Of a stretch of DNA of 64,000 bases, positions 1 through 64,000 are shown in pieces (position 1 is the stretch's first letter; each line of letters starts with the position of its first letter). The DNA lies in assembly GCF_009996735.1 (NCBI RefSeq), contig NZ_JAACYI010000007.1:1-64000 (forward strand). The letters are read 5' to 3'. Made by a program: the position numbers and the translations under genes. The stretch comes from Cellulomonas sp. APG4 (GTDB lineage Bacteria; Actinomycetota; Actinomycetes; Actinomycetales; Cellulomonadaceae). The notes under the pieces were generated by a model. That model saw nothing but the letters and a program-made list of their open reading frames with translations, searched no databases and was not told where the DNA came from.

Positions 1-2
1 CG

Positions 3-950
3 TGGCGCGCGGTGCGCGACGCGCTCACCCGGGGTCCCGTGCTGGTCCAGGTGCCCCGCGCGGGCTACCTGCCCGTCGTCGCGTGCGCCCGCTGCCGCGA
101 GCCCGCGCGGTGCCCTGCCTGTGCCGGTCCGCTCGGTCTCGGGGGCCCGGGTGACCCGCCGCAGTGCCGGTGGTGCGGTCGCATCGCCGGCGGGTGGCGT
201 TGCTCGACGTGCACGTGGGACCGGCTGCGCTCGGTGCGCGTGGGCTCCGAGCGCACGGCGGAGGAGCTCGGGCGCGCGTTCCCAGGGACCCCGGTACGCA
301 CCTCCGGGGCCACGGCGAGCGAGGGCGTGCTCCGCGTGGTCGAGGGCAGGCCCGCGCTGGTGGTCGCCACCCCGGGCGCCGAGCCGCGCGCCGCCGACGG
401 GTACGCGGCGGCGCTGCTGCTCGACGCCGCCGTGGTCACGGGCCGGTCGGCGCTCGACGTGGGTGAGCAGGCGCTGCGCACGTGGATGGTCGCGGCCGCG
501 CTCGTGCGGCCCGCCCCTGACGGCGTGGTGCTGCTCGTCGGGGACGGCGCACCTGCGCCCACGCAGGCGCTGGTGCGGTGGGACCCCGTGACCTTCGCCG
601 AGCGTGAGCTCGCCGAGCGCGCCGAGCTGCGGCTGCCGCCGGCCGCACACGTGGTCACGCTCGAGGGGCCGCGGCAGGCCGTCGTGTCGGTGCTCCGCCG
701 TGTCGACCTCCCGCCCGGGAGCGAGGTGCTCGGACCGCACGTGCTGCCCGCGCCGCCCCGCGCGGAGCCCACACCGCAGGCGACCCTCCTGGTCCCCGAG
801 GACGAGCGGCCCGTGCGCGCGCTGGTCCGCAGCCCGTGGGCCGTCGCGGCCGAGGTCACGGCCTCGGTCCGGGCGGCCCAGGCCGTCAGGGCGGCGCGCC
901 GCGAGCCCGGCACCGTCCGCGTGCAGGTCGAGCCGCTCGACATCTCGTGA
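3..950 (+). CDS. priA: Primosomal protein N' (PriA), C-terminal part
   Basis: This is the C-terminal part of PriA, which restarts collapsed replication forks. The reading frame is open from base 3, so the real start lies outside the window. Eight cysteines in CxxC pairs (CARC, CPAC, CRWC, CSTC, about residues 28-70 of the visible part) form the two zinc-binding sites typical of PriA. The downstream part shows no helicase signature motifs that I can recognise, as expected for actinobacterial PriA-like proteins that are thought to lack helicase activity. The order priA-fmt-rsmB-rpe-rib matches that known from other actinobacteria such as Mycobacterium tuberculosis. The fmt promoter begins 14 bases after its stop. 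Confidence 0.85.
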   Translation, partial: WRAVRDALTRGPVLVQVPRAGYLPVVACARCREPARCPACAGPLGLGGPGDPPQCRWCGRIAGGWRCSTCTWDRLRSVRVGSERTAEELGRAFPGTPVRTSGATASEGVLRVVEGRPALVVATPGAEPRAADGYAAALLLDAAVVTGRSALDVGEQALRTWMVAAALVRPAPDGVVLLVGDGAPAPTQALVRWDPVTFAERELAERAELRLPPAAHVVTLEGPRQAVVSVLRRVDLPPGSEVLGPHVLPAPPRAEPTPQATLLVPEDERPVRALVRSPWAVAAEVTASVRAAQAVRAARREPGTVRVQVEPLDIS

Positions 951-964
951 CCTCGCCGCGCACC

Positions 965-970
965 TAGGAT
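965..970 (+). promoter_or_regulatory. -10 element of a leaderless fmt promoter
   Basis: TAGGAT lies 6 nt before the ATG of fmt. With a start site about 7 nt after the hexamer, the mRNA would begin at or next to the A of the ATG. No Shine-Dalgarno is visible. Confidence 0.5.
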
Positions 971-976
971 CGGGGC

Positions 977-1918
977 ATGCGTGTGCTCTTCGCCGGGACC
1001 CCCGACGTCGCCCTGCCCGCCCTCGACGCGCTCGTCGCGTCGCAGCACGAGGTGGTCGGCGTGCTCACCCGGCCCGACGCCCGCGCGGGTCGTGGTCGCC
1101 GGACGGCGCCGAGCCCCGTGCGTGCCCGCGCCGAGGAGCTCGGCCTCGAGGTGCTGACGCCCGAGCGGCCCCGGGGTGAGGAGTTCGTCGCACGGCTGCG
1201 TGAGCTCGACGTCGCCTGCGCGCCCGTGGTCGCGTACGGCGCGCTCCTGCCGAGCGAGGTCCTGGACGTGCCCACGCACGGCTGGGTCAACCTGCACTTC
1301 TCGTTGCTCCCCGCGTGGCGTGGCGCAGCACCAGTCCAGCACGCGTTGCTCGCGGGCGACGAGGTCACGGGCGCCACGGTGTTCCGGATCGAGGAGGGGC
1401 TCGACACGGGCCCCGTGCTCGGCACCCTGACCGAGAGCGTGCGCGCACGGGACACCTCGGGTGACCTTCTCGACCGGCTCGCCCACGCGGGCTCGGGCCT
1501 CCTCGTCGCGACCCTCGACGCGCTCGAGCGGGGCGAGCTGGTGGCGGTGCCGCAGCCGGACGAAGGCGTGAGCCTCGCCCCGCGTCTGTCGAGCGACGAC
1601 GGCCGGATCCGCTGGGAGCACCCCGCGCTCGCGACGGACCGCCGCGTGCGGGCCTGCACCCCCGCACCGGGTGCGTGGACGCTCGCGCCCGACGGCGGAC
1701 GGCTCAAGGTGGGGCCGGTGCGGCTGCGGCCCGAGGTCACGGGTCTGGCGCCGGGGGCCGTACGGGTCGAGCGCACCGAGGTGCTCGTCGGCACCGCGAC
1801 CCACGCGGTCGCGCTCGGCGAGGTCGCACCCGCCGGGCGCCGGGCGATGCCCGCGACCGACTGGGCACGCGGGGCACGTCTCACCGACGACGCGGTGCTG
1901 GGGGGCGACCGTGGCTGA
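977..1918 (+). CDS. fmt: Methionyl-tRNA formyltransferase
   Basis: It formylates Met-tRNA(fMet) with 10-formyl-tetrahydrofolate, making the initiator for translation. The 313-aa length is normal for the family. The catalytic loop [15 protein letters not shown] (about residues 106-120) carries the Asn/His pair and the SLLPxxRG signature, and [15 protein letters not shown] (about 133-147) supplies the catalytic Asp. The C-terminal third is the OB-fold-like tRNA-binding domain. The ATG is placed by the hexamer TAGGAT 6 nt upstream. Its last 8 bases overlap the start of rsmB, so the two genes are probably translationally coupled. Confidence 0.95.
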
Positions 1919-3398
1919 GCGACGCGACGCCGCGGGGCGTGAACGCGGACGTGCGCGCTCCGAGGGCCGGACGCACCGCGGTGCCCAGGCGCCCTCGGCG
2001 CGTCGACGCACCGGGGACCCGGCCCGACGCGCGGCCTTCGACGTGCTGCGCGAGGTGGACGGCTCGGACGCCTACGCGAACCTCGTGCTCCCGCCGCTGC
2101 TGCGCACGCGCGGGATCACCGGGCGCGACGCCGCGTTCGCGACCGAGCTCGCGTACGGCACCCTGCGCATGCGCGGGACGTACGACGCCGTCGTGGGTCT
2201 GGTCTCCGACCGGCCTGTCGAGCGCATCGACCCGCCGCTGCTCGACGTGCTGCGGCTCGGCGTGCACCAGCTCCTCGGGATGCGGGTGCCCGCGCACGCC
2301 GCGGTCTCGGAGACGGTCGCGCTCGCGCGGTCGGCGGTCGGGGCCGGTCCGGCGCAGATGGTGAACGCGGTCCTGCGCAAGGTCGCGGCGACCCCCTCCG
2401 ATGCGTGGCTCGAGCGCGTCGCCGAGGCCGCAGGGGAGGACGAGACCGAGCGTCTCGCGGCCGTCCACGCACACCCCGGATGGGTGGTCCGGGCGCTGCG
2501 TCAGGCCCTCGCGGCGGACGGGCGCGACGTGGCCGAGCTGGCGGACCTGCTCGCTGCCGACAACCGTGCTCCGGCGGTGACGCTCGTGGCCCGTCCGGGC
2601 CTCGCCGAGCGGGATGCAGTGGTCGCCTCCGCACCCGGTGCACGGCCGGGAGCGTGGACGCAGACCGCCGTCGTGCTCGACGGAGGGAACCCGCTCGACG
2701 TCCCCGGGGTCCGCGAGGGCACGGTCGGGGTCCAGGACGAGGGCAGTCAGCTCGTCGCGCTCGCGCTGGCAGCCGTCCCGATCGACCCGCCGGCCCAGGA
2801 CGGCGGCGAGCGCTGGCTCGACCTGTGCGCGGGGCCGGGTGGCAAGGCCGCGCTGCTCGGGGCGCTCGGGGCCGGCATCGGCGCGCACGTCGTGGCGAAC
2901 GAGGTCGCCGAGCACCGGGTGAGGCTCGTGCGCCAGAGCGTGCAGGCCGTCGCCCCCGCCGTCGACGTGCGGCACGGTGACGGGCGCCGCGCGGGTGACG
3001 ACGAGCCCGCGACGTACGACCGTGTGCTCGTCGACGCCCCGTGCACGGGCCTCGGTGCCCTGCGACGTCGTCCCGAGTCCCGCTGGCGGCGCGCCCCCGC
3101 CGACCTCGGGCCGCTCGGCACGCTCCAGCGCGACCTGCTCGCCGCGGCCCTCGACGCCGTCCGACCCGGCGGCGTCGTCGCCTACGTCACGTGCTCCCCG
3201 CACGTCGCCGAGACGGTGCTGACCGTGCGCGACGTGCTCAAGCGGCGCGGCGACGTCGAACAGCTCGACGCGCGCGAGGCGGTGCGTGCGGTGGCGGGGG
3301 AGGACGTCCCGCTCGGACCGGGCCCGCACGTGCAGCTGTGGCCCCACGTGCACGGGACGGACGCGATGCACCTCACGCTCCTGCGTCGGACCTCCTGA
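1911..3398 (+). CDS. rsmB: 16S rRNA (cytosine-C5) methyltransferase RsmB
   Basis: It is an SAM-dependent RNA m5C methyltransferase, expected to modify 16S rRNA at C967 (E. coli numbering). The N-terminal part (about residues 35-180) is the NusB-like RNA-binding domain. The C-terminal half carries the SAM motif [14 protein letters not shown], motif IV with the catalytic region [14 protein letters not shown], and motif VI VTCSPH. I chose the GTG at 1911, which overlaps the fmt stop by 8 bases and gives 495 aa; the frame is open further upstream but only as a shadow of fmt. The first 35 residues are basic and low-complexity. Confidence 0.93.
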
Positions 3399-3437
3399 CC
3401 GCCGCCCGGCCGCGCAGGTGATGCCATGCTGGGCGCC

Positions 3438-4106
3438 ATGGACGTCAAGATCGCGCCGAGCATCCTGTCCGCGGACTTCGTGAACCTCGAGCGAGAGCTC
3501 GGCCGCATCGCGTCGGCGGACCTGGTGCACGTGGACGTCATGGACAACCACTTCGTCCCCAACATGACGTTCGGCCTGCCCGTCGTCGAGCGCATCATCG
3601 AGGTCGCTCCCGTGCCGGTGGACGTCCACCTGATGATCGAGGACCCGGACCGGTGGGGGCCCGGCTTCGCCGAGGCCGGCGCCTCGTCGGTCACCTTCCA
3701 CGCCGAGGCCGCACGCGCGCCCGTCCGGCTCGCCCGTGAGCTACGCGCCCTCGGGTCGCGCGCAGGCGTCGCGCTGCGCCCGGCGACGCCGGTGGAGCCG
3801 TTCCTCGACCTGCTCGGCGAGGTGGACATGGTGCTCGTGATGACCGTCGAGCCGGGGTTCGGGGGCCAGGGATTCATCGACGGCACCCTTCCCAAGATCC
3901 GCCGCACGCGAGCCGCCGTCGGCGAGGCGGGCCTCGACGTCCTGGTCCAGGTGGACGGCGGGGTGTCGGTCGAGACGATCGAACGGGCGGCCGAGGCGGG
4001 CGCCGACGTCTTCGTGGCGGGTTCGGCGGTCTACGGGGCGCAGGACGCCGCGGCGGCCATCCACGAGCTGCGTGAGCTCGCGCGAGGTGCCCACCGTCAC
4101 GACTGA
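3438..4106 (+). CDS. rpe: Ribulose-phosphate 3-epimerase
   Basis: It interconverts ribulose-5-phosphate and xylulose-5-phosphate in the pentose phosphate pathway. It is a TIM barrel with the start [11 protein letters not shown], the metal-site segment [16 protein letters not shown] and the phosphate-binding end [10 protein letters not shown] prefer the ATG at 3438 (222 aa): homologues start near there, and a -10-like CATGCT lies 7 nt upstream. An in-frame ATG at 3426 would add four residues. The riboflavin riboswitch follows about 50 bases after the stop. Supplying pentose phosphate next to riboflavin genes fits, because RibBA uses ribulose-5-phosphate. Confidence 0.95.
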
Positions 4107-4136
4107 GGTCCTGACCGCGCCACGGCGTGGATGTGG

Positions 4137-4142
4137 CAGACT
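4137..4142 (+). promoter_or_regulatory. Possible -10 element for the riboflavin operon
   Basis: CAGACT would start transcription near 4149, just before the first helix of the FMN riboswitch at 4159. The only -35-like sequence, CTGACC at 4111-4116, is 20 bp away, so the promoter call rests mainly on position. Confidence 0.3.
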
Positions 4143-4158
4143 CGGCCGGAGAGAACGT

Positions 4159-4301
4159 ACGTGCTCCGGGGTCGGTGAAAGTCCGAGCCGGCGGTGACAG
4201 TCCGCGACCCGGTCCGTGCTCGCCCACCCGGGCGTGCCGGTCCGGTTGACCTGGTGGAACTCCAGGACCGACGGTGAAAGTCCGGATGGGAGGAAGCACG
4301 T
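4159..4301 (+). ncRNA. FMN riboswitch (RFN element)
   Basis: This is a complete FMN aptamer. The closing helix pairs ACGTGCT (4159-4165) with AGCACGT (4295-4301). Inside are the conserved blocks GGTCGGTGAAAGTCCGA, GCGGTGACAGTCCGCGAC, TTGACCTGGTGGAACTCC and CCGACGGTGAAAGTCCGG, in the family order. An 85-90-base expression platform follows before the AGGAGG of ribD. I see no U-tract there, so control by hiding the ribosome-binding site or by Rho is more likely than an intrinsic terminator. FMN binding should repress synthesis genes and the downstream transporter together. Confidence 0.97.
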
Positions 4302-4391
4302 GGCGTCCCGACGACGGCCGCGGCCGGAGCCGGTGACGTCCTGACGCGCGTCCGCGTCCACCCCGGAGCCTGAGGCCCGGAGGAGGCGGCG

Positions 4392-5447
4392 GTGACGCAG
4401 CCGGCGAGCGTGAGCGAGGTCGAGGACCGCGCGATGCTGCGTGCGCTCGAGCTCGCGCGACGCGGCCCTGCGCACGGCCCGAACCCGCGCGTGGGCTGCG
4501 TCCTGCTCGATGCCGACGGCGCGGTCCTGGCCGAGGGGTGGCACGCGGGTGCGGGCTCGCCGCACGCCGAGGCGGCTGCCGTCGCCGACGCGCGGGCCCG
4601 CGGCGTGGCCGTGCAGCACGCGACCGCCGTCGTGACCCTCGAGCCGTGCGCGCACACGGGGCGCACCGGGCCTTGCAGCGAGCTGCTCGCCGAGGCCGGC
4701 GTCCGCCGTGTGGTGCACGCGGTGGCGGACCCGAACCCCGTCGCGGGCGGGGGAGCGGACGCCCTGCGGTCGCGTGGTGTCGACGTGGTCGGTGGTGTGC
4801 GCGCCCCGGAGGGCGAGGAGCTCCTGCGGATCTGGCTCACGTCGGTGCGCCGCGGCCGCCCCTGGGTCACCGTGAAGACGGCCCAGAGCCTGGACGGTCG
4901 CGTCGCCGCGGCCGACGGCTCGAGCCGCTGGATCACCTCGGAGCAGGCCCGGCTCCACGCCCACCGCCTGCGTGGGGAGGTGGACGCCGTCGTGGTGGGC
5001 ACCGGGACGGTCCTCGCCGACGACCCCGCGCTCACGGCACGCACGCCCGAGGGCACGCCCGCAGCGCACCAGCCGCTCCGCGTCGTCGTGGGCGAGCGCG
5101 ACGTCCCCCAGGGGGCCCGGATGCGCGGGCCCGGCGGTGAGCTGCTCCACCTCCGCACACGCGACCTCGACGGCGCGCTCAGGTCCCTCGCGGCACGCGA
5201 GGTGCGTCACGTGCTCGTCGACGGCGGCCCCACCCTGGTCACGGCGCTGCTGCGGGCAGGACTCGTCGACGAGGTCCACACCTACGTCGCCCCGGTGCTG
5301 CTCGGCGCCTCGGGCCGCGCGGCGCTCGGCGACCTCGACGTCCCCACGATGGCCGACGCCCGTCGCCTCGTGCCCCACGAGGTCCACCGGCTAGGTCCGG
5401 ACCTCCTGCTCGTCTCCGTCCCCGTCCCGCCCGAGGAGGGCCCCTGA
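4392..5447 (+). CDS. ribD: Bifunctional riboflavin deaminase/reductase RibD
   Basis: It deaminates and then reduces the pyrimidine intermediate of riboflavin synthesis. The N-terminal deaminase domain (residues 1-145) has the zinc motifs HAEAAAV and PCAHTGRTGPC. The C-terminal reductase domain (about 150-345) begins RPWVTVKTAQSLDGR and has DAVVVGTGTVLADDP and LVDGGPTL. The GTG at 4392 follows AGGAGG at 4381-4386 with good spacing. It is the first gene of the FMN-riboswitch operon, and its stop overlaps the ribE start by one base (TGATG). Confidence 0.96.
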   Translation: MTQPASVSEVEDRAMLRALELARRGPAHGPNPRVGCVLLDADGAVLAEGWHAGAGSPHAEAAAVADARARGVAVQHATAVVTLEPCAHTGRTGPCSELLAEAGVRRVVHAVADPNPVAGGGADALRSRGVDVVGGVRAPEGEELLRIWLTSVRRGRPWVTVKTAQSLDGRVAAADGSSRWITSEQARLHAHRLRGEVDAVVVGTGTVLADDPALTARTPEGTPAAHQPLRVVVGERDVPQGARMRGPGGELLHLRTRDLDGALRSLAAREVRHVLVDGGPTLVTALLRAGLVDEVHTYVAPVLLGASGRAALGDLDVPTMADARRLVPHEVHRLGPDLLLVSVPVPPEEGP

Positions 5448-6040
5448 TGTTCACCGGCATCGTCGAGGAGATCGGCACCGTGCTCGCGGTCGAGCGCGGC
5501 CCGGGCGACGTGCGCCTGCGCGTGCGTGGCGCGACCGTGACCGACGGCACCCGCCTGGGCGACTCGATCGCCGTCGACGGCGTCTGCCTCACGGTCACGG
5601 ACCTCGCGGGCGACGCGTTCGCGTGCGACGTGATGCCGGAGTCGCTCGACCGCAGCAGCCTCGGCGGCCTGGCCCCCGGCGCGCGCGTCAACCTCGAGCG
5701 CGCGGTCCGGGCGGACGGGCGCCTCGACGGTCACCTGGTGCAGGGCCACGTGGACGGCGTGGGCGTCCTGGTGCGACGCGATCCGGGCGCGCGCTGGGAC
5801 GACCTCCGCTTCACCGCGCCGCCGGCCCTGCTGCGCTACGTCGCCGAGAAGGGCTCGATCGCGGTGAGCGGGGTCTCGCTCACGGTCACGGGGGTGGACG
5901 ACGAGGGCTTCGGCGTCTCGCTCATCCCCACCACCCTGGCCGCGACCACGCTGGGGAGCCTGACCGCAGGGGACCGGGTGAACCTCGAGGTGGACGTGAT
6001 CGCCAAGTACGTCGAGCGGCTGCTGGGCGGTGCCCGGTGA
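5447..6040 (+). CDS. ribE: Riboflavin synthase, alpha subunit
   Basis: It dismutates two molecules of 6,7-dimethyl-8-ribityllumazine to riboflavin and the pyrimidine precursor. The 197-aa protein has the hallmark start MFTGIVEEIG and two homologous barrel domains: the first has DSIAVDGVCLTV, the second GSIAVSGVSLTV. The internal duplication and the length fit the family exactly. It overlaps ribD by one base and ribBA by four, so the operon is tightly coupled. Confidence 0.96.
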   Translation: MFTGIVEEIGTVLAVERGPGDVRLRVRGATVTDGTRLGDSIAVDGVCLTVTDLAGDAFACDVMPESLDRSSLGGLAPGARVNLERAVRADGRLDGHLVQGHVDGVGVLVRRDPGARWDDLRFTAPPALLRYVAEKGSIAVSGVSLTVTGVDDEGFGVSLIPTTLAATTLGSLTAGDRVNLEVDVIAKYVERLLGGAR

Positions 6041-7344
6041 GCGCCGCGGAGGAGATCCGGCTCGGCACCGTCGCGCAGGCGCTGGACGCGTTGCGTGCGG
6101 GCAGGCCCGTCCTCGTCGCGGACTCGCCCGACCGTGAGAACGAGGCCGACGTGGTCCTCGCCGCCCAGTCGGCCACGGCGGAGTGGGTCGGCTGGACCAT
6201 CCGGCACTCCTCGGGCTACCTGTGCGCGCCCATGCCGTCGGCGCGGGCCGACGCGCTCGAGCTGCCGCTGATGGTCCCGCACAGCCAGGACCCGCGCCGC
6301 ACCGCCTACACCGTGACGGTCGACGCGGCCGACGGGGTCAGCACGGGCATCTCGGCCGCGGACCGCGCCCGGACGCTGCGCGTGCTCGCGGACCCCGCGT
6401 CGGGGCCGGGTTCGATCATCCGGCCGGGTCACGTGCTGCCGCTGCGCGCCGTGCCCGGGGGCGTGCTGCACCGTGGCGGGCACACCGAGGCCGCCGTCGA
6501 CCTGTGCCGTCTCGCGGGCCTCGAGCCCGTGGCCGGGATCGCCGAGCTGGTGCACGACGACGGCTCGATGATGCGCCTCGCCGACGCGGCCGGCCTAGCG
6601 GAGCGTGACGGCCTGGTCCTCCTGACGATCGAGGACCTCGTCGCCTGGCGTCGGCAGAACGACGCCGACCCCACGGCCGGCGCACCGGCCGCGTCCGGTG
6701 CACGTGTGCACCGCACCGGTTCGGCGGTCCTGCCCACGGCGCACGGTCGCTTCACGGTCCACGCGTACCGCGACCTGCGCACGGGCGCGGGCCACGTCGC
6801 CCTCGTCCCCGACGCCGTCGAGCAGCCTGCCTCGGTGCCCGTGGTCCGGGTGCACTCGGAGTGCCTCACGGGCGACGCGTTCGGCTCGCTGCGGTGCGAC
6901 TGCGGTCCGCAGCTCGACGAGTCCCTGCGGCGCGTCGCGCGCGAGGGCGGCGCGGTGGTGTACCTGCGCGGTCACGAGGGCCGCGGGATCGGGCTGCTCG
7001 CCAAGGTGTCGGCGTACGCGCTCCAGGACGCGGGGCGCGACACGGTCGAGGCGAACCTCGAGCTCGGGCTCCCTGCCGACAGGCGCGAGTACGGCGCGGC
7101 GGCCGCCATGCTGCAGGACCTGGGCCTGGTGCGGCTGCGGTTGCTGACCAACAACCCGGCCAAGGTCGCGGGTCTCGCGGCGCACGGTCTCGAGGTGGAC
7201 GCCGAGCCGATCGAGGTGGGCCGCACGCCCGAGAACGAGCGCTACCTGCGCACCAAGGCCGACGCCATGGGCCACCTGCTCACGGCACCCACCACCACGA
7301 CGGCCGGTCAGTCCCCGGTCACGACCCCCGAGGAGATCTCATGA
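6037..7344 (+). CDS. ribBA: Bifunctional DHBP synthase / GTP cyclohydrolase II
   Basis: It supplies both starting materials for riboflavin: 3,4-dihydroxy-2-butanone-4-phosphate from ribulose-5-phosphate, and the pyrimidine from GTP. The N-terminal DHBP synthase domain (about residues 1-205) has [20 protein letters not shown] and [12 protein letters not shown]. The C-terminal cyclohydrolase (about 225-420) keeps the zinc cysteines in [17 protein letters not shown] and the motif GHEGRGIGL, so both halves look active. The GTG at 6037 overlaps the ribE stop (GTGA) and gives 435 aa. It overlaps ribH by four bases. Confidence 0.96.
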
Positions 7345-7799
7345 GTGGCGCAGGCGCCCCGACCCTCACGCTCGACGGCAGCGGCCTCAAGGTCGCGGTG
7401 GTCGCGGCGAGCTGGCACACGACCGTGATGGACGGGCTGCTCGCGGGTGCGCTCCGGGCGCTGGGCGAGGCTCAGGTGACCGACGTGCGCGTGGTGCGCG
7501 TGCCTGGGTCGTTCGAGCTCCCCGTCGCCGCGTCGAACCTCGCGCACCAGGTCGACGCGGTCGTTGCGCTCGGCGTGGTGATCCGCGGTGGCACGCCGCA
7601 CTTCGACTACGTGTGCTCGGCGGCGACGACGGGCCTCACCGAGGTCTCGGTGCGCACGGGCAAGCCCGTCGGGTTCGGCGTCCTGACGTGCGACGACGAG
7701 GAGCAGGCGCTCGACCGTGCAGGCCTGCCGGGCTCGCGCGAGGACAAGGGTCGCGAGGCGGCGGAGGCCGCCGTCGCGACGGTGCTGGCGCTGCGCTGA
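7341..7799 (+). CDS. ribH: 6,7-dimethyl-8-ribityllumazine synthase
   Basis: It condenses the RibD product with DHBP to give the lumazine substrate of riboflavin synthase, usually as a capsid-like oligomer. The 152-aa protein has the phosphate/substrate motifs VPGSFELP and [16 protein letters not shown], including the catalytic His, and ends in the helix rich in Ala typical of the family. The ATG at 7341 overlaps the ribBA stop (ATGA) and follows GAGGAG. Its own stop overlaps the next gene by one base. Confidence 0.96.
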
Positions 7800-8521
7800 T
7801 GCTCGAGTGGCTGTTCGACGCGCAGCTCACGGTGCTCGGCCACCCGATCCTGTGGCGTGAGGTGGTCGGGAACGGCTTCGGCCTCGCGTCGGCGGTGGGC
7901 GGGCTGCGCCGACGCGTGTGGGCGTGGCCTGTCGGGATCGTCGGGAACGTGCTGCTGTTCACCGTCTTCCTGGGCGGGGTCTTCGACACACCGCAGGCCA
8001 CCGACCTCTACGGCCAGGCCGGTCGGCAGGTGTTCTTCGTCGCCGTGTCCGTCTACGGGTGGGTGCGCTGGCGCCGGTCGCGCGGCCGCGCCGAGGGCCC
8101 CGCGGTCGTGCCGCGGTGGGCCACGGGCCGCGAGCGCGTCGCGCTCGTGCTCGGCGCCGCCGCCGGCACCGTCGCGTGCGCCCTCGTCTTCGAGGCGCTC
8201 GGCTCGTGGGGACCGTGGGCGGATGCGTGGATCTTCACCGGGAGCCTGCTCGCGACCTACGGCATGGCGCGCGGGTGGACCGAGTTCTGGCTCGTCTGGA
8301 TCGCGGTCGACCTCGTGGGTGTGCCGTTGCTGCTCTCTGCCGGGTACTACCCGTCGGCGGTGCTGTACGCCGTCTACGGCGTGGTCGTGGCCTACGGGTT
8401 CACCGTGTGGTTGCGCGCCCAGCGCGTCGAGGGCGCGGCCCCGCGCGGCACCTCGGACGGCGGCCCCGCCGCGGACACCGGGCCCGACGTCGTCGTCGGG
8501 CGTCTAGGCTCTGCCCCGTGA
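7799..8521 (+). CDS. ribM: PnuC-family transporter, probable riboflavin importer RibM
   Basis: It is a 240-aa membrane protein of the PnuC family with about seven hydrophobic segments. It has family-like stretches such as [24 protein letters not shown] near the N-terminus (split here at residues 23-46) and [11 protein letters not shown]. PnuC proteins usually carry nicotinamide riboside, but in some actinobacteria a PnuC-like protein (RibM/PnuX) in the riboflavin operon carries riboflavin. Here it starts inside the ribH stop (TGATG) under the same FMN riboswitch, so riboflavin is the likelier substrate. The last 40 residues are hydrophilic. The hisE promoter lies in its 3' end. Confidence 0.8.
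8505..8510 (+). promoter_or_regulatory. -10 element of a leaderless hisE promoter
   Basis: TAGGCT lies 7 nt before the GTG of hisE, inside the end of the ribM reading frame. It could uncouple hisEG from the FMN-controlled operon even though the genes overlap. Confidence 0.5.
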
Positions 8522-8781
8522 AGACGTTCGACCAGCTGTTCGCCGAGCTGTCCGCCAAGGCCGTCGAGCGCCCCGCGGGCTCGGGCACCGTCGCCCAGCT
8601 GGACGCCGGGGTGCACGCCATCGGGAAGAAGGTCGTCGAGGAGGCGGCCGAGGTCTGGATGGCGGCGGAGCACGAGGGGGACGAGCGCACGGCCGAGGAG
8701 ATCAGCCAGCTCCTCTACCACCTCCAGGTGCTCATGCTCGCGCGCGGCCTGACGCTCGAGGACGTCTACACCCACCTGTGA
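8518..8781 (+). CDS. hisE: Phosphoribosyl-ATP pyrophosphohydrolase
   Basis: It carries out the second step of histidine synthesis, removing pyrophosphate from phosphoribosyl-ATP. The 87-aa protein is a small all-alpha MazG-like enzyme with the metal-binding motif [14 protein letters not shown] and the second acidic helix [14 protein letters not shown]. The GTG at 8518 overlaps the ribM stop (GTGA). A hexamer TAGGCT 7 nt upstream suggests its own leaderless transcript. hisG follows, as in many actinobacteria. Confidence 0.95.
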
Positions 8782-8858
8782 CCGGGGCGGGCGCCCGCAC
8801 CGTCCGCCGATCGACCGACCGCCGTGGCCCCGAGGGCCCACCGACCGCGAGGACCCCC

Positions 8859-9707
8859 GTGCTCCGCATCGCCGTTCCCAACAAGGGCTCCCTGTCGGAG
8901 CCGGCCGCCGAGATGCTCCGCGAGGCCGGGTACCGGCAGCGGCGCGACGCGCGTGAGCTCGTGCTGCCCGACCCGGACAACGACGTCGAGTTCTTCTTCC
9001 TGCGTCCGCGCGACATCGCGGTGTACGTGGGGGAGGGCACCGTCGACGTCGGCATCACGGGTCGCGACCTGATGCTCGACTCGGGCTCGACCGCCGTCGA
9101 GCACCTCGCCCTGGGCTTCGCGCGGTCGACCTTCCGCTTCGCGGCGCCCGCGGGGCGGCTGACGACGGTCGAGCAGGTCGCGGGGCACCGCGTGGCGACG
9201 TCCTATCCCGTGCTCGTGCGTGAGCACCTGCGCGCACGCGGCATCGAGCCCGCCGGGGTGGTCCGCCTCGACGGTGCCGTCGAGACCGCGATCCGGCTCG
9301 GGGTGGCCGACGTGATCGCCGACGTCGTGGAGACGGGGACCACGTTGCGCGCCGCGGGGCTCGAGGTGTTCGGGGACCCGCTGCTGCGCTCGGAGGCGGT
9401 GCTGGTGCGACGCGAGGGTGCGACCGAGCCCGAGGGGCTCGACGTGCTCACCCGCCGCCTGCAGGGCGTGCTCACCGCGCGCCAGTACGTGCTGATGGAC
9501 TACGACGTGCCGCTCGCGCTCGTGGACCGTGCGGTCGCGATCACCCCCGGGCTCGAGTCGCCCACCGTCTCGCCGCTGCACAACCGCGAGTGGGCGGCCG
9601 TGCGCGCGATGGTGCGCCGCGACGAGACGAACCGCGTCATGGACGCGCTGTACGACGTGGGTGCCCGCGCGATCCTCGTGACGTCGATCCACGCGTGCCG
9701 GCTCTGA
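8859..9707 (+). CDS. hisG: ATP phosphoribosyltransferase (long form)
   Basis: It couples ATP to PRPP in the first, feedback-controlled step of histidine synthesis. I chose the GTG at 8859 (282 aa), which gives the standard start [19 protein letters not shown] at 8778 overlaps hisE and would add 27 Arg/Pro-rich residues. The catalytic domains show [12 protein letters not shown] and the PRPP loop region [16 protein letters not shown]. The last 75 residues are the ACT-like regulatory domain of the long form, so histidine feedback is expected. Confidence 0.93.
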
Positions 9708-9722
9708 GGTCCGCCGGGCCCC

Positions 9723-10211
9723 ATGCCCCGTGACGGTCTGAGCGACGGCGACGAGCGGCCGGCAACCGAGGCGTACCGGGCGTTCCGGCCACGGGCCGCG
9801 AGGTTCGTCGGGATCGGGCTGGCCGTCGCCGTGCCCGGGTTCATGGTGGCCCTCGCAGTGCTGCTGCCCCGCGTCGCGCCCGCACGCGACAGCTGGGGCG
9901 ACCGTGCGGGGCTCCTGGCGTTCGGGCTGCTCGTCGCGTGGGTCGTGCTGCGGCATGCGGGGGTGCGCGCGGTGCCCGACGACGAGGGCCTCGTGGTGCG
10001 CAACCTCGTGCGGACGACGCGACTGGGCTGGGCCGAGGTGCACTCGGTGCGCTTCGGGCCCGACAGGCCCTGGGTCCAGCTCGACCTCGCGGACGGGACG
10101 ACGCTCGCCGTGATGGCGGTGCAGCAGGCCGACGGCGCCTACGCGCGCCGTGAGGCCCGCAGGCTCGCGACCCTGGTCGACCGGCACTCGAGGACCGAGC
10201 GCGACGACTGA
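9723..10211 (+). CDS. Membrane protein with bacterial PH-like domain
   Basis: This is a 162-aa protein with two transmembrane helices (about residues 29-50 and 60-77) followed by a cytosolic PH-like domain. The domain (about 80-150) reads as short beta strands, for example GVRAVPDDEGLVVRNL and WAEVHSVRF, resembling the low-molecular-weight antigen 6 family of actinobacteria. Its function is unknown. It stands between hisG and the convergent DUF3866 gene. Its stop codon lies inside a 12-bp palindrome shared with that gene's stop. Confidence 0.7.
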   Translation: MPRDGLSDGDERPATEAYRAFRPRAARFVGIGLAVAVPGFMVALAVLLPRVAPARDSWGDRAGLLAFGLLVAWVVLRHAGVRAVPDDEGLVVRNLVRTTRLGWAEVHSVRFGPDRPWVQLDLADGTTLAVMAVQQADGAYARREARRLATLVDRHSRTERDD

Positions 10212-10219
10212 CCGGTCAG
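10208..10219. terminator. Palindrome spanning two convergent stop codons
   Basis: CTGACCGGTCAG is a perfect palindrome that contains the TGA of the PH-domain gene and the TGA of the DUF3866 gene on the other strand. It has no loop as written and no U-tract, so its action as a terminator is uncertain. Confidence 0.3.
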
Positions 10220-11349
10220 CCCGTGAGCGCCAACGCGTGGACGCCCGCGGCCGCGGCGGCGAGGAAGGGCTCGGGGTCCGCCTCGAGGCCGCGTCCCATC
10301 GTCGACAGCCCGACGGGGCACTGGGCGAGCGCGGCGCGCAGGGGCTCGCCCGCGGGCACCTCGACGGCGCGGTGCCGGCCCCGGGGCGCACAGAGGCTCG
10401 CGGCCTGCTCGCGCACGCGCGCGAGCAGCGCGGCACGGTCCTCGACGCCCTCCAGCGGCGACGTCGCGTCCTCGACGGGGACGACGACGTCGGCGGCGGC
10501 GAGCGCGACGCGCCCGTAGGCCGTGAGGGAGTGGTGGGAGACCCCGAGGTGGCGCTCGCGCGGGTCCGCACCCGAGACGCGCAGGCTCGCGACCGCGCGT
10601 CCGCCGAGCGTCTCGGCGGCGTTGACGACCTCGCCCGCGGCGACACCTGAGAACCCCCACCTCGTTCCGGTGCCGAGGTTCCCGGGCCCCTGGGTCACCA
10701 CGACGAGGTCGGCGTCCAGGACGTGCCGGGCCGCGAGCAGGCCGGTGTGCACCGTGACCGCCTCGAGGTCACCACCGAAGGCCTGGCCCACGGTCACGCA
10801 CGCGGCGAGCCAGCCCGCGTCGCGCAGCCCCGCGACGCTCCGGGAGAACCACGCGGGCAGGGCGCCGCCGTCGGTCATGACGTAGACCACGCGCGGCATG
10901 CCGGTCCCAGCACGGGCCGCGGCGTGCCGTGCTCCGGCGATCACGGCGGGCAGCGCGGAGTGCAGGTCCGCGACCACCACGGGCAGCCCCGCGAGGTCGT
11001 CGGCGGTGCGGAGCGCCTCGTGGTGGGGCGACTCCTGCTCGTCGACGCCCAGCACCATGGTCTGCAACGGCGTGTAGCGGGCCTTCACGAGGTGGCCCGG
11101 GCCTGCGGGACGGTCGGGGGGCAGGGCGTCGGGCAGCGCGACCACCATCGCGTAGCCGCCCGTGCCGAGGCCTCGTGCCTGTGCCGTCACGTTGAGCAGG
11201 ACGCGGTCGCCGACGGCGGGCTCGCCCACCAGGGGCGGGTGCGCGAGAGCGCGCAGCTCGTCGCCGTCCTCGGCCCGGACCACGAGCTCGACCGCGCCCG
11301 GCCACTCGCGTCCGCGCGACACCACGGTCCCTGCACGCCAGCTGATCAC
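10216..11349 (-). CDS. DUF3866 family protein
   Basis: This 377-aa protein of unknown function matches the actinobacterial DUF3866 family in sequence style and neighbourhood. The N-terminal 75 residues look like a small beta barrel (GTVVSRGREWPGAVELVV). The rest is Rossmann-like with glycine-rich loops such as VVVTQGPGNLGTGTRWGF and a run of alpha/beta units. No catalytic motif that I can name is visible, and no membrane segments or signal peptide. The GTG at 11349 is supported by the hexamer TAGCGT 6 nt upstream. It diverges from pafB across only 34 bp. Confidence 0.75.
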   Translation of the reverse strand: MISWRAGTVVSRGREWPGAVELVVRAEDGDELRALAHPPLVGEPAVGDRVLLNVTAQARGLGTGGYAMVVALPDALPPDRPAGPGHLVKARYTPLQTMVLGVDEQESPHHEALRTADDLAGLPVVVADLHSALPAVIAGARHAAARAGTGMPRVVYVMTDGGALPAWFSRSVAGLRDAGWLAACVTVGQAFGGDLEAVTVHTGLLAARHVLDADLVVVTQGPGNLGTGTRWGFSGVAAGEVVNAAETLGGRAVASLRVSGADPRERHLGVSHHSLTAYGRVALAAADVVVPVEDATSPLEGVEDRAALLARVREQAASLCAPRGRHRAVEVPAGEPLRAALAQCPVGLSTMGRGLEADPEPFLAAAAAGVHALALTG

Positions 11350-11383
11350 GTCGTCACGCTACCGGCCGCTAGCGTGGGGCGTG
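11350..11383. promoter_or_regulatory. Divergent face-to-face promoter of DUF3866 and pafB
   Basis: The two -10 elements are TAGCGT on the minus strand (11356-11361) and TAGCGT on the plus strand (11370-11375). They form an inverted repeat with an 8-bp centre, CCGGCCGC. Each lies 5-8 nt from its start codon, so both transcripts would be leaderless or nearly so. The two polymerases could not bind together. Confidence 0.5.
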
Positions 11384-12400
11384 ATGAGCGAGAACCTGCC
11401 CCCGGCCGAGCGCCTGCTCAACCTCGTCATCGCCCTGGTCAACACGACCGGGCGGATGACCAAGGAGCAGATCCGCGCGCAGGTCGCGGGCTACGACGAC
11501 GCCGCGTCTGTCGACGCGTTCGAGCGGATGTTCGAGCGCGACAAGGAGACCCTGCGTGACCTGGGCGTGCCCGTGGTGACCGTGACCGACGTCGCCCACG
11601 GCGACGACCAGGGCTACCGCGTCGACACCGACGCGTACGCGCTGCCACCCATGGAGCTCACCTCCGCCCAGCTCGGGGTCCTGGCCCTCGCGGCCGAGTT
11701 CTGGCAAGGCCAGGTGCTGCGCAGCGACGCGGCACGTGCCCTGACCAAGCTCCGGGTGGTCGGTGCCACCCCGTCGGCCACCGACGCCGTGGCGGGCCTC
11801 GCCCCGCGCCTGCACCCCGCCGGCCCCGCGCTCGGCCCCCTGCTCGACGCCGCCCACGAGCGGCGGGTCGTCACGTTCACCTACCGCACCGCGAGCACGG
11901 GTGAGGTCCGGCGCCGCACCGTGGAGCCGTGGCGCGTGATCGGCAGCCGCGGGGGCTGGTACCTCGTGGGCCACGACCGTGACCGCGCGGCTCCCCGCGT
12001 CTTCCGCCTGAGCCGCATCGAGGGGGCGGTGCGGCCCACCGGGGAGCCGGGGGCGTTCACCGTGCCCGACGACGTCGACCCGCGCGCGATGGTCACCAGC
12101 GCGCAGCGTGACGAGGGCCGCACCGCCTGGCTCGCGATCGCGCCCGACCGTGCGGGTGCGTTGCGCTCGCGCGGTCTCGTCGACCCCGGCCCGCCGCCCG
12201 GCGACCTGCCCGCGCCTCCTGCGGGCACGGACGTCGTCGCGGTGCCCTACACGCGCACGGCCGAGCTCGCCGACGAGGTGACGGGCTACACGGACGCCGT
12301 CGTCGTGCTCGGGCCCGCAACCCTGCGCGACGCCGTCGTGCGACGCCTCGAGGCCGCGGTCGCGATGGCCGCCCGGGTCGAGGAGGTGGCTCGTGGCTGA
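11384..12400 (+). CDS. pafB: WYL-domain transcription regulator PafB
   Basis: It is the first subunit of the PafBC activator, which in mycobacteria drives the LexA-independent DNA-damage response. The N-terminal 75 residues form a winged helix (ERLLNLVIALVNTTGRMTKEQI). The WYL domain (about 145-230) has RRRTVEPWRVIGSRGGWYLVG (two quoted blocks run together at residues 170-190). The C-terminal WCX part follows. The ATG at 11384 is preceded by an in-frame GTG at 11381, and either could be used. It overlaps pafC by 8 bases. The pafBC-tatAC-helY order is conserved in actinobacteria; no proteasome genes are visible here. Confidence 0.92.
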   Translation: MSENLPPAERLLNLVIALVNTTGRMTKEQIRAQVAGYDDAASVDAFERMFERDKETLRDLGVPVVTVTDVAHGDDQGYRVDTDAYALPPMELTSAQLGVLALAAEFWQGQVLRSDAARALTKLRVVGATPSATDAVAGLAPRLHPAGPALGPLLDAAHERRVVTFTYRTASTGEVRRRTVEPWRVIGSRGGWYLVGHDRDRAAPRVFRLSRIEGAVRPTGEPGAFTVPDDVDPRAMVTSAQRDEGRTAWLAIAPDRAGALRSRGLVDPGPPPGDLPAPPAGTDVVAVPYTRTAELADEVTGYTDAVVVLGPATLRDAVVRRLEAAVAMAARVEEVARG

Positions 12401-13367
12401 GCGCACGCCCGAACGGCTGACCCGGCTGCTCGGCATGGTCGCCTACCTCGACCGGCACCCCGGCGTCCCGGTCGAGGAGCTCGCGTCGCACTTCGAGGTG
12501 AGCGTCGAGCAGGTGCTCAAGGACGTCGACACGCTGTGGATGTCCGGCACGCCCGGCTACTGGCCGGACGACCTGATCGACTTCGACGCGGGGTCGCTCG
12601 AGTCCGGCGTGGTGCGGCTCACGCAGGCGCGCGGCATGGTGCACGCGCTGCGGCTCGGCACGCGCGAGGCCGTCGCACTCGTCGCGGCCCTGCGGGCGCT
12701 GCGCGAGGCGGCGGGAGAGGCGCTCGACCCCGCCCAGCGGGAGGTGCTCGCATCCACCCTCGACATCCTCACGGCCGCGACGGGTGACGCGGCCGCGACC
12801 ATGGACGTGCGCCTCTCGGTCACGGCAGCACCCGAGGTGCTCGCAGCCGCTCGCACGGCGATCGCCGAGGGCCGCCGCCTGCACCTGCGCTACGTCGACG
12901 CGGCCGACCGTGTGACCGAGCGCGACGTCGACCCGTGGCGCCTGCTCACGGGCGACGAGCACTCCTACCTCCAGGGCTGGTGCCACGCCGCGCGTGGCGA
13001 GCGCCAGTTCCGCCTCGACCGCATCCTCGCCGCGGACGTGCTCGAGGAGCTCGTGACGACCTCGGGCGACGCGCGCGAGCCGACGTTCGTGCCGAACGAC
13101 GAGCACGCCGTCGTCGAGATCGAGCTCGACGGGCGCGCGCGCTGGGTCTCCGAGCAGCTCCCGGTCGACGCGACCGAGGACCTGCCCGACGGCGGGCTGC
13201 GGGTGCGCCTGCGCGTGTCCTCCGAGGCGTGGCTGCGACACCTGGTGCTGCGGCTCGCGTACGACGTGCGTCGCGTGACGCCGGTGGCGAGCGCGCGTGC
13301 GGTCGGCGGCGCCGCGGAGCGGGCCCTCGCGGCCTACCGGACGCCGCCGGACGGCGCGCTCGACTAG
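12393..13367 (+). CDS. pafC: WYL-domain transcription regulator PafC
   Basis: It is the partner of PafB, 324 aa, with the same layout: winged helix (residues 1-65, RLTRLLGMVAYLDRHPGVPVEE), a WYL domain around residues 145-225 with LRYVDAADRVTERDVDPWRL, and a C-terminal WCX domain. In this copy the aromatic core is YLQGWCHAARGERQFRLDR instead of a strict WYL tripeptide. The WYL domain is thought to sense single-stranded DNA. Its TAG stop at 13365 also forms the start of the -10 hexamer of the next gene. Confidence 0.92.
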   Translation: MAERTPERLTRLLGMVAYLDRHPGVPVEELASHFEVSVEQVLKDVDTLWMSGTPGYWPDDLIDFDAGSLESGVVRLTQARGMVHALRLGTREAVALVAALRALREAAGEALDPAQREVLASTLDILTAATGDAAATMDVRLSVTAAPEVLAAARTAIAEGRRLHLRYVDAADRVTERDVDPWRLLTGDEHSYLQGWCHAARGERQFRLDRILAADVLEELVTTSGDAREPTFVPNDEHAVVEIELDGRARWVSEQLPVDATEDLPDGGLRVRLRVSSEAWLRHLVLRLAYDVRRVTPVASARAVGGAAERALAAYRTPPDGALD

Positions 13368-13370
13368 CCT
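13365..13370 (+). promoter_or_regulatory. -10 element overlapping the pafC stop codon
   Basis: TAGCCT begins with the pafC stop TAG and lies 6 nt before the GTG of the next small gene, giving a leaderless layout. Confidence 0.45.
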
Positions 13371-13376
13371 GACCGC

Positions 13377-13700
13377 GTGCTCTGGTTCACGGTCTGGACG
13401 GTCCTCGTGGTGGGGACGCTCGTCGGTGCGTTCTTCCTGCTGCGCGACCTGTACCGGAAGGCGCGTGCGCTGCTCGTCGAGCTCGAGCGCGCGGCCGACG
13501 TGCTGGGCCAGGTGGCCGAGCGCGCCGAGGAGCTCGCCGCGACGCTCCCCCTGACCAGCCCGGCTCCCGTCGAGCTGGCCGACCCTGGACCCGCGCGTGC
13601 GCGTCGCGCGCTGGCGCGCCTCGCGACCGCGCGTCGACGCGCGGCGCGCGCCGAGCGGCACGAGCGCACGTACGCGCGCTGGCGCGCGTTCTCCCGCTGA
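13377..13700 (+). CDS. Small membrane-anchored hypothetical protein
   Basis: The product is 107 aa. One transmembrane helix lies at residues 2-22 (LWFTVWTVLVVGTLVGAFF), then an amphipathic, probably coiled-coil helix (about 27-60, with RKARALLVELERAADVLGQ), and a very basic Arg/Ala tail (72-107). It has no recognised domain. Small single-helix proteins between pafC and tatA occur in related actinobacteria. A role near the Tat translocase or the membrane is only a guess. Leaderless expression is suggested by TAGCCT 6 nt upstream. Confidence 0.7.
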   Translation: MLWFTVWTVLVVGTLVGAFFLLRDLYRKARALLVELERAADVLGQVAERAEELAATLPLTSPAPVELADPGPARARRALARLATARRRAARAERHERTYARWRAFSR

Positions 13701-13713
13701 GCCCCCGCGGGGC

Positions 13714-13742
13714 TACGATCAGGCGACCGCGAGCACAGGAGG
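13714..13742 (+). promoter_or_regulatory. tatA promoter -10 and ribosome-binding site
   Basis: A -10-like TACGAT (13714-13719) would start a leader of about 20 nt carrying AGGAGG at 13737-13742, 4 nt before the tatA ATG. Unlike its neighbours this gene has a strong Shine-Dalgarno. Confidence 0.45.
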
Positions 13743-13746
13743 AACC

Positions 13747-14022
13747 ATGCGACTGCAGTTCTGGCACATCGTCGTGGTGCTCGTCGTGATCGTGCTGCTC
13801 TTCGGCGCCAACCGTCTGCCGGACCTCGCGCGCAGCGTCGGGCAGTCGCTCAAGATCTTCAAGAACGAGGTCAAGGAGCTCCGCGAGGACGACACCTCGG
13901 CTCCTCGTCGTGACGCCACGCCCCACGACGCCACGGCGCCCCGTGACACCGCGACCCCGCCCCAGTCCGGGGCAGGGGGCCCCGACGCACGTCGGGACAC
14001 CGACGGCGGCCCCCGGGCCTGA
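13747..14022 (+). CDS. tatA: Sec-independent translocase protein TatA
   Basis: It forms the pore-like oligomer of the twin-arginine translocase, which exports folded proteins. The 91-aa protein has the short transmembrane helix (HIVVVLVVIVLLFGANRLP), the family FGxxxLPxLARSVGQSLKIFK amphipathic helix at about residues 21-42, and a disordered acidic/Pro/Asp tail. The start is set by AGGAGG just upstream. tatC follows after 6 bases. TatB is not present, as in many actinobacteria where it is elsewhere. Confidence 0.95.
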   Translation: MRLQFWHIVVVLVVIVLLFGANRLPDLARSVGQSLKIFKNEVKELREDDTSAPRRDATPHDATAPRDTATPPQSGAGGPDARRDTDGGPRA

Positions 14023-14028
14023 CCCGAC

Positions 14029-14811
14029 GTGGCGCGCACCCCGCGTCGGCGGTCGCCCGACGGGCGCATGCCTCTGCGTGAGCACCTGCGCGAGCTGCGT
14101 CACCGCGTGGTCCTCGCGGCGGCCGGCATCGCCGTCGCGGCCGTGCTCGGGTGGTTCCTCTACCCACCGGTCATCGACGCGCTCCAGCAGCCGCTGCCGC
14201 GCGCGACCGACGGGCGTCTGGTCGCCCTCAACTTCACGGGCGTCGCGACCTCGTTCGACATGCGCGTCAAGGTCTCGGTCTTCCTGGGTGTGCTCGTGGC
14301 GAGCCCGTGGTGGTTGCTCCAGCTGTGGCTCTTCATCACGCCGGGCCTGACGCGGCGCGAGCGGCGCACCGCGCTCGCGTTCGTCGCCGCCGCGGTGCCG
14401 CTGTTCCTCGCCGGTGCCTACCTCGCGTGGCGGGTGCTGCCGACGGCGGTCGCGCTGCTCACGGAGTTCACGCCCGCGGACGCGGCCAACCTCATCGACG
14501 CGCAGCTCTACCTGAGCTTCGTGATGCGCGTGGTGCTCGCGTTCGGCGTCGCGTTCCTGCTCCCCGTCGTCATGGTGGCCCTGACCGCCGTGGGCCTGGT
14601 GCGAGGTGCGACCTGGCTGCGCGGCTGGCGCTGGGCGGTGCTGCTCGTGTTCGTCTTCGCCGCGTTCGCGACCCCGACCCCCGACGCGATCACGATGATC
14701 CTGCTCGCGCTGCCCATGTGCGGCCTGTACTTCGGTGCCGTGGGGCTGTGCCACGTGCTCGACAGGCGTCGCGACCGAGCGCGGCGCGACCAGCTCGCCG
14801 AGGCCGCGTGA
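14029..14811 (+). CDS. tatC: Sec-independent translocase protein TatC
   Basis: It is the signal-peptide receptor of the Tat translocase. The 260-aa protein has six hydrophobic segments. Family motifs are the N-terminal MPLREHLRELRHRV (about residues 15-28), the first periplasmic loop with PLPRATDGRLVALNFT, and SPWWLLQLWLFITPGL. The start is a GTG 6 bases after tatA. Its stop overlaps the lipid kinase start (GTGA), so the three genes may be co-transcribed. Confidence 0.95.
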   Translation: MARTPRRRSPDGRMPLREHLRELRHRVVLAAAGIAVAAVLGWFLYPPVIDALQQPLPRATDGRLVALNFTGVATSFDMRVKVSVFLGVLVASPWWLLQLWLFITPGLTRRERRTALAFVAAAVPLFLAGAYLAWRVLPTAVALLTEFTPADAANLIDAQLYLSFVMRVVLAFGVAFLLPVVMVALTAVGLVRGATWLRGWRWAVLLVFVFAAFATPTPDAITMILLALPMCGLYFGAVGLCHVLDRRRDRARRDQLAEAA

Positions 14812-15728
14812 GCGGCGCCCGCCTGGGCGTCCTGGTGAACCCGACGGCGGGCAGCGGACGCGGCGGTGCCCGGGGCCCGCACGTCCTGGCGGCGCTCGCG
14901 GCTCGTGGGCACGACGTCGTCGACCTCACCGGGGCCGACCTCCACACCGCGGCCCGGCACGCGCGCCAGGCCGTGGTGGACGGCCTCGACGCGCTGGTCG
15001 TGGTGGGCGGTGACGGCATGGTCCACCTGGGCGTGAACGTGGTCGCCGAGACGGACCTGCCTCTGGGGGTGGTCGCAGCGGGCAGCGGCAACGACGTCGC
15101 ACGGGCCCTCGGCCTGCCCCTGCACGACGTCGATGCGGCGGTCGGCGCCCTCGAGGCGGGGCTCGAGACCGGTGGCCGCGCGATCGACGCCGCAGTCGCG
15201 GGTCCACCCGACTTCCACGCCCAGGAGTGGTTCGTGGGCGTGCTGTCGGCCGGCTTCGACGCCGCGGTCAACGCGCGGGCCAACCAGCTCCGGCGTCCCC
15301 GTGGCTCGGGGCGGTACGTCCGCGCGCTCGTCGACCGCCTCCGCACGTTCCGTCCGTACGGCTACCGCATCACGCTCGACGGCGGGGTGTGGGAGTCGAC
15401 GGGGACGCTCGTGGCGGTCGCGAACGCGCCGTCCTTCGGAGGAGGCATGCGCATCGCGCCCGCGGCGCGGCTCGACGACGGCGTGCTCGACGTGGTGGTC
15501 GCTGGTCCGCTCACGCGCGCCGGGCTCGTGGCGATCTTCCCGCGCGTCTACTCGGGTGACCACGTGCGCCACCCCGCGTGCCAGGTGCTGCGCAGCACGC
15601 GCGTGCTGCTCGAGGCGAGCCCGCTCGGACCGTTACCGCCCGAGACGTTCAGCGACGGCGAGCCCCTCGGAGCCCTGCCGCTGCAGGTCGAGGTGCGTCC
15701 GGGCGCCGTCCGCGTCCTGACCGCCTGA
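14808..15728 (+). CDS. Diacylglycerol kinase-family lipid kinase
   Basis: A soluble lipid kinase of the DagK/YegS family, 306 aa. The N-terminal catalytic domain shows LVNPTAGSGRGG, the nucleotide motif VVVGGDGMVHLGVN and the second glycine loop LGVVAAGSGNDVARALGLP. The C-terminal beta domain has ANAPSFGGGMRIAPAARLDDG, with the residues that line the active site. It would phosphorylate diacylglycerol or a related lipid for reuse in phospholipid synthesis. The GTG start overlaps the tatC stop by four bases. Which lipid it uses cannot be read from sequence. Confidence 0.88.
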   Translation: MSGARLGVLVNPTAGSGRGGARGPHVLAALAARGHDVVDLTGADLHTAARHARQAVVDGLDALVVVGGDGMVHLGVNVVAETDLPLGVVAAGSGNDVARALGLPLHDVDAAVGALEAGLETGGRAIDAAVAGPPDFHAQEWFVGVLSAGFDAAVNARANQLRRPRGSGRYVRALVDRLRTFRPYGYRITLDGGVWESTGTLVAVANAPSFGGGMRIAPAARLDDGVLDVVVAGPLTRAGLVAIFPRVYSGDHVRHPACQVLRSTRVLLEASPLGPLPPETFSDGEPLGALPLQVEVRPGAVRVLTA

Positions 15729-15743
15729 GCCGTCGCGGCGACC

Positions 15744-15749
15744 TAGGCT
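15744..15749 (+). promoter_or_regulatory. -10 element of a leaderless helY promoter
   Basis: TAGGCT lies 6 nt before the helY ATG; no Shine-Dalgarno is visible. Confidence 0.5.
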
Positions 15750-15755
15750 GGGCAC

Positions 15756-18623
15756 ATGTCCTCCCCGGCCGAGCGCTACGCCGCGTCCCGGCGACGGGCG
15801 GCGCAGCAGCGCACGCGCCTCGCGGGCTTCGTCGCGACCCTCGACTTCGAGCTCGACGACTTCCAGGTCGAGGCGTGCACGGCGCTCGAGGGCGGTCGAG
15901 GGGTCCTGGTCGCCGCGCCCACGGGCGCCGGGAAGACGGTGGTCGGCGAGTTCGCGGTGCACCTCGCCGTGGCCGCGGGCCGCAAGGCGTTCTACACGAC
16001 GCCGATCAAGGCGCTCAGCAACCAGAAGTACGGCGACCTCGTGCGTCGCTACGGTCCCGAGCAGGTGGGGTTGCTCACGGGCGACACGACGGTCAACGGC
16101 GAGGCACCCGTGGTCGTGATGACCACCGAGGTGCTGCGCAACATGCTCTACGCGGGCTCGCCCACGATCGAGGGCCTCGGCTACGTCGTGATGGACGAGG
16201 TGCACTACCTCGCGGACCGGTTCCGCGGTCCGGTGTGGGAGGAGGTCATCCTCCACCTGCCCGACGACGTCCAGCTGGTCTCGCTCTCCGCGACGGTCTC
16301 GAACGCCGAGGAGTTCGGCGACTGGCTCACCATGGTGCGCGGCGACACCGCCGTCGTCGTGAGCGAGGTGCGTCCGGTGCCGCTGTGGCAGCACGTCATG
16401 GCGCGCGACGACCTGTACGACCTCTACGCGGGCCACGTGGACCCCACCGCGCCCGGCACCGACCCGCCGATCAACCCCGAGCTCGCCCAGGCCCTGCGGC
16501 GCGAGGAGCGCCGGGACGGCCCGCGCGGCCGTGGTGGGCCGCCGGGCGACCGGCGCGGACGCGGCGGTCGTCGTGACGCGCGTGCGTCCGTGCCCTCGCG
16601 GCGCCCGGCGCCACGGTTCGCCGTCGTGGACGCCCTGGACCGGGACGCGCTGCTGCCCGCGATCTTCTTCATCTTCTGGCGTGCCGGGTGCGACGCCGCG
16701 GTCGCCCAGTGCCTGCGTGCGGGTCTGCGGCTCACCACGGCCGAGCAGGAGGCCGAGATCAGGGACGTCGTCGAGCAGCGGTGCGCGACGATCCCGCCCC
16801 AGGACCTCGCGGTGCTCGGCTACTGGGAGTGGGCGCAAGGGCTCGAGCGCGGCATCGCCGCGCACCACGCGGGCCTGCTGCCGCTGTTCAAGGAGACGGT
16901 CGAGGAGCTCTTCTCGCGCGGGCTGGTCAAGGTGGTCTTCGCGACCGAGACGCTCGCCCTCGGCATCAACATGCCCGCCCGGTCCGTGGTGCTCGAGAAG
17001 CTCGTCAAGTGGGACGGCTCGGCCCACGTGGACATCACGCCGGGGGAGTACACCCAGCTCACCGGCCGGGCGGGACGCCGCGGGATCGACGTCGAGGGCC
17101 ACGCGGTGGTCGTGGACCACGGCGCGCTCGACCCGGTGGCCCTCGCAGGTCTCGCCTCACGTCGGCTGTACCCGCTTCGCTCGAGCTTCCGGCCCACGTA
17201 CAACATGGCGGTGAACCTCGTGGCCCAGGTGGGCCGCGACCGCGCCCGTGAGGTGCTCGAGACGAGCTTCGCGCAGTTCCAGGCGGACCGCGCCGTCGTC
17301 GGCCTCGCTCGTCAGGCCCAGACCCACGCCGAGGCCCTGGACGGCTACGCCGAGGCCATGCGGTGCCACCTCGGCGACTTCGAGGAGTACTCGGCCCTGC
17401 GCCGCAGGCTGTCGGACCGTGAACGCACGCTCTCGCGCGAGTCGGCGCGGGCACGGCGGGCCGAGGCCCTCGCGAGCCTCCAGCGTCTGCGCGTGGGTGA
17501 CGTGGTCGAGATCCCGACCGGCCGGCGCGCCGGGTACGCGGTGGTGCTGGACCCGGGCCGGGACGCGGGCCTGGACGGGCCCCGGCCGACGGTCCTGACG
17601 CTCGAGCGTCAGGTCCGCGTGCTCTCCGCCGGGGACCTGCACCAGGGACTGCGGACCGTGACGACCGTGGCCGTGCCGCAGCGCTTCTCGCCGCGTGACG
17701 CACGCGCGAAGCGTGACCTCGCCTCGCGGGCACGGAGTGCGCTGGCTGAGCCGCCCCGCGGCGACCGTGCGCAGCAGCGGTCCGTGCGCGCTCCGGCGAC
17801 CGCGGCCGACGACGCGACGATCGCGCAGCTGCGCCGCGCGCTGCGCGCACACCCGTGCCACGGCTGCGCCGAGCGCGAGGACCACGCGCGGTGGGCGGAG
17901 CGCTACCACCGCCTCAAGCGCGAGCACGACGCGCTGGTGCGCCGCATCGAGGGCAGGACGAGCTCGATCGCGCGTGTGTTCGACAAGATCTGCGACGTGC
18001 TGACGGTCACCGGCTACCTCACGCAGCGAGCCTCGGAGCCTGCCGACCACGGGCCCGTGGAGCCGAAGGGCGATGAGGTCGGCGTCCCCGGTCACGGCGA
18101 GGGCACCGTGGTCACTCCCGCCGGGCGGTGGCTGCGGCGGCTCTACGCCGAGAGCGACCTGCTCGTGGCCGAGTGCCTGCGCACCGGGGCGTGGGACGGG
18201 CTCGACGCGCCGGCGCTGGCCGCGGTGGTGTCGACCGTGGTGTACGAGGCCCGCCGCGAGGAGCGCGACGACGCGACGCCCGTGCCCGGCGGCCCGCACG
18301 GCCGTCTCGCACGTGCCCTGGATGCGACCACACGGCTGTGGTCGCACCTCGACGACCTCGAGAGCGTGCGGGGGCTCGAGCCGACGCGGGCGCCCGACAC
18401 CGGCCTCGTCGAACCCGTCCACAGGTGGGCCACCGGTCGGAACCTGAGCTCGGTGCTCCAGGGCACCGAGCTCGCCGCGGGCGACTTCGTGCGCTGGTGC
18501 AAGCAGGTGATCGACCTGCTCGACCAGATCGGTGACGCGGCCCCGGCCGCGGCGACCCGCGCCACGGCTCGACGCGCGGTCGAGCAGCTCCGCCGCGGCG
18601 TGGTCGCCTACAGCTCGGTCTAG
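15756..18623 (+). CDS. helY: Ski2/Mtr4-type RNA helicase HelY
   Basis: A superfamily 2 helicase of the actinobacterial HelY family, 955 aa, likely acting in RNA turnover. RecA-like domain 1 has Walker A APTGAGKTVV (about residues 54-63), DEVH (about 149-152) and SAT in VSLSATVSNAEE. Between the two RecA domains is a basic Gly/Arg-rich insertion (about 245-285). Domain 2 has HHAGLLPLFKE, FATETLALGINMPA and the arginine finger region GRAGRRGID. The C-terminus is the DSHCT helical domain. Its place after tatAC and pafBC is conserved in actinobacteria. Confidence 0.93.
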   Translation: MSSPAERYAASRRRAAQQRTRLAGFVATLDFELDDFQVEACTALEGGRGVLVAAPTGAGKTVVGEFAVHLAVAAGRKAFYTTPIKALSNQKYGDLVRRYGPEQVGLLTGDTTVNGEAPVVVMTTEVLRNMLYAGSPTIEGLGYVVMDEVHYLADRFRGPVWEEVILHLPDDVQLVSLSATVSNAEEFGDWLTMVRGDTAVVVSEVRPVPLWQHVMARDDLYDLYAGHVDPTAPGTDPPINPELAQALRREERRDGPRGRGGPPGDRRGRGGRRDARASVPSRRPAPRFAVVDALDRDALLPAIFFIFWRAGCDAAVAQCLRAGLRLTTAEQEAEIRDVVEQRCATIPPQDLAVLGYWEWAQGLERGIAAHHAGLLPLFKETVEELFSRGLVKVVFATETLALGINMPARSVVLEKLVKWDGSAHVDITPGEYTQLTGRAGRRGIDVEGHAVVVDHGALDPVALAGLASRRLYPLRSSFRPTYNMAVNLVAQVGRDRAREVLETSFAQFQADRAVVGLARQAQTHAEALDGYAEAMRCHLGDFEEYSALRRRLSDRERTLSRESARARRAEALASLQRLRVGDVVEIPTGRRAGYAVVLDPGRDAGLDGPRPTVLTLERQVRVLSAGDLHQGLRTVTTVAVPQRFSPRDARAKRDLASRARSALAEPPRGDRAQQRSVRAPATAADDATIAQLRRALRAHPCHGCAEREDHARWAERYHRLKREHDALVRRIEGRTSSIARVFDKICDVLTVTGYLTQRASEPADHGPVEPKGDEVGVPGHGEGTVVTPAGRWLRRLYAESDLLVAECLRTGAWDGLDAPALAAVVSTVVYEARREERDDATPVPGGPHGRLARALDATTRLWSHLDDLESVRGLEPTRAPDTGLVEPVHRWATGRNLSSVLQGTELAAGDFVRWCKQVIDLLDQIGDAAPAAATRATARRAVEQLRRGVVAYSSV

Positions 18624-18689
18624 CGACCGCGCCTCGCCCACGGGATCGGGTGCCCGCGGCGCGGCGCCGTCCGTGTCGCGGGCCTGCGC

Positions 18690-18695
18690 TACCGT
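18690..18695 (+). promoter_or_regulatory. -10 element of a leaderless amidohydrolase promoter
   Basis: TACCGT lies 6 nt before the GTG at 18702. Confidence 0.45.
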
Positions 18696-18701
18696 CGCCC
18701 C

Positions 18702-20363
18702 GTGCGTCCCACCCTGTACCGCAACGCCGTCGTCCACTCGCGCAGCGACCCGTTCGCGGAGGCCCTGCTCGTCGCGGACGGCCAGGTCGCCTGGCTCGGT
18801 GCCGAGGACTCGGTGGACTCGCTGCTCGCCGGCTCGGGGGACGTCGAGGTCGTGGACCTCGACGGTGCCCTGGTGGCACCCGCGTTCGTCGACGCGCACG
18901 TGCACGTGCTCGAGACGGGCCTCGCCCTCGAGGCGCTCGACCTCGCCGACGCCGCGTCCCTGGCCGACTGCCTCGACCGGGTGGCGCGCGGCGCCGCGGC
19001 TGCGCGGCGCGACGGGCACGTGGGCCCGCTGGTCGGCTACGGCTGGGACGAGACCGCGTGGCCCGAGCGGCGCGCCCCGAGCCGCGACGAGCTCGACCGG
19101 GCGACCGGTGGGGCCCCGGTCTACCTCGCGCGGGTGGACATGCACTCCGCCGTGGTGTCGAGCTCGTTCGCCGAGGTCGCAGGGTTGGTGCCGCTCGCGG
19201 GCTGGGGCGCGGACGGGCTCGTCACGGGTGCCGCCCACCACCGCGCACGTGACGCCGTTCGCGAGGTGTCCGACGAGCGACGCGAGCGCCTCGTGCGGGC
19301 GTCGCTGGGGGCGGCCGCTGCTGCGGGCATCGTCTCGGTGCACGAGCACAGTCACCCGCACACCGACAGCCGCGAAGGCCTCGCGCACCTCCTCGCGCTG
19401 ACGGCCGAGCCGTCGTCAGGCCTGCCGGGGGTGGTGGGGTACCGCGCCGAGCTGTGCGAGACCGTCGAGGACGCGCGCGCCCTGCTGTCGGCCGTACCCG
19501 GGCTCGCGGGGATCGGGGGAGACCTCAACGTCGACGGCTCGATCGGCTCGCGCACCGCCGCGCTCCGGGCGCCGTACAGCGACCTGGTCGGTGGGCCGGG
19601 GATCGTGCCGGAGTCGCTGCGGGGCTCGCTCCAGCTCACCGCCGAGGAGGTCACCAACCACGTCACGGCGGTCACGCGTGCCGGTGTCCAGGCGGCCTTC
19701 CACGTGATCGGCGACCACGCGATGGACGAGGTGCTGCTCGGCTTCCGCGCCGCGAGCGACGTGGACGGTGTCGGAGCGGTCAGGGCGGCAGGTCATCGCA
19801 TCGAGCACGCCGAGATGATCGACGCGCCCGCCCTGAGCGCGATGGTCCTGCTCGGCCTGATGGCGAGCGTGCAGCCCGGCTTCGACGCGGCCTGGGGTGG
19901 CGCCGACGGCATGTATGCGGCGCGCCTGGGCCCGGTCCGTGCCGCGGCGATGAACCCGTTCGCCGACCTGGCCGGGGCAGGGGTCCCGCTCGCGCTCGGG
20001 TCCGACTCCCCGGTGACGCCGTTCGACCCGTGGGGTGCGGTCCTCGCGTGCCTCCAGCACCACGAGCCGAGTCAACGGATCTCCGCTCGGGCGGCCTTCC
20101 GCGCGCACACGCGCGGAGGGTGGCGCGCGGCGCGCCTCGACCACACGGGTGCGGGCGAGATCCGGCTCGGCGCGCCCGCCGACCTCGCGATCTGGCGCGC
20201 CGACGAGCTCGCCGTCCAGGCCCCCGACGGTCGGCTGGCTGCCTGGAGCACCGACGCGCGCGCGGGGACGCCCCTGCTCCCGGTGCTCGGTGACGACGTG
20301 GCTCGTCCGACGTGCCTGCGCACGCTACGGGCGGGTGAGGTCGTCCACGACGACCTGAGCTGA
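18702..20363 (+). CDS. YtcJ-type metal-dependent amidohydrolase
   Basis: A 553-aa amidohydrolase of the YtcJ group. The beta-strand cap at the N-terminus (LYRNAVVHSRSDPFAEALL) is followed by the metal motif FVDAHVHVLETG (about residues 66-77). Further ligands sit in EHSHPHTDS, AAFHVIGDHAMDE and RIEHAEMID, and the last in LGSDSPVTPFDPW. Family members cleave N-acyl or exoenzyme-type amide bonds, but the substrate cannot be inferred here. It has a leaderless start and no operon partner; a 348-bp gap with structured DNA follows. Confidence 0.85.
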   Translation: MRPTLYRNAVVHSRSDPFAEALLVADGQVAWLGAEDSVDSLLAGSGDVEVVDLDGALVAPAFVDAHVHVLETGLALEALDLADAASLADCLDRVARGAAAARRDGHVGPLVGYGWDETAWPERRAPSRDELDRATGGAPVYLARVDMHSAVVSSSFAEVAGLVPLAGWGADGLVTGAAHHRARDAVREVSDERRERLVRASLGAAAAAGIVSVHEHSHPHTDSREGLAHLLALTAEPSSGLPGVVGYRAELCETVEDARALLSAVPGLAGIGGDLNVDGSIGSRTAALRAPYSDLVGGPGIVPESLRGSLQLTAEEVTNHVTAVTRAGVQAAFHVIGDHAMDEVLLGFRAASDVDGVGAVRAAGHRIEHAEMIDAPALSAMVLLGLMASVQPGFDAAWGGADGMYAARLGPVRAAAMNPFADLAGAGVPLALGSDSPVTPFDPWGAVLACLQHHEPSQRISARAAFRAHTRGGWRAARLDHTGAGEIRLGAPADLAIWRADELAVQAPDGRLAAWSTDARAGTPLLPVLGDDVARPTCLRTLRAGEVVHDDLS

Positions 20364-20385
20364 GAGGTCGACGCGCGGGTGTTCC

Positions 20386-20410
20386 CGACACGCCGGGGCG
20401 ACACGCCGGG
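20386..20410. repeat. Tandem 12-bp direct repeat
   Basis: CGACACGCCGGG occurs twice with one base between (13-bp period). It lies 22 bases after the amidohydrolase stop. Confidence 0.7.
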
Positions 20411-20412
20411 AG

Positions 20413-20449
20413 CGGGTGAAGTCACCCGAACAGCCGAATGTTCAGTGAC
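20413..20449. terminator. Two overlapping inverted repeats, possible terminator/switch
   Basis: CGGGTGA (20413-20419) pairs with TCACCCG (20422-20428). Alternatively GTCAC (20421-20425) and GAACA (20428-20432) pair with GTGAC (20445-20449) and TGTTC (20439-20443). It could end the amidohydrolase transcript or be an operator for the promoter downstream. Confidence 0.4.
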
Positions 20450-20484
20450 CTGCACAAACGGCTCTGACCTGCGCTTTCGCAGCC

Positions 20485-20512
20485 TTGACGCAGCCTGGTG
20501 AGTCGATAGGTT
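20485..20512 (+). promoter_or_regulatory. SigmaA-like promoter upstream of lnt
   Basis: TTGACG (20485-20490), a 16-bp spacer and TAGGTT (20507-20512). Transcription from about 20519 would give a leader of about 193 nt before lnt that contains the hairpin at 20624-20653. Confidence 0.5.
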
Positions 20513-20623
20513 CGTCTCGTTCCTCCCTGGGTCACGCGACCGGGCGGCGTCTCTCCGGGGGCGTCGCGCACCCGCCGGCACGGGTCGAGGGCACCGGCTG
20601 GGCCCGCGTGTTCAGTAGACAAC

Positions 20624-20653
20624 GGACGATGCCCCTTCGGGCGTGCGTCGTCC
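20624..20653 (+). other. Stem-loop in the lnt leader
   Basis: GGACGA (20624-20629) pairs with TCGTCC (20648-20653), with an inner GCCC/GGGC stem capped by a TTCG-like loop. It may be an attenuator or a stabilising leader structure. Confidence 0.45.
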
Positions 20654-20699
20654 GGTCCGAAGGACACGCGGGCCAGTCGGTCGGTGCCGTCGCGACGGC

Positions 20700-20705
20700 T
20701 AGTCT
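20700..20705 (+). promoter_or_regulatory. -10 element of a leaderless lnt promoter
   Basis: TAGTCT lies 6 nt before the lnt GTG, so lnt may have both a leaderless and a long-leader transcript. Confidence 0.45.
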
Positions 20706-20711
20706 TGGCCG

Positions 20712-22280
20712 GTGCCGTTCGCAGCCCCCCGCCGCCTCACGACGCTCGTCCTGGCCCTCGTGGGAGGCCTGCTCACCGACGCGGCCTTCCCTGGTCTGGG
20801 GTGGTGGCCCGCCGCCTTTCTCGGCGTCGCACTCCTCGTGATCGCGTTCGGTCGCGACAGCGCACGCTGGAACTTCCTCGTGGGACTGGTCTACGGGCTC
20901 GCCTTCTTCCTGCCGCACATCACGTGGGCCCAGTACGCCGTCGGCTGGGTCCCGTGGCTCGCGCTGTCGCTCGCGGAGGCGCTCTTCGTCGCGCTCCTCG
21001 GGTCGGCGTGGGCGTGGGCGCGCCGCGGTGCGGTGATCTGGCGTGCGGCGCGGTTCCAGGTCCCCGCCTTCGCGCTGCTCTGGACCGCCGCGGAGGAGGC
21101 CCGGTCCGTCCTGCCCTTCGGCGGCTTCCCGTGGGGCAGGCTCGCGTTCTCCCAGGGCGACTCGCCGCTGCTGCGGCTCGCGTGGCTCGGTGGCGTGCCG
21201 CTGGTCTCGTTCGCGGTCGCGCTCGTCGGGGCGCTCCTCGCACTCGCGCTCCTCGCCCTCCGTCGCGTCGACCTCGGCCAGATGAGCGCATACGTGCTGG
21301 TCGCGGTGCTGGTGCTCGGCGGAGCCTTCCTGATCCCGCTCGACACGCGCGCCCAGGCGGGACGGCTCGAGGTCGGGGCGGTGCAGGGAAATGTGCCGGA
21401 TCGCGGGCTCGACGCCTTCGCCCAGGCCCGCGAGGTCCTCGACAACCACGTCGCGGGTACCCACGCGCTGCTGGACCAGGTCGACCCGGGCGAGCTCGAC
21501 GTCGTCCTGTGGCCCGAGAACGGCTCGGACATCGACCCGCGCGTCGACGCCGACGCGGCCGACGCCATCGGTGAGGCCGCCCGAGCCGTGGGGGCGCCGA
21601 TCCTCGTCGGGACGCAGAGCTACCCGGACAGCGGCGGTCGCCTCAACGACGCCCTGCTGTGGGACCCCGAGGACGGGCCGGGTGCGACCTACTCCAAGCA
21701 GCACCCGGCTCCGTTCGCCGAGTACGTGCCGATGCGTGACGTCGCGCGCATGTTCTCGGACGCGGTGGACCGCGTGCGCACCGACATGGTTCCCGGCACG
21801 GAGGTGGGTCTCCTCGAGGTCGAGGTGCCACGCCTCGAGCGCTCGGTGGGCCTGGGTGTCGGCATCTGCTTCGAGGTGGCCTACGACGACATCGTGCGCG
21901 ACTCGGTGCTCGCGGGGGCCGAGGTGCTCGTGATCCCCACCAACAACGCGACGTTCGGGCACACGGACGAGTCCACCCAGCAGCTCGCGATGTCGCGCCT
22001 GCGGGCGGTCGAGCACGGCCGGGCCACGGTGCAGATCTCGACGGTCGGCGTCAGCGGCGTCATCACGCCGAGCGGTGTGGTCGTCGAGCGCACGGAGCTG
22101 TTCACGCCCGACCAGCTGGTCGCGTCGCTCGCCCTGCGGACGGAGCTCACCCCCGCCACCCGGTGGGGCGACGCGCTGACCTGGTCGGTGCGCGGGCTCG
22201 CCGTGGTCGTGCTGCTCGCCGGCATGGCGGGGGCGGCGCGCGTGCGCCGCGCGGACCGTCCGGGGCCGGGGGAGTGGTGA
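20712..22280 (+). CDS. lnt: Apolipoprotein N-acyltransferase
   Basis: It adds the third acyl chain to lipoproteins at the outer face of the membrane. The 522-aa protein has about six N-terminal membrane helices (residues 8-205), then a nitrilase domain with the catalytic triad Glu269 (LWPENGSD), Lys329 (TYSKQHPAPFAEYVP) and Cys386 (GVGICFEVAYDD), and a last membrane helix near 495-512. The GTG at 20712 fits the leaderless hexamer. It overlaps the next gene by four bases; in M. tuberculosis the two activities are fused in one protein. Confidence 0.94.
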   Translation: MPFAAPRRLTTLVLALVGGLLTDAAFPGLGWWPAAFLGVALLVIAFGRDSARWNFLVGLVYGLAFFLPHITWAQYAVGWVPWLALSLAEALFVALLGSAWAWARRGAVIWRAARFQVPAFALLWTAAEEARSVLPFGGFPWGRLAFSQGDSPLLRLAWLGGVPLVSFAVALVGALLALALLALRRVDLGQMSAYVLVAVLVLGGAFLIPLDTRAQAGRLEVGAVQGNVPDRGLDAFAQAREVLDNHVAGTHALLDQVDPGELDVVLWPENGSDIDPRVDADAADAIGEAARAVGAPILVGTQSYPDSGGRLNDALLWDPEDGPGATYSKQHPAPFAEYVPMRDVARMFSDAVDRVRTDMVPGTEVGLLEVEVPRLERSVGLGVGICFEVAYDDIVRDSVLAGAEVLVIPTNNATFGHTDESTQQLAMSRLRAVEHGRATVQISTVGVSGVITPSGVVVERTELFTPDQLVASLALRTELTPATRWGDALTWSVRGLAVVVLLAGMAGAARVRRADRPGPGEW

Positions 22281-23035
22281 GCGAGCCACGGGTCGTCGTG
22301 GTGGTGCCCACCTACGACGAGGCGGACACGCTCCCGGGCACGCTCGGTCGGTTGCGCACGGCGGTGCCGCAGGCCGACGTGCTCGTCGTCGACGACGCGA
22401 GCCCGGACGGCACGGGGCGTCTCGCGGAGGAGATCGCCGCGCGTGACCCGTCCGTGCACGTGCTGCACCGCGGCGGCAAGCAGGGGCTCGGTCCTGCCTA
22501 CGTCGCGGGCTTCCGCTGGGCGCTGGACCAGGGCTACGACGTGGTCGTCGAGATGGATGCCGACGGCTCGCACCGGCCGGAGGAGCTCGGTCGCCTCCTC
22601 GACGCCCTCGGCGACGACGCGGGGCCGGACCTCGTCATCGGCTCGAGATGGGTGCCGGGCGGCAGCGTGGAGAACTGGCCGCGGCGACGGGAGCTGCTGT
22701 CCCGCGCCGGCAACACGTACACGCGGCTGCTGCTGCGCATGCCCGTCCACGACGCGACGGCAGGCTTCCGTGCCTACCGGGCGGCGACGCTGCGCAGGCT
22801 CGCGCTCGACGAGGTGGCTTCCCAGGGGTACTGCTTCCAGGTGGACATGGCTTGGCGCGTGGTGCGCGAGGGCGGCAGGGTCGCCGAGGTGCCGATCCGG
22901 TTCGTCGAGCGCCATGCCGGGCGGTCGAAGATGAGCCGACGCATCGTCGCGGAGGCCTTCGTGCGGACGACCCTGTGGGGAGGTCAGGAGACCTGGAGAC
23001 GACTCACCGCGCGCCGCCGGGGCGACGCGCGGTGA
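22277..23035 (+). CDS. ppm1: Polyprenol monophosphomannose synthase (GT2)
   Basis: A GT2 glycosyltransferase that transfers mannose from GDP-mannose to polyprenyl phosphate, giving the donor for lipoglycans and protein mannosylation. The 252-aa protein has VVVVPTYDEADTLPGTL, the acidic motif VVDDASPDGTG, the DxD-type EMDADGSHRPEEL and the C-terminal FVERHAGRSKMSRRI. It has no membrane helix, which fits the soluble catalytic domain in species where Lnt is a separate protein. The GTG overlaps the lnt stop (GTGA). Confidence 0.92.
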   Translation: MSEPRVVVVVPTYDEADTLPGTLGRLRTAVPQADVLVVDDASPDGTGRLAEEIAARDPSVHVLHRGGKQGLGPAYVAGFRWALDQGYDVVVEMDADGSHRPEELGRLLDALGDDAGPDLVIGSRWVPGGSVENWPRRRELLSRAGNTYTRLLLRMPVHDATAGFRAYRAATLRRLALDEVASQGYCFQVDMAWRVVREGGRVAEVPIRFVERHAGRSKMSRRIVAEAFVRTTLWGGQETWRRLTARRRGDAR

Positions 23036-23080
23036 TGTGTGGGCCTGCTCGGGGCCGGTTCGCGTGGTGGGGCGAGCGCC

Positions 23081-23425
23081 TCAGGCAGACCGGCGCAGCT
23101 TGCCCGCGCGGAGCAGCTCGAGCCGCTCGGCGAGAAGGTCCTCGAGCTCGCTCACGGTGCGACGCTCGAGAAGCATGTCCCAGTGCGTCCGCGGGGGCTT
23201 GGTCGCCTTGGGCTCGGGACGGGTCGCGTCACGCAGGAGCGCCTCCTTGCCGCAGCGGCACTCCCACACCGGCGGCACGTCGGCCTCGGCCGAGAACGGC
23301 AGGATGATCGTGTGCCCGTCCGGGCAGTCGTAGTGCGCCTGGAACCGCGGCGCGAACTCGACGCCCTCGTCGGACTCGAGGCTGTTCGCGCCGATGCGCA
23401 TGCCGCGCAGTGATCGGTCAGCCAT
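23081..23425 (-). CDS. rbpA: RNA polymerase-binding protein RbpA
   Basis: An actinobacterial RNA polymerase cofactor that binds the beta' subunit and group 1/2 sigma factors and stabilises open complexes. The 114-aa protein has the N-terminal GMRIGANSLESDEGVEFAP, the zinc-knuckle-like core HYDCPDGHTIILPFS with WECRCGKEA, and the C-terminal sigma-interaction helix (THWDMLLERRTVSELEDLL, split at about residues 83-101). The ATG at 23425 is set by GGAGG 7-8 nt upstream. A sigmaR-like promoter lies about 115 nt upstream. Confidence 0.96.
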   Translation of the reverse strand: MADRSLRGMRIGANSLESDEGVEFAPRFQAHYDCPDGHTIILPFSAEADVPPVWECRCGKEALLRDATRPEPKATKPPRTHWDMLLERRTVSELEDLLAERLELLRAGKLRRSA

Positions 23426-23719
23426 GGTGCGGCCTCCGTTCCTTCCGCTGGGACGAGCCGTGCGGTGCTCCGCGCGGGTCGAGCTCGCCGTGGTCTCGGT
23501 GTCGTGGTCGCGTCCCCGCGAGGGGTGTGCGGGCCGCGTCTCCCGGATCAACGTGCGCGCCGGGACGGGTGTTCCGGCCGCGCGTGAAGGTCCGGTGAAC
23601 GTGTCCCGGGAACCGCCAGGCCTGCGGTCGATGCGCCCGTTCCTGCGCTGACCACGGTCCCGCCCCGCCGCGGTGCCCGCAACTCGAGCGGCGGTACGCT
23701 CCCGGTCCGGCTGCCCACG
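23426..23719. other. rbpA upstream region
   Basis: This 294-bp gap between rbpA and the ABC exporter's end holds the rbpA promoter (see 23547-23575) and a leader of about 115 nt with GGAGG before the start. I see no gene and no strong terminator in it. Confidence 0.6.
23547..23575 (-). promoter_or_regulatory. SigmaR-like promoter of rbpA
   Basis: On the minus strand, GGAAC (23575-23571), an 18-bp spacer and GTTGAT (23552-23547) match the sigmaR/SigH thiol-stress consensus (GGAAT/C-N18-GTT). rbpA is a known sigmaR target in Streptomyces. Transcription would start near 23540. Confidence 0.6.
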
Positions 23720-25753
23720 TCACGCGCGTGGGCGGTCCGCCTGCTGCGCGAGCACCACACCGTCGGTGAACATCACGCCGTCGGCGAACCGCGCCTCGAC
23801 GCGACCGCCGCCGAACTGCTCGGCGTGCAGCCGCGCGTAGAGACCGTCGGCCTCGAGCAGCTCGGTGTGCGTCCCGTGCTCGACGACCTGGCCGTCGTCG
23901 ACGACGAAGATCACGTCCGCGTGCCGGATGGTCGACAGCCGGTGCGCGATCGCGATCGTGGTCCGGTGGGACATCAGGCGGGTCAGTGCCTCGTGCACGA
24001 GCCTCTCCGAGGCGCTGTCGAGGGCCGAGGTCGCCTCGTCGAGGATCAGCACGCGCGGGTCCTTCAGGAGCACCCGGGCGATCGCCAGGCGTTGCTTCTC
24101 GCCGCCCGACAGGCGGTACCCGCGTTCGCCGACGGTGGTCGCGTAGCCCTCGGGGAACGCCATGATGCGGTCGTGGATGTTCGCCGCGCGCGCGGCGTCC
24201 GCGAGCTCGTCGTCGCTCGCGCCGGGACGGGCGTAGCGCAGGTTGTCGGCGATGCTGGCGTGGAAGAGGTACGGGTCCTGCGTGACCATGCCGACGGCCT
24301 CGGCGACCGACGACAGCGCGAGGTCACGTACGTCGTGCCCGTCGATCAGCACGGCACCGCGGTCGACCTCGTACAACCGCGGGACGAGGTAGCTGAGCGT
24401 CGTCTTGCCCGCTCCCGAGGGGCCGACGAACGCCGCGAGCTGCCCGGCCTCGATGCGCAGGCTGACCCCTCGCACGGCCCAGGCGCGATCACGTGAGCCG
24501 GGCTCGGGCATCGGGCCGTCGTCCGCCGGGGACGGGGCCTCGCGGGGGACGCGCACGGCCGTGGCGCCCACGTGCCCACCCGGTGCGACGTACCCCGCGA
24601 ACCCCCCGCGCTGGCCACCGCGCGGGGCGGGCGGTGGCAGCGGGGCGACGAGCCGTGGGGGAGGCGGGTACGAGAACCAGACGTCGCGCAGCTCGATCTC
24701 GCCGCGCACGGCGCCGGGCGGGAGGACATGGGCAGCCGGGGCGTCGCGGATCGCGGGCGTGAGGTCGAGGTACTCGAAGATGCGTCGGAACAGGGCGAGC
24801 GAGGTGGTGACGTCGAGGGCCACGCGCATCAGCGACACCAGTGGCATCAGCAGGCGCGCCTGCAGGGTCGAGAACGCCACGAGCGTCCCCGCGGTCACGT
24901 CGGCGCCCCCGGTGATCATCCAGCCGGCCGCGAGGTAGACGAGCGCCGGGGTGATGGCCATGAACGCGGTGACCACGCCGAAGAAGCCCTGTCCGGCCAT
25001 CGCCTGACGCACCTGGAGGTCGACCTGCCGCTCGTTCTCGGCCCGGTACCGCTCGACCTCGGCGTCGGCACGGTTGAAGACCTTCGCGAGGAGCACGCCG
25101 GAGACGCTGAGCGCCTCCTCCGTGATCGCCGTCATGTCCGAGAGCGACTCCTGCGTCCGGCGCGCGAGCACCTGCCGACGCGCACCCACGCGGCGCTGCA
25201 GCACCAGGAACACGGGCATGAGCGCGAGCGAGATGAGGGTCAGCTGCCACGACAGCAGCACCATCGCCACGAGCGAGGCGATCACCGTGACCGAGTTCGA
25301 CAGGATCGACGACGCCGTGGTGGTGAGCACCGATCGCACACCACCCACGTCGTTCGCGAGCCGCGACTGGATCGAGCCGGTGCGCGTCGCCGTGAAGAAG
25401 GCGAGCTCCATGCGCTCGAGGTGCTCGAACAGCCGCCCGCGCAGCTCGGCCATGGCCCGGTTGCCCACGCGCGTGGTCAGGTACGTCTGGCCGATCCCGA
25501 CGGCGGCGCTCAGCAGGGGGACCACGACCATGGCGCCCACGAGCCAGCCGAGCAGCGCGAGGTCGACGCCTCCACCGTCCGCGGGGAACAGTGCGCGGTC
25601 GAAGACCGCCTGCGTCAGGAACGGGATCGCGATCCCGAGAGCAGCACCCACCACGATGGTGACGGCGACGAGCACGAGCGAGCCCCGGTAGGGCGCGAGC
25701 AGCGCCCAGATGCGGCGCAGCAGCTCGCGGTCCGAGGGCGGGACGGTGCTCAG
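23720..25753 (-). CDS. ABC exporter, fused membrane and ATPase domains
   Basis: A half-size type IV ABC exporter, 677 aa. The membrane domain (about residues 15-330) has six helices. The ATPase domain has A-loop WFSYPPPP (359-366), Walker A GPSGAGKTT (444-452), Q-loop VTQDPYLF, signature LSGGEKQR, Walker B RVLILDEATSALD and the H-loop AIAHRLST. A Gly/Pro-rich stretch of about 60 residues (363-423) separates the A-loop from the rest of the domain, which is unusual. The only plausible start is a CTG at 25753 that overlaps the upstream TGA (CTGA); the next GTG would remove part of helix 1. The substrate is unknown. Confidence 0.88.
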   Translation of the reverse strand: MSTVPPSDRELLRRIWALLAPYRGSLVLVAVTIVVGAALGIAIPFLTQAVFDRALFPADGGGVDLALLGWLVGAMVVVPLLSAAVGIGQTYLTTRVGNRAMAELRGRLFEHLERMELAFFTATRTGSIQSRLANDVGGVRSVLTTTASSILSNSVTVIASLVAMVLLSWQLTLISLALMPVFLVLQRRVGARRQVLARRTQESLSDMTAITEEALSVSGVLLAKVFNRADAEVERYRAENERQVDLQVRQAMAGQGFFGVVTAFMAITPALVYLAAGWMITGGADVTAGTLVAFSTLQARLLMPLVSLMRVALDVTTSLALFRRIFEYLDLTPAIRDAPAAHVLPPGAVRGEIELRDVWFSYPPPPRLVAPLPPPAPRGGQRGGFAGYVAPGGHVGATAVRVPREAPSPADDGPMPEPGSRDRAWAVRGVSLRIEAGQLAAFVGPSGAGKTTLSYLVPRLYEVDRGAVLIDGHDVRDLALSSVAEAVGMVTQDPYLFHASIADNLRYARPGASDDELADAARAANIHDRIMAFPEGYATTVGERGYRLSGGEKQRLAIARVLLKDPRVLILDEATSALDSASERLVHEALTRLMSHRTTIAIAHRLSTIRHADVIFVVDDGQVVEHGTHTELLEADGLYARLHAEQFGGGRVEARFADGVMFTDGVVLAQQADRPRA

Positions 25754-26247
25754 GGCCGCCGCCCGGCGACGAAGGCCTCGAGGGCTTCGACCACGAGCGC
25801 GTGGTCGTCGGCCTGCGGCAAGCCGGACACGGTCACCGCGCCGATGACCCCGACATGACGCACCACGAGGGGGAACGAGCCGCCGTGGGCGGCGTACTCC
25901 TGCTCGGGGAGCCCCGTCTGTGCCGCGAACGTGGTGCCCCGAGCCCGTGCTCGCAGCCCCAGGAGGAACGAGGGCGCCCCGAAGCGCAGGGTCGCGCGGG
26001 ACTTCCGCTCGACCCACGTGTCGTTGTCCGGCACGGTGCCCGCGAGCGACGCGTGGAACAGCACGTGGTCGGGCCGTCGCACGTCGACCACCACGGGCAG
26101 GCCCCGCGAGCGCGCGAGCTCCACCAGCGACGTACCCAGCAGCCAGGCGTCGTCGTGGTCGAAGCGGTCGAGGGTCAGGCGCTCGACCTGGCCGGTCACG
26201 GTGGCGATCAGCTCGTCGAGCTCGGGGGAGGGGCGTGCGTCGTCCAT
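25750..26247 (-). CDS. UPF0303 / heme-binding HbpS-like family protein
   Basis: A 165-aa protein of the UPF0303 family, part of the broader GlcG/HbpS-like fold that binds heme or small ligands in some members. Features are WLLGTSLVELARSRGLPV, the segment WVERKSRATLRFG and the conserved YAAHGGSFPLVVR followed by GVIGAVTVSGL. The ATG at 26247 has a -10-like CATGCT 6 nt upstream. The stop overlaps the probable CTG start of the ABC exporter. A heme or oxidative role is a family-based guess. Confidence 0.75.
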   Translation of the reverse strand: MDDARPSPELDELIATVTGQVERLTLDRFDHDDAWLLGTSLVELARSRGLPVVVDVRRPDHVLFHASLAGTVPDNDTWVERKSRATLRFGAPSFLLGLRARARGTTFAAQTGLPEQEYAAHGGSFPLVVRHVGVIGAVTVSGLPQADDHALVVEALEAFVAGRRP

Positions 26248-26365
26248 GCCTTGAGCATGCCGCACGGGGCCGACACCCACCGCTTCGTCCCCGGGCAGCG
26301 GGCGCTCGTCCCGGACCGCTCACGGACGTGGTGGAGCGAGGTGCGCCTGTGGCAGCATCGGGTGG

Positions 26366-26809
26366 ATGGCCGCTCGTGAGCCCGAACGCCTGCGCGAGCT
26401 CGCGCGGCTGCGGCAGGTGCGGGACCGGATCGACCGTGAGTACGCGCAGCCCCTGGACGTCGAGGCGCTCGCGCGCGGGGTCCACATGTCCGCAGGGCAC
26501 CTGAGCCGTCGGTTCCGTGCCGCCTACGGCGAGTCGCCCTACCGGTACCTGATGACCCGCCGGATCGAGCGCGCGATGACGCTGCTCCGCCGCGGCGACC
26601 TGAGCGTGACCGAGGTGTGCCTCGCCGTCGGCTGCGGGTCCCTCGGCACGTTCACGACGCGGTTCACCGAGCTCGTCGGCATGTCGCCGGGCGCCTACCG
26701 GCGCGCGACGGCCGCGGCCGACGTCGGTCTCCCGCCGTGCGTGGCGAAGAAGGTCACGCGACCGGTCAGGAATCGAGAAGCCTCCGCGGCACGTCCGTAC
26801 CTAGCGTGA
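26366..26809 (+). CDS. AraC-family transcription regulator
   Basis: A short AraC-type regulator of 147 aa made mainly of the two helix-turn-helix motifs. HTH1 has LDVEALARGVHMSAGHLSRRF; HTH2 has VTEVCLAVGCGSLGTFTTRF, followed by the family signature VGMSPGAYR. There is no separate ligand-binding domain; a short C-terminal tail (PPCVAKKVTRPVRN) is common in the copies that sit before VOC/UvrA genes. It probably controls the next two genes, the first only 5 bases away. Confidence 0.88.
   Translation: MAAREPERLRELARLRQVRDRIDREYAQPLDVEALARGVHMSAGHLSRRFRAAYGESPYRYLMTRRIERAMTLLRRGDLSVTEVCLAVGCGSLGTFTTRFTELVGMSPGAYRRATAAADVGLPPCVAKKVTRPVRNREASAARPYLA
26802..26807 (+). promoter_or_regulatory. -10 element of a leaderless VOC promoter
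   Basis: TAGCGT lies in the last codons of the AraC gene, 7 nt before the ATG at 26815. Confidence 0.45.
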
Positions 26810-26814
26810 CCGGC

Positions 26815-27225
26815 ATGGACATCACCGTGCAGCACGCGTTCCTTCCGCAGCTGGACCCCGAGGCCTCGCTCGCGTTCTACCGCGACGTGCTCGGCCTGGA
26901 GGTCCGCAACGACGTCGGCTACGCCGGCATGCGCTGGATCACCGTCGGCCCGCCGGGCGGCAGCGGCACCTCGATCGTGCTCTACCCCCTGGGCGCCGAC
27001 CCGGGGGTCACCGCCGACGAGCAGCAGACGATCACCGAGATGATGGCCAAGGGCACCTTCGCGAGCGTGATCCTCGCGACGTCGGACGTCGACGCTACGT
27101 TCGACCAGGTCCAGTCGGCCGACGTCGAGGTGGTGCAGGAGCCGACGGACCAGGACTACGGGGTGCGCGACTGCGCGTTCCGCGACCCGGCGGGGAACAT
27201 GGTCCGGATCCAGCAGCGGGCCTGA
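26815..27225 (+). CDS. VOC-superfamily (glyoxalase/bleomycin-resistance) protein
   Basis: A 136-aa protein with two beta-alpha-beta-beta-beta repeats: the first from ITVQHAFLPQLDPEASLAFYRDVLGLEV, the second from FASVILATSDVDATFDQVQ to CAFRDPAGNMVRIQQ. Such proteins act as metal-dependent enzymes or as antibiotic-binding resistance proteins. Possible metal ligands are His7 and the Glu/Asp region late in each repeat, but a full ligand set is not clear. It sits between the AraC regulator and a UvrA2-like ATPase, an arrangement seen in other actinobacteria. Confidence 0.85.
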   Translation: MDITVQHAFLPQLDPEASLAFYRDVLGLEVRNDVGYAGMRWITVGPPGGSGTSIVLYPLGADPGVTADEQQTITEMMAKGTFASVILATSDVDATFDQVQSADVEVVQEPTDQDYGVRDCAFRDPAGNMVRIQQRA

Positions 27226-27265
27226 GCAGGCCGACGACGCCGCGGCTGCGGCAGGGAGAGGCACG

Positions 27266-29653
<2,388 letters not shown>

Positions 29654-29662
29654 GAGCACGCC

Positions 29663-30250
29663 TCACCCGGGCCGTCGGGCGGCGGAGACGACCAGGCGGG
29701 CCGCCACCCGCGCGGCCTGGAAGGGGTCCTCGGGCTCGCCGCGCAGGAGGCTGCTCAGCACGCCGTTGTAGATCACCAGCAGCGTCGCAGCCGTGGCGCG
29801 GGGATCGGTGAGGTCCGCCGCCTCGGCGAGCGACCCGAGCCTGCCGACGAGCTCGGCGGTGTCCTGGCGCACCAGGGCGTGCACGGGGTCGGGGTCGGCA
29901 CCCGTCGGTGACGGACGCTCCGAGACCGTGGAGAGGAAGCAGCACCACTGCGTGCGACCGTTCGCGGATCGGAAGGTCTCGATCGCGTCGAAGACCGCGA
30001 GCAGCCGATCCTCGGGCGTCGCCGCACGCGCGATCGCCGTGTCCCACGCTGTCGTCCACGCCGTGAGGCGACGCGTGAGGACGGCCTGGAGCACCCCGTC
30101 CTTCGAACCGAAGTGGTGGTAGATCGTCACCACGGAGACGCCGGCCTCCGCCGCGAGCGCATCCATCCCCGTCACGGCGATGCCGTCGCCGAAGAAGAGA
30201 CGTTCTGCGGCGTCGAGGATCCTCTGCTGGGTGGGCGCACCTCGGACCAT
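29663..30250 (-). CDS. TetR-family repressor
   Basis: A 195-aa TetR regulator. The helix-turn-helix covers residues 8-50: RILDAAERLFFGDGIAVTGMD (residues 10-30) and GVSVVTIYHHFGSKDGVL (residues 37-54). The C-terminal ligand domain is helical with a Cys pair in RTQWCCFLS. The ATG at 30250 is supported by a leaderless -10 (TACAGT) 6 nt upstream, inside the operator. It is divergent from the MFS gene, which it almost certainly represses together with itself. Confidence 0.92.
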   Translation of the reverse strand: MVRGAPTQQRILDAAERLFFGDGIAVTGMDALAAEAGVSVVTIYHHFGSKDGVLQAVLTRRLTAWTTAWDTAIARAATPEDRLLAVFDAIETFRSANGRTQWCCFLSTVSERPSPTGADPDPVHALVRQDTAELVGRLGSLAEAADLTDPRATAATLLVIYNGVLSSLLRGEPEDPFQAARVAARLVVSAARRPG

Positions 30251-30256
30251 GCGTCT

Positions 30257-30292
30257 ACTGTAACGACCGTTGTGCATAACGCTCGTTACAGT
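30257..30292. promoter_or_regulatory. Symmetric TetR operator with two divergent -10 elements
   Basis: Two palindromes AACGACCGTT (30262-30271) and AACGCTCGTT (30278-30287) lie 16 bp apart, inside a longer inverted repeat with arms ACTGTAACGA (30257-30266) and TCGTTACAGT (30283-30292). The outer ends are the -10 hexamers TACAGT for each direction (minus 30262-30257, plus 30287-30292). Repressor binding would block both promoters. Confidence 0.75.
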
Positions 30293-30306
30293 TCGGAGGT
30301 GGTGTC

Positions 30307-31530
30307 GTGGCCGCGAAGGAGAAGGAGGGGCGCACCCTGGCGTGGCCGCTCATGGGAGTGGCGGGGATGCTGCTCATCGCCACCACCTACGGGATGGCCC
30401 GGTTCGGCGTGGGGCTCCTCGCGCCCGTGCTGGTCGCCGAGCGACCGGGGCTCGCGGGAGCGATCGGGATCGCAGCTGCCGGGCAGTACGTGTCGTACGG
30501 CGTCGCCGCCGCGACGGCCGCGGGATGGGTCGACCGGAACCCGCGTCTCGGCGTCCTCCTCGCGGGTGGGACCGCGACCACCGGATGCCTCGGCATCGCA
30601 GCTGCGCAGGACGGCGCGACCTTCGTCGGCGCGGTGCTCGTGGCGGGCGCCGGTGCGGGGTTCGCGTCGCCTGCGCTCGTGCGGGTCGTGGACGGGTTCG
30701 TGCCCTCGGCGAGGCGGGCCCTGACGCAGTCGGTCGTGAACACGGGCACCGCGGTGGGTGTCATCGGTGCCGGGGCCGTCGCATCAGTGGCGACGCGTGC
30801 GGGCGTCGCGTGGGTCGTGATGGCCGCGTGCTGCGCCGCGGCAGGGACGGGCGCGTGGGTCCTCGCCGTGCGTGGCCGCGCTCCGACCGGTCGCGTGCCC
30901 GGCGCCGAGGGACCGTCCGTGCAGGGGCTCGTCGCGTCCCTCTCGGTCCCCGTCATGGCTGCCGTCGTGGCAGGCGTGGGCTCCGCGTTCGTCTGGACGT
31001 TCGGCCCGCTGCTCCTGGCCGAGGGCGGGGTGGTCGCGCCCGACGACTCCGGCGGCCTGTGGATCGGTCTGGGCGCGGGCGGCCTGCTCGGGGTCCTCAC
31101 CGGAGCCCTCGTCGACCGGGCCGGCCTGCGGCGTGGGTGGGTGCTCACGGCCGCCGTGCTCGCGCTCGCCACGGGCGGCCTCGGCGCCGCCCTCGCGACC
31201 ACGGGCGTCGTGCTCGCGCACGCCGCGATGGCCGTCTTCGGAGCCGCGTACATGGCGCTCTCGGGGGCCCTGATCCTGTGGGCGCGAGACGTTCGACCCG
31301 AGGCCGGGGGAGCGGGGACGTCATTGCTGTTCATCGCCCTCGGTGCCGGGCAGGCGGTCGGCTCCGCGCTCGTCGGGGGCCTGCGTGACATCGTCCCGCC
31401 GACGGCCCTCGCCGCAGGCGCGGGCGCCGTGTGCCTCGTGTCCGCGATCCTCGGCGCGCTCCCGTCGACCCACGGACGGCGCCGGGTCAGAGCGCGAGCG
31501 CCGAGCCGTCACCCCGCTGCTCCCGCGTGA
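30307..31530 (+). CDS. MFS transporter of the YbfB/YjiJ type
   Basis: A 407-aa major-facilitator protein with 12 predicted membrane helices. The helix 1 region TTYGMARFGVGLLAP matches the YbfB/YjiJ group (YGxxRFxxxLLxP), and GWVDRNPRLG is the usual loop 2-3 position. It has a central hydrophilic loop at about residues 195-215. The GTG start follows GGAGG at 30295-30299. It is controlled by the divergent TetR. Efflux of a toxic compound is likely but the substrate is unknown. Its last 44 bases overlap the YetF gene on the other strand. Confidence 0.85.
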   Translation: MAAKEKEGRTLAWPLMGVAGMLLIATTYGMARFGVGLLAPVLVAERPGLAGAIGIAAAGQYVSYGVAAATAAGWVDRNPRLGVLLAGGTATTGCLGIAAAQDGATFVGAVLVAGAGAGFASPALVRVVDGFVPSARRALTQSVVNTGTAVGVIGAGAVASVATRAGVAWVVMAACCAAAGTGAWVLAVRGRAPTGRVPGAEGPSVQGLVASLSVPVMAAVVAGVGSAFVWTFGPLLLAEGGVVAPDDSGGLWIGLGAGGLLGVLTGALVDRAGLRRGWVLTAAVLALATGGLGAALATTGVVLAHAAMAVFGAAYMALSGALILWARDVRPEAGGAGTSLLFIALGAGQAVGSALVGGLRDIVPPTALAAGAGAVCLVSAILGALPSTHGRRRVRARAPSRHPAAPA

Positions 31531-31984
31531 TCACGGACATCGTGCCGTCGGTCTCGAGGACGACCGCCGCGACCTGGTCGAGCCCGCCCACGCCGGTGGC
31601 GCGCACGGCCTGACGGACCTCCGACGGCGTGACGCGGCGGCGTCGCATCTCGTCCTGCTGCATCACACCGTCCTCGAGCAGCACGGTGGGCGAGGCCGTC
31701 ACGAGGGCACGCCCCGCGCGCAGGTGCACCGTCACCCAGGAGACGACCGCCTGGAGCGCGACGAGCAGCGCGAGCGCGAGCGCCCCCTCGGACCAGCTGA
31801 CGTCAGCACTGAGCAGGATCGTCGCGAGGGTCGACCCCAGGGCGACCGTCACCACCAGGTCGAACGCGTTCAGCTTCGCGAGCGTGCGCTTGCCGCTGAC
31901 GCGCAGCACGAGCACCACCCAGGCGTAGGCGGCCGCCCCGACGAGCAGCACGCGGAGCAGGTCGCCCCAGGAGTCGAACCACAT
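31487..31984 (-). CDS. DUF421/YetF-family membrane protein
   Basis: A 165-aa protein of the YetF family. Three N-terminal membrane helices (about residues 9-28, 42-60, 65-85) include the hallmark LRVSGKRTLAKLNAFDLVVTVALGST, here residues 27-52. A small cytosolic alpha/beta domain follows, with VLLEDGVMQQDEMRRRRVT. The role in actinobacteria is unknown; in Bacillus, relatives affect spore coat/membrane properties. The gene overlaps the MFS gene tail to tail by 44 bp. Confidence 0.85.
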   Translation of the reverse strand: MWFDSWGDLLRVLLVGAAAYAWVVLVLRVSGKRTLAKLNAFDLVVTVALGSTLATILLSADVSWSEGALALALLVALQAVVSWVTVHLRAGRALVTASPTVLLEDGVMQQDEMRRRRVTPSEVRQAVRATGVGGLDQVAAVVLETDGTMSVITREQRGDGSALAL

Positions 31985-32055
31985 GATCAGCCCTCCGGTC
32001 GCCGGATCGCATCAGCACCTGGTCCCCAGGCTGCCCCGGGAGCCCGTGGGGCGCA

Positions 32056-34614
32056 TCACGCCGGGCCGCAGACCACCGCCTGGCTCGCGATGTCCGATGC
32101 GAGCCACCACCCGCGGGGCGCCGCTACGTGCAGCGCGGGACCCAGCGGCGCGTCGTCGGGCAGCACCTGCGCGAGCAGGTTCTCGAGCTCCGTCACCCGC
32201 TCGGGGCTGATCTGTGCACCGCGCCGGCCGTCGTGCAGCGCGACGTAGAAGATGCCCTGCTCGACGAGGTCCTGGAAGAAGTGGCTGCCGTAGGAGAGCT
32301 CGGGGTCGATCCCCGCCTCGGGCGCGGCGACCTCCACCAGCGCCGCCACCCGGCTCAGCTCGGAGAACCGCGCGGGGACGCCGAGGGCAGGCGTCGTCGT
32401 ACCCCAGCGGCCGGGGCCGATCAGGAGCGTCGAGTGCTCGGACGCCACCACGCGGTTGAGGCGCCCGACGGCGCGAGCGACCGCGTGCTTGCCCTGCTCG
32501 GGCAGCGCGAGGTACGCATCGGGCCGTACCAGGACGACGCGCTCGACGGGGATCCGCACGTTGCCTCCCATGAACCCGCCCGTGGCCTGGAGCAGCCGGG
32601 TGGCCGCGTCGGCACGCGGCATCACGACAGGCGAGCCGGGGCCGCGGGTCTGCAGCGGTCGGCACTGGACGACGTTGATGCGGACGGTCGCGTCGGGTGC
32701 GAGGTTCACGGTGAACTCGACGTCCACCGGGTGCTCGTACGCCTGTTCGAGGAGGTCGAGCGTCCTGCGCACGGTCGCCGGGAGCTCGGTGCGGGTCAGC
32801 AGGCCGTGCAGGTCGACGAGGTGGGGGAGAGCCGTGGGGCGTCCCTCGTCGGCCGCGAGGCGCTCGCCCGCGACGTCGGGACCGGCGAGCAGAGCCGCGT
32901 CGGTGCCGAGCGTCGGGAGCACCTCGGAGCACCGCCGGCTGGTCCACTCGTTCTCGCTCAGGCTGAGCAGGTCGACGCGGCGCTGCGCGAACCGCGCGGC
33001 GTCGCCGTACGCCGTGGGCGGGAGCCGCGTCGGGTCGTCGAGGCAGACGATGCGCGCGTAGTCCGCGGAGGTGCGGTCGACCGCGCGCGTGCCGAGGCCC
33101 AGGACGACGCGCATCATGCCCGCACCGGCGTCGATGGACGGATCCCACAGGTACAGGTTCTGCGAGACGGCGACGCCCGCCGCGTGCGGGAAGAACGCGT
33201 CGCCGTGCCGGTCACCCGAGACGCGCTGGACCAGGACCGCCATCTGCTCGTCGTGCTCGTGCAGCCCGCGGGCCGCGCGGTACCTCAGGGCCTCCTCGCT
33301 GAACGCGCTCGCGTAGACGGTGCGCACCGCGTCCTCGAACGCCGCGAGGCGCTCGGCGGGGTCGCCCTGGTTGACGCAGAACACGCTGTCGTACTTGCCG
33401 GCGAAGGCGTTGCCGAAGTCGTCCTCGAGCAGCGAGCTCGAGCGCACGATGACGGGGGACTGGCCGAAGTACTCGAGCATCTCGACGAACTGCTCACGCA
33501 CCTCGGCCGGGAACTGGCCGTGCTGCACCCGCTCGCGCAGCTCTGCCGCGCGCGCGTAGTAGCCGCCCGCGGTGCGCTGCTCGGCGCGCAGCAGCCACCA
33601 CCCGTTCTCGACGAGGTACGTGTAGAAGACGTCCGAGCCCACGTAGAACGAGTCGTGAGGCTCGAGCGATGCGAGCACCTCCGGGTCGCCGTGGTGCTCG
33701 ATGACGGCTCGCGCCACCAGCATGCCCGCGCTCTTGCCGCCGATCCGGCCGGTGCCGAGCGTGCGTGCGCCCACCAGGAGGAGCTCGGCGAGCGACACGT
33801 ACCGCTCGGCGAGCCGCACCATCCGCTCGGAGCCGCCCAGCAGCATCCGCACGAGCTCTGCCGCGACGGGCAGCTGCTCGCGCGTAGGCAGGTCGAGCGC
33901 GTCACGGGCGCGGTCGAACGCGACGTGCCAGGGGTCGGCACGGTCGCCCTGGCGAGGTACGCGCGAGAACAGGCGGGCGACCTCGACGCTCGACGTCACC
34001 GGCTGCGCCTGGTCGCCGCGCACGCGGTGCGGGAAGAACATGGTCGGCGAGTACCGCCGCCAGGCCTTGAGCGGGTGCACGTAGACCTCGTCGTCGACGC
34101 GGTACAGGTCGAGCAGCACCTGCGTGGTCTCGCGGATCCGGGCGACCGTGCGGGGCGTGTGGGTTCCGCGCTCGAGGGCGAAGTACGCCACGGTGTCGAG
34201 GCGGAACAGGTACGGGCAGGTGACTGCGAAGAAGTTCGCGATCATCAGGTCCGAGAACCACAGCGGGAGCAGCTCGGTCAGGCTGTCGAACACGTAGAAG
34301 ACGCCCGTGCCCTCGCGTGTCACGAGCTCGTGGACGGTGAGCGCAACACCCTCGAAGCCCTGGTCGGGGGTGATCTCGACGGTGACGACTCCCGGGACGT
34401 CGTCGATCAGGCGTGCGTGCCCTCCGAACCGCACGTAGACGACGCGCCGCCCGTCGGCGACGGCGCGCGCCGCGAACGCGCGGGCGACGGTCCGGTAGTC
34501 GGCGACGTCGTCGACCTGCCACACGACGTTGTCGCCGATGCGCAACCCGTCGACCACCGCGTCGAGGCCCTCGAACCCCGTGCTGACGCGCTCGGTGGCG
34601 GTGTGTGCCGTCAT
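32056..34614 (-). CDS. KaiC-like module fused to PPDK-type ATP-grasp
   Basis: An 852-aa protein. Residues 11-185 look like a KaiC/RecA domain: STGFEGLDAVVDGLRIGD, a Walker-B-like FYVFDSLTEL (106-115), but the P-loop position is VVWQVDDVADY instead of GxxGxGKT. Residues 280-660 match the PEP-synthase/PPDK N-terminal ATP-grasp: RIGGKSAGML (290-299), SPVIVRSSSLLEDDFGNAF (386-404) and RINVVQCRPLQTR. There is no phospho-His swivelling domain and no PEP-binding barrel. The C-terminal 190 residues (STLLIGPGRWGTTTPALG) are of unknown fold. A phosphotransferase of unknown target is the best guess. The ATG has CATGAT 6 nt upstream. Confidence 0.75.
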   Translation of the reverse strand: MTAHTATERVSTGFEGLDAVVDGLRIGDNVVWQVDDVADYRTVARAFAARAVADGRRVVYVRFGGHARLIDDVPGVVTVEITPDQGFEGVALTVHELVTREGTGVFYVFDSLTELLPLWFSDLMIANFFAVTCPYLFRLDTVAYFALERGTHTPRTVARIRETTQVLLDLYRVDDEVYVHPLKAWRRYSPTMFFPHRVRGDQAQPVTSSVEVARLFSRVPRQGDRADPWHVAFDRARDALDLPTREQLPVAAELVRMLLGGSERMVRLAERYVSLAELLLVGARTLGTGRIGGKSAGMLVARAVIEHHGDPEVLASLEPHDSFYVGSDVFYTYLVENGWWLLRAEQRTAGGYYARAAELRERVQHGQFPAEVREQFVEMLEYFGQSPVIVRSSSLLEDDFGNAFAGKYDSVFCVNQGDPAERLAAFEDAVRTVYASAFSEEALRYRAARGLHEHDEQMAVLVQRVSGDRHGDAFFPHAAGVAVSQNLYLWDPSIDAGAGMMRVVLGLGTRAVDRTSADYARIVCLDDPTRLPPTAYGDAARFAQRRVDLLSLSENEWTSRRCSEVLPTLGTDAALLAGPDVAGERLAADEGRPTALPHLVDLHGLLTRTELPATVRRTLDLLEQAYEHPVDVEFTVNLAPDATVRINVVQCRPLQTRGPGSPVVMPRADAATRLLQATGGFMGGNVRIPVERVVLVRPDAYLALPEQGKHAVARAVGRLNRVVASEHSTLLIGPGRWGTTTPALGVPARFSELSRVAALVEVAAPEAGIDPELSYGSHFFQDLVEQGIFYVALHDGRRGAQISPERVTELENLLAQVLPDDAPLGPALHVAAPRGWWLASDIASQAVVCGPA

Positions 34615-34665
34615 CCGTCGATCATGCCCGACGGTCGGTCCTCGTCGGTCCCAGGTCAGCGTTGA

Positions 34666-34697
34666 CGTAAGCCGATAATGGACATTATGTCATTACG
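34666..34697. repeat. AT-rich 32-bp inverted repeat upstream of the ATP-grasp gene
   Basis: Arms CGTAA/TTACG on the outside and ATAATG/CATTAT inside (34675-34688) form a strikingly AT-rich palindrome. It covers the stop codon of the GNAT gene and lies about 52 bp before the ATP-grasp gene. It may be an operator or a terminator. Confidence 0.55.
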
Positions 34698-35193
34698 CCT
34701 GGAGCGACCCCGTGAGCTCACGACGCCACCGCTCCTCCAGTCGTGACGGGTCACGCACCAGGGCCATGCGCTCGCCCGTCGGCACGAACCCGTGCGCGCG
34801 GTACAGGGCCGCGGCGGTGTCGTTGTCCTCGACGAGCCACAGCGTGACCCCGGCCGCGCCGTCGTCGGCCGCGTGCTGGACCACGGCCTCGACGAGTGCC
34901 GACGCGACGCCGAGGCGTCGTGCGCCGGGTGCGACCCAGAGCGCGACCACGTGCCGCTGGTCCGCGGGTGCCCCCGGCTCCTGGATCAGGGACACGAGCC
35001 CGACGTCGTCCTGCCCGCGGGACGCGAGCCACCACGGGCTCCCGCGCAGTCGCATCCGCCAGTGCGGCTCGCGGAACCCCTCCTCGCGCGCCAGGGAGGA
35101 GCCGAACACGTCGGGCGACTCGCGCAGCGCCGCGAGCCGGACCTCGCGCAGGCGCTCCCAGTCGTCCTCGTCCAGGGCTCGGATCGTGACCAC
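34693..35193 (-). CDS. GNAT-family N-acetyltransferase
   Basis: A 166-aa acetyltransferase. The acetyl-CoA binding motif A is LWVAPGARRLGVASALVEAVV (quoted from residue 95), an RRLGVA form of the (R/Q)xxGx(G/A) loop. Motif B follows at VTLWLVEDNDTAAALYRAHGF. The N-terminus has IRALDEDDWERLREVRLAAL. It belongs to the general GNAT group; the substrate is unknown. I chose the GTG at 35193; the frame is open further upstream but with low-complexity sequence. It ends with TAA, rare in this window, inside the AT-rich palindrome. Confidence 0.85.
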   Translation of the reverse strand: MVTIRALDEDDWERLREVRLAALRESPDVFGSSLAREEGFREPHWRMRLRGSPWWLASRGQDDVGLVSLIQEPGAPADQRHVVALWVAPGARRLGVASALVEAVVQHAADDGAAGVTLWLVEDNDTAAALYRAHGFVPTGERMALVRDPSRLEERWRRELTGSLQA

Positions 35194-35304
35194 GACGCCA
35201 TGATGCCCGCTCGGTGGCTCTCCCCTGGCGCGACGCTCCGTGGCACGACGGTCGTACAGGCGTTCGATTCCGTGGGCCCAGGCGGGCCGTGAGACCCTGG
35301 GGCC

Positions 35305-35616
35305 ATGCCTGATGCGCGTCCCTCCCCCGACGAGACGTCCCCCGACCGCCGTCCGCAGGGTGACGGCGAGGAGCGCACGTGGGCCGGCAACGTCCCGCTC
35401 GACCGGCGCTGGTGGTGGTCCCCCGCCCTCATGGTCGTCGTCGGGATCGCCGTCGCGGCGTACCAGTACTCGGTCATTGCCGACGGCACCGCCATCGCGC
35501 TGACCTGGGTGATGGTCGCCATCGGTGCCGTCGTCACCGTCGCCGGCCTGGTCCAGCTCAAGCGCGCCTGGGACGTCGAGCAGGTCCGCCGGCGTGGCGA
35601 GACCGCCGGGACCTGA
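35305..35616 (+). CDS. Small two-helix membrane protein
   Basis: The product is 103 aa. A hydrophilic Pro/Asp-rich N-terminus (1-38) precedes two membrane helices (about residues 39-56, SPALMVVVGIAVAAYQY, and 62-82, AIALTWVMVAIGAVVTVAG) and a charged tail. No known domain. Between helices lies a short loop, so both ends should face the cytoplasm. It stands alone between a divergent acetyltransferase and the next small gene. Confidence 0.65.
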   Translation: MPDARPSPDETSPDRRPQGDGEERTWAGNVPLDRRWWWSPALMVVVGIAVAAYQYSVIADGTAIALTWVMVAIGAVVTVAGLVQLKRAWDVEQVRRRGETAGT

Positions 35617-35660
35617 CCGCACCGGCCGACCGCTCCCCTGCGCCCCGAGCCCGATCGACC

Positions 35661-35690
35661 TAGGGTCGAAGGCTCAGGACGACGGAAGGA
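35661..35690 (+). promoter_or_regulatory. Promoter -10 and ribosome-binding site of the 113-aa gene
   Basis: TAGGGT (35661-35666) would give a leader of about 25 nt carrying GGAAGGAG (35684-35691) before the ATG at 35698. Confidence 0.45.
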
Positions 35691-35697
35691 GCCCGAC

Positions 35698-36039
35698 ATG
35701 GCCGACCACAGCCGCGACCAGCTGCCCATCCCGGACTACGACCACCTGCCGGTGACCGGCCTCGGGCACCGGATCCGCTCGCTCACGGGCGACCAGATCG
35801 ACGCCCTGCTCGACTACGAGCGTGCGCACGCGAACCGGCTGCCCGTGGTCCAGGTGCTGCAGACCCGGCGCTCCGAGCTCGACTCCGGGGCGGAGCCGAG
35901 CAGCGGGGACGCCGCGGGTCTCGCGCCGGACCAGGCGCAGGCGCCGAGCGGCTCGAGCCCGGTGTCTCCCGCGACAGCGCCCTACCCGGACATCCCGCCG
36001 ACCGAGAGCGACGAGGCCAAGCCGCCCATCCGCGGCTGA
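35698..36039 (+). CDS. Hypothetical lipid-droplet/repair-type small protein (DUF8129-like)
   Basis: The product is 113 aa with no membrane segment. Residues 9-58 carry a conserved actinobacterial pattern: IPDYDHLPVTGLGHRIRSLT followed by a helix with LLDYERAHANRLPVVQVL. The rest is a Pro/Ser/Ala-rich tail. I recall this pattern from a family of unknown function (DUF8129-like); the function cannot be stated. Promoter and ribosome-binding site are clear. The stop lies in a 14-bp palindrome shared with the next gene's stop on the other strand. Confidence 0.6.
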   Translation: MADHSRDQLPIPDYDHLPVTGLGHRIRSLTGDQIDALLDYERAHANRLPVVQVLQTRRSELDSGAEPSSGDAAGLAPDQAQAPSGSSPVSPATAPYPDIPPTESDEAKPPIRG

Positions 36040-36047
36040 TCTCAGCC
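36034..36047. terminator. Palindrome spanning two convergent stop codons
   Basis: GGCTGATCTCAGCC is a perfect inverted repeat that contains TGA of the 113-aa gene and TGA of the 49-aa gene on the other strand. Confidence 0.35.
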
Positions 36048-36191
36048 CTGCGGTCGCTCGTCCGAGCGCACCGCGTCGGCGAGCTCCTCCTCGGGGCGCG
36101 GCGGGACCGTCTCGTCGGCCTCGAGGTGGGGCACCTCGATCTCCGCGCCGCGGTGGCCGTGGGGATCCGGGGAAGGCGTGCTCTGGGACAT
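36042..36191 (-). CDS. 49-aa acidic small protein
   Basis: A very short gene with good start signals: GGAGG 7 nt before the ATG at 36191, and a -10-like TAGGCT about 32 nt upstream of the start-site region. The product (MSQSTPSPDPHGHRGAEIEV at its start) is acidic and Pro/Glu-rich (ADETVPPRPEEELADAV), without membrane helix or Cys. No family recognised. It lies downstream of pyc but behind a strong hairpin, so it is probably transcribed on its own. Confidence 0.6.
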   Translation of the reverse strand: MSQSTPSPDPHGHRGAEIEVPHLEADETVPPRPEEELADAVRSDERPQG

Positions 36192-36229
36192 GACGAACCT
36201 CCGTGCAGTGCCTGGCCGACGTGCACCGA

Positions 36230-36235
36230 AGCCTA
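36230..36235 (-). promoter_or_regulatory. -10 element of the 49-aa gene
   Basis: TAGGCT on the minus strand would give a leader of about 32 nt with GGAGG before the ATG. It lies just after the pyc terminator hairpin. Confidence 0.4.
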
Positions 36236-36250
36236 CGGGTCGGGCCCGCA

Positions 36251-36282
36251 CCTCGCCCGGCGTGCACCGACGCCAGGCGAGG
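36251..36282 (-). terminator. Strong hairpin after pyc
   Basis: CCTCGCCCGGCGT (36251-36263) pairs with ACGCCAGGCGAGG (36270-36282): 12 of 13 pairs with a 6-nt loop, starting 6 nt after the pyc stop. No U-tract follows, as is common for actinobacterial terminators. Confidence 0.65.
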
Positions 36283-36288
36283 CGTGCG

Positions 36289-39200
36289 TCAGCTGATGAC
36301 GCAGACCAGGTCGCCACCCTCGAGCTGCTGCACCGCACCGATCGCGAGCCGCTGGACCGTCCCACCCACGGGGCTCGTGATGGAGGCCTCCATCTTCATC
36401 GCCTCGATCGTCGCGACGGCCTGGCCGGCCTCGACCTTCTGCCCCTCCTGGACCAACGGTGTCACCGCACCCGCGAACGGCGCCGCGATCTGGCCGGGAG
36501 TCCCGGGGTCCGCCTTCTCGGCCGCCGTCTGGTCCACCTCGACCGAGCGGTCGCGGACCTGGAGCGGGCGGAGCTGCCCGTTCAGGGTGAACATGACCGA
36601 GCGCATGCCGCGCTCGTCGGGCTCCCCCACGGCCTCCATGCCCACGAGCAGCCGCACACCCTTGTCGAGCTCGACCTCGACCTCGGTGGACGGCGACATC
36701 CCGTAGAGGTAGCGCGCCGTGTCGAGGACGCTCACGTCGCCGTAGGCGGCGCGGACCTGCTCGAGCTCCTTGGTGGGCCCGGGGAACAGGAGGTGGTTGA
36801 GCCGGTTCCGGCGCGCCTCGGACGTGCCGTCCAGGTCGGCGCGGTCCTCGTCGCTCAGCCGCGCAGGCTCGCGGTGCGCGGTGCGACCCGCGAGGGCGCG
36901 CGAGCGGAAGGGCTCGGGCCACCCGCCGGGCGGGTCGCCCAGCTCTCCCCCCAGGAAGCCGATGACCGAGTCGGGGATGTCGTACTCCTGCGGCTCGGCC
37001 GCGAAGTGCTCGGGATCCGCGCCCCGCGCCACCAGGTGGAGCGCGAGGTCGCCCACCACCTTGCTCGACGGCGTGACCTTCACGAGCCGTCCCAGGATCC
37101 TGTCGGCCGCGGCATACATCGCCTCGATCTGCTCGAACCGGTCCCCCAGGCCGAGCGCGATCGCCTGCTGGCGCAGGTTGGAGAGCTGTCCGCCGGGGAT
37201 CTCGTGCTCGTACACGCGGCCCGTCGGTCCCGGCAGGCCGGACTCGAAGGGCGCGTAGATGCGCCGCACGGCCTCCCAGTAGGGCTCGAGGTCGCTCACG
37301 GCCCGCAGCGACAGGCCCGAGTCACGCTCGGTGTGCTCGAGCGCGGCGACGAGCGCCGACATCGACGGCTGGCTCGTGGTGCCTGCCATCGCGGCCGAGG
37401 CGGAGTCGACCGCGTCCACGCCGGCGTCCACGGCGGCGAGGAGCGTCGCGAGCTGCCCGCCCGCGGTGTCGTGCGTGTGCAGGTGGACCGGGAGGTCGAA
37501 GCGCTCGCGCAACGCGGTCACGAGGGTGCGCGCGGCCGCCGGACGCAGCAGACCGGCCATGTCCTTGATCGCGAGCACGTGGGCGCCCGCGTCGACGATG
37601 CGGTCGGCGAGCCGCAGGTAGTAGTCGAGCGTGTAGAGGCTCTCCCCCGGGTCCGTCAGGTTGCCCGTGTAGCAGAGCGCCACCTCGGCGACCGAGGTAC
37701 CGGTCTCGCGCACGGCCTCGATCGCGGGGCGCATCTGGTCGACGTCGTTGAGGGCGTCGAAGATGCGGAAGATGTCGATGCCGGTGGCGGTCGCCTCGCG
37801 GACGAAGGCCTGGGTGACCTCCGTCGGGTAGGGCGTGTAGCCCACCGTGTTGCGTCCGCGCAGGAGCATCTGCAGCGCCACGTTGGGCAACGCCTCGCGC
37901 AGGATCGCCAGACGCTCCCACGGGTCCTCACCCAGGAAGCGCAGCGCGACGTCGTAGGTCGCACCGCCCCAGGCCTCGACGCTCAGCAGACCGCCGGTCA
38001 TGCGCGCCACGTACGGCGCGACGGTCGCGAGGTCGTAGGTGCGCACCCGCGTCGCGAGCAGCGACTGGTGCGCGTCACGGAACGTCGTGTCGGTGACGCC
38101 GACGGCGGTCTGCTCGCGCAGGGCACGCGCGAAGCCCTCGGGGCCGAGCTCGAGGAGCCGCTGCCGGGTGCCGTCGGGGGCCAGCTGGGTGAGGTCGAGC
38201 CGGGGCAGCTTGCGCTGCGGCTCGAGGATCGACTCCGGGCGGCCGTGCGGCCGGTTGACGGTGACGTCCCCGAGGTAGGCGAGCAGCTTGGTCCCGCGGT
38301 CGGCGCTCTCCTTGGCCGCGAGCAGGTGCGGCCGCTCCTCGATGAACGAGGTGGCCAGTCCCCCGGCCACGAAGTCGGGGTCCGCGAGCACGGCCTGGAG
38401 GAACGGGATGTTCGTCCGGATGCCGCGGATGCGGAACTCGGCGAGCGCTCGGCGGGCGCGCCGCACCGCCATCGGGAAGTCCTGGCCGCGACACGTCAGC
38501 TTCACCAGCATCGAGTCGAAGTGGCCGCTGATCTCTGCGCCGGCCGACGCGGTCGCACCGTCGAGCCGCACCCCGGCGCCGCCCGGCGACCGGTAGGCGA
38601 TGATGCGGCCGGTGTCCGGGCGGAAGCCGTTCGCCGGGTCCTCGGTGGTGATCCGGCTCTGGAGGGCGAACCCGTTGACCCGCACAGAGTCCTGGGAGAT
38701 GCCGAGGTCTGCGAGCGTCTCCCCCGCCGCGATCCGCAGCTGCGACGAGACGAGGTCGATGTCCGTGACCTCCTCGGTCACCGTGTGCTCGACCTGGATC
38801 CGCGGGTTCATCTCGATGAAGACGTGCTGGCCCGCGCGCTCCCCCACCGTGTCGACGAGGAACTCGACCGTGCCCGCGTTCACGTAGCCGATGCTGCGCG
38901 CGAAGGTCACGGCGTCGCGGCAGAGCGCGTCGCGGATCGCCGGGTCGAGGTCCGGTGCCGGGGCGATCTCGATGACCTTCTGGTGCCGACGCTGGACCGA
39001 GCAGTCGCGCTCGAACAGGTGCACCACCTCGCCCGTGGCGTCGGCGAGGATCTGCACCTCGATGTGCCGCGGTCGGAGCACGGCCTGCTCGAGGAACACC
39101 GTCGGGTCGCCGAACGCGCTGTCGGCCTCGCGCATGGCTGCGGCGAGGGCGTCGCGCAGGTCCTCGCGCTGGTCGACGCGTCGCATGCCGCGTCCGCCGC

Positions 39201-39687
39201 CGCCCGCGACGGCCTTGACGAACACGGGGAACCCGATCTCGTCCGCCGCCGCGACGAGGGTGTCCACGTCGGACGACGGCTCGGACGAGGCGAGGACGGG
39301 GATCCCCGCCTCGCGTGCGGCGCGCAGCGCGCTGACCTTGTTGCCCGCCATCTCGAGCACCTCGGCCGGCGGGCCCACGAACGTGATCCCGGCACGTGCG
39401 CAGGCGCGTGCGAGCTCGGGGTTCTCGGACAGGAAGCCGTACCCCGGGTAGATCGCGTCGGCCCCGGCCTCCTGCGCCACCCGGATCATCTCGTCGATGT
39501 CCAGGTACGCGCGCACGGGGTGGCCGGGCTCCCCGATGGGGTACGCCTCGTCGGCCTTGAGGCGGTGCTCCGACGCACGGTCCTCGTGCGGGAAGACGGC
39601 GACGGTACGGGCGCCGAGCTCGTACGCGGCGCGGAAGCCACGGACCGCGATCTCTGCGCGGTTGGCGACGAGAACCTTGGAGAACAC
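36289..39687 (-). CDS. pyc: Pyruvate carboxylase
   Basis: It carboxylates pyruvate to oxaloacetate with ATP and bicarbonate, refilling the TCA cycle. The 1132-aa protein holds all domains on one chain: biotin carboxylase (residues 1-450; KVLVANRAEIAVRGFRAA, AVAGGGGRGMR, EMNPRIQVEHTVTEE), carboxyltransferase (about 530-800; DTTFRDAHQSLLATRVRT, with the metal His pair in HLHTHDTAGGQ) and a C-terminal biotinyl domain with the biotinylated lysine in IEAMKMEASI. The GTG at 39687 follows GAGGTGAAG. A strong hairpin ends it. It lies downstream of the MerR/GarA cluster, which also concerns central carbon flux. Confidence 0.97.
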   Translation of the reverse strand: MFSKVLVANRAEIAVRGFRAAYELGARTVAVFPHEDRASEHRLKADEAYPIGEPGHPVRAYLDIDEMIRVAQEAGADAIYPGYGFLSENPELARACARAGITFVGPPAEVLEMAGNKVSALRAAREAGIPVLASSEPSSDVDTLVAAADEIGFPVFVKAVAGGGGRGMRRVDQREDLRDALAAAMREADSAFGDPTVFLEQAVLRPRHIEVQILADATGEVVHLFERDCSVQRRHQKVIEIAPAPDLDPAIRDALCRDAVTFARSIGYVNAGTVEFLVDTVGERAGQHVFIEMNPRIQVEHTVTEEVTDIDLVSSQLRIAAGETLADLGISQDSVRVNGFALQSRITTEDPANGFRPDTGRIIAYRSPGGAGVRLDGATASAGAEISGHFDSMLVKLTCRGQDFPMAVRRARRALAEFRIRGIRTNIPFLQAVLADPDFVAGGLATSFIEERPHLLAAKESADRGTKLLAYLGDVTVNRPHGRPESILEPQRKLPRLDLTQLAPDGTRQRLLELGPEGFARALREQTAVGVTDTTFRDAHQSLLATRVRTYDLATVAPYVARMTGGLLSVEAWGGATYDVALRFLGEDPWERLAILREALPNVALQMLLRGRNTVGYTPYPTEVTQAFVREATATGIDIFRIFDALNDVDQMRPAIEAVRETGTSVAEVALCYTGNLTDPGESLYTLDYYLRLADRIVDAGAHVLAIKDMAGLLRPAAARTLVTALRERFDLPVHLHTHDTAGGQLATLLAAVDAGVDAVDSASAAMAGTTSQPSMSALVAALEHTERDSGLSLRAVSDLEPYWEAVRRIYAPFESGLPGPTGRVYEHEIPGGQLSNLRQQAIALGLGDRFEQIEAMYAAADRILGRLVKVTPSSKVVGDLALHLVARGADPEHFAAEPQEYDIPDSVIGFLGGELGDPPGGWPEPFRSRALAGRTAHREPARLSDEDRADLDGTSEARRNRLNHLLFPGPTKELEQVRAAYGDVSVLDTARYLYGMSPSTEVEVELDKGVRLLVGMEAVGEPDERGMRSVMFTLNGQLRPLQVRDRSVEVDQTAAEKADPGTPGQIAAPFAGAVTPLVQEGQKVEAGQAVATIEAMKMEASITSPVGGTVQRLAIGAVQQLEGGDLVCVIS

Positions 39688-39717
39688 GCTTCACCTCATG
39701 GGTCGTGGGGCAGGTGC

Positions 39718-39723
39718 ACCGTA
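39718..39723 (-). promoter_or_regulatory. -10 element of pyc
   Basis: TACGGT on the minus strand gives a leader of about 24 nt that carries GAGGTGAAG before the GTG. I see no good -35. Confidence 0.35.
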
Positions 39724-39865
39724 CCCGGTGGGAGCACGGTGCGCCCTGTCCGTCCCGCGAGACGGACGCCGTCCACGGCGTGACCATCCCGCGCCGAAGG
39801 TCACGATCACCTCAGCGGTTGGTCAAGACGCTTCCCACGAAGGCTGCGCCCCAGGTCAAGAGACC

Positions 39866-40456
39866 TCAGCCGGCCGTCCGGGCACGCCTGCGCGCTGCCA
39901 GCTCGTCACCCGCGGTCGACGCGGGAGCGGTCGAGTCGTCCTCGGCCCGTTCCGTGGGAAGGGTCGCGAGCGATCCCTCGACCTCGCGCCAGACGCGGCC
40001 GACGGCGATCCCGAACACGCCCTGCCCGCCCTGGACCAGGTCGATCACCTCGTCGGCCGATGTGCACTCGTAGACGCTCGCGCCGTCGCTCATGAGCGTG
40101 ATCTGCGCCAGGTCGTCGACGCCGCGCTCGCGCAGGTGGCCGACGGCGGTCCGGATCTGCTGGAGCGAGACACCGGTGTCGAGCAGGCGCTTGACGACCT
40201 TGAGGACGAGGATGTCCCGGAAGCTGTACAGCCGCTGGGTGCCCGACCCGCTCGCGGTGCGGATGCTGGGCTCGACCAGGCCGGTGCGCGCCCAGTAGTC
40301 GAGCTGGCGGTACGTGATGCCTGCCGCGCGGCAGGCCGTCGGCCCGCGGTAGCCGGTCGTCGTGTCCAGGTCCGGCAGCTCGTCGCCGAACAGCAGGCCC
40401 TGGGCTCGCTGGGGGACGCCGACGACGTCCTCCGCGTTGTCACCGCTGCCGCTCAC
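39866..40456 (-). CDS. MerR-family regulator (Rv1830-like)
   Basis: A 196-aa MerR-type regulator. The DNA-binding domain (about residues 38-110) has TACRAAGITYRQLDYWARTG and the wing RTASGSGTQRLYSFRDILVL. A short coiled dimer helix (VKRLLDTGVSLQQIRTAV) follows, then an effector-like region with no Cys metal site. The order merR-BFN-merR-garA equals M. tuberculosis Rv1830-Rv1829-Rv1828-Rv1827. It has its own sigmaA-like promoter (40525-40553). A role in controlling growth or division genes is an inference from the neighbourhood. Confidence 0.88.
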   Translation of the reverse strand: MSGSGDNAEDVVGVPQRAQGLLFGDELPDLDTTTGYRGPTACRAAGITYRQLDYWARTGLVEPSIRTASGSGTQRLYSFRDILVLKVVKRLLDTGVSLQQIRTAVGHLRERGVDDLAQITLMSDGASVYECTSADEVIDLVQGGQGVFGIAVGRVWREVEGSLATLPTERAEDDSTAPASTAGDELAARRRARTAG

Positions 40457-40524
40457 GGGCCCTCCTCGTCGTCCATCCGCTGGTCAGCACCGATGTCCGG
40501 GGCTCCACGGGATGTTCACGAGTC

Positions 40525-40553
40525 ACGCTAGAGCGGCGCCCCAGGTCCGTCAA
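40525..40553 (-). promoter_or_regulatory. SigmaA-like promoter of the MerR gene
   Basis: On the minus strand: TTGACG (40553-40548), a 17-bp spacer and TAGCGT (40530-40525), a near-ideal promoter. The leader would be about 62 nt. Confidence 0.7.
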
Positions 40554-40601
40554 CGACGCCACGCGGCGCGCCGGGCCCGGTGTGTCGCATCGGCGTGTCT
40601 C

Positions 40602-40620
40602 AACCTGAACCTGAAGGTCA
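40602..40620. promoter_or_regulatory. Repeat/inverted repeat upstream of the MerR promoter
   Basis: AACCTG is repeated in tandem (40602-40607, 40608-40613), and TGAACCT (40606-40612) with AGGTCA (40615-40620) forms an inverted repeat. It lies about 55-70 bp upstream of the -35, so it may bind an activator or the MerR protein itself. Confidence 0.35.
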
Positions 40621-40630
40621 CGGTTCGGTC

Positions 40631-41149
40631 TCACGAGGGTGCCGAGGGGCCTCGTCCGCCCTCGTCCCCCGAGCCGAAGTCGTCCGCGTTGACGGTGTCG
40701 AGGAACGCGCGGAACTCCTCGACCTCGTCCTCCGGCGCGCGCTCCTCGACCTCGAGGCCGGACTCCTCGAGGACCTCGGGCGCGCACAGCACCGGGCTCC
40801 CGGTCCGCACGGCCACCGCGATCGCGTCGGAGGCGCGGGCGTCGACCCGCTGCCCCGAGTCGAGCACGAGGGCCGCGTGGAAGACACCGTCCACCAGGGC
40901 CGTCACCTCGGCCCGCTCGACCTCGGCCCCCAGGGTGCGGACGAGCGAGACCAGGAGGTCGTGGGTCATCGGCCGCGGCGCGGCGACCCCGGCCTGCGCG
41001 GCCGCGATGGACGAGCCCTCGGCCACGCCGACGACGATTGGCAGGAGGCGTCGCCCGGCGACGTCCAGCAGCAGCACGACGACCTGGTCGAGGGGTGCTT
41101 GCCTGCGCACGCCCAGCACCTCGAGCTCGACCAGTTCCTCGTCAGCCAT
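40631..41149 (-). CDS. Bifunctional-nuclease-domain (BFN/DUF151) protein
   Basis: A 172-aa DUF151/BFN protein. The core (residues 5-130) has VLGVRRQAPLDQVVVLLLDV, LLPIVVGVAEGSSIAAAQAG and VDARASDAIAVAVRTGSPV, the family blocks with the conserved Asp/Ser-Asp-Ala-Ile-Ala. The C-terminus is acidic. The plant and Thermotoga relatives were proposed as nucleases or structural proteins; the activity here is unproven. It lies between two MerR regulators, as in mycobacteria (Rv1829). Confidence 0.9.
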   Translation of the reverse strand: MADEELVELEVLGVRRQAPLDQVVVLLLDVAGRRLLPIVVGVAEGSSIAAAQAGVAAPRPMTHDLLVSLVRTLGAEVERAEVTALVDGVFHAALVLDSGQRVDARASDAIAVAVRTGSPVLCAPEVLEESGLEVEERAPEDEVEEFRAFLDTVNADDFGSGDEGGRGPSAPS

Positions 41150-41183
41150 GTACCCACGCTACGCCGCGCGCCGGGGCCACGCG

Positions 41184-41993
41184 TCAGGGGACCAGGCCGG
41201 CGACGCCCGAGCGGACGAGCGCGGTGTGCATCCGGTTGCACAGCTCGCCCACCTCGCCCGCCACTGCGGCCGCACGTCCCTGGGCGGTGGCCGAGCGCTG
41301 CCCGCGCACGGGAGCCACGATCTGCTCGACGATCGCGACCTGACGGTCCGCCGCCGCGCGGAACGCGCGCAGGTGACGTGGGTCCACGCCGTGCTCGCCG
41401 AGCGCGGCGGCCACCTGGACGACCTCCTCGGCCCACGGGTCCAGGCGCCCCCCGGGCAGCGTGCGGAGCACGCCGGCGTCGACGAGCTCCGACACGAGCT
41501 CGGCCCCGACACCCGCGGCCTCGGCCACCTGGTGGACGGTCGGTGCCGCGACGGCCGCGCCGGTCCGCTCGCCGTCGAGGGTCGCGAGCCGTGGGGTGAG
41601 CGGCTCCTCCCCCGCCCCGGCGTCGAGCTCGGCGAGCTGCTCGCCGATGACCTTGAGCGGGAGGTAGCGGTCGCGCTGCTGACGCAGCACGTAGCGCAGG
41701 CGCTCGACGTCGGCCGGGCTGTACTGCCGGTAGCCGCCGGGCGTGCGACGCGGTTCGACGAGTCCCTGCTCCTCGAGGAATCGGAGCTTGGACGGCGTCA
41801 CGGCCGGGAAGTCCGCGCCGAGATCCGCGAGGACGTCGGAGATCCGCATCGAGGGCTCTCGCGACACCCCCCGCGGCCACGGCTCGCCGGAGGCCGAGGG
41901 GGCGGACTCGGTGGGCGCCCCGGGCGCGTCCGCGGCGTCGGCACGACCGACCCCGTCGACGCCCTGCCGCGCCGCGGTGGCGCGAGGGCTCAC
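41184..41993 (-). CDS. MerR-family regulator, FtsR/Rv1828-like
   Basis: The product is 269 aa. After a variable 48-residue lead comes the MerR DNA-binding domain: MRISDVLADLGADFPAVTPS (residues 49-68), LRFLEEQGLVEPRRTPGGYR and SPADVERLRYVLRQQRDRYLP. The C-terminal part contains a second MerR-like or winged region (VHQVAEAAGVGAELVSELVD), as in Rv1828. The corynebacterial orthologue FtsR activates ftsZ, so control of cell division is likely. Its GTG start overlaps the garA stop (GTGA); translational coupling is expected. Confidence 0.9.
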   Translation of the reverse strand: MSPRATAARQGVDGVGRADAADAPGAPTESAPSASGEPWPRGVSREPSMRISDVLADLGADFPAVTPSKLRFLEEQGLVEPRRTPGGYRQYSPADVERLRYVLRQQRDRYLPLKVIGEQLAELDAGAGEEPLTPRLATLDGERTGAAVAAPTVHQVAEAAGVGAELVSELVDAGVLRTLPGGRLDPWAEEVVQVAAALGEHGVDPRHLRAFRAAADRQVAIVEQIVAPVRGQRSATAQGRAAAVAGEVGELCNRMHTALVRSGVAGLVP

Positions 41994-42475
41994 TGCACCG
42001 TGCCCGCGTGACGCGGCTCGTAGCCGCCGCCACGGCTCGGGCTCGGGTGGAACGTCATCCGGAACTTGCCGATCTGGACCTCGTCACCCGGACGGAGCAG
42101 CGCCTGGTCGATCCGGTTGCGGTTCACGTAGGTGCCGTTGAGCGATCCGACGTCGCGCACCACGAACCCGTCGAGCTCGCGGACGAACTCGACGTGCTTG
42201 CGGGACACGGTCACGTCGTCGAGGAAGATGTCGGCGTTGGGGCTGCGCCCCGCCACGGTGCGCTCGGCGTCGAGGAGGAACCTGGCGCCCGAGCTCGGGC
42301 CGCGCTGCATGATGAGCAGCGCCGACGTGGGCGGCAGGGCCGCGACGGCGGCCTGCTCCTCGGCACTGAGCCCCACCGGGCCGGCGTCGTGATCCACACC
42401 GGTGAGGACGCCCTCGCCGAAGGCCATCGTCGTGTCGGCAGCACCCCGCTGCTCGGGCGCGTCGCGCTCGTCCAT
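41990..42475 (-). CDS. garA: FHA-domain regulator GarA/OdhI
   Basis: A forkhead-associated phosphoprotein that in its family inhibits 2-oxoglutarate dehydrogenase and glutamate dehydrogenase and is switched off when a Ser/Thr kinase phosphorylates its N-terminal Thr. The 161-aa protein has the FHA core (about residues 55-145) with GRSPNADIFLDDVTVSRKH and VRDVGSLNGTYVNRNRID. The N-terminal site reads ADTTMAFGEG, where mycobacteria have ETTS. The ATG at 42475 follows GAGGAGGAACC. It links kinase signalling to the TCA cycle, next to merR genes and near pyc. Confidence 0.93.
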   Translation of the reverse strand: MDERDAPEQRGAADTTMAFGEGVLTGVDHDAGPVGLSAEEQAAVAALPPTSALLIMQRGPSSGARFLLDAERTVAGRSPNADIFLDDVTVSRKHVEFVRELDGFVVRDVGSLNGTYVNRNRIDQALLRPGDEVQIGKFRMTFHPSPSRGGGYEPRHAGTVQ

Positions 42476-42553
42476 GGTTCCTCCTCGGCATCGGGCAGGC
42501 GGGTGGTGCACCAGCAGGCACAGCCTATGCGGACAGCATGCGGTGCGGCAGCC

Positions 42554-43339
42554 TCAGTCCGTGGACTCGGGAGGCACCGGGGTCGCGTGCTCGGGGACGC
42601 GGGCCTCCTTGATCGCCTCGACCTCGACCAGGTCGGGCGTCGTGACGTTCGTGCGTCCCGAGGCGTTCCGCACGGACGCGAGGGCGCCGCCGGGGATGTC
42701 GAGCGCCGTCGTCAACGTCCCCGGGTCACCGATCACGCGCCACCGGTAGGGCGCCTCCAGGACACGGCCGTCGACCTCGACGCCGTCCTCGGTCTCGATC
42801 ACGTAGGTCGACGCGGTCACCCGGACGTCGTTGAGCTGGATCGCCTCGGCCCCGGCGTTCCGCAGCTCCTCGAGCACGTTGTAGAGCACGTGCGCCGGGA
42901 TCTTGCCCTGGGGCTCGGTGAGCGTGAGCTCGATCCCCGGCCCCTCGGCGGGCAGCGTGCCCGCGAGGATCCCCTGCACGACGGCGCGCTCCTCGGCAGC
43001 CTCCTGCGCAGCCCGCTGCGTGTCCGAGCCGGTCACGAGCTCGCTCCGTTCGCGACGGAGGTCGGCAGCCTCGCGCTCGAGCTCGTCGCTGCGCTGGGTG
43101 ACCTCGTCGAGGATCCGGACGAGCTCGTCCTGTCGCAGCCCCGCCAGCCCGACGTCGCGGTTCGCCTGGACCTGCACCACCAGCGCGAAGCCGAGCAGGG
43201 CGCTCAGCACACCCGCGGTGAGCTGCGCACGGCTGAGCCGTGGTCGCAGGGCCCGCGCGACGGTGCGCCAGGACGAGGCGACCGTGGGGGTGGGCGGCCC
43301 GTGCGGGGAGGGTGCGTCCTTGCGGTGGTCGGGGGTCAT
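42554..43339 (-). CDS. DUF881 family protein (downstream copy)
   Basis: The product is 261 aa: cytoplasmic Pro-rich N-terminus, one membrane helix (about residues 37-56, LTAGVLSALLGFALVVQV), an extracellular coiled coil (65-105) and a DUF881 domain (about 120-235, with GIELTLTEPQGKIPAHVLYNVLEELRNAGAEAIQLND, residues 133-169). It is one of two DUF881 proteins flanking the Sbp-like small protein. The cluster is conserved in Gram-positive bacteria near division genes; function unknown. Confidence 0.88.
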   Translation of the reverse strand: MTPDHRKDAPSPHGPPTPTVASSWRTVARALRPRLSRAQLTAGVLSALLGFALVVQVQANRDVGLAGLRQDELVRILDEVTQRSDELEREAADLRRERSELVTGSDTQRAAQEAAEERAVVQGILAGTLPAEGPGIELTLTEPQGKIPAHVLYNVLEELRNAGAEAIQLNDVRVTASTYVIETEDGVEVDGRVLEAPYRWRVIGDPGTLTTALDIPGGALASVRNASGRTNVTTPDLVEVEAIKEARVPEHATPVPPESTD

Positions 43340-43340
43340 G

Positions 43341-43673
43341 TCAGGCTCGGAAGAGGTGGCGGCGGATGGCCGCGGCGTTCGAGAAGATCCGGATCCCGAG
43401 GACGACGACGACGGCGGTCGACAGCTGCGTGCCGACCCCCAGCTGGTCGCCGAGGAAGACGATCAGGGCGGCGACGACGACGTTGGACAGGAACGAGACG
43501 AGGAAGACCCTGTCGTTGAACGTCCCGTCGAGCAGGGCACGCAACCCTCCGAAGAGCGCGTCGAGCGCCGCGACCACGGCGATCGGGAGGTAGGGCTGCA
43601 GCACCGACGGCACGGTCGGCTCGAGCAGAAGTCCGACGGCTGCTCCGACGAGCAGCCCGAGCACGGCGATCAT
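43341..43673 (-). CDS. Small basic protein Sbp-like (DUF1290)
   Basis: The product is 110 aa with three membrane helices (about residues 2-17, 23-40, 55-95). It has the family blocks IAVVAALDALFGGLRALLDGTFNDRVFLVSFLSN (residues 31-64) and FLGDQLGVGTQLSTAVVVVLGIR. Its Bacillus relative Sbp sits just upstream of ftsA-ftsZ. It lies between two DUF881 genes, overlapping the upstream one by four bases (ATGA). Confidence 0.9.
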   Translation of the reverse strand: MIAVLGLLVGAAVGLLLEPTVPSVLQPYLPIAVVAALDALFGGLRALLDGTFNDRVFLVSFLSNVVVAALIVFLGDQLGVGTQLSTAVVVVLGIRIFSNAAAIRRHLFRA

Positions 43674-44638
43674 GGTGTCCCTCCGTCCGGGGGTGCCGAC
43701 TGTTCCACATCCGCAGCCGTCGAGGTCCCGTCGGGGACCAGCGGCGCGTCATCGGGGAGATCGGCGAAGCGCAGGCGGCTCGAGCCCGCGCCCGGAAGCA
43801 GGAGCTCGGGCACGGCACGCACGGTCACGTCGATGTCGTAGGTGCCCGCGATCGACATCAGGTGGCTCTGGGCACCCGAGCGCGCGAGACCCGTCTGGAG
43901 CGCGCGCACGTCTCCGACGGCCTCCACGCGGTAGGGCGGGAGCACGGGGGCGAGGTCGACCAGCACGGCCTGCCCGGCGCCGCGGATCGCGCTCAGCGCC
44001 GTGAGCCGCTCGCCGTTGATCGCGATCGCCTCCGCCCCGGCCGACCAGAGGCCGTTGACGAGCACCTGGAGGTCGAGCGCCTGGACACGAGAGAGCGGAT
44101 CCGTGCGGGTGTCACCGCCGGCAGTGTCGTCGAGGACCACCTCGAGGCCCGGGCCCTGGACGGCGACCGCACCCGAGACCAGCTCGGTCCGCGTCAGCTG
44201 GGCGAACAGCTCGGGGTTCTCGGCCGCGACCGCGTCCTCCTGGAGGTCGGCGATCTCGGCCGAGAGCGCTCCGGTCTCCTCCTGCAGCGCCGAGACCGCG
44301 GCCGAGCGCTCCTCGATCTGCTCGCGCAGCAGGGCCCGCCCCGACACCGCCTCGGGCGGCGGCGTGCGCAGCGCGGAGATCGCGCTGACGGTGAGCGCAC
44401 CCAGGGCGGCAGCCAGCACCAGGTGCACCGTCGCGCGGCGCACGCGGGCTGCGCGGCTGCGCTCGACGCGCGGTCGCTCGGCGGCCTCGGCGTAGGCCGT
44501 GTCGACCGGCCGGTACATCACCTCGTTGAGCAGGCTCATGGACGCGTCGACGGCGGGCGCCGCGTGGGTACCGCCGGCGCGCACGGGCCCGTACCAGGCG
44601 TGACCGGCCCCCTCTCGGCGCCCTTCCCCGGGCGTCAT
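43670..44638 (-). CDS. DUF881 family protein (upstream copy)
   Basis: The product is 322 aa, with a membrane helix (about residues 68-88, ATVHLVLAAALGALTVSAI), a coiled coil (about 100-140) and the DUF881 domain (about 155-280; GPGLEVVLDDTAGG, LVNGLWSAGAEAIAINGERL, PPYRVEAVGD). It differs from the other copy by a longer N-terminus with MSLLNEVMYRPVDTAY, which may be the true functional start region. The ATG overlaps the pgsA stop (ATGA), so it is coupled to pgsA. Confidence 0.88.
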   Translation of the reverse strand: MTPGEGRREGAGHAWYGPVRAGGTHAAPAVDASMSLLNEVMYRPVDTAYAEAAERPRVERSRAARVRRATVHLVLAAALGALTVSAISALRTPPPEAVSGRALLREQIEERSAAVSALQEETGALSAEIADLQEDAVAAENPELFAQLTRTELVSGAVAVQGPGLEVVLDDTAGGDTRTDPLSRVQALDLQVLVNGLWSAGAEAIAINGERLTALSAIRGAGQAVLVDLAPVLPPYRVEAVGDVRALQTGLARSGAQSHLMSIAGTYDIDVTVRAVPELLLPGAGSSRLRFADLPDDAPLVPDGTSTAADVEQSAPPDGGTP

Positions 44639-45204
44639 GCCGCGCGACCTCGCAGGGCACCTGCCGCCTGGCGCACGTAGACGCCCGCGGCCGACCAGTA
44701 GAGCCCGATCCCCCACCACGCGAACGCCCAGCCGACCAGGCCTGCGGCGGCACCCACCGTGCCCGGCCACTGCGCGAGCAGCAGCAGGGGGAACGCGTAG
44801 AGCAGCGCGAAGGTCCCGGCCTTGCCGAGGAAGTGCACCGGCAAGGGGCCGACGCCGCGCACCATGAGGACGGCGAGCACGACGGTCAGCAGCAGGTCCC
44901 GCCCGACGACGGCGCCCACGACCCACCACGGCACGACGTCACGGATCACGAGCACGACGAGCGTGACGAGGATGAAGAGGCGGTCGGCCGCCGGGTCGAG
45001 CAGCTCACCCAGGCGCGAGACCTGGTCGAGCGCACGGGCGATCTTGCCGTCGACCCAGTCGCTGGCCGCGGCGACGGCGAGCACGACCAGACCCCACAGG
45101 TCGTGGCCCTGGAGCAGCAGGACGGCGAACACGGGCACGAGGAGCAGGCGGGCGGCACTGATGAGGTTGGGCAGGGTCATGAGCTCCGAGCGTCGAGAGC
45201 TCAC
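44635..45204 (-). CDS. pgsA: CDP-alcohol phosphatidyltransferase PgsA-like
   Basis: A membrane phospholipid-synthesis enzyme, 189 aa. The signature DxxDGxxAR...GxxxDxxxD reads SDWVDGKIARALDQVSRLGE then LLDPAADRLF, with all catalytic Asp present. Four to five helices follow. By position (first gene of the pgsA-DUF881-Sbp-DUF881 cluster, as in Rv1822-1825) it is a phosphatidylglycerophosphate- or cardiolipin-synthase type. I chose the GTG at 45204 with GGGAGG 6 nt upstream; a GTG at 45261 would add 19 residues. A -10 TAGGAT at 45323-45318 may drive it. Confidence 0.88.
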   Translation of the reverse strand: MSSRRSELMTLPNLISAARLLLVPVFAVLLLQGHDLWGLVVLAVAAASDWVDGKIARALDQVSRLGELLDPAADRLFILVTLVVLVIRDVVPWWVVGAVVGRDLLLTVVLAVLMVRGVGPLPVHFLGKAGTFALLYAFPLLLLAQWPGTVGAAAGLVGWAFAWWGIGLYWSAAGVYVRQAAGALRGRAA

Positions 45205-45306
45205 CGCGGCCTCCCGCGTCGGCCTGCCCACATCGTCCACGTCCACCCTGCCCCCGGTCACCCCGCGACCGGGTCGCTCGCGCCCTCACCGCGCCGACGT
45301 CGCGGT

Positions 45307-45335
45307 CCGTCCCGTCGATCCTACGGGCGGGACGG
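45307..45335 (-). terminator. Hairpin at the end of the RNB gene, with a -10 in its loop
   Basis: CCGTCCC (45307-45313) pairs with GGGACGG (45329-45335), 7 perfect pairs. The loop holds the RNB stop TAG, which is also the start of TAGGAT (minus 45323-45318), a -10-like hexamer for pgsA. Confidence 0.45.
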
Positions 45336-46781
45336 TGCCGGGCGGGACGGGGACGCGCCGCCGTCAGCCACCTGGCGGAAGGCGACGCGCCGTTCGACGA
45401 CGTCCGCGGTCACCAGGCGCAGCCGCACGCGCTCGCCCTCGGGCAGCGGGTCGCCCTCGGTGCGGGCGACGACGGCGGGCTCGGCGAGCTGGACGGTGCG
45501 CTCGTCGAGCGCGACCCCGTCGAACTCCTCGCCCACGCGGTGCTGCAGCACTGCTGCCTCGACCAGGTCCGTGGACGCGCGGTCCACGGCCGACGCGCGT
45601 CGGGCGCCGTCGGCCATGGTCCCACCGAGGTCGTCGAGAGCCTCGAGCACCCAGCCCGGGACCGCGCGCCCGGCGCAGGCCGCGAGGCAGATCTCGAGAC
45701 CGTACCTGTCGACGAGGCGCCGCAGGGGTGCCGTGACGTGGGCGTAGGGCGCGGCGATGGCCCCGTGCTCCGCAGGTGCCGGCGGGTCACCGGTGAAGGG
45801 CGTCCACGCGGCCCCGCGGAAGAGCGTGGTCGCCGCCGCGAGGAACGCGGCGCCCCCAGGGCTCGTGTGGTCGACGTCGGTGAGCACGTCGCCGTAGTCC
45901 CGGCCCACCGGCCACGCGACCCCGAGCGCGAGCGCCTGCCGGCGCAGCCGGCGCACATCGCGCTCGTCGGCCGCGGGCATGGTGCGCAGCACCCCCACGC
46001 GGGCGCCGACCATGAGCTCGGCGGCGGCCATGCCCGTGAGCAGCGAGATCTGGGCGTTGTGGTCCTCGAGCGGGAGCGTCGCGCGGTAGGCGAGCTCCCA
46101 CCCGCCGTCCTCGTGCTGGACGACCTCCTGCTCGGGCCGCCCGAGCGACACGCCGCCCCGCTCCCGCTCGAGCCGTGCCCGCAGCGAGCCGATCTCGGCG
46201 AGCAGGGACATCGGCTCGTCGGTGTCCAGGCCCGCGTCGAGGCGTGCCTGCTCGGTGCCGTAGTCGAGACGGGCGACGCTGCGCACCACGCCGCGCTCGA
46301 CCCGGACGGCGGTCCGCTCCCCCGTCGCGTCGAGGTCGAGCTCCCACACCACGGCGGGCCGGTCCGCGCCGGGACGCAGGGAGGCCGCGCCCTCGCTCAG
46401 CACGGGCGGGTGCAGCGGCACGCGGGTGTCAGGGCAGTACACGGTCTGGACGCGTGCGTGGGCCGCCGCGTCGAGCGCGCCGCCGGGCCGCACGAAGGCG
46501 CCGACGTCCGCGATCGCGTACCGCACGCGGAAGCCGGAGCCGCGGCGCTCGAGGTGCATCGCCTGGTCGAGGTCGGTCGAGCCCGGCGGGTCGAGAGTCA
46601 CGAACGGCAGCCCGGTGAGGTCGCGCCGCTCGCGGCTCGGCGCTGCGGTCGCGGCGGTCGCGGCCTCCTCGAGCGCGGCTCCGGAGAACTCGACCGGGAC
46701 CTCGTGCTCCGCCCGGATGCGGGCGAGTCCCGCGCGCACGACGTCGTCGTTCGCGCGCAGGACGCGGTGGGGCCGGGGCAC
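45321..46781 (-). CDS. RNB-domain ribonuclease
   Basis: A 486-aa exoribonuclease of the RNase II/R family reduced to the catalytic part. The RNB domain starts at FVTLDPPGSTDLDQAM (about residues 60-75; the Asp residues bind Mg2+) and runs with YAIADVGAFVRPGG, YCPDTRVPLHPPVLSEGAASL and the C-terminal PYAHVTAPLRRLVDRYG. There are no cold-shock domains at the N-terminus and only a short barrel-like tail instead of a full S1. Such short RNB proteins are common in actinobacteria. A leaderless start is suggested by TAGGGT (minus 46793-46788) 6 nt before the GTG. Confidence 0.9.
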   Translation of the reverse strand: MPRPHRVLRANDDVVRAGLARIRAEHEVPVEFSGAALEEAATAATAAPSRERRDLTGLPFVTLDPPGSTDLDQAMHLERRGSGFRVRYAIADVGAFVRPGGALDAAAHARVQTVYCPDTRVPLHPPVLSEGAASLRPGADRPAVVWELDLDATGERTAVRVERGVVRSVARLDYGTEQARLDAGLDTDEPMSLLAEIGSLRARLERERGGVSLGRPEQEVVQHEDGGWELAYRATLPLEDHNAQISLLTGMAAAELMVGARVGVLRTMPAADERDVRRLRRQALALGVAWPVGRDYGDVLTDVDHTSPGGAAFLAAATTLFRGAAWTPFTGDPPAPAEHGAIAAPYAHVTAPLRRLVDRYGLEICLAACAGRAVPGWVLEALDDLGGTMADGARRASAVDRASTDLVEAAVLQHRVGEEFDGVALDERTVQLAEPAVVARTEGDPLPEGERVRLRLVTADVVERRVAFRQVADGGASPSRPAPSRP

Positions 46782-46845
46782 GCGGCCACCCTAGGCCGCG
46801 ACGTACGTCGTCGCCGCTCGCGCGGGCGCCTGCCATGCTGGGCGC

Positions 46846-47457
46846 ATGCTCGAGGTCCTCACCGGCACCGGGCTGGCCACGGCGGCCGGCCTCAACGCGG
46901 CGCTGCCCCTGCTCGTGCTCGGTGCGCTCGATCGCTGGACGGGCCTGGTCACGCTCCCCGAGGGCTGGCAGTGGTTGTCCGGCGAGTGGGTGCTGGCCGT
47001 GCTGGCCGTGCTGCTCGTGCTCGAGGTCGTGGCCGACAAGGTGCCGGGCGTCGACCACGTCAACGACGTCGTGCAGACCGTCGTGCGGCCCACCGCGGGC
47101 GGGCTCGCGTTCGGTGCGGGCTCGGGTGCACAGACGACGGCCGTCACGGACCCCGAGGCGTTCGTGACGTCGGGAGACTGGGTACCGGTGGCGATCGGCG
47201 TGCTCCTCGCGCTCGTCGTGCACGTCGCCAAGGCCCTCGGTCGGGGCGTGGTGAACGCGCTGACGCTGGGTGTCGGTGCGCCGGTGGTGAGCGCCGCCGA
47301 GGACGCGACGAGCCTCGCGCTGAGCCTCTCGGCGGTCCTCGTGCCGCTGCTGGTGCTCGTGCTGCTCGCGGGTATGGCCGTGGTGGCGGTGCGCACAGCC
47401 AGGCGCCGACGACGACGTCGGCCCGCGGGTGACCTGCCCGAGGCGGTGTCGCCATGA
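46846..47457 (+). CDS. DUF4126 membrane protein
   Basis: The product is 203 aa with four to five membrane helices. The N-terminal TGTGLATAAGLNAALPLLVLG and VVADKVPGVDHVNDVVQTVVRP are family features; TAGGLAFGAG and the helix 115-135 follow. It ends with a basic Arg-rich tail. Function unknown. It overlaps the LLM oxidoreductase gene by four bases (ATGA), so they are likely co-translated. A -10-like CATGCT lies 6 nt before the ATG. Confidence 0.85.
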   Translation: MLEVLTGTGLATAAGLNAALPLLVLGALDRWTGLVTLPEGWQWLSGEWVLAVLAVLLVLEVVADKVPGVDHVNDVVQTVVRPTAGGLAFGAGSGAQTTAVTDPEAFVTSGDWVPVAIGVLLALVVHVAKALGRGVVNALTLGVGAPVVSAAEDATSLALSLSAVLVPLLVLVLLAGMAVVAVRTARRRRRRRPAGDLPEAVSP

Positions 47458-48482
47458 GGTTCGGCTACCACCTGGGGTACTGGGGTGCGGGCCCCGATCC
47501 GCACGCCGCCGATGCCGTCCACGCGGCCGAGGAGCTCGGTCTCGACTCGGTCTGGACCGCCGAGGCCTACGGCTCCGACGCGTTCACCCCGCTCGCGTGG
47601 TGGGGGTCGCGGACACGGCGCGTCCGTCTCGGCACGGCGATCGCACAGATCTCGGCGCGCACGCCGACGGCGACCGCGATGGCCGCCCTCACGCTCGACC
47701 ACCTGAGCGGTGGTCGCTTCGAGCTCGGACTGGGCGTCTCCGGGCCCCAGGTGGTCGAGGGCTGGTACGGCGTGCCGTACCCGAGGCCCCTCGCACGGAC
47801 GCGTGAGTACGTCGACGTCGTCCGGCAGGTGCTGCGACGCGAGGCGCCCGTGGTGCACGACGGCGCCTTCTACCAGCTGCCCGCACGCGAGGGCACGGGC
47901 CTCGGGCGGGCGCTGCGCCCGACCGTGCACCCGCTCCGTGGTGACCTGCCGATCCACCTCGCGGCCGAGGGCCCGCGCAACGTCGCCCTCGCGGCCGAGA
48001 TCGCCGACGGCTGGCTGCCCCTCTTCTACGCGCCGAGGGTCGACGCGCACTACCGTGAGGTGCTCGCGGAGGGTTTCGCGAAGCGCTCGGAGCGCCTGCG
48101 CCCCGCCGAGCGCTTCGAGGTGAGCGCGACCGTGCCCGTGGTGGTGGCGCCGACCGTCGAGCAGGCCGCGGACGCCGTGCGGCCGTTCGTCGCCCTGTAC
48201 GTGGGTGGCATGGGTGCGCGCACCGCGAACTTCCACCGCGAGATGGTCGAGCGACTCGGCTACGTCGACGCGTGCGAGCAGATCGCCGACCTGTACGCGC
48301 AAGGGCGCCGCGACGACGCCGCCGCGGCGGTCCCGACCGCACTGGTCGAGGAGGTCGCCCTGGTGGGCCCGCGCGAGGCGATCCGTGAGCGCCTCGCGGC
48401 GTGGGAACCCACGGTGGTGACGACGATGCTCGTCCAAGGCGATCTCGACGCGCTGCGCACCGTGGCTGCGCTGACCTCCTGA
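47454..48482 (+). CDS. F420-dependent LLM-class oxidoreductase
   Basis: A TIM-barrel oxidoreductase of the luciferase-like monooxygenase family, 342 aa. Typical segments are EELGLDSVWTAEAYGSDAFT (residues 24-43), LGTAIAQISARTPTATAMAA, DHLSGGRFELGLGVSGPQVVEG and IHLAAEGPRNVALAAEIADG. These match the F420-binding actinobacterial subgroup. The substrate is unknown. It faces a GH13 gene tail to tail; the GH13 gene is itself coupled to a second LLM oxidoreductase. Confidence 0.88.
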   Translation: MRFGYHLGYWGAGPDPHAADAVHAAEELGLDSVWTAEAYGSDAFTPLAWWGSRTRRVRLGTAIAQISARTPTATAMAALTLDHLSGGRFELGLGVSGPQVVEGWYGVPYPRPLARTREYVDVVRQVLRREAPVVHDGAFYQLPAREGTGLGRALRPTVHPLRGDLPIHLAAEGPRNVALAAEIADGWLPLFYAPRVDAHYREVLAEGFAKRSERLRPAERFEVSATVPVVVAPTVEQAADAVRPFVALYVGGMGARTANFHREMVERLGYVDACEQIADLYAQGRRDDAAAAVPTALVEEVALVGPREAIRERLAAWEPTVVTTMLVQGDLDALRTVAALTS

Positions 48483-48503
48483 CCCGGCGTGGGCACCGGT
48501 CAG
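48479..48503. terminator. Inverted repeat spanning two convergent stop codons
   Basis: CTGACC (48479-48484) and GGTCAG (48498-48503) contain the stop of the LLM gene and of the GH13 gene. A 13-nt loop separates them. Confidence 0.4.
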
Positions 48504-50176
48504 ACCAGCCTGCGGTGACCGGCATGCGCGACGCGCAGCCAGCGGAACCCGTAGCCCTCGAGCGTGAGCTCGACGCGGCCGCGGTCGTCGACGTGCGCCT
48601 CTCCCCGCTCGAGCAGGTCGACCAGCCGGCTGCCCGCGTCGTCCGGCAGGTCGAGCGGGACGGTGCACGGGTCGGGGCTCATGTTGTGCAGCGTCACGAC
48701 CGCCGCGTCGTCGACCGAGCTGCGCAGCGCCAGGACGCACGTGCGCGGCTGGTCGAGGACCTCGACGTCGGTCCATCCGAGCTCGGGGCACTCGCGGTAG
48801 CGCCGCACGAGCAGCTGGATGAAGTTGAGCAGCGAGTCGGGGTCGCGACGCTGGTCGGCGACGTTGACGAACTCGGGCGCGAACCCGCCGCCGGTCACCT
48901 GACCCGCGAGGCGTGAGGGGGCGGCGGTCGAGAAGCCGCCGTTCTTCTCGGCCGACCACTGCATGGGCGTACGCACGGCGAGGCGCCCCGGCGCGTCGAG
49001 GTTCTCACCCATGCCGATCTCCTCGCCGTAGAAGAGGGTCGGGGTGCCGGGGAGCGCGAAGAGCAGCGAGTAGGCCATGCGCAGCCGGCGCGGGTCACCG
49101 TCGAGCATGGGAGGCAGCCGACGGCGCAGCCCTCGCCCGTAGAGCTGCATGTCCGCGGTGGGCCCGAACGCCGCGAAGACCTCCTCGCGTTCCTCGTCGG
49201 TGAGCTTGTCGAGCGTCAGCTCGTCGTGGTTGCGCAGGAAGTTGGCCCACTGGCAGTCGGCGGGGATGCGTGGGCGTCCGGCGAGGGCCGTGGCGAGCGG
49301 CCGGGCGTCGGCGCGTGCGAACGACAGGTAGGTCGCCTGCATGCCGACGAAGTCGAACATCATCGTGAGCTCGTCGCCGTGCCCGTCGCCGAAGTACGTG
49401 ATCTGCTCGGGATGCGGCAGGTTCACCTCGCCCAGCATGATCGCCGAGCCGTTGCGGCGGCTCAGGAAGGTGCGCAGCGCCCGCAGGTAGGCGTGGGGGT
49501 CCCCGAAGTCCTCGGACTCGTGCTCGCTGATGCCGAGGGTCTCGAGGAAGAACGGCACGGCGTCCACCCGGAACCCGTCGAGACCGAGCTCGAGCCAGAA
49601 CCCGATCACCTTGGCGATCTCGTCGCGCACCTTCGGGTTGGCGACGTTCAGGTCGGGCTGGTGCTTGTAGAACCGGTGCAGGTAGTACTCACCGGTGCGG
49701 TCGTCGAGCTCCCAGATGCCGTCCTCCTTGTCGGGGAAGACCACCTGGTCGGAGGTGTCGGGCGGCGGGACCGAGCGCCACACGTAGAAGTCGCGGTAGG
49801 GGTTGTCCGTGCTGCGCCGTGCGGCCCGGAACCACGGGTGCTGGTCGGAGGTGTGGTTGACCACGAGGTCCGCGATCACCCGCATGCCCCTGTCCTTGGC
49901 CGTGCGGACCAGCTCGACCAGGTCGCCGTGCGTGCCCAGGCGTGGGTCGACCCCGTAGTGGTCGCTGATGTCGTAGCCGTCGTCGCGATCGGCGGTGGGG
50001 TAGAAGGGCATGAGCCACAAGCACGTGACGCCCAGCTCGGCGAGGTGGTCGATGCGCTGGGCCAGCCCCTGGAAGTCCCCCGTCCCGTCGCCGTCCCAGT
50101 CCATGAACGTCTCGACGTCCAGGCAGTAGACGACGGCGTTCTTCCACCACAGGTCGCCCGTGTCGGTGATCCTCAC
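48500..50176 (-). CDS. GH13 family alpha-glucosidase / trehalose synthase-like enzyme
   Basis: A 558-aa GH13 enzyme. The barrel shows VYCLDVETFMDWDGDGTGDF, region I VIADLVVNHTSDQHPWF, region II GFRVDAVPF with the nucleophile Asp, region III MLGEVNLPHP with the acid Glu, and region IV FLRNHDELTLDKL with the transition-state Asp. A beta-sandwich C-domain follows. The group is related to trehalose synthase and oligo-1,6-glucosidase; exact specificity is not readable. The GTG at 50176 overlaps the stop of the LLM gene (GTGA). Confidence 0.88.
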   Translation of the reverse strand: MRITDTGDLWWKNAVVYCLDVETFMDWDGDGTGDFQGLAQRIDHLAELGVTCLWLMPFYPTADRDDGYDISDHYGVDPRLGTHGDLVELVRTAKDRGMRVIADLVVNHTSDQHPWFRAARRSTDNPYRDFYVWRSVPPPDTSDQVVFPDKEDGIWELDDRTGEYYLHRFYKHQPDLNVANPKVRDEIAKVIGFWLELGLDGFRVDAVPFFLETLGISEHESEDFGDPHAYLRALRTFLSRRNGSAIMLGEVNLPHPEQITYFGDGHGDELTMMFDFVGMQATYLSFARADARPLATALAGRPRIPADCQWANFLRNHDELTLDKLTDEEREEVFAAFGPTADMQLYGRGLRRRLPPMLDGDPRRLRMAYSLLFALPGTPTLFYGEEIGMGENLDAPGRLAVRTPMQWSAEKNGGFSTAAPSRLAGQVTGGGFAPEFVNVADQRRDPDSLLNFIQLLVRRYRECPELGWTDVEVLDQPRTCVLALRSSVDDAAVVTLHNMSPDPCTVPLDLPDDAGSRLVDLLERGEAHVDDRGRVELTLEGYGFRWLRVAHAGHRRLV

Positions 50177-51147
50177 GAGCTCGACCCCGCCGTGCGCAGC
50201 TGCGGCAGCACGTGCTCGCCGAAGGTGTCGATGAACCCCCGCTGCTCCTGTCCCACGTGGTGCAGGTAGATCTCGTCGAACCCGAGCTCCGCGTACTCCC
50301 CCAGCCACTGCACGTGCTGCGCGGTCGACGACGAGACGCGGACGGCGGCGTGCACGTCCTGGGGCCGTACGTGCGAGGTCGCCACGTCGAAGTGCTCGGG
50401 CGTCGCGAGGTCCCAGCAGACGGGCGGCGGGAAGACGTTCGAGCGCCACTGGTCGAAAGCGATCTCCTCGGCCTCCGTCTGGTCCGGCGCCCACGAGACG
50501 TGCACCTGGAGCGCGAGCGGGCCGCGCCCGCCGGCCGAGCGGTAGGCGTCGACCACCTCGCGCAGCACGTCGTGCGGCTGGTTGATCGTGACGAGGCCGT
50601 CGGCCCACCCCGCGGCCCGGCGCGCTGTGGCGGGCGTGACGGCAGGGCCCACGAGCGGGGGCACGACGTCGGGCAGGGTCCAGATCCGAGCCCGGTCCAC
50701 GGTGACGAGGCCGTGGTGGGTGACCTCCTCGCCCGCGAGCAGCCGCCGGATCAGGCCGACCACCTCGACCAGGCGGTCGTCGCGCACGTCCTTCACCGGC
50801 CACGGATCGCCCGTGACGTGCTCGTTCGCGTTCTCGCCCGAGCCGAGGGCCGCCCAGAAGCGTCCCGGGAACATGGCGCCGAGCGTCGCGATCGCCTGGG
50901 CCACGACCGCCGTGTGGTAGCGCTGGCCGGGCGCGTTGACGACGCCGAACCTCAGGTCCGTGGTCGCGAGTGCCGCGCCCAGCCAGGACCATGCGAAGCC
51001 CGAGTGGCCCTGGCGCTCGCTCCAGGGTGCGAAGTGGTCGGAGCACATGGCCATGTCGAAGCCCGCCTGCTCGGCGTGCTGGACGGCGCGCAGCAGCTCG
51101 GCGGGGTGGATCTGCTCGTGGGACGCGTGGAAGCCGATGGGAGTCAC
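50173..51147 (-). CDS. LLM-class oxidoreductase, trehalose-synthase-linked type
   Basis: The product is 324 aa, luciferase-like TIM barrel. Segments are IGFHASHEQIHPAELLRAVQ, MAMCSDHFAPWSERQG, AALGSGENANEHVTGD and VCWDLATPEHFDVATSHV. The sequence fits the FMN/F420-type subgroup that is often found next to trehalose-synthase-like genes. Here it is coupled to the GH13 gene (GTGA), which supports the subgroup. The reaction is unknown. The ATG at 51147 (MTPIGFHAS) is the natural start; upstream sequence is low-complexity. Confidence 0.85.
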   Translation of the reverse strand: MTPIGFHASHEQIHPAELLRAVQHAEQAGFDMAMCSDHFAPWSERQGHSGFAWSWLGAALATTDLRFGVVNAPGQRYHTAVVAQAIATLGAMFPGRFWAALGSGENANEHVTGDPWPVKDVRDDRLVEVVGLIRRLLAGEEVTHHGLVTVDRARIWTLPDVVPPLVGPAVTPATARRAAGWADGLVTINQPHDVLREVVDAYRSAGGRGPLALQVHVSWAPDQTEAEEIAFDQWRSNVFPPPVCWDLATPEHFDVATSHVRPQDVHAAVRVSSSTAQHVQWLGEYAELGFDEIYLHHVGQEQRGFIDTFGEHVLPQLRTAGSSS

Positions 51148-51257
51148 GCGACCTTCCTACCGTCGGCCGCGCACGCCCGCCCGCCGAGCGTCGTCCCTCC
51201 GCCGTCGAGAGGGGCTCCTCGCGCGGGAGCGCGCGCCGGGTGCCAGACTCGCGTGCC

Positions 51258-52322
51258 GTGGAGACAGCACCGAGCGGCACGAGCCGCACCAGCCGCCCGC
51301 ACCTCGCCGCCCGGCTCGAGGACAGGTTCAACCGTGTCCTGTCGAGCGCTCTCGGACGCCGCGGCTGGGTCCCCCGGGTCGAGCCGTACACCGGCTACGG
51401 CAGCCCGGACCGCGTCCGCATCCTCGCGCGGGCGCTGCTCGCCGCACCGGGCACGCACGCGGACGAGGCCGCCGAGCGGGGGCCCGACGCCGAACGGCGG
51501 GCGGTGCGCGGCTGGCGCTCGTTCCTCACGGCCCAGGTGCCCGACGTCGCCGTCGAGGTCGAGCTGGGCGGCCGGCGGTTCGAGGTGCGCTCCGACCGTG
51601 GAGGCTATGTCGACGCGATGCTCGAGGTCGCGCTCGAACCCGGCTGGCACGAGGCACGCCTCGCGCTCGGGGGCGAGGTGGTGGTCGCCCCCGTCCTGGT
51701 CGTCGGGCCCGAGCAGAGCACGGCGCTCGTCAGCGACATCGACGACACGATCATGGTCACGGCCCTGCCCCGTCCGCTCCTCGCGGCGTGGAACTCCCTG
51801 GTGCTGCACCAGAACGCGCGCCGCGTGGTGCCGGGCATGGCCGGGCTGTACCGCCGCTGGCAGGCTTCCCACCCGGGTGCCCCGACGTTCTACCTCTCGA
51901 CGGGCGCCTGGAACGTCGCACCGATGGTCGGCCGCTTCCTGCGCAGGCACGGCTACCCCGTCGGGCCCTTGCTGCTCACCGACTGGGGGCCGACGAACAC
52001 GGGTTGGTTCCGCAGCGGGCAGGACCACAAGCTCGCGACGCTGCGACGGCTCATCGCCGAGTTCCCGCACGTGCGCTGGGTGCTCGTGGGCGACGACGGC
52101 CAGCACGACCCGCAGATCTACCGGACCATCGCCGCCGAGCACCCGGACAGGGTCGAGCTCATCGCGATCCGCCAGCTCTCCCCCACCGAGCAGATGCTCG
52201 CGCACGGCACGCCGACGCCGAACGAGGAGGAGCGTCTCGACCCGGCGGACGTCGCACGGACGGTCACAGGACCGGACGGCAACGTGCTCGCGCTGCGTCT
52301 GATCGACGCGGGTCTGCTCTGA
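51258..52322 (+). CDS. App1/DUF2183 family phosphatase
   Basis: The product is 354 aa. The N-terminal 130 residues form a beta-rich region; the DUF2183 domain (about 150-310) has the HAD-like catalytic motif LVSDIDDTIMVT with paired Asp, then TFYLSTGAWNVAPMVGRFL and LVGDDGQHDPQIYRTIAAEHPDR (residues 275-297) with the final acidic motif. Yeast App1 is a phosphatidate phosphatase; a lipid phosphatase role is a family guess. The GTG at 51258 has CAGACT 8 nt upstream. Its stop lies in a long inverted repeat with the next gene's stop. Confidence 0.88.
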   Translation: METAPSGTSRTSRPHLAARLEDRFNRVLSSALGRRGWVPRVEPYTGYGSPDRVRILARALLAAPGTHADEAAERGPDAERRAVRGWRSFLTAQVPDVAVEVELGGRRFEVRSDRGGYVDAMLEVALEPGWHEARLALGGEVVVAPVLVVGPEQSTALVSDIDDTIMVTALPRPLLAAWNSLVLHQNARRVVPGMAGLYRRWQASHPGAPTFYLSTGAWNVAPMVGRFLRRHGYPVGPLLLTDWGPTNTGWFRSGQDHKLATLRRLIAEFPHVRWVLVGDDGQHDPQIYRTIAAEHPDRVELIAIRQLSPTEQMLAHGTPTPNEEERLDPADVARTVTGPDGNVLALRLIDAGLL

Positions 52323-52353
52323 GGACCAGGCCCCGGGCCGATCCGCGTCCTCA
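52320..52353. terminator. Inverted repeat spanning two convergent stop codons
   Basis: TGAGGAC (52320-52326) and GTCCTCA (52347-52353), both starting at a stop codon, enclose GGCCCCGGGCC. It can fold on both strands and could end both transcripts. Confidence 0.5.
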
Positions 52354-53400
52354 ACGCCGGGCCAGCTCCTCGCGCAGCGCACCTGCGAACGCGTCGACGT
52401 CGGACTCGCTCGTGTCGAACGCGCACATCCACCGGACCTCGCCCGTGGCCTCGTCCCAGTCGTAGAACCGGAACCGCTCGCGCAGCCGGTCCGCGACACC
52501 GTCGGGCAGGATCGCGAACACGGCGTTCGACTCGACCGGACGCACCACCTCGACGCCCGGCAGGTCGATCACGGCGTCGCGCAGGCGCTGCGCCATCGCG
52601 TTGGCATGGCTCGCCGAGCGCAGCCACAGGTCGCCCTCGAGCAGGGCGAGCAGCTGCGCCGAGGCGAAGCGCATCTTCGACGCGAGCTGCATGTTCATCT
52701 TGCGCAGGTACGTGAGCCCGGTGCTGGCCTCGGGGTCGAGCACGACGACGGCCTCGGCCGCGAGGGCGCCGTTCTTCGTCCCGCCGAACGACACGACGTC
52801 CACGCCCACGTCGGTCGTGAACGCCCGCAGCGGGAGGTCGAGGGACGCCGCGGCGTTCGCGATGCGCGCACCGTCCATGTGCACCCGCATGCCGCGCTCG
52901 TGCGCGTGCGCGCAGATCGCCGCGACCTGCTCGGGCGTGTAGCAGGTGCCGAGCTCGGTGGTCTGCGTGATCGAGACCACGAGGGGCTGGGCACGGTGCT
53001 CGTCGCCCCAGCCCCAGGCCTGCCGGTCGACGAGCTCGGGCGTGAGCCGCCCGTCCGGGGTCGGCACCGTGAGCAGCTTGATCCCGGCGACACGCTCGGG
53101 GGCGCCGTTCTCGTCGGTGTTGACGTGCGCGGTCTCGGCGCATACGACGGCGCCCCACGGCGGCAGCATCGACTGCAGCGCGAGCACGTTCGCGCCGGTC
53201 CCGTTGAACACGCAGAACGCCTCGACGTCGCGGCCGAAGTGCTCGGCCATCACGTCCTGCAGGCGTGTGGTGTAGAGGTCCTCGCCGTAGGCCACCTGAT
53301 GCCCCTCGTTGGCCGCGGCGATGGCCGCGAGCACCTCGGGGTGGATGCCGGCGTAGTTGTCGGAGGCGAAGCCGCGCAGGGTCGGGTCGTGGAGCGTCAC
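52351..53400 (-). CDS. Threonine aldolase / beta-eliminating lyase family
   Basis: A PLP enzyme of fold type I, 349 aa, of the low-specificity L-threonine aldolase family, which cleaves threonine to glycine and acetaldehyde. Segments are FASDNYAGIHPEVLAAIAAAN, FNGTGANVLALQSML, ETAHVNTDENGAPE, HMDGARIANAAASL and VVSFGGTKNGALAAEAVV with the PLP lysine. The start GTG at 53400 is 26 bases after the DUF6421 gene stop, so they may form an operon. Alternative: a relative acting on a non-threonine beta-hydroxy amino acid. Confidence 0.88.
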   Translation of the reverse strand: MTLHDPTLRGFASDNYAGIHPEVLAAIAAANEGHQVAYGEDLYTTRLQDVMAEHFGRDVEAFCVFNGTGANVLALQSMLPPWGAVVCAETAHVNTDENGAPERVAGIKLLTVPTPDGRLTPELVDRQAWGWGDEHRAQPLVVSITQTTELGTCYTPEQVAAICAHAHERGMRVHMDGARIANAAASLDLPLRAFTTDVGVDVVSFGGTKNGALAAEAVVVLDPEASTGLTYLRKMNMQLASKMRFASAQLLALLEGDLWLRSASHANAMAQRLRDAVIDLPGVEVVRPVESNAVFAILPDGVADRLRERFRFYDWDEATGEVRWMCAFDTSESDVDAFAGALREELARR

Positions 53401-53426
53401 GCGGGCGATCCTCTCACCGCTGCGGC

Positions 53427-55310
53427 TCAGCCCCGGCCCGTGATCCCCGAGGTCGAGGCGACCACGTCGCCGATCTTGCGGCTGAGCGCCTCGTAGAACA
53501 TCGAGAGCGGGAACTCGTCGGGCAGCACCGCGTCCGTCATCTCCTTGAGCGGGGCGGTGAGGGGCAGGGCCGCGGGCCCCTGGGCCCACACGGACGCCGG
53601 GTGCGGCGTGAGGGTCTGCGAGACGAGGTCGTAGGCGGCGAGCCAGTGCGCGATCTTGGGCCGGTCGATCGAGCGCCAGTAGAGGTCCTCGATGCGGCGG
53701 CCCAGCTCGAGCACCGCCTCGGGGACCCCCTCCCAGTCGATGGTCATCCGGTTGTCGGTCCAGTGCAGCACATGGTGCTGGTGGAGCCACGCGAACAGCA
53801 GCTGGCCGCCCAGGCCGTCGTAGTTGCGTACGCGCGAGCCCGTGATGGCGAACCGGAAGATCCGGTCGAAGACGACGGCGTACTGCACCAGCCGCGCGTG
53901 CGGCACTCCGCGCTCCTCGAGGGCGACCGACTCGCGGAAGGCCGTGAGGTCGCAGCGCAGCTCCTCGAGCGAGTAGAGGAAGTACGGCATGCGCTGCTTG
54001 ATCATGAAGGGGTCGAACGGCAGGTCGCCGCGCATGTGGGTGCGGTCGTGGATGAGGTCCCACATGACGAAGGTCTGCTCGGCGAGGTCCTGGTCCTCGA
54101 GCAGACGCGCGGCGTCGGGCGGGAGCGCGAGCGAGGTGGTCTCCGCCGCGGCGCGTACCACCCGCCGGAACCGGGCGGCCTCGCGGTCGGCGAAGATCGC
54201 GCCCCAGGTGAACTGCGGCACCGCGCGCATGGCGACGGTCTCCGGGAACAGCACGGCCGAGTTCGTGTCGTAGCCGGCCGTGAAGTCGACGAACCGGATC
54301 GGCACGAAGAGCCTGTTCGAGTAGTCGCCCGCCTCGAGCTCGGCGACGAACGCGGGCCAGATCACCTCGACGAGCACGGCCTCGAGGTGCCTGTCGGGGC
54401 TGCCGTTCTGGGTGTACATCGGGAAGACGACCAGGTGCTGCAGACCGTCGACGCGCTGGGTCTGGGGCTGGAAGGCCACGAGCGAGTCGAGGAAGTCCGG
54501 TACGCCCAGGTCCAGCGCCCAGCGGGCCAGGTCGGCGTCGAGCGCCGCGAGGTAGGCGGAGTCGTGCGGGAACCAGCGCGCGAGCTCACCCACCGCGCCC
54601 CGGAGCTCGGCGAGCAGGTCCCGAGCCCGCGCGTGGTCCCCGGGCTCGGGCACCGAGCCGTCCTTGGCCTGGAGGGCCTGGAGTGCGCCCACGGCGTCCT
54701 TCAGGCGGTTCCACGCCGGGTCCGCGACCGCACCCGAGGCGGTGGTCGCGGCGGCGTCCGTGCGCCGGGCCGGCGCGGCCCAGGCCACGAGGTTGTGCAG
54801 CAGCTCGGTCGCCCAGGGCGCCGACGGCAGGTCGACGGCCACGGCGGCGACCCGACCGGGTCCGGAGCCCTCCGGCGCCCCGTCCCCTGCGGGCAGGACG
54901 AGGGCCGCGACGGCGCCGTCGGCGCTGCGGAGCAGCGGCGCGGTACCCGGGGGCGCGGCGAAATGTGCCCCGACGGTGCCCTCCGGGTCGACCACCCGCG
55001 CGAGCAGGTCCTGCCCAGTGCCGGCGACTGCTGCGCCGTCGCGCACGAGCGGTCCACGCGCGGGGTGGTGCGGGGTGACCTCGACGCCTCGCTCCGCGAG
55101 CAGCGTGCGCACGGCCTCCCCCCACGGCCCTGCACCCACGACGACGAGACCGCAGCCCGCCTCGAGGCGCTCGCGCGTCGTCGCGTCGAGCGGGTCGTCA
55201 GGGGCGAGCACGAGCACGTCGGCCGGGCGGCGGGCGGCCGACGACGCGCCACCGGCGGCCTCGCCCCCCACCTGCGGGACGTGCCAGTCGACCTCGGGGA
55301 ACAGGGACAT
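53427..55310 (-). CDS. DUF6421 protein with GATase1-like N-terminal domain
   Basis: The product is 627 aa. Residues 30-180 look like a class-I-glutamine-amidotransferase-like (ThuA-type) Rossmann fold: DVLVLAPDDPLDATTRERLE, AGCGLVVVGAGPWGEAV and the end VAVDLPSAPWATELLHNLVAWA. Residues 200-625 match DUF6421, all-alpha in look, with FDPFMIKQRMPYFLYSLEE and the acidic/His group HDRTH (421-425) and EELRCD (449-454), which could bind a metal. Function unknown. The start follows a clear sigmaA-like promoter (55363-55392). Confidence 0.72.
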   Translation of the reverse strand: MSLFPEVDWHVPQVGGEAAGGASSAARRPADVLVLAPDDPLDATTRERLEAGCGLVVVGAGPWGEAVRTLLAERGVEVTPHHPARGPLVRDGAAVAGTGQDLLARVVDPEGTVGAHFAAPPGTAPLLRSADGAVAALVLPAGDGAPEGSGPGRVAAVAVDLPSAPWATELLHNLVAWAAPARRTDAAATTASGAVADPAWNRLKDAVGALQALQAKDGSVPEPGDHARARDLLAELRGAVGELARWFPHDSAYLAALDADLARWALDLGVPDFLDSLVAFQPQTQRVDGLQHLVVFPMYTQNGSPDRHLEAVLVEVIWPAFVAELEAGDYSNRLFVPIRFVDFTAGYDTNSAVLFPETVAMRAVPQFTWGAIFADREAARFRRVVRAAAETTSLALPPDAARLLEDQDLAEQTFVMWDLIHDRTHMRGDLPFDPFMIKQRMPYFLYSLEELRCDLTAFRESVALEERGVPHARLVQYAVVFDRIFRFAITGSRVRNYDGLGGQLLFAWLHQHHVLHWTDNRMTIDWEGVPEAVLELGRRIEDLYWRSIDRPKIAHWLAAYDLVSQTLTPHPASVWAQGPAALPLTAPLKEMTDAVLPDEFPLSMFYEALSRKIGDVVASTSGITGRG

Positions 55311-55362
55311 GTGCCCACCCGCCTCTCGTCCGCGGCGGGGGTCTCCCGCCCGAAGCTACTGC

Positions 55363-55392
55363 ACGGTACGGTCGCGCCCGAGACGCGGTCAA
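55363..55392 (-). promoter_or_regulatory. SigmaA-like promoter of the DUF6421 gene
   Basis: On the minus strand: TTGACC (55392-55387), an 18-bp spacer and TACCGT (55368-55363). The leader would be about 46 nt. Confidence 0.6.
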
Positions 55393-55449
55393 CGGTCCGG
55401 GTGACGCGCCTCACGGGGCCGTACCTCGCCTCCGGCGCCGTCCTCCCCG

Positions 55450-55537
55450 TAGACTCGGGACGACCCCTGGAGTGCGTCGCCTCTCCCTGTGTGCCTGCCG
55501 CCGCGTGCGGCAGCGGTGTGCCGCCGGCTCGGCCGGC
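55450..55537 (+). promoter_or_regulatory. deaD promoter -10 and leader hairpins
   Basis: TAGACT (55450-55455) is followed by TGCCGC-CGCGT-GCGGCA (55496-55512) and GCCGGC-TCG-GCCGGC (55523-55537). Long structured leaders are typical for DeaD-type helicase mRNAs and may serve cold or self-regulation. Confidence 0.45.
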
Positions 55538-55623
55538 CGTTCGTAACGGATCGGGACCGCGACGTCAGGGCCGCCCCTCGGCGTCCCACCGCAGCTCCCA
55601 CCCGACGACGGACCGGATCTCCC

Positions 55624-57399
55624 ATGCCTGAGCACGCCCTGACCGACGCACGCCCCGAGCGCGAGCCCGACCTGATCGACCTCGGCCTCCCGGAGCCCGT
55701 GCTCCGCGCCGTCCTCGACCTCGGCTTCACCCGGCCCACGCCCATCCAGGCCGAGGCCATCCCCGCCCTCCTCGCGGGCCGTGACATCACCGGCGTCGCG
55801 CAGACCGGCACGGGCAAGACGGCGGCGTTCGGCCTGCCGCTCCTCGCGCAGGTGGACCCCGGTGCGAAGCACGTCCAGGCCCTCGTGCTGACCCCCACGC
55901 GCGAGCTCGCACTGCAGGTCGCCGAGGCCCTCGAGTCCTTCGCGCGGCACCTCCCGGGCGTCGCCGTCGTGCCCGTCTACGGCGGTGCGCCGTTCCTCCC
56001 CCAGCAGCGCGCGCTCGCGCGCGGTGCGCAGGTCGTCGTCGGGACGCCCGGACGCGTCATCGACCACCTCGAGCGCCGCACGCTGAGGCTCGACTCCGTC
56101 CGCTACCTCGTGCTCGACGAGGCCGACGAGATGCTGCGGATGGGCTTCGCCGAGGACGTCGAGAAGGTCTTCGGTCACGCCCCCGCGCAGCGCCAGGTCG
56201 CCCTGTTCTCGGCGACCATGCCGCCGCCCATCGTGCGCGTCGCGGCGGCCCACCTGACCGACCCGGTCCGGATCGCCGTCGCGCGGCAGTCCTCGACCGT
56301 GACCGCGGTGCGCCAGGCCTACGCCGTCGTCCCCCACCGTCACAAGACCGGTGCGTTGGCACGCGTCCTCGCGACGTCCGACGCCGAGGCGGCGATCGTC
56401 TTCACCCGCACCCGCGGCGCCGCCGAGGAGGTCGGCTCGGCGCTGGTCGCCCGCGGCGTGTCGGCCGCGACCATCTCGGGGGACGTGGCGCAGAAGGACC
56501 GCGAGAAGATCGTCGAGCGACTGCGTGCCGGGGCGCTCGACGTGCTCGTCGCGACCGACGTCGCCGCCCGCGGCCTCGACGTCGACCGCATCGGCCTGGT
56601 CGTCAACTTCGACGTGCCGACCGAGCCCGAGGCCTACGTGCACCGGATCGGACGGACGGGCCGGGCCGGCCGCACCGGCGAGGCGCTGACCTTCGTGACG
56701 CCCAACGAGCAGGGCCGGCTGCGCGCGATCGAGCGCACGACCCGCCAGCGGCTCGAGGAGATCACGGTCCCCAGCCCGGCCGCCGTGTCCGCCCACCGGG
56801 TGCGCCAGCTGCTCGACCGCAGCCCCGACCGCCTCGCGGCGGGACGCCTGGAGATGTACCGCGAGGCCGTGGCGGCGCACGTCGAGAGATCGGGCATGGA
56901 CCTGCTCGACGTCGCCGCGGTGCTCGCCGCGATGGGCGTGGGCGACGAAGGGCCCCAGGCCGCGTCGGAGCTCGAGCCGTCTCCCGCCCAGCAGGCGCGC
57001 GGCGCCCAGGTCGAGGACGGTCGGGTCGCGTTCACGAGCGAGGAGCGCGCGCGCACCGCGGCCCGCCGCGCGGGCGACCCCGGCGTGACGCGCTACAAGG
57101 TCGCCGTGGGCCACACCCACGGAGCCCGGCCCGAGGCGATCGTCGGCGCCCTCACGGGCGAGGGCGGGCTCAGCGGCAAGGACCTGGGCAAGATCGACAT
57201 CTTCGCGAGCTTCAGCCTGGTGGAGATCCGCCGCGACCTCGACCCCGAGGCGTTCCGTCGCATCGGTGCCGCACGGGTGGGTGGGCGACCGCTGCGCATC
57301 CAGGTCGACACGGGGCCCAAGGGGCGCTCGGCGGCCCGCGCGACCGCGCACCCCGGGACGCACCACCGCACCCGACGCCCCGAGCGTCACTCCCGCTGA
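55624..57399 (+). CDS. deaD: DEAD-box RNA helicase DeaD/CsdA
   Basis: A DEAD-box helicase, 591 aa. The core has the Q motif GFTRPTPIQAEAIP, Walker A AQTGTGKTAAFGLP, PTRELALQ, GTPGRVIDH, DEAD in LVLDEADEML, SAT, and HRIGRTGRAGR. After a linker (about 400-475) comes the RNA-binding DbpA-type domain (about 490-570; RYKVAVGHTHGARPEAIVGAL) and an Arg/His-rich tail. It remodels rRNA and mRNA structures, often for cold growth. The long structured leader suggests post-transcriptional control. Confidence 0.95.
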   Translation: MPEHALTDARPEREPDLIDLGLPEPVLRAVLDLGFTRPTPIQAEAIPALLAGRDITGVAQTGTGKTAAFGLPLLAQVDPGAKHVQALVLTPTRELALQVAEALESFARHLPGVAVVPVYGGAPFLPQQRALARGAQVVVGTPGRVIDHLERRTLRLDSVRYLVLDEADEMLRMGFAEDVEKVFGHAPAQRQVALFSATMPPPIVRVAAAHLTDPVRIAVARQSSTVTAVRQAYAVVPHRHKTGALARVLATSDAEAAIVFTRTRGAAEEVGSALVARGVSAATISGDVAQKDREKIVERLRAGALDVLVATDVAARGLDVDRIGLVVNFDVPTEPEAYVHRIGRTGRAGRTGEALTFVTPNEQGRLRAIERTTRQRLEEITVPSPAAVSAHRVRQLLDRSPDRLAAGRLEMYREAVAAHVERSGMDLLDVAAVLAAMGVGDEGPQAASELEPSPAQQARGAQVEDGRVAFTSEERARTAARRAGDPGVTRYKVAVGHTHGARPEAIVGALTGEGGLSGKDLGKIDIFASFSLVEIRRDLDPEAFRRIGAARVGGRPLRIQVDTGPKGRSAARATAHPGTHHRTRRPERHSR

Positions 57400-57479
57400 G
57401 CGTCTGCGCCGCCTGCCCCGTGATACCCGGGGCCGGCCGTCGCCGCGGTGCGGGACCGGCGGCGCCCGTCGGCTCAGCG
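57394..57479. terminator. Inverted repeats between deaD and DUF305 genes
   Basis: CGCTGAGC (57394-57401) and GCTCAGCG (57472-57479) contain the stop codons of the convergent genes. Between them lies a hairpin GCCCCG/CGGGGC (57415-57420 and 57428-57433). Confidence 0.45.
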
Positions 57480-58112
57480 CGCGGCGAGGAGCGCCTCGAG
57501 CACGACGATCTCCGCGGTCTGGGCGTCGACCATCGCCTGCGCGAGGCGCCGCACCTCGGGCTGCTCGGCGCGGTCGAGCGCCGCGCGCGCCATGTCCACC
57601 CCGCCCCGATGGTGCGGGATCATCAGCTCGAGGAACAGGCGCTCGGCCTCGACGCCCTCCGCGTCGGCGAGCGCCGCCATCTGCTCCTCGGTCGCGAGCC
57701 CCGGCATCCGGGTCACCTCGCCGTCGTCGGCGCCCGCACCGTGCCCGTGGTCGGCCATCCACGCCATCGGTTCGGCGGTCCCGGCGAGCGGGAGCCCCCA
57801 GACGGACAGCCAGCCGTGCATCTGGCCGATCTGGTTCTGCTGCGTGAGCTCGATGTCGAGGGCCACCTGGCGCAGCTCGTCGTCGTCCGAGCGGTCGCGC
57901 ACGAGCACCGCCATCTCGACCGCCTGCGCGTGGTGCGTCTGCATGTCCCGGGCGAAGCCCACGTCCGCCGACCCCTCGACCGGGTGGTCGGCCCGCACGA
58001 GCGACCCCGCGAGCAGCAGCCCGACGGCGACGCCGGCCGCCAGCGCGACGAGGCCGACCGCCACGGCCACCACCCCCGGCCGTGCACCTGCCGGGCGCAC
58101 GGGTGCCGTCAC
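57474..58112 (-). CDS. DUF305 family protein
   Basis: The product is 212 aa with a membrane anchor at about residues 14-36 (VVAVAVGLVALAAGVAVGLLL), then an extracellular four-helix DUF305 domain. The two family motifs are DMQTHHAQAVEMA (about 55-67) and MIPHHRGGVDMA, both with HH pairs, and Met/His-rich text MAWMADHGHG suggests metal (perhaps copper) binding. Its start overlaps the stop of the DUF3105 gene (four bases). The DUF3105-DUF305 pair is common in actinobacteria. Confidence 0.88.
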   Translation of the reverse strand: MTAPVRPAGARPGVVAVAVGLVALAAGVAVGLLLAGSLVRADHPVEGSADVGFARDMQTHHAQAVEMAVLVRDRSDDDELRQVALDIELTQQNQIGQMHGWLSVWGLPLAGTAEPMAWMADHGHGAGADDGEVTRMPGLATEEQMAALADAEGVEAERLFLELMIPHHRGGVDMARAALDRAEQPEVRRLAQAMVDAQTAEIVVLEALLAAR

Positions 58113-58744
58113 GCGCCCATGCCCCCGCTGCAGGCAGCGCCGGGCTCAGGGGTCTGCGGCCCCTGGAGGTACTTGACGAGGAACGGCTCGAGCCGCTCGT
58201 CGTCCACGCCCTCGAGCGGGAGCTGCAGTCCCCAGGCGCTCGCGACGAGGGGGGCCTCGAGGCCGTCGTACGGGCTCACCAGGAGGTACGGGTGCCGCTC
58301 GGTGAGCGCGCGGAGCTCGGCCACCTGGGAGTCGTCGAGCTCGGGGTCGTAGGTGATCCAGACCGCGCCGTGCTCGAGCGAGTGCACCGCGTGCACGTCC
58401 ACCACTGGCTCGCTGTAGAAGCCGCAGTTCTGCCACGTGGGGTGGTGGTCACCGCCGAGGGGCGGCGTCTGCTCGTAGTCCACCGGCGTGGTGACGTGCG
58501 TCGCCGAGAGGTCGGTGACCTCCGTCACGCCCTCGATCGGGGCCTCGGCCGCGGCGGCCACCTCGTCCTGGCGCCGCTGCTCCCCCGTGAGCACGAGTGC
58601 CGTGGGCACCACCAGGGCAAGGGCGACCAGGCCCGAGATCCCGAGGATCAGCCAGGTACGGCGACGCTCGGCGCGCTGCTGGCGTGCCTGCAGCTCGGCG
58701 ATGCGCTCACGGCGCTCGTCCTTGGCGGTGCGCTTGGTGCTCAC
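58109..58744 (-). CDS. DUF3105 family protein
   Basis: The product is 211 aa: a basic N-terminus with coiled-coil look (RRERIAELQARQQRAERRR), a membrane helix (about 31-52) and an outside DUF3105 domain with the conserved TPPLGGDHHPTWQNCGFY and HAVHSLEHGAVWITYDP. The many His and one Cys could bind metal. The final residues contain a Cys in AACSGGMG. The GTG start follows GGGGAGAC. First gene of the pair with DUF305; a -10 TACCCT lies upstream (minus 58798-58793). Confidence 0.88.
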   Translation of the reverse strand: MSTKRTAKDERRERIAELQARQQRAERRRTWLILGISGLVALALVVPTALVLTGEQRRQDEVAAAAEAPIEGVTEVTDLSATHVTTPVDYEQTPPLGGDHHPTWQNCGFYSEPVVDVHAVHSLEHGAVWITYDPELDDSQVAELRALTERHPYLLVSPYDGLEAPLVASAWGLQLPLEGVDDERLEPFLVKYLQGPQTPEPGAACSGGMGA

Positions 58745-58815
58745 GGCGTCTCCCCGGCGATCGGCGGGGCCCTGCCCCGGACTGACCGGGTCAGGGTACG
58801 TGACGCCTCAACCAT

Positions 58816-58832
58816 CGGGCGGACGCCGCCCG
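58816..58832 (-). terminator. GC hairpin after the PilZ gene
   Basis: CGGGCGG-ACG-CCGCCCG is a perfect 7-bp stem with a 3-nt loop, 20 bases after the PilZ stop, between it and the DUF3105 promoter. No U-tract. Confidence 0.45.
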
Positions 58833-58852
58833 ACGTGCGGTCGCGGGTCGCC

Positions 58853-59476
58853 TCAGATCGCGTCGAGCCGTGCGGCGCGCTGGCGGCGCTGCTCCGCGAG
58901 GACGAACGAGAAGAGGTCGTCGGTGCGCCGCTCGTCGAGCCCCTCGATGGTGCAGCCGTGGGCGTAGCCGCGGGGCATCTCGGTGACCCGCAGGACGCGC
59001 ACCACCATCGGTGCGTCCACGCCGTCCGCCTGGAAGTGCAGCGCGAGACGCGTGTCGGGCTCGATCTCGACCGGCGCCGAGAACCGCAGGCCGTGGGCGC
59101 TCACGTCGACCACCACGAGGTCGAGCGGGCTGTCGAGCTCGACCTGCTCGCGCCCTTCGAGGCGGTGGGTCACGCGGAAGGGCAGGGACGTCGGCACGCG
59201 GACGGCCGAACGCTTCTGGACCGCCTCGCGCAGCCGGAGCTCGCGCACCTCGACCCGACCCGTCTCCGCCCACGCGACGACCGCGTCGTAGACGCACTCG
59301 CCGCGAACGGCGCTCAGCACCTGCACGATCACGGCGTCGCCCGGCTCGAGCCACCGTCCGGTGAAGTGCTCGGCCTCGACCAGGAGCGCGTCGTCGTACG
59401 TCTCGCGCACGTGCCCGTCGGCGAGCAGCTCCCCCGCCTCCGCGTAGACACGGCAGCCATCGAGATCGAACGACAC
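58853..59476 (-). CDS. PilZ-domain c-di-GMP receptor
   Basis: The product is 207 aa, YcgR-like: a beta-rich N-terminal part (residues 1-85) and a PilZ domain (about 88-195). The c-di-GMP motifs are RxxxR in QKRSAVRVP and D/NxSxxG in DVSAHGLRF, both intact. No cyclase or phosphodiesterase is in this window, so its input comes from elsewhere. The GTG start lies 70 bases after a -10-like TATAGT. It may affect motility or surface functions. Confidence 0.88.
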   Translation of the reverse strand: MSFDLDGCRVYAEAGELLADGHVRETYDDALLVEAEHFTGRWLEPGDAVIVQVLSAVRGECVYDAVVAWAETGRVEVRELRLREAVQKRSAVRVPTSLPFRVTHRLEGREQVELDSPLDLVVVDVSAHGLRFSAPVEIEPDTRLALHFQADGVDAPMVVRVLRVTEMPRGYAHGCTIEGLDERRTDDLFSFVLAEQRRQRAARLDAI

Positions 59477-59496
59477 CCCGGCGTCCTCCTCGTCGA

Positions 59497-59538
59497 GCCG
59501 GCCGCGCAGCCGGCGTGTGCACCGTCGGGCGCGACTAT
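59497..59538 (-). promoter_or_regulatory. pilZ promoter -10 and leader hairpin
   Basis: TATAGT (minus 59538-59533) is close to the sigmaA consensus, but no -35 is clear. GCCGGC repeated at 59497-59502 and 59509-59514 can form a leader hairpin. Confidence 0.35.
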
Positions 59539-59545
59539 AGACAGG

Positions 59546-60094
59546 TCAGTCGTGGCTCGGCGGCTCCTCGACCTCGCCCGCCGCGTGCCGCGCCACCACG
59601 AAGACCAGGTCGGACACCCGATTGAGGTACTCGAGCGCGAGTGGTGAGACCTCGTGCCCGGCCTCCGCCGCCTGGACCACGTGCCGTTCGGCGCGACGGA
59701 TCACCGTGCGCGCGTGGTCGACGGCGGCCGAGACCTGGGTCGAGCCCGGCACGATGAAGACCGGCCGCAACGGCCTCTCGGCGACCAGCGTGTCGATGAG
59801 GCTCTCGAGCCCGTCGACCATCTCACGCGTGACCTGGGACACGCCGGGCGTGCGGCGGTCCCGGTGCGCGGGGTTCGTCGCGAGGTCCGCCGCGACCACG
59901 AACAGCTCGCGCTGCCGGTCGAACAGGATCGCCGCGAGGCGCTCGTCCGCGCACAGGGCGCGTGCCGTCCCGAGCACCGCGACGGCCTCGTCGACGTCAC
60001 CGCACGCGTCGACGAGCACGTCGGCCTTGGAGACCCGCCCGCCAAGGAACAGGCCCGTGGTGCCGTCGTCGCCCGCCTTCGTGTAGATGCGCAT
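59546..60094 (-). CDS. PduO-type cob(I)alamin adenosyltransferase
   Basis: It adds the 5'-deoxyadenosyl group to cob(I)alamin to make coenzyme B12. The 182-aa protein has the ATP-binding start IYTKAGDDGTTGLFLGGRVSK, the region DACGDVDEAVAVLG, and LNRVSDLVFVVAR near the end, all PduO/MMAB hallmarks. It diverges from a cobalamin-riboswitch operon, so salvage and activation of corrinoids appear linked. Its promoter must lie in 60095-60150, shared with the riboswitch promoter. Confidence 0.93.
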   Translation of the reverse strand: MRIYTKAGDDGTTGLFLGGRVSKADVLVDACGDVDEAVAVLGTARALCADERLAAILFDRQRELFVVAADLATNPAHRDRRTPGVSQVTREMVDGLESLIDTLVAERPLRPVFIVPGSTQVSAAVDHARTVIRRAERHVVQAAEAGHEVSPLALEYLNRVSDLVFVVARHAAGEVEEPPSHD

Positions 60095-60137
60095 GGCCGC
60101 AGGGTGTCACGTCGGACGCCCCGGTCGCGCGAGGGAG

Positions 60138-60143
60138 TAGCCT
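60138..60143 (+). promoter_or_regulatory. -10 element of the B12 riboswitch operon
   Basis: TAGCCT would start transcription near 60150, exactly before the aptamer. No good -35 is seen. Confidence 0.4.
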
Positions 60144-60150
60144 GAGACGC

Positions 60151-60262
60151 GCCGCCGTCCGGCGGCAGATCGACGCGTGGTCGCAGGGGAAGCCGGTCCG
60201 AGTCCGGCGCTGTCCCGCAACCGTAGGTCGCCCCCCGGGGCGGCGAGCCGGAGCACCTGCAC
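60151..60262 (+). ncRNA. Cobalamin riboswitch
   Basis: The conserved core GGGGAAGCCGGTCCGAGTCC, then GGCGCTGTCCCGCAACCGTAG, followed by the B12-box-like GAGCCGGAGCACCTGC, is diagnostic of the cobalamin aptamer. Outer limits are approximate. It precedes transport genes only, so it should shut off uptake when B12 is abundant. A later stem (60272-60303) may be part of the expression platform. Confidence 0.92.
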
Positions 60263-60400
60263 CGCGCGAGAGGCTCCTACCGTCGAGGCAACGGGACGGA
60301 GCCCGGGCCGCGACCGGCGGTCTGCGCGTCCCGTGGGACCAGGCGCAGGCCACCGCCCTGGGCCGGGCCCGTCACGGGCCGCTCAGAATTGAGGCTCCAC

Positions 60401-61105
60401 GTGCACGTCCGTCCCGCATCCCTCCGGGTGCTGCTGCTCCCCCTGCTCGCCGCCGGTGCGACGGCGCTGCCGCTCACCGCGGCCGCGGCCGCCCCTGCCC
60501 CCGTGCTGACCGCCGTTCCGACGGGCGAGGCCTGCGCCGACGACGCGGGCGTCACCGTGGTCGTCGACCTCACGGACCTGGGGGGCGAGGTCGAGGTCGG
60601 CTGCGCCGAGGGCACGCCCGCCTCGGGGGCCCAGGCGCTCGCGGACGCCGGCTTCACGGACACCCGCGACTCGGCGCAGATGATCTGCGCGATCGACGAC
60701 CTCCCGAACCCCTGCCCGACGACGTTCGAGGGCAGCTGGTGGTCCTACTGGTCGGCCGAGGCCGACGGCGAGTGGGTGGCGTACGAGGTCGGCGCCGACC
60801 AGTCGACGCCGCAGCCGGGCGCGGTCGAGGGCTGGCGCTACTTCGACGGCTCGGCGGGCCCGACCGTCACGCCCGCCGAGGCCCTCGCCACGGCCGAGGT
60901 CGCGCAGGAGGACGAGCCGGGCGACGAGACCGGGTCGGACGGCGCTGCGGCGGACGACGCCGGGACGACCCCGGGCGACGAGGACGAGCCCGGGTCGGTG
61001 ACGCCGCTCGTGCTCGGCGCCGCGCTCGCGGTGCTGCTCGTCGCGGCCGTCGTCGGCCTCACCCGTCGTCGCCGCGACCCGCACGGCCCGGGCGGCCAGG
61101 ACTGA
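60401..61105 (+). CDS. Secreted, membrane-anchored putative corrinoid-binding protein
   Basis: The product is 234 aa. A signal peptide (about residues 1-32) precedes an ectodomain with four cysteines (45, 68, 96, 105). The Trp/Tyr-rich block WWSYWSAEADGEWVAYEVG (113-131) and GAVEGWRYFDG recall the DUF4430/transcobalamin-like C-terminal fold. An acidic Asp/Glu linker (165-198) leads to a membrane helix (202-220) and a basic RRRR stop. It is the first gene behind the cobalamin riboswitch and lies one base from the ECF T-component. Binding corrinoids at the cell surface is my inference. The GTG at 60401 follows GAGG; a TTG at 60389 is an alternative. Confidence 0.7.
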   Translation: MHVRPASLRVLLLPLLAAGATALPLTAAAAAPAPVLTAVPTGEACADDAGVTVVVDLTDLGGEVEVGCAEGTPASGAQALADAGFTDTRDSAQMICAIDDLPNPCPTTFEGSWWSYWSAEADGEWVAYEVGADQSTPQPGAVEGWRYFDGSAGPTVTPAEALATAEVAQEDEPGDETGSDGAAADDAGTTPGDEDEPGSVTPLVLGAALAVLLVAAVVGLTRRRRDPHGPGGQD

Positions 61106-61106
61106 C

Positions 61107-62147
61107 GTGCACCCCTGGGCGTGGTGGGTCTGGGCGCTCGGCCTCGCCGTCGCGACCACCCGCACGACGAACCCGCTCGTCGTGGGCCTCGTGCTGCTCG
61201 CGGCCGTCGTCGTCGTGCTCGCACGGCGTGAGGACACCCCGTGGGCCCGCGCCTTCCGGGGGTACCTCCTGCTCGCGGCGGCCGTGCTGGTCATGCGCGT
61301 GGCGTTCCACGTCGTCGTCGGGATCAAGGGACCGGGGCAGGTGCTCCTCGACCTGCCCCGGGTCCCGCTCCCGGAGTGGGCGGTGGCCGTGCACCTGCTG
61401 GGCCCGGTCACCGTGGAGGGGCTGCTCGGCGCCGTCTACGCGGGCCTGCGCCTGGCCGCGCTGGTGGTGTGCTTCGGCGCCGCGAACGCGCTCGCCAACC
61501 CCAAGCGCGCCCTGCGTGCGCTGCCCGCGGCCCTGCACCAGATCGGTACCGCGGTGGTGATCGCGATGAGCGTGAGCCCCGCGCTCGTGACCTCTGCGGG
61601 GCAGGTCCGCCGCGCGCAGCGTCTGCGCGGCCAGGAGCCGCGCGGACCTCGCGGCCTCGTCGCCCTCGCCGTCCCCGTGCTCGACGACGCGCTGGACCGC
61701 TCGCTCGCGCTCGCGGCGTCGATGGACTCGCGCGGGTACGCCCGAGCCGTGCGCGCAGGTGGCGACCGACGCGTCGCCGCCCTCCTGCTCGTCGCGCTGC
61801 TCGCGGCGGCCGTCGGCAGCTACGGACTGCTGGACGCGACGACGCCCGGCTGGCTCGGCGTCCCCGTGCTCCTCGCCGGAGCCGTCGCGGCCGTGCTGGG
61901 CTCGCTGCTCGCGGGGCGCGCCGTCCGGCGCACGCGGTACCGCCCGGACCGCTGGGGCGTGGCCGAGACCGTGGTCGCGGCGAGCGGCGTCCTCGCGGGG
62001 ACGGTCCTCGTCGCCGTCACCGCGAGCGACCCCGCGCTCCTCGAGCCCTCGCTCCACCCGTTGCGCTGGCCCGCCCTCCCCCCGGTCGTGGTGCTCAGCG
62101 TCGCTGCGGCCGTGGTCCCCGCCCTTCTCCCGGGGAGGCCGGCATGA
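61107..62147 (+). CDS. ECF transporter T component
   Basis: The energy-coupling membrane subunit of an ECF transporter, 346 aa, with about eight hydrophobic segments. It carries the coupling motif AASMDSRGYAR (about residues 204-214), the Ala-Arg-Gly type box that contacts the ATPases, and an earlier ANALANPKRALRALP. It is longer than minimal T subunits (about 260 aa) because of extra C-terminal helices. It follows the riboswitch-controlled secreted protein by one base and overlaps the ATPase gene (ATGA). Confidence 0.88.
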   Translation: MHPWAWWVWALGLAVATTRTTNPLVVGLVLLAAVVVVLARREDTPWARAFRGYLLLAAAVLVMRVAFHVVVGIKGPGQVLLDLPRVPLPEWAVAVHLLGPVTVEGLLGAVYAGLRLAALVVCFGAANALANPKRALRALPAALHQIGTAVVIAMSVSPALVTSAGQVRRAQRLRGQEPRGPRGLVALAVPVLDDALDRSLALAASMDSRGYARAVRAGGDRRVAALLLVALLAAAVGSYGLLDATTPGWLGVPVLLAGAVAAVLGSLLAGRAVRRTRYRPDRWGVAETVVAASGVLAGTVLVAVTASDPALLEPSLHPLRWPALPPVVVLSVAAAVVPALLPGRPA

Positions 62148-63808
62148 TCCGCTTCGAGCACGTCGGCGTGACCTATCCCGGGAGCGAACGGCCCGCGCTG
62201 CGCGCGGTGGACGTCACCGTCGAGGAAGGTGCCCTCGCCCTCGTCGTCGGCCCCACCGGCTCAGGCAAGTCGACGCTGCTCCGCGCTGCCACGGGGCTGG
62301 TGCCGCACTTCACCGGCGGCCTGCTCACCGGGCGCGTCCTGGTCGAGGGCCGCGACACCCGCACCCACCTCCCCCGTGATCTCGCCGACGTCGTCGGCGT
62401 CGTCGTGCAGGACCCGGCGCGCGGCTTCGTGACCGACACGGTCGAGGAGGAGCTGGCCTACGCGATGGAGCAGCTCGCCGTGCCGGCGACGGTCATGCGG
62501 ACACGGGTCGAGGAGGTGCTCGACCTGCTCGGCCTCGCGTCGCTGCGCAGGCGCGCGCTGGGCGACCTGTCGGGCGGCGAGCAGCAGCGCGTCGCGATCG
62601 GGGCGGTGCTGACCGCACGTCCGCGCGTGCTCGTCCTCGACGAGCCGACGTCGGCCCTGGACCCCGGGGCGGCCGAGGACGTCCTGGCGGCGCTCACGCG
62701 GCTCGTGCACGACCTCGGCCTCACGGTGCTCCTCGCCGAGCACCGCCTCGAGCGGGTCGTGCAGCACGCCGACACCGTGCTCCACGTGCGCGCCGACGGC
62801 ACGGTGCAGCAGGGCGACCCGGACGAGGTGCTCGCGGTCGCGAGCGTCGCGCCGCCCATCGTCGAGCTCGGCCGGCTCGCGGGCTGGTCACCACTGCCGC
62901 TCTCGGTACGCGACGCCCGCCGTCGGGCACGTGGGCTGCGTGAAGGGCTCGACGCCGGCGGCGGGTCGTCTCCCACCCACGTCAGGTCCCTCCCTGCCCC
63001 ACCCGCGCACGCTGGGGACCACGCCGCCCCCGCGGCGCTGCTCCGGGCCGACGACGTCCACGTGCAGCACGGCAGGGTCGCCGCCGTCCGCGGGGTCTCG
63101 CTCGAGCTCCACGCGGGCGAGGTCACGGCGCTCATGGGCCGCAACGGTGCCGGCAAGTCGTCCCTGCTGTGGGCGCTGCAGGGGTCGGGCCCCCGCCGCC
63201 GCGGGACCGTCCGGGTGGCGGGCCGTGGTGAGGTCGCGGGCGACCCGTCGACCATGGCCCCCGCGGAGGCGCGGCGACACGTGGGCCTGGTACCGCAGGA
63301 CCCGGACGCGCTCCTCTACCTCGAGTCGGTGGCCGCCGAGTGCGCGGCCGGTGACCGCCAGGCCGGCGCCCCTGCGGGCACGACGGCGCGCCTCCTGCGA
63401 GGCCTGGTCCCCGAGGCGGCTCCCGACCAGGACCCGCGGGACCTGTCGGAGGGTCAGCGGCTCGGGCTCGTCCTCGCGATCCAGCTCGCGGCGCAGCCCC
63501 GCGTCCTGCTCCTCGACGAGCCCACGCGGGGGCTCGACTACGGCGCCAAACGACGTCTCGCGAGCCATCTCGTCGCCCATGCCCGCGCGGGGGGTGCCGT
63601 GCTGCTGTCGACCCACGACGTCGAGTTCGTCGCCGTGTGCGCCGAGCGCGTCGTGCTGCTCGCGGAGGGCGAGCTGGTCGCCGACGGCGCGGCGCGCGAC
63701 GTGCTGGTCGCCTCGCCCACGTTCGCCCCCCAGGTCGCCCGCATCATGCACCCGCATCCCGTGCTGACGGTCGACGAGCTGCGACCGTCGCTCGAGGTCG
63801 GCGCATGA
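62144..63808 (+). CDS. ECF transporter, two fused ATPase domains
   Basis: The product is 554 aa with two ABC ATPase domains on one chain. Domain 1 (1-260) has GPTGSGKSTLL, VVQDPARGFV, LSGGEQQRVAIG and VLVLDEPTSALD. Domain 2 (about 300-550) has GRNGAGKSSLL, VPQDPDALLY, the variant signature DLSEGQRLGLVLA and VLLLDEPTRGLD. Both have Walker motifs, but the second signature has SEGQ where SGGQ is usual, so the two sites may differ in activity. The fused form replaces the EcfA-EcfA' pair. Its stop overlaps the S-component start (ATGA). Confidence 0.92.
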   Translation: MIRFEHVGVTYPGSERPALRAVDVTVEEGALALVVGPTGSGKSTLLRAATGLVPHFTGGLLTGRVLVEGRDTRTHLPRDLADVVGVVVQDPARGFVTDTVEEELAYAMEQLAVPATVMRTRVEEVLDLLGLASLRRRALGDLSGGEQQRVAIGAVLTARPRVLVLDEPTSALDPGAAEDVLAALTRLVHDLGLTVLLAEHRLERVVQHADTVLHVRADGTVQQGDPDEVLAVASVAPPIVELGRLAGWSPLPLSVRDARRRARGLREGLDAGGGSSPTHVRSLPAPPAHAGDHAAPAALLRADDVHVQHGRVAAVRGVSLELHAGEVTALMGRNGAGKSSLLWALQGSGPRRRGTVRVAGRGEVAGDPSTMAPAEARRHVGLVPQDPDALLYLESVAAECAAGDRQAGAPAGTTARLLRGLVPEAAPDQDPRDLSEGQRLGLVLAIQLAAQPRVLLLDEPTRGLDYGAKRRLASHLVAHARAGGAVLLSTHDVEFVAVCAERVVLLAEGELVADGAARDVLVASPTFAPQVARIMHPHPVLTVDELRPSLEVGA

Positions 63809-64000
63809 CCTGGCGCAGCCACGGGGACGGGCCGCCCGTGAACGCCGCGCGGCCGCCGCGCGTCGACGCGCTCACGCTGCGCCCGCGCACCGCGACCGCG
63901 CTCGTGCTCGCAAGCCTCGCCGGCCTGCTCGCCTTCGGCTGGCCGCTGCTCGTGGACCCGGGCACGGGCCTCGAGCACGGGCTCGACGCCCCGCTCGTGC
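63805..64000 (+). CDS. ECF transporter S component (partial)
   Basis: This is the start of a membrane protein cut by the window's end after about 65 residues. After a hydrophilic N-terminus, TLRPRTATALVLASLAGLLA and FGWPLLVD form the first membrane helix, in the style of actinobacterial ECF substrate-binding components. By position it gives the transporter its specificity; the riboswitch suggests cobalamin or another corrinoid. The rest of the gene must be read to confirm it. Confidence 0.65.
   Translation, partial: MTWRSHGDGPPVNAARPPRVDALTLRPRTATALVLASLAGLLAFGWPLLVDPGTGLEHGLDAPLV

Follow-up and report, generated by a model that had tools for sequence, protein, structure and literature searches.

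A four-gene operon at the end of the 64,000-nucleotide window analysed here (the whole stretch of DNA, from Cellulomonas sp. APG4) very probably encodes a riboswitch-controlled system for scavenging vitamin B12 (corrinoids), in which a beta-grasp domain at the cell surface would catch the vitamin and the S component of an ECF importer would take it in. The source contig (C46) is 145168 bases long and the genome 3.74 Mb. The four genes lie almost gapless on the plus strand and encode a surface protein (60401..61105), the CbiQ-type transmembrane subunit EcfT (61107..62147), a fused ATPase with two ABC domains, EcfA-EcfA' (62144..63808), and an S component of 298 aa (63805..64701). One base separates the stop codon of the surface gene from the start of the T gene, and the T/A and A/S junctions are both ATGA overlaps. 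The S gene runs past the end of the window, which contains its first 65 codons (63805..64000; the complete gene corresponds to L003:4806-5702). EcfT matched PF02361 with 32.1 bits (cut-off 25), the ATPase matched PF00005 (ABC_tran) in two stretches with 165.9 bits, and the S component, a member of the conserved family A1, matched PF12822 (ECF_trnsprt) with 39 bits (cut-off 30.7). A CbiQ-type T subunit, two A domains and a dedicated S component, all above cut-off, thus occur together in one operon as in ECF transporters; with TIGR04521 the fused ATPase scored 269 bits and so missed the cut-off (330). The riboswitch-led operon with T, fused A-A and S genes described in the first-pass annotation was confirmed overall.

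The leader of the operon contains a cobalamin (AdoCbl-type) riboswitch aptamer at 60161..60306 on the plus strand, which aligned to RF01482 over the full length of the model (1-149 of 149) with 37.0 bits and an E value of 2.1e-5. This score is below the gathering threshold of 50, as is that of RF00174 (25.5 against 31.5 bits), and the default Rfam scan of the 64-kb window did not list the cobalamin element. The element is nevertheless judged to be real, since 17 of the 18 other loci of the window's family have a cobalamin match (E 0.02 or better) ahead of the homologous gene, the eighteenth having no homologue; the gathering score was reached in four of the 18, in one exactly at the threshold as printed. 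Moreover, the aptamer core was largely invariant across 10 aligned copies, the window copy included. When folded alone, the leader gave no informative signal (z -1.03). In the wider set described below, 57 of the 60 complete loci from the best 80 of 572 relatives have a B12-box pattern (at most 6 mismatches in 33 fixed positions) 5' of the operon and in its orientation, whereas 120 loci shuffled once by mononucleotides and searched on one strand gave no match, and an element preceding the operon exceeded the gathering score in six of seven wider loci submitted to Rfam, the exception being L172. The co-occurrence with B12 riboswitches across actinobacteria that the first-pass annotation had put forward as a check was therefore borne out. 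Scoring of 150 among the 213 first-look candidates identified two cobalamin-riboswitch places in the genome. Only 60161-60306 leads a transporter, and the second lies at the start of a gene for the alpha subunit of a B12-independent-type ribonucleotide reductase.

The surface protein (plus strand) carries a signal peptide, a predicted transcobalamin beta-type (SLBB/DUF4430-like) beta-grasp domain at about residues 44-150 (60530..60850), and a C-terminal transmembrane anchor (60995..61075) formed by a single hydrophobic stretch at about residues 199-221 (Kyte-Doolittle maximum 2.70, for the segment starting at residue 203) followed by RRRR. Its cysteines at positions 45, 68, 96 and 105 are conserved; in an alignment of 76 sequences (A2), C19, C42, W88 and W99 (A2 numbering) were invariant and C70 and C79 nearly so. 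Secretion, the four cysteines and the anchor had already been recognised from the sequence and were borne out. The predicted structure showed the fold of the C-terminal domain of transcobalamin (TC), and the best structural matches were TC-type, with 9-16% identity and an alignment spanning TC 310-409. In this predicted fold the helix is succeeded by two strands (61-63 and 69-72), which might represent the base-contacting beta-hairpin insert specific to the TC clade; the available portions of PMC4947154 and PMC11107200 provided no usable list of beta-domain contacts. Furthermore, DUF4430 aligned with the beta family in hhalign (82%, E 1e-5, score 37.5, with shuffles reaching at most 18.3). The likeness to transcobalamin and DUF4430 domains, by which the initial reading was to stand or fall, was thus found both in the predicted fold and in the profile comparison. 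PF14478 (DUF4430) matched neither the window protein nor any other protein of its genome and reached one of the 76 beta-family members (E 0.0018); judged by sequence, the surface protein does not appear assignable to PF14478 as curated. With NF040672 (SCO2322), whose cut-off is 85 bits, the window protein scored 29.7, and Pfam and NCBIfam scans of the surface protein alone returned almost nothing. Searches of PDB sequences yielded one match for the single sequence, judged to be chance, and two chance matches for the profile (a Fab chain and XylA). BtuF was absent from the structural-match rows, which carries no information.

The wider set was obtained by a search with the S component, of which the best 80 of 572 relatives were kept; 20 of these 80 loci were left out (10 without T in the available DNA and 10 with less than 2.5 kb before T), leaving 60 complete loci. 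The taxa recorded for the best 80 of 572 are actinobacterial, except for L162, which is recorded as an uncultured bacterium. The beta protein adjoins T in 58 of the 60 complete loci, and an alpha/alpha-toroid protein is also present in 49 of the 60, counts that show conservation rather than provide an independent test, since the beta and alpha models were iterated over the same 120 loci that were later counted. One of the two remaining loci, Streptomyces L125, has a B12 box and T-A-S with no beta protein found. Most of the related operons seen carry a two-domain transcobalamin-like binder (toroid plus beta-grasp), fused or split; the first-pass annotation had recognised only the beta half and was incomplete in this respect. 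The alpha profile matched squalene-hopene cyclases (E 7.8e-35, PDB sequences) and also complement/macroglobulin toroids. As neither TC nor intrinsic factor (IF) was among the 60 of 61 matches listed, it is membership of one toroid superfamily and the order of domains in the fusions, rather than a direct match, that link the alpha protein to the alpha domain of transcobalamin, whose fold class is the alpha/alpha toroid (PMC1796856, available part). One of six alpha-bearing proteins scanned exceeded a Pfam toroid cut-off and two exceeded the NCBI SCO2321 cut-off, the others scoring below. The architectures are diverse. A single chain in L106 comprises alpha, beta, a proline-rich linker and a membrane helix (the last two by eye), and the chain of L065 has alpha, two beta domains and then cell-wall-binding repeats. 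In eight Streptomyces loci alpha and beta are separate SCO2321- and SCO2322-type genes, with beta in permuted form, the beta form is unpermuted in Streptomyces L134 and L171, and the domain halves occur in opposite order in 14 SCO2322-type ORFs. The anchors also differ, including a membrane helix, S-layer homology, CWB2 and a sub-threshold LPXTG-like match.

In the clade of the window, the beta half alone seems to have been retained. Three queries (NF053823, the L106 alpha protein and PF00432) detected no alpha protein in the window's genome; the L106 search lacked a positive control, and PF00432 performs poorly on this family (one of six alpha-bearing proteins over a toroid cut-off). In a quick tree of 67 S components, rooted by midpoint only, the window falls in a group of eight rows, all beta-only, with a support of 99, nested in a broader set that comprises 21 alpha-plus-beta rows and nine beta-only ones; "beta only" here means that no alpha was found within the available DNA of the locus, and such rows include L125 (without beta either) and L128 (with beta downstream of the operon). 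The alpha/beta label required eight changes on this tree, at least four of them forced by starred branches. The simplest reading under the midpoint root is that alpha was lost before the eight-row group arose, although three more beta-only loci of the window's family (L088-L090) fall elsewhere on the tree. Such a loss might have left the beta-only protein of the window as a non-binder with another role, for example in capping the S component structurally or in its assembly. The failure of all three queries to find an alpha protein in the genome and the nesting of the well-supported beta-only group within a mostly alpha-plus-beta set are in favor of this explanation, but the window's domain has kept the invariant Cys and Trp of the family and the beta gene remains directly upstream of T across the clade, and we consider it unlikely. 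According to the available parts of PMC5599065, both transcobalamin domains contribute to tight binding, and the domains expressed apart bind cobalamin more weakly and assemble around the ligand; human TC-beta alone crystallises with cobalamin, so binding by beta alone is possible, though weaker.

The neighbouring genes bear on the nature of the ligand. A PduO-type cob(I)alamin adenosyltransferase gene is divergent from the operon (59546..60094, minus strand; PF01923 163 bits and TIGR00636 143 bits, both above cut-off), and nrdJ, encoding the B12-dependent ribonucleotide reductase, begins about 0.5 kb 3' of the S gene, beyond the window (L003:6176-9052; 1613 bits, cut-off 859). Within the window's family (17 loci, L074-L090), the operon has the PduO gene as a neighbour in 14 loci and nrdJ in 11, three of the six loci without nrdJ ending at contig ends; the weak match G125 (E 9.9e-4, locus L091 without beta) was excluded from the 17. 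Among the best 80 of 572 S relatives, PduO occurs in four loci and nrdJ in six, several of them from Actinotalea, so these neighbours inform on the window's own group only. The S component itself had one specific match, to the folT family, which was sub-threshold (22.2 bits against 60). This agrees with the initial expectation that S would not clearly belong to another vitamin family. A PDB sequence search with the S family found no solved S component and no relative of known specificity, and we infer the specificity for B12 from the context. Alternatively, the ligand that the surface protein binds and the importer takes up might not be complete B12 but a related or precursor compound (cobinamide, dimethylbenzimidazole or alpha-ribazole). 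The riboswitch and neighbours are compatible with any step of B12 salvage, and the mode of binding to TC-beta is the same for cobinamide and cyanocobalamin (PMC5599065, available part), but PduO and NrdJ in the window's group fit complete corrinoids and the predicted fold of the surface protein matches corrinoid binders, which makes this explanation somewhat less likely still than a non-binding protein. It is highly improbable that an unrelated adhesin or wall protein lies here by chance in a B12-controlled ECF operon: some of the related surface proteins do carry CWB2 (cell-wall-binding) or SLH domains, but the predicted fold is that of B12 binders and the protein is present in 58 of the 60 complete operons.

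In the scavenging system that we favor, scarcity of adenosylcobalamin would allow the leader riboswitch to permit expression of the operon. The surface protein would be exported and held at the membrane by its C-terminal helix, and its tethered transcobalamin beta-type domain would capture corrinoids outside the membrane and hand them to the S component. The ATP-driven T/A-A module would then toggle S, releasing B12 inside the cell, where PduO would adenosylate it and NrdJ would use the product. CbiC was not found in the genome, which suggests that de novo synthesis of B12 is absent. A second B12 route besides the ECF operon may exist, because FecCD permeases are present (nine matches in the genome, eight above cut-off) and BtuFCD homologues are widespread, occurring in over 90% of B12-uptaking prokaryotes according to the available part of PMC2667541. 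As a more specific and doubtful possibility, B12 in Cellulomonadaceae might be held with the tethered beta-grasp domain on one side and the outer face of S on the other, S replacing the alpha toroid. If so, the operon would encode an ECF importer that possesses an extracytoplasmic binding subunit of its own, a half-transcobalamin whose site is completed by the transporter itself.

The operon family offers a testable function for the SCO2321 and SCO2322 families, found in Streptomyces and other actinobacteria, and a proposed route of B12 uptake for actinobacteria alongside BtuFCD, whose members are hard to distinguish from siderophore importers (PMC2667541, available part). It also extends the bacterial relatives of the human B12 carriers by an actinobacterial branch in which split, beta-only and permuted versions occur naturally. 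Such variants allow asking which half binds first, a matter proposed rather than settled for transcobalamin in the available part of PMC5599065.

Compared with transcobalamin, intrinsic factor and haptocorrin, the B12 carriers of animals, the window has only the beta domain as far as was found, in membrane-tethered form; the partner here is an ECF importer, where the animal carriers have an endocytic receptor, and the relatives are often two proteins. In BtuFCD, BtuF is the extracytoplasmic B12 binder (PMC5997447, available part), a part for which the surface protein is the predicted candidate here, whereas the transporter genes match ECF families and the best structural matches of the surface protein are TC-type. 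The operon resembles that of ECF-CbrT of Lactobacillus delbrueckii in that an ECF importer lies near nrdJ and pduO, but the cluster of the latter is nrdJ-cbrS-cbrT-pduO, with no surface binder named in the available part of PMC5997447; nor is one mentioned in those of PMC2667541 and PMC3766115. NCBIfam holds SCO2322 (NF040672) and SCO2321 (NF053823), named without function, with members in the same operon type; the window protein differs from the SCO2322 family in scoring below its cut-off and in the order of its domain halves, which is the opposite in the 14 SCO2322-type ORFs. The name SCO2322 and a description of the actinobacterial operon were not found among the open-access papers listed. 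Burroughs et al. (2007; PMC1796856, as far as available) had already predicted that operons with CbiO and CbiQ encode secreted SLBB proteins resembling transcobalamin, proposed toroid partners, anchors and B12 scavenging for them, and placed the transcobalamin SLBB clade in low-GC Gram-positives, planctomycetes and euryarchaea. The suggestion in the first-pass annotation of a new mix of the BtuFCD and ECF designs was thus overstated. The present systems share with those SLBB (DUF4430) systems a secreted or anchored SLBB protein, a toroid partner, CbiQ and CbiO, and differ from them in forming an actinobacterial branch that PF14478 misses, in the conserved B12 leader and in the split, beta-only and circularly permuted forms. 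The general kind having been proposed in 2007, what is new here is the actinobacterial branch, its tight link to the B12 riboswitch, and its split, beta-only and permuted forms.

In 14 ORFs of the SCO2322 type (an NCBIfam family without a named function, NF040672), the beta domain, a transcobalamin beta-type (SLBB/DUF4430-like) domain, had its two halves in reverse order relative to the family of the window, with matches to about 60–117 of the model preceding those to 2–72 (loci L054, L056–L058, L060, L121, L141, L142, L149, L150, L152, L153, L155, and L173). In 15 loci, most of them among those just listed, the alpha protein, the alpha/alpha-toroid partner of the beta protein, was colinear with the model based on SCO2321 (NCBIfam family NF053823), whereas other alpha proteins matched this model in a rotated order. 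Together, the two differences appear to reflect a double circular permutation within a single lineage. Across the phylum, DUF4430 proteins exceeding the cut-off of Pfam were found in 26 of the 149 sampled genomes (loci L174–L203), and the SCO2322-family search gave no match in 24 of these 26.

The genome carries another cobalamin riboswitch (95.2 bits; L004:5027–5229, genome place C18:35026–35228), which lies at the start of a gene for the alpha subunit of a B12-independent type ribonucleotide reductase (L004:5119–8235). By contrast, the gene of the B12-dependent reductase NrdJ adjoins the putative B12 importer. In Streptomyces, nrdABS is known to carry a B12 riboswitch. Within the window, an FMN riboswitch (4158–4302, 85.7 bits) is followed by ORFs that by eye resemble ribD (4392–5447) and ribE (5447–6040), which is an ordinary arrangement.

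Additional beta proteins were encoded apart from the transporter at L157:10935–11692, with its own cobalamin riboswitch above the gathering threshold, and on the opposite strand at L126:10825–11244 and L111:9642–10058; these are possibly further B12 catchers. In loci such as L102, L104, L118, L120, L123, L124, L133, L136, and L159, two adjacent beta proteins were found within one operon, and this side-by-side pairing recalls the paired extracellular SLBB proteins described in section 7 of PMC1796856.
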